DNA of 8,649 nucleotides, from the NCBI GenBank assembly GCA_934364795.1, contig CAKRMK010000057.1, positions 1-8,649 on the forward strand, in the 5' to 3' direction. Of the stretch, positions 1-8,649 are shown piece by piece. The notes under the pieces are model-generated. The model searched no databases. It saw only the letters and a list, made by a program, of their open reading frames with translations, and was not told the origin of the DNA. The DNA is from an uncultured Blautia sp. (GTDB lineage Bacteria > Bacillota > Clostridia > Lachnospirales > Lachnospiraceae). Made by a program: the position numbers and the translations under genes. The stretch's first letter is position 1. Every line of letters starts with the position of its first letter.

Positions 1-1
1 G

Positions 2-61
2 GCTTATTCACTGAGATATGAAAGGTTGAAAAACCTTGAATTTTCAATAAAAAACACTTGA
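2..61 (+). CDS. Possible 3' end of an upstream gene (19 codons, off the left edge)
   Basis: One plus-strand frame is open from the left edge to a TGA at 59-61 and would encode the last 19 residues of a protein (containing SLRYERLKNLEF). The two other plus frames close earlier, at 12-14 and 19-21. The stop would lie 20 nt before the GH3 start, the same spacing as elsewhere in this operon. The fragment is too short to assign to a family. The open frame could equally be chance in an AT-rich leader, which also contains inverted repeats. Confidence 0.3.
   Translation, partial: AYSLRYERLKNLEFSIKNT
22..47 (+). promoter_or_regulatory. Overlapping inverted repeats upstream of the GH3 gene
   Basis: AAGGTT (22-27) and AACCTT (32-37) form a perfect 6-bp inverted repeat with a 4-nt loop. 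TTGAAAA (26-32) and TTTTCAA (41-47) form a second, overlapping 7-bp pair. They could be an operator or alternative leader hairpins for the operon. They are AT-rich and short, so chance cannot be excluded. No convincing -35/-10 pair or catabolite-repression site was seen in 1-81. Confidence 0.25.
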
Positions 62-81
62 TTATATGAGGAGGTAATGAC

Positions 82-2373
82 ATGGAAAGAGATAATATTC
101 GGAAGCTGATTTCTCAGATGACACTGGAAGAAAAAGCAGGAATGTGTTCCGGCTCTGATTTCTGGCATTTGAAAGGAATTGAGAGACTGGGAATTCCAGC
201 GGTGATGGTTACAGATGGCCCACACGGTCTGAGAAAACAGGCAAATGCTTCAGATCATCTGGGAATTAATGAGAGTGAAAAAGCAATCTGTTTCCCGGCA
301 GGATGTGCGACAGCATCCAGTTTTGATCGCAATTTGATCCGCAGACAGGGTGAGCTGATCGGACAGGAATGTCAGGCAATGGATGTAAGTACAATTCTTG
401 GCCCTGCAATGAATATTAAGCGTTCGCCTTTGTGCGGAAGAAACTTTGAATATTATTCTGAAGATCCATATGTATCTGCAGAGATGGCTGCTGCAATGGT
501 AGAAGGAGTTCAGAGTAAAAATGTAGGAACAAGCGTAAAGCATTTTGCAGTGAATAATCAGGAAAAACGAAGAATGACGTCCTCTTCGAATGTAGATGAG
601 AGAACACTTCGTGAGATTTATCTGGCATCTTTTGAAGGCGCAGTAAAAAAAGCAAAACCATGGACTGTTATGAGTTCCTATAACCGTGTCAATGGAGAAT
701 ACATTGGAGACAGCAAAGAGTATCTGACGGACATTCTGAGAAATGAATGGGGATTTGATGGATATGTTGTGTCAGATTGGGGAGCAGTCAATGACAGAGT
801 GAAAGCACTGTCAGCAGGTCTCGATCTGGAAATGCCGCCAGGAGACTACGAGAATGACAGACTGATCATAAAAGCTGTACAGGATGGAAAACTGGATGAA
901 AGCATTGTTGATCAGACTTGTGAACGAATCTTGGAGGTTATCTTCCGTTATGCAGAAAACCGTGATCCAAAAGCTGTATTTGATTATGAAAAGGATCACA
1001 GTGCAGCAGCTGAAATTGAAGCAGAATGTATGGTTTTGTTGAAAAATGAAAACAATATTCTTCCGTTGAAATCAGAGCAAAAGATTGCATTCATTGGAAA
1101 GTACGCAAAAACGCCAAGATATCAGGGAGGTGGAAGTTCTCATATCAACAGCTGGAAAGTAGAATCTGCATTGGATGTAGCGAAAGACATTCCGGAACTT
1201 GCAGATGTGACTTTCGCAGAGGGATATCAGGATGAGAAAGATGTAGTTATTGAAGACCTCCAGAATAAGGCAGTAAAAACAGCTGCTGAAGCAGATGTAG
1301 CCGTTCTGTTTCTTGGGCTTCCGGATAATTTTGAATCTGAAGGATATGACAGAAAACATATGAATCTTCCGGACTGCCAGAATGAACTCGTAAAGAAAAT
1401 TCTGGAAGTACAGAAACATGTGGTCGTTGTCCTCCATAACGGATCTGCTGTATTGATGCCATGGAAAGACCAGGTAGAAGGTATTCTGGAAGCTTATCTT
1501 GGAGGAGAAGCAGTAGGAAAGGCAACAGCAGAAGTGCTTGCAGGAAAAAAGAATCCATGCGGACGTCTGGCTGAAACATTTCCGCTTCGGCTGGAAGATA
1601 CACCTTGCTATCTGACTTATGGAAAAGGCTTTGATAATGCGGACTATCAGGAAGGTGTATTTGTAGGATATCGTTACTATACATCCAGAAAAATAAGAAC
1701 TGCATTTCCATTTGGTTATGGCTTATCTTATACAACATTTGAATATAGTGATCTTCAAATGGATAAGAAAGAAATGTCTGATCAGGAAAACGTGGAGGTA
1801 AGTCTTAAGGTCAAAAATACTGGAAACCGATCAGGAAAGACCGTTTTACAGCTTTATGTAGAAGCTCCTGAAACAGAAGTCGTTCGCCCGGTCAGAGAGC
1901 TGAAGGGATTTGAAAAGATTTTCCTGGAAGCAGGAGAAGAAAAAACAGTTACATTTACTTTGAATGAGAGGGCATTCGCTTACTGGAATACACAGATCCA
2001 TGACTGGTATGCTGAGGAAGGCTGTTACAGGGTAATGATTGGTGAAAATGCAGAACAAATGTGTCTGAGTAAAGAGATTACTGTTCATTGTACGAAAGAA
2101 ATTCCGAAAGTATATTCACTGAATTCCTGTATGGGCGAGCTGATGCGTGATCCAAAAGCACAGGCTGTGATGGCACCGTTTATGCAGGGCATGACACAGA
2201 ATGAAGCGGCTGCGGATATGGCAGAAGCTCAGGAAAATGATGACTCAGGAGTGATCAATCAGGAAATGATGGCTGCAATGATGGAAGCGATGCCGCTTCG
2301 TCAGCTTTTAAGTTTCATTCCGGGAATTACAAGAGAAATGTTAGAACAGATGGTAAATTCTTTAAACGCTTAA
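82..2373 (+). CDS. Glycoside hydrolase family 3 beta-glycosidase with Met-rich C-terminal tail
   Basis: Predicted cytosolic retaining beta-glycosidase (beta-glucosidase type) of 763 residues that releases terminal beta-linked sugars. The GH3 barrel covers roughly residues 10-290: VTDGPHGLR (43-51) and KH (153-154) are substrate-site motifs, and VVSDWGA carries the presumed nucleophile D232. The GH3 C-terminal sandwich (about 325-550) holds ESEGYDR, in which E420 is the likely acid/base by family analogy. A fibronectin-III-like domain follows (about 590-665, with VRPVRELKGFEK at 601-612). Residues 678-763 form an extra Met-rich, helix-like tail that is not part of the usual GH3 architecture and resembles the end of the GH78 protein downstream. 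GAGGAGGT at 68-75, 6 nt before the ATG, supports this start. There is no signal peptide. The gene is first in the visible operon, 13 nt before the transporter. The exact sugar specificity cannot be read from the sequence. Confidence 0.95.
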   Translation: MERDNIRKLISQMTLEEKAGMCSGSDFWHLKGIERLGIPAVMVTDGPHGLRKQANASDHLGINESEKAICFPAGCATASSFDRNLIRRQGELIGQECQAMDVSTILGPAMNIKRSPLCGRNFEYYSEDPYVSAEMAAAMVEGVQSKNVGTSVKHFAVNNQEKRRMTSSSNVDERTLREIYLASFEGAVKKAKPWTVMSSYNRVNGEYIGDSKEYLTDILRNEWGFDGYVVSDWGAVNDRVKALSAGLDLEMPPGDYENDRLIIKAVQDGKLDESIVDQTCERILEVIFRYAENRDPKAVFDYEKDHSAAAEIEAECMVLLKNENNILPLKSEQKIAFIGKYAKTPRYQGGGSSHINSWKVESALDVAKDIPELADVTFAEGYQDEKDVVIEDLQNKAVKTAAEADVAVLFLGLPDNFESEGYDRKHMNLPDCQNELVKKILEVQKHVVVVLHNGSAVLMPWKDQVEGILEAYLGGEAVGKATAEVLAGKKNPCGRLAETFPLRLEDTPCYLTYGKGFDNADYQEGVFVGYRYYTSRKIRTAFPFGYGLSYTTFEYSDLQMDKKEMSDQENVEVSLKVKNTGNRSGKTVLQLYVEAPETEVVRPVRELKGFEKIFLEAGEEKTVTFTLNERAFAYWNTQIHDWYAEEGCYRVMIGENAEQMCLSKEITVHCTKEIPKVYSLNSCMGELMRDPKAQAVMAPFMQGMTQNEAAADMAEAQENDDSGVINQEMMAAMMEAMPLRQLLSFIPGITREMLEQMVNSLNA
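2113..2370 (+). other. Met-rich C-terminal tail of the GH3 protein (residues 678-763)
   Basis: This segment follows the fibronectin-III-like domain. It begins YSLNSCMGELM, continues through a P-x-A-x-x-x-M pattern to QGM, and has an acidic/Met linker. It ends in an amphipathic stretch (PLRQLLSFIPG, then EMLEQMVNSLN). It contains 13 Met in 86 residues. The start and end blocks match the GH78 tail in order and spacing. I do not recognise a named domain here. Confidence 0.6.
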
Positions 2374-2386
2374 AGGGAGAGAAAAA

Positions 2387-3058
2387 ATGGGAAAAACAAA
2401 AAAAGAACTTGGTCTGGATTCCATGGGAGTCCAGAAATCGATGAGACTGACAGATTATCTGGGCGATGGACTTGGTCAGCTTCCACTTAATGTTATGAGT
2501 GGTCTGGTAGGACAGCTTACATATTTTTACACAGAAAAAGTTGGGCTTGCTGCTGGAATGGTTGCTACTATGCTTCTGATCGCAAAGATTTTTGATGCAT
2601 TTTCAGATCTTGCGATGGGAAAAATTATGGATGCTGGAAAGTCACCGAAAGGAAAATGTCGTCCGTGGTTCCTGAGAATGGCCGTACCGACATTTATCAT
2701 GATCATAGTACTGTTTACAGTTCCCAAAAACGCAAACAGTGGACTTCAGGCAGCATATGTGCTTATTACCAATATCCTGCTTACAGCAATTGTATATACA
2801 GCAATTGCCATTCCATATAATGCGCTGATGGCAATGCGGACAGAAAGTTCTGATGAACGTGGTAAAATGGGAATCTTCCGGGCCGCTTTTGGATATATTG
2901 CAGGAATGATCATTGGAAATGCAAATACATCCATGGCAGACTATGTCTGGCTTCCACTGAAACTGGATGGAGAATATCCAGTAATTGAATGGGCAGAGAA
3001 ATGGGATATCAGAAAATATTCAAATAGTTGCTGTAATAATAGCATAAAATTTTTTTAA
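2387..3058 (+). pseudogene. Truncated GPH/MFS_2-family sugar:cation symporter (N-terminal half only)
   Basis: The first ~176 residues read as a glycoside-pentoside-hexuronide symporter: a cytosolic N-terminus, hydrophobic segments around 30-48, 55-75, 98-112, 118-143 and 163-177, and the family-typical stretches AKIFDAFSDLAMGKIMD and GKCRPWF. A functional member has about 12 membrane segments in 450-500 residues. This one stops at 223 after roughly five. From residue ~178 the sequence becomes polar and aromatic (ADYVWLPLKLDG, PVIEWAEKWD), unlike a membrane segment, and the last ~15 residues are low-complexity and Asn/Cys-rich. This looks like a deletion that fused the 5' half of the transporter to other sequence. 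AGGGAGA at 2374-2380 is the ribosome site. The position between GH3 and GH78 shows that the intact gene was the importer of this locus. It is unlikely to transport as it stands. Confidence 0.75.
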
Positions 3059-3078
3059 ATTGAATTGGAGAAAACAAA

Positions 3079-5817
3079 ATGAAATTATATGATTTAAGAA
3101 CGGAATACAGAGTAAATCCTGTTGGACTTGCGAACAGGAAGCCCAGGTTTTCCTGGAAAATGTATTCAGCAGAAAAGAATACCATGCAGACTTCTTACAA
3201 AATTAATGTAATAGATGAAAATGGCAATCAGGTATGGAACAGCGGAAAAAGACTTTCTCAGAATTCTGTGCTGATTTCTTATGATGGCGAAAAACTGGAA
3301 TCAGAAACATATTATACAGTGCTGGTTTCTGTAACAGATAATCATGGAAATACAGCGGAAATCGAAGGGACTTTTGAAACTGGAATTTTTGACAATACCC
3401 AATTTTCTGCACAGATGATCACCGGCAGTTTTCCGACAGAAGAAACGGCCTGCCCGGTATTTGGAAAGAGATTTTCGGTGAAGAAAAAAGTAAAAAAAGC
3501 TCGTCTGTATGCAACTGCTCACGGTGTTTATGAAGTAACTCTGAATGGTCAGACTGTTGGAGATTATCGTATGGCCCCGGGATGGACAAGCTATCACAAC
3601 AGACTTCAGTACCAGATTTATGATGTAACCGAAAAATTGACTGCAGAGAATGAGATGGAAATCACAGTTGGAAATGGCTGGTACAAGGGAATTCTTGGCT
3701 TTACCTGTGAACCAAACTGTTATGGAACACAGGCAGGTGCATTTGCGGAACTTCATGTTTTTTATGAGGACGGAAGCAAAGAAGTAATCGCAACAGATGA
3801 AGGCTGGTCTGTGAGGACTGGTGAGATCCGGTACAGCGAAATCTATATGGGTGAGACAATTGATACAGATGAGTCGGAAATTGCAGAGGGAAAGACTGTT
3901 AAAAAGCAGTTTGATAAAACTGTTTTGACGGCACAGGAAAACGAACCGGTTCGCATCACGGAAAGGATTTCCGGAAAAGCACTAATTACTACTCCAAAAG
4001 GGGAAAAGCTTGTAGATTTTGGGCAGATCCTTACAGGTGTTGTGGAACTTCATGTAAAAGGTAAAAAAGGACAGAAAATTGTGATTCGTCATGCCGAAGT
4101 GCTGTATAAAGATGGTAATTTTTATCCTGAAACACTCAGACAGGCAAAATCAATCGATACATTTATATGCAATGGAGAAGAGCAGATTTTCCGTCCACAT
4201 TTTACATTCCACGGATTCCGTTATATCTGCGTAGAAGGACTGGATGAATTTACGGAGGATCAGTTTACGGCATGTGTGATACATTCCGATATGGAAAAAA
4301 CAGGGGATTTCAGCTGCTCAAACAGGAAAGTAGATCAGCTTCAGAAAAACATCACCTGGAGTCAGAGAGATAATTTTCTGGATATTCCCACAGATTGCCC
4401 ACAGCGTGATGAACGCCTTGGCTGGATGGGAGATGCACAGGTATTTTCCTGGACAGCAGCCTTTAACAGAAATACAGCATTGTTTTACACAAAATGGATG
4501 AGGGACATTGCAGCGGAATCTTCTCTGGAAAAAGGAGTTCCTCATGTTGTTCCGGACATTCTGGAGCAGTATAGTTCTTCCGCATGGAGCGATGCAGCAG
4601 TGATCATTCCATGGGTTGTATATCAAATTTACGGAGACAAAGATATCCTGGAAGAAAACTGGAGATGTATGCATGAATGGGTCGATTATATCAGGAACAA
4701 CTGTGGTGAAAATGGTCTCTGGCAGACAGGGTTCCAGTATGGAGACTGGCTTGCATTGGACAAAGAAGAAAGTGCTGACAGAACAGGTGCTACAGACAAA
4801 TATATGATTGCAAATGCTTATTATCTGTATGTAACAGATCTTGTGAAAAAGACAGCGGAAGTGCTTGGAAAAACAGAAGAAGCTTCTATTTATGCAAACT
4901 TGTATACAGTAACACTCAAAGCATTTCAGGAAGAGTATTATACAGCAACAGGCCGCATTGTAAGTGAAACTCAAACGGGTGCGATTCTTTCGCTTTACTT
5001 TAATCTTGCAAGAGAAAAGGACAGAGAACGTATCTTAAACACATTGCTTACAAATATTTCGAATCACAAGAATCATCTTGCAACAGGTTTTGTTGGAACA
5101 CCATATATCTGCCATGTACTTTCTGAAAATGGAGCACATGAGATGGCAGCAGCACTTTTTATGAAAGAAGATTATCCATCCTGGCTGTATGCGGTCAATA
5201 TGGGCGCAACAACAATCTGGGAACGTTGGAATTCCATCAGACCAGATGGAACTTTTGACGAATCAGGAATGAATTCCCTGAATCATTATGCTTATGGTTC
5301 TGTGGGAGACTGGATGTATCGTAAAATTGCCGGGCTATCCCAGCTGGAACCGGGATATAAGAAATTTCAGATAAAGCCAATGTTTGTGAAAGGAATTGAA
5401 GAATGGGGCGTGAAATTTGAATCTGTTTACGGAAAAATTGTGGCTGAAACATCCTGCAAAAACGGAAAGATTCATATGCACGTAGAAGTACCGGCAAGTA
5501 CCACTGCCGTGATTATTCTGCCGGAGAAAAATGAGACACTGGAAGTCGGTTCGGGAGTTTATGATTATGAATATGAAACAGAAACAAGCCTTGTTGTAGA
5601 ACGATTCAGTATGGACAGTACCCTTGCTGAAATTATTGCAGAACCACTTGCTGTTGAGATGTTTAATCAGATGGCACCTGGAATGCTGGAAGGACCGATG
5701 ATACAGTTTGCATATGGAATGACACTTTCAGAAATGCTCGGTGCTGCACCAGAAGCAAAACCTATGTATGAAGCAGTTATAAATGCACTTAATCAGAAAG
5801 AAAAAGAAGAGATGTAA
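3079..5817 (+). CDS. Glycoside hydrolase family 78 alpha-L-rhamnosidase with Met-rich C-terminal tail
   Basis: Inverting alpha-L-rhamnosidase of 912 residues, predicted cytosolic (no signal peptide), releasing terminal L-rhamnose. Domain order is an Fn3-like N-terminal domain (about 1-95), the rhamnosidase N-terminal sandwich (about 125-290, with ATAHGVYEVTLNG and APGWTSYHNRLQYQ), a concanavalin-like domain (about 300-400), an (alpha/alpha)6 catalytic barrel (about 408-750) and a C-terminal sandwich (about 750-835). Catalytic-site motifs are intact: DCPQRDERLGWMGD (D439, D444, E445, D452; E445 is the likely general acid by family analogy), IWERW with E715 as the likely base, and NHYAYG (735-740). 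Residues 843-912 are an added Met-rich tail like that of the GH3 protein. TTGGAG at 3065-3070, 8 nt before the ATG, supports the start. The stop is only 3 nt from the SGNH gene, so translational coupling is likely. Flavonoid, saponin or polysaccharide rhamnosides are all possible substrates. Confidence 0.95.
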   Translation: MKLYDLRTEYRVNPVGLANRKPRFSWKMYSAEKNTMQTSYKINVIDENGNQVWNSGKRLSQNSVLISYDGEKLESETYYTVLVSVTDNHGNTAEIEGTFETGIFDNTQFSAQMITGSFPTEETACPVFGKRFSVKKKVKKARLYATAHGVYEVTLNGQTVGDYRMAPGWTSYHNRLQYQIYDVTEKLTAENEMEITVGNGWYKGILGFTCEPNCYGTQAGAFAELHVFYEDGSKEVIATDEGWSVRTGEIRYSEIYMGETIDTDESEIAEGKTVKKQFDKTVLTAQENEPVRITERISGKALITTPKGEKLVDFGQILTGVVELHVKGKKGQKIVIRHAEVLYKDGNFYPETLRQAKSIDTFICNGEEQIFRPHFTFHGFRYICVEGLDEFTEDQFTACVIHSDMEKTGDFSCSNRKVDQLQKNITWSQRDNFLDIPTDCPQRDERLGWMGDAQVFSWTAAFNRNTALFYTKWMRDIAAESSLEKGVPHVVPDILEQYSSSAWSDAAVIIPWVVYQIYGDKDILEENWRCMHEWVDYIRNNCGENGLWQTGFQYGDWLALDKEESADRTGATDKYMIANAYYLYVTDLVKKTAEVLGKTEEASIYANLYTVTLKAFQEEYYTATGRIVSETQTGAILSLYFNLAREKDRERILNTLLTNISNHKNHLATGFVGTPYICHVLSENGAHEMAAALFMKEDYPSWLYAVNMGATTIWERWNSIRPDGTFDESGMNSLNHYAYGSVGDWMYRKIAGLSQLEPGYKKFQIKPMFVKGIEEWGVKFESVYGKIVAETSCKNGKIHMHVEVPASTTAVIILPEKNETLEVGSGVYDYEYETETSLVVERFSMDSTLAEIIAEPLAVEMFNQMAPGMLEGPMIQFAYGMTLSEMLGAAPEAKPMYEAVINALNQKEKEEM
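5605..5814 (+). other. Met-rich C-terminal tail of the GH78 protein (residues 843-912)
   Basis: This segment lies beyond the GH78 C-terminal sandwich. It opens FSMDSTLAEII, reaches a P-x-A pattern and APGM, and closes with GMTLSEMLG and YEAVINALN, followed by a charged KEKEEM end. There are 9 Met in 70 residues. Block order and spacing parallel the end of the GH3 protein (YSLNS..GEL, QGM, PLRQLLS, MVNSLN). Confidence 0.6.
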
Positions 5818-5820
5818 AAT

Positions 5821-6540
5821 ATGAGAAGTTTTAAGGGACTCTTTTCTAAACTGTATGATATAAAATTGAAACGACTTCCTGGAAATGCGAAGAAATATGC
5901 ACTTAGTCAGGTAGAAGAACAAGAGATAGAAGAACTAAATGGGAAAAAGATCATTTTTCTGGGTTCTTCTGTCACATATGGAGCTTCTTCCAAAGGGGTT
6001 TCTTTTGTGGATTATATAGGAAAAAGAAATCATATCAAAATAATAAAAGAAGCAGTTTCTGGAACTACATTAGTAGATGAGAGTGCAGATTCTTATATAA
6101 GCAGAATGAAAAAAATCAAGGAAGATGATGCAGATATATTTATCTGCCAGCTGTCAACAAATGATGCAACACAGAAAAAAGAGATGGGAACAGTCGGCGA
6201 ATCAAAAAATATGTGTTCGTTTGATACAAAGACAGTAGCTGGTGCAATAGAGTACATTATATGCTACGCAAAACATACATGGGATTGTCCGATTATGTTT
6301 TATACAAATCCGAAGTATGATAGTGACAATTACAAGAAAATGGTTCGGCTATTACAGAAGATTCAGAAAAAATGGGATATTGCGATAATTGATCTTTGGA
6401 ATGATGATGATTTTAATGTGCTGACAAGAGAAGAACGTTTCCTTTATATGGCAGATCCTATCCATCCGACACAGGCAGGATACCTGAAATGGTGGATACC
6501 ATATATAGAGGGAAAAATAGTGGAATATTTGGCTGAATAA
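5821..6540 (+). CDS. SGNH/GDSL-type hydrolase, probable cytosolic carbohydrate esterase
   Basis: A 239-residue SGNH-fold hydrolase. All four hallmark blocks are visible: block I IFLGSSVTYG with nucleophile S50 (GSS in place of GDS), block II AVSGTT with G81, block III STND with N114, and block V ADPIHPTQAGY with D212 and H215. The likely role is removal of acyl (often acetyl) groups from a glycoside so that the two glycosidases can act. That role is inferred from context; the fold alone does not fix the substrate. There is no signal peptide or lipobox. The 40-residue N-terminal leader (MRSFKGLFSKLYDIK...) is basic and precedes the fold. The ATG lies 3 nt after the GH78 stop, with a weak AAGAAGAG-like ribosome site inside the GH78 end, which suggests coupled translation. 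Codon and base composition is more AT-rich than in the upstream genes. A terminator follows directly. Confidence 0.88.
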   Translation: MRSFKGLFSKLYDIKLKRLPGNAKKYALSQVEEQEIEELNGKKIIFLGSSVTYGASSKGVSFVDYIGKRNHIKIIKEAVSGTTLVDESADSYISRMKKIKEDDADIFICQLSTNDATQKKEMGTVGESKNMCSFDTKTVAGAIEYIICYAKHTWDCPIMFYTNPKYDSDNYKKMVRLLQKIQKKWDIAIIDLWNDDDFNVLTREERFLYMADPIHPTQAGYLKWWIPYIEGKIVEYLAE

Positions 6541-6547
6541 TGAAGAA

Positions 6548-6580
6548 AAAGAAGGAGACGGATATGAAGCCTCCTTCTTT
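6548..6580. terminator. Bidirectional intrinsic terminator between convergent genes
   Basis: AAAGAAGGAG (6548-6557) pairs perfectly with CTCCTTCTTT (6571-6580) across a 13-nt loop. The plus strand continues into CTTATT. On the minus strand the stem is followed by TTCTTCA, so both directions have a U-rich exit. It lies 7 nt after the SGNH stop and 5 nt beyond the stop of the minus-strand esterase fragment, as expected for a shared terminator. Confidence 0.7.
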
Positions 6581-6584
6581 CTTA

Positions 6585-6872
6585 TTAAAATTGTTTTCTG
6601 AAAAAATCAAGCATCTTATTATTGGTGATTTTGCTTTGCTCCCAGTTGCCGACATGGAATACATGTCCTAACTGTTTTCTGTCTTCCTTTTTCCAGATAA
6701 TCGATTCAAAAATAGATTTATTTTGAGTCAGCAGCTGAATCATTTTTTCGGTGTGGTAATATAAAAAATCGTTTTCTGAACCAATTACAAAAATTGGAGG
6801 TAATTCACAACCGCTTAATACCTCGGAAATATTCATATAAGCAGCCCATGGGAAAGGAATGTTACACTGCAA
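6585..6872 (-). pseudogene. 3' remnant of an alpha/beta-hydrolase (acetyl-esterase-like) gene
   Basis: The 95 readable codons match the C-terminal part of an alpha/beta-hydrolase-3 type esterase. PPIFVIGSENDFL supplies the strand and the catalytic Asp (D35), and GHVFH supplies the catalytic His (H70 most likely), followed by a final helix (MLDFFRKQF). The N-terminal two thirds, including the oxyanion HG motif and the GxSxG nucleophile elbow, are absent. The only candidate start is a TTG at 6870-6872 without a ribosome site, and an in-frame TGA lies just beyond (6879-6881 on the minus strand). The piece is therefore a truncated, non-functional gene. It converges on the SGNH gene and may once have been a second esterase of the locus. 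The breakpoint around 6873-6881 abuts the small-gene/repeat/nuclease region. Confidence 0.7.
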
Positions 6873-6935
6873 AGAAATTCATGTCAAAGAACGATATTGG
6901 AGATAGAAGTGATTGTAATATCATATACAGTGATT

Positions 6936-6965
6936 TTACTTTGCATTAATTAAAAAACATATAAT
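6936..6965 (+). promoter_or_regulatory. Sigma-A-like promoter for the 59-residue small gene
   Basis: A perfect TATAAT (6960-6965) is preceded after 18 nt by TTTACT (6936-6941, 4 of 6 matches to TTGACA). Transcription would start near 6972, giving a leader of about 95 nt before the ATG at 7067. The leader contains no riboswitch I recognise, only short pairings such as CAGA/TCTG around 7006-7021. Confidence 0.45.
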
Positions 6966-7066
6966 CAGGAGAGCTTATCCAACAATATCCATACTAGGTA
7001 ATTGCCAGATAGACTTTTCTGTTTAAATTCCCCGTGTAAACCATACATAATAGGAGAGTTAAAACA

Positions 7067-7246
7067 ATGGACGAAAAAAGAACACCCGTACTCCAAAACA
7101 AGGATGGTTCATGGAGTCACATCACAAAAACTATAAACCCATTAATTTGCACCATCGAATATGACTACAGTCCTAAATTCCTTTCAAAAGAAGAAGCAGA
7201 GGAAAGTGACCATTCGATTTGCATTTTCCTTCCCGGATGTCTGTGA
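7067..7246 (+). CDS. Small hypothetical protein, 59 residues
   Basis: The reading frame begins MDEKRTPVLQNKDGSWSHIT and ends FLPGCL. AGGAGAG at 7052-7058, 8 nt before the ATG, is a good ribosome site, and a TATAAT-type promoter lies about 100 nt upstream, so this is probably a real gene despite its size. The product is soluble and mixed in charge (YSPKFLSKEEAEESDHS in the second half), with two or three Cys residues near the C-terminal half, and no signal peptide or membrane segment. I do not recognise the family. No clear terminator follows; the next 420 nt are repeat-rich. It could be a stand-alone small protein or a shortened form of a larger one. Confidence 0.55.
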   Translation: MDEKRTPVLQNKDGSWSHITKTINPLICTIEYDYSPKFLSKEEAEESDHSICIFLPGCL

Positions 7247-7263
7247 TTAGCAGATTACGCCTA

Positions 7264-7361
7264 TACCCATTTCACAATATATAGTGTCATCTCATACCAT
7301 CTTGTACATGATATTGCGTGTCATTTGATACCATTTAGTACTAGATAACACTCAATAACAC
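7264..7361 (+). repeat. Degenerate 10-bp tandem repeat array, block 1
   Basis: Successive decamers in register run from about 7264 to 7361. The clearest are TGTCATCTCA (7285), TACCATCTTG (7295), TGTCATTTGA (7319), TACCATTTAG (7329) and TACTAGATAA (7339), with one 4-nt slip at 7315-7318. The consensus is about TRYCATTTRG. About nine copies are visible, diverged but in phase. A single reverse-strand copy (TCACATTTGG, then TGTTCC) is readable within 7381-7400. Confidence 0.65.
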
Positions 7362-7428
7362 ACGGAACCAACAATTTTTTGGAACACCAAATGTGACAGT
7401 TTCAAGGTTGATTTTTGTCCCCTTCATT

Positions 7429-7527
7429 GATCTTTTGGTACTACTTAGTGATATTTGGTGTCATATAATTATCTTCTTTTCCTACGCTGCTATCTAATGC
7501 CATTTAGTTCCGTTTGGTATTATTTCA
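7429..7527 (+). repeat. Degenerate 10-bp tandem repeat array, block 2
   Basis: Two further runs of the same decamer occur. 7429-7468 includes TACTACTTAG (7439), TGATATTTGG (7449) and TGTCATATAA (7459). 7488-7527 includes TGCTATCTAA, TGCCATTTAG (7498), TTCCGTTTGG (7508) and TATTATTTCA (7518). They are separated by 19 nt, about two units less one base. The orientation and consensus match block 1. The array ends about 140 nt before the nuclease start, upstream of its likely promoter. Confidence 0.65.
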
Positions 7528-7575
7528 CAGATCAAATTTCAAACATCCCCCTTCAAACCACCACTAAAAATCATC

Positions 7576-7604
7576 TTGTAAAGAACTCCCATTAATGTTA
7601 AGAT
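7576..7604 (+). promoter_or_regulatory. Possible promoter of the PDDEXK nuclease gene
   Basis: TTGTAA (7576-7581) and TAAGAT (7599-7604) are spaced by 17 nt; each matches the consensus at 4 of 6 positions. The site lies between the repeat array and the gene, about 60 nt before the ATG. Several AT-rich alternatives overlap, so the call is tentative. Confidence 0.35.
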
Positions 7605-7650
7605 AAAATCACATAAAAAGTCTAGTATTGTTCTAAGTATGAGAACGAAT

Positions 7651-7658
7651 GGAGGTGA
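7651..7658 (+). promoter_or_regulatory. Ribosome binding site that fixes the nuclease start
   Basis: GGAGGTGA is a near-perfect anti-16S match, 7 nt before the ATG at 7666. The longer in-frame ATG at 7639 has no Shine-Dalgarno before it, and its first codons would overlap this site, so 7666 is the supported start. Confidence 0.85.
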
Positions 7659-7665
7659 CTACACC

Positions 7666-8511
7666 ATGGCAACTGAAACTAGCATACAGGACAGTGAATT
7701 AGAAGCACGATACGATAAATACAAAGGCATTATCAAAAATTTTACCCTTATGAGTGATATTTTCATGAGAAACGTATTCAAGCAAAGAGAATGCTTAGAA
7801 TATGTTCTGCGGGTTATTATGGAAAAACAGGATCTGCGTGTAATTGATCAGATAATTCAGAAGGACTACAAAAATATGCAGGGCCGGTCAGCAGTAATGG
7901 ACTGCGTTGCCAGAGACTCTGAAGGCAAACAGTTTGATGTAGAAATCCAGCAGGATAATGAAGGCGCATCTCCAAAACGAGCTCGCTATCATAGCGGCCT
8001 GATGGATATGAACACCTTAAATCCTGGTCAGGACTTCGATGAGTTGCCGGAAAGCTATGTAATTTTTATTACCAGAGATGATATCCTTGGATATGGACTT
8101 CCTATTTACCATATTGACAGACAGATCAAGGAGATTAACAAAGCATTCCAAGATGAAGCACATATTATATATGTAAATTCCAGGAAACAGGACGATACAG
8201 AACTTGGACGGCTTATGCATGATCTGCATTGTAAAAGAGCAGATGAAATGCACAGTCCGGTTCTTGCAAAAAGGGTACATGAATTGAAAGAGACACAGAA
8301 AGGGGTTGAGCTTATGTGCCATGAAATGGAGAAAATTTATAGCGAGGGAATGGAAAGCGGCGAGAAGCGCGGTGAACTCAAAAAAGCAAAAGAAACAGCT
8401 CTTTCTCTTGCAGAAATGGGATTACCTGTTGAAAAAATCGCAAAAGCTGTAAACCATAATGTGAAAGATGTCCAGAAATGGATTAATGAAACTTTGTGTG
8501 TAACAAAATAA
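7666..8511 (+). CDS. Rpn-family / PDDEXK_2 nuclease (recombination-promoting nuclease, putative transposase)
   Basis: A 281-residue protein from the Shine-Dalgarno-supported start. The N-terminal part (about 25-55, FMRNVFKQRECLEYVLRVI) is the usual lead-in of PD-(D/E)XK 'transposase' proteins. The catalytic core is GRSAVMDCVA (D79) followed by FDVEIQ (E93, Q95), the D...ExQ variant of the nuclease motif; the metal-binding residues are present. RARYHSGLMD and YVIFITRDD follow as core helix and strand. Residues about 225-250 are charged and probably coiled-coil. The end (ALSLAEMGLPVEKIAKAVNHNVKDVQKWI) is the helical, HTH-like tail common in this family. Family members promote RecA-independent DNA exchange in E. 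coli (RpnA), but the role of Firmicute relatives is poorly known. The gene appears intact and monocistronic: it has its own possible promoter and a strong terminator 15 nt after the stop. It sits beside a decamer repeat array. Confidence 0.88.
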   Translation: MATETSIQDSELEARYDKYKGIIKNFTLMSDIFMRNVFKQRECLEYVLRVIMEKQDLRVIDQIIQKDYKNMQGRSAVMDCVARDSEGKQFDVEIQQDNEGASPKRARYHSGLMDMNTLNPGQDFDELPESYVIFITRDDILGYGLPIYHIDRQIKEINKAFQDEAHIIYVNSRKQDDTELGRLMHDLHCKRADEMHSPVLAKRVHELKETQKGVELMCHEMEKIYSEGMESGEKRGELKKAKETALSLAEMGLPVEKIAKAVNHNVKDVQKWINETLCVTK

Positions 8512-8525
8512 CTGAAATCATTATA

Positions 8526-8551
8526 AATGGGGCTGTCGGGACAGCCCCATT
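8526..8551 (+). terminator. Intrinsic terminator of the nuclease gene
   Basis: AATGGGGCTGT (8526-8536) pairs perfectly with ACAGCCCCATT (8541-8551), giving an 11-bp GC-rich stem with a CGGG loop, followed by TGTCAATATT. The U-tract is broken, but the stem is strong. It lies 15 nt after the stop codon. Confidence 0.8.
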
Positions 8552-8578
8552 GTCAATATTAACAAAGAATAATATTAA
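8550..8578 (+). promoter_or_regulatory. Possible promoter of the right-edge gene
   Basis: TTGTCA (8550-8555, 5 of 6 to consensus) and TATTAA (8573-8578) are 17 nt apart. The -35 overlaps the 3' edge of the terminator hairpin. The following gene starts at 8604. Confidence 0.35.
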
Positions 8579-8603
8579 AAGTGTTATGTCTGGAGGCGGT
8601 TTT

Positions 8604-8649
8604 GTGACACATGATCAATTTAAGAAAGCAGCAGATTATTGGAAGAATA
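8604..8649 (+). CDS. Start of an unidentified gene, runs off the right edge (GTG start)
   Basis: GGAGG at 8592-8596 is 7 nt before a GTG that opens MTHDQFKKAADYWKN and continues past the window end. This opening resembles N-termini of Firmicute pyridoxamine-phosphate-oxidase-like flavoproteins, but 15 residues are too few for assignment. An alternative ATG at 8611 is in a different frame and 14 nt from the ribosome site, so it is less likely. Confidence 0.55.
   Translation, partial: MTHDQFKKAADYWKN

What the first reader, a model, noticed from the sequence alone, without database searches (positions are those of the whole stretch)
2113..5817. Two unrelated glycosidases carry the same kind of Met-rich C-terminal tail
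Seen: GH3 residues 678-763 and GH78 residues 843-912 align in blocks in the same order: [YF]S[LM][ND]S with E[LI] shortly after, P-x-A then M and GM, then MPLRQLLS / MTLSEML, then a final MVNSLN / VINALN. The middle linker differs by about 15-20 residues. Known: neither GH3 nor GH78 architectures normally end this way, and the two catalytic folds are unrelated. Inference: the tail is a mobile module shared among co-encoded cytosolic enzymes. It could act as a docking or oligomerisation helix pair that gathers them into one complex, a membrane or transporter-proximal anchor, or a sorting tag. The SGNH enzyme of the same operon lacks it.
Basis: partly seen in the sequence, partly recalled or inferred. 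Interest (0 to 1): 0.7.

Follow-up and report, generated by a model that had tools for sequence, protein, structure and literature searches.

The report
Shared mobile tail on sugar enzymes
Two unrelated sugar-cutting enzymes encoded side by side in a Lachnospiraceae-like bacterium end in the same small, predicted-helical module, which also occurs on at least three further enzyme families and likely works as a flexible flap beside the active site.

Summary
Observation confirmed. The last ~70-90 residues of the GH3 and the GH78 are homologous: BLASTP alone is not significant, but family profiles score 43.6 against at most 22.7 in 200 shuffles. The tail profile matches 73 of 250 Lachnospiraceae genomes: C-terminal on GH3, GH78, GH2 and BD-FAE esterases, N-terminal on a GH43, a permuted GH3 and probably a GH13. 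It is thus a mobile module; Pfam and NCBIfam gave no domain for it. It is resolved in GH3 structures 7ms2 and 8j9f/9lql and matches the ends of gut beta-glucuronidases such as 7kgz, whose C-terminal domain was reported as unresolved, active-site-flanking in models and needed for triclosan-glucuronide cleavage (PMC8748916, PMC9377255). Fold and profile suggest a remote cysteine-free relative of DUF1858.

The parts
82..2373 (+). GH3 glycosidase (763 aa), host of the first module
   Evidence: Pfam PF00933, PF01915, PF14310; closest solved relative 7ms2 over residues 5-762
2104..2370 (+). C-terminal module of the GH3 (residues 675-763), Met-rich, predicted helical
   Evidence: profile match residues 673-763; aligned to the resolved C-terminal part of 8j9f, 9lql and 7ms2; helices H684-688, H691-705, H708-718, H727-736, H739-745, H751-762 in the full-length model, where residues 709-715 are below pLDDT 50
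2387..3058 (+). GPH-type sugar symporter, 223 aa; relatives have 462 aa, the window lacks about 0.8 kb
   Evidence: PF13347, TIGR00792 below its cut-off; 462 aa in L001 and L010
3079..5817 (+). GH78 alpha-L-rhamnosidase-family enzyme (912 aa), host of the second module
   Evidence: PF17389, PF08531, PF05592, PF25788, PF17390
5584..5814 (+). C-terminal module of the GH78 (residues 836-912)
   Evidence: profile match residues 841-908; model pLDDT 87.9, pTM 0.74, helices H14-18 H21-30 H40-43 H48-54 H56-76
5821..6540 (+). SGNH/GDSL-type hydrolase of the same cluster, without the module
   Evidence: PF13472; no module match

Best explanation
The two tails are homologous copies of one mobile module of about 70-90 residues, predicted to be helical and probably a remote cysteine-free relative of the DUF1858 fold, that is appended to unrelated, apparently cytosolic sugar-processing enzymes and likely acts as a tethered flexible flap beside the active site that tunes how bulky substrates are handled. 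Shown here: homology of the two tails, the spread over host families at either end of the protein, the lack of signal-peptide-like segments in hosts. Shown by others for one carrier family (gut GH2 beta-glucuronidases): the C-terminal domain that ends in this module is needed for cleavage of triclosan-glucuronide, was mobile in crystals, and flanks the active site in models. Inferred: that the same role holds in GH3 and GH78, and that the flap may act on the own or on a neighbouring subunit of a homo-oligomer.
For: Homology. Spread: 73 of 250 Lachnospiraceae genomes; 173 modules in held loci (after removing those over 90 % alike and partial profile matches) on GH2 63, GH3 53, GH78 41, BD-FAE 13, GH43 1, GH13 1, permuted GH3 1; N-terminal on the last three, with 4 proteins listed for the GH43 form and 14, the query included, for the GH13 form. 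Match to the end of beta-glucuronidases: 7kgz residues 647-733 of 734, E 1.2e-22; 8ges, 8get, 6mvh, 6mvf, 6mvg E 1.4e-11 to 1.4e-13. Function there: PMC8748916 (section 10 read; other passages): C-terminal domain critical for triclosan-glucuronide processing, mutants unchanged by circular dichroism, such domains 'mobile and unresolved'; PMC9377255 (section 9 read): domain flanks the active site, docked drug about 3 A from it in AlphaFold models. Flexibility in a GH3 too: chains of 5wab show 654-701 residues of a 751-residue protein and align only to model residue 690, while 7ms2, 8j9f and 9lql align to the end. No partner needed: 40 of 73 genomes with one detected copy. Under selection: GH78 body 55-86 % and module 41-90 % identical to the window over 11 orthologues, GH3 body 63-87 % and module 53-83 % over 7; in all 7 GH3 pairs and in 7 of 11 GH78 pairs the module is the less conserved part.
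Against: A flap must fit at least five different host folds (folds recalled) and both termini, which would suit a general interaction module better. I saw no structure or mutant of a module-bearing GH78. The published data concern a ~150-residue C-terminal domain, of which the module is the last ~90 residues. Its place beside the active site rests on models and docking. One module-bearing GH3 (Paenibacillus PSTG, taken to be the PSTG1 of 8j9f/9lql) is a tetramer in solution (PMC3622683, passages), which fits self-association as well.
Confidence: 0.4

Rival explanations
1. The module is a self-association device: it makes each host a homodimer or homotetramer, which stabilises the enzyme and shapes a shared active-site cleft.
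For: PSTG, a GH3 taken to be the PSTG1 of 8j9f/9lql, is a tetramer, ~310 kDa by gel filtration (PMC3622683 passages), and the PSTG1 module is resolved in crystals. Such a role works at either terminus and on any fold and needs no partner gene (40 of 73 genomes with one copy). Many of the most conserved positions are L, M or I, the rest mainly S/T, N, P, G and E.
Against: In Rh3 beta-glucuronidase a dimer is seen in the crystal although such C-terminal domains stayed unresolved (PMC8748916), so there the module is probably not the dimer interface. A GH3 without the module, 3u48, is titled dimeric.
Confidence: 0.27
2. One reading: the module is a docking handle that gathers different co-encoded enzymes into one cytosolic complex.
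For: Several clusters hold two or three module-bearing enzymes of unrelated families (L011, L217, L235, L237, L238); spread over unrelated families and both termini.
Against: 40 of 73 carrier genomes have one detected copy and 125 of 148 matches have no second one within 15 kb (contigs are fragmented and the profile misses weak copies). Neighbouring enzymes in the same clusters lack it, e.g. GH2 L237:1486-3921 and the SGNH of the window. The window's two tails are only 24-27 % identical.
Confidence: 0.13
3. The module has no common role beyond stabilising or solubilising the protein end; it spread with gene fusions and is kept because removal destabilises each host separately.
For: Most enzymes of the same families do without it (10 of 181 GH3_C and 11 of 89 GH78 domains carry it in 60 genomes); a Ruminococcus faecis GH3 (L001) has lost its second half; in GH3 the module is less conserved than the body.
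Against: Still well conserved between genera; published loss of activity in beta-glucuronidase without structural change by circular dichroism (PMC8748916).
Confidence: 0.13
4. The module tethers the enzymes to the membrane or to the GPH sugar symporter encoded between them.
For: GPH/MFS transporter genes lie next to carriers in the window, and MFS-like genes in L217, L235 and L237 (the last two recognised by eye).
Against: The aligned modules show no long hydrophobic stretch (read; no transmembrane predictor was run); transporter neighbours are expected for any cytosolic glycosidase; no direct evidence.
Confidence: 0.05

Closest known systems
C-terminal domain of gut FMN-binding beta-glucuronidases (GH2; PDB 7kgz, 6mvh and others)
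   Same: The module profile matches the last ~90 residues of these proteins (7kgz E 1.2e-22); same place at the C-terminus.
   Different: Host is GH2; there the domain is described as ~150 residues and unresolved (PMC8748916). FMN is seen about 30 A from the active site in structures in which that domain is unresolved, so FMN binding is probably not a property of the module.
C-terminal segment of GH3 beta-glucosidases 7ms2 (Clostridium thermocellum) and 8j9f/9lql (PSTG1)
   Same: Same host family as the window GH3, 48-50 % identical over the alignment, which runs through the module.
   Different: I found no domain name or role for the segment in the papers I could see; 46 of 47 other listed GH3 entries align only to model residues 668-675.
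DUF1858 (PF08984; PDB 2k53, 2k5e)
   Different: No Pfam match; none of 173 modules has the C-x-x-C that 26 of 29 DUF1858 ORFs show; in most rows DUF1858 is a free-standing protein of about 65-120 aa.
NF041610 exo-alpha-(1->6)-L-arabinopyranosidase
   Same: The model spans window GH3 residues 12-760, tail included.
   Different: 806.9 bits against a cut-off of 1300, so the window GH3 is not an equivalog.

Membership tests
DUF1858 (PF08984) | Pfam match over the gathering cut-off | tested here: not met
   No DUF1858 match for the two tails or for any of 60 modules at E 0.1.
DUF1858 (PF08984) | C-x-x-C motif | tested here: not met
   0 of 173 modules; 112 of 173 have no Cys at all. Seen in 26 of 29 DUF1858 ORFs printed (two of the other three are in a wrong frame).
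DUF1858 (PF08984) | fold of 2k53 | tested here: inconclusive
DUF1858 (PF08984) | remote sequence similarity in register | tested here: met
   Score 22.9 against 300 shuffles (max 15.4), probability 62 %; second half alone 13.4 against max 11.7; 22.5 against max 15.2 of 200 with 60 modules. Lower in other settings: probability 6 % on the raw alignment, 9 % in global mode.
C-terminal domain of FMN-binding beta-glucuronidases | sequence match of the module | tested here: met
   7kgz E 1.2e-22, 6mvh 1.6e-13, 6mvf 5.6e-12, 6mvg 1.4e-11.
C-terminal domain of FMN-binding beta-glucuronidases | needed for activity on bulky substrates | not testable with these tools
   Published for Rh3 (PMC8748916 section 10).
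docking module of a multi-enzyme complex | a partner module or several carriers per genome | tested here: inconclusive
   33 of 73 genomes have two or more detected copies, 40 have one.
NF041610 equivalog (exo-alpha-L-arabinopyranosidase) | score over the curated cut-off | tested here: not met
   806.9 against 1300 bits.

The most novel reading that the evidence does not exclude
Lachnospiraceae use a cysteine-free offshoot of the DUF1858 fold as a general-purpose intracellular accessory module for imported-glycoside enzymes: one domain, at either end, on five or six unrelated catalytic folds, doing the same job (substrate gating or assembly) wherever it is plugged in, with the unresolved C-terminal domain of drug-reactivating gut beta-glucuronidases as its best-studied but unrecognised member.
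Probability: 0.4. Interest if true: 0.75.

Novelty: new variant of a known kind. Interest (0 to 1): 0.6.

Why it matters
The module has no entry in Pfam or NCBIfam, yet sits on several glycosidase and esterase families of common gut bacteria, including beta-glucuronidases that reactivate drugs and triclosan. Recognising it as one domain would make the crystal structures of two GH3 enzymes usable as templates for a beta-glucuronidase domain that was reported as unresolved, and makes its role testable by deletion and swap in easily expressed enzymes. The tie to DUF1858 would give that widespread domain of unknown function a second branch without its cysteines.

Tried and rejected
Rejected: chance similarity of Met-rich ends (0 of 3460 shuffled modules at E 1e-3). 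Thought unlikely: a redox or metal role, as no C-x-x-C and little His or Cys (0.8 % and 0.5 %). Thought unlikely: FMN binding by the module, because FMN is seen in beta-glucuronidase structures whose C-terminal domain is unresolved (PMC8748916). Led nowhere: pairwise BLASTP; the full GH78 protein search, whose 120 listed hits are all at least 85 % identical; Pfam and NCBIfam scans of modules (17 and 15 families, each matched by one of 60 members); paper searches for a described shared tail or for the structures 7ms2 and 8j9f (two searches returned no paper). The tail-only fold search gave no Foldseek E under 0.001, and its 9 matches include two with E above 7 to unrelated chains (9snf, 7tcn). 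Where the module sits relative to the active site could not be examined: no model file is laid in the script box and no tool gives PDB coordinates.

Dropped before counts: modules over 90 % alike, with fewer than 60 profile positions spanned, or E over 1e-3; identical modules; ORFs of 100 aa or more and one locus (L111) without an ORF; from the DUF1858 set L118 and L124 (wrong frame), and L122 (no C-x-x-C) too. Not all of the 148 matches were fetched as loci, so host counts describe held loci, not a random sample. Host families were assigned by BLAST to four seed bodies; Pfam was run on a part of them. The 10-of-181 and 11-of-89 counts were made by matching positions by eye; the GH3 list is cut, its total is the sum of its genome table.

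Full report
WHAT IS IN THE WINDOW. The + strand carries a GH3 glycosidase (82-2373), a shortened GPH symporter (2387-3058), a GH78 enzyme (3079-5817), an SGNH hydrolase (5821-6540) and an Rpn-type nuclease gene (7639-8511). The nearest GH78 relatives in named genomes are in Ruminococcus faecis, Blautia luti and Coprococcus comes (85-86 %); no whole genome is held for the window itself.

THE OBSERVATION. BLASTP of the two tails alone gives E 0.33, and a local alignment is matched by 12 of 2000 shuffles, a global one by none. With relatives the picture is clear: 11 GH3 tails and 14 GH78 tails (window included) give an hhalign probability of 94.8 %, and a score of 43.6 where 200 column-shuffled versions reach at most 22.7.

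HOW FAR IT SPREADS. Profile A1 (14 tails) already found GH2 and BD-FAE carriers in a search of 5 genomes. Profile A2 (30 tails) matched 21 of 60 Lachnospiraceae genomes at E 0.01, profile A5 (60 tails) 73 of 250 at E 1e-4 with 148 matches. Outside the family it is rare with this profile: 4 of 199 and 3 of 149 genomes of phylum-wide samples at E 1e-3, which share genomes with each other and include the centre genome; the Neobacillus niacini genome G005 has 4 matches. Among the held loci 173 modules remain after thinning: GH2 63, GH3 53, GH78 41, BD-FAE esterase 13, and one each on GH43, GH13 and a permuted GH3. Of 181 distinct modules before that thinning 178 are C-terminal and 3 N-terminal. 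The N-terminal cases were checked by Pfam: L217:8459-11164 is module + GH3_C + Fn3 + GH3_N, a domain order known from GlyA1 (PMC5104943, passages); L235:8820-10223 is module + GH43; L236:2961-4805 is module + alpha-amylase domain. The GH43 case is firm (four database relatives at E 1e-10 to 2e-13). The GH13 case is probable only: E 3e-5 to 3e-4 for the query and its nearest copy, 0.002 or worse for 11 of the other 12 listed relatives and no match for one. Most enzymes of these families lack the module: in 60 genomes 181 GH3_C domains and 89 GH78 domains, against 10 and 11 module carriers by position.

HISTORY. A tree of the 173 modules needs 9 host changes where 6 is the least possible and shuffled labels need 88 on average. 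GH2 modules form one group, though with support of only 47. GH78 needs 5 changes, at least 2 by well-supported branches. The permuted GH3's N-terminal module falls in a group with 19 GH78 modules (SH-aLRT 97). With 93 columns, a quick search and 86 of 170 inner branches unsupported, this says 'a few transfers', not an exact number.

FUNCTION. The most telling hit is sequence-based: the module profile matches the ends of gut beta-glucuronidases 7kgz, 6mvh, 6mvf, 6mvg and of 8ges/8get. 7kgz is Roseburia hominis 3 GUS and 6mvh R. hominis 2 GUS (PMC8748916). That paper reports that the C-terminal domain is critical for processing triclosan-glucuronide, with structure unchanged by circular dichroism (section 10), and that these domains of ~150 residues have stayed mobile and unresolved (passage). 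PMC9377255 models the domain beside the active site, about 3 A from docked mycophenolate glucuronide (section 9). Hosts look cytosolic: 1 of 128 with an N-terminus in the locus has a hydrophobic stretch near its start by a simple test, and that one looks like a too-early start codon. I therefore commit to a tethered flap near the active site as the likeliest common role, at 0.4, with self-association next: PSTG, taken to be the PSTG1 of 8j9f/9lql, is a tetramer (PMC3622683 passages). Docking of different enzymes is not excluded, but 40 of 73 genomes show a single copy and 23 of 148 matches have another within 15 kb; weak copies and broken contigs make both numbers soft.

NOVELTY. The searches made (open-licence papers only) listed no paper that, by title or the abstract start shown, ties the beta-glucuronidase C-terminal domain to GH3, GH78, GH43 or esterase tails or to DUF1858. 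The original FMN-GUS paper (J Mol Biol 2019; seen only in a reference list) was not readable, so its description of the domain is unknown to me. Names of organisms and enzymes for 6mvf, 6mvg, 8ges and 8get beyond the molecule names were not looked up.

Noticed in passing
window 2387-3058: The GPH symporter between the two glycosidases is cut to 223 aa: window 2918 to 3079 corresponds to about 0.96 kb in L001, where the protein has 462 aa, as in L010. The strain may lack its cognate transporter, or the assembly is faulty.
   Followed up: partly
L001:6131-8308 and L010:6236-8527: In Ruminococcus faecis the GH3 module is cut off about half way, and in Blautia luti MSK.16.34 the GH3 is split into two ORFs; described only.
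   Followed up: no
window 7639-8511: Rpn-type PD-(D/E)XK nuclease/putative transposase gene (TIGR01784 exactly at its cut-off, 52.1 bits; PF12784) near the sugar cluster.
   Followed up: no
window 7255-7560: Stretch between genes with many look-alike short words of the kind 'tgataccatttagtac', seen by eye and not analysed.
   Followed up: no
phylum sample: Several DUF1858 matches carry an in-frame TGA, which may be selenocysteine versions of its C-x-x-C; PMC9312934 and PMC13188914 on selenoproteins mention DUF1858 (search listing only).
   Followed up: no
L236:2961-4805: An oligo-1,6-glucosidase-like GH13 subgroup has a conserved ~70-residue N-terminal extension (14 proteins listed, query included) that matches the module profile only weakly.
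   Followed up: partly
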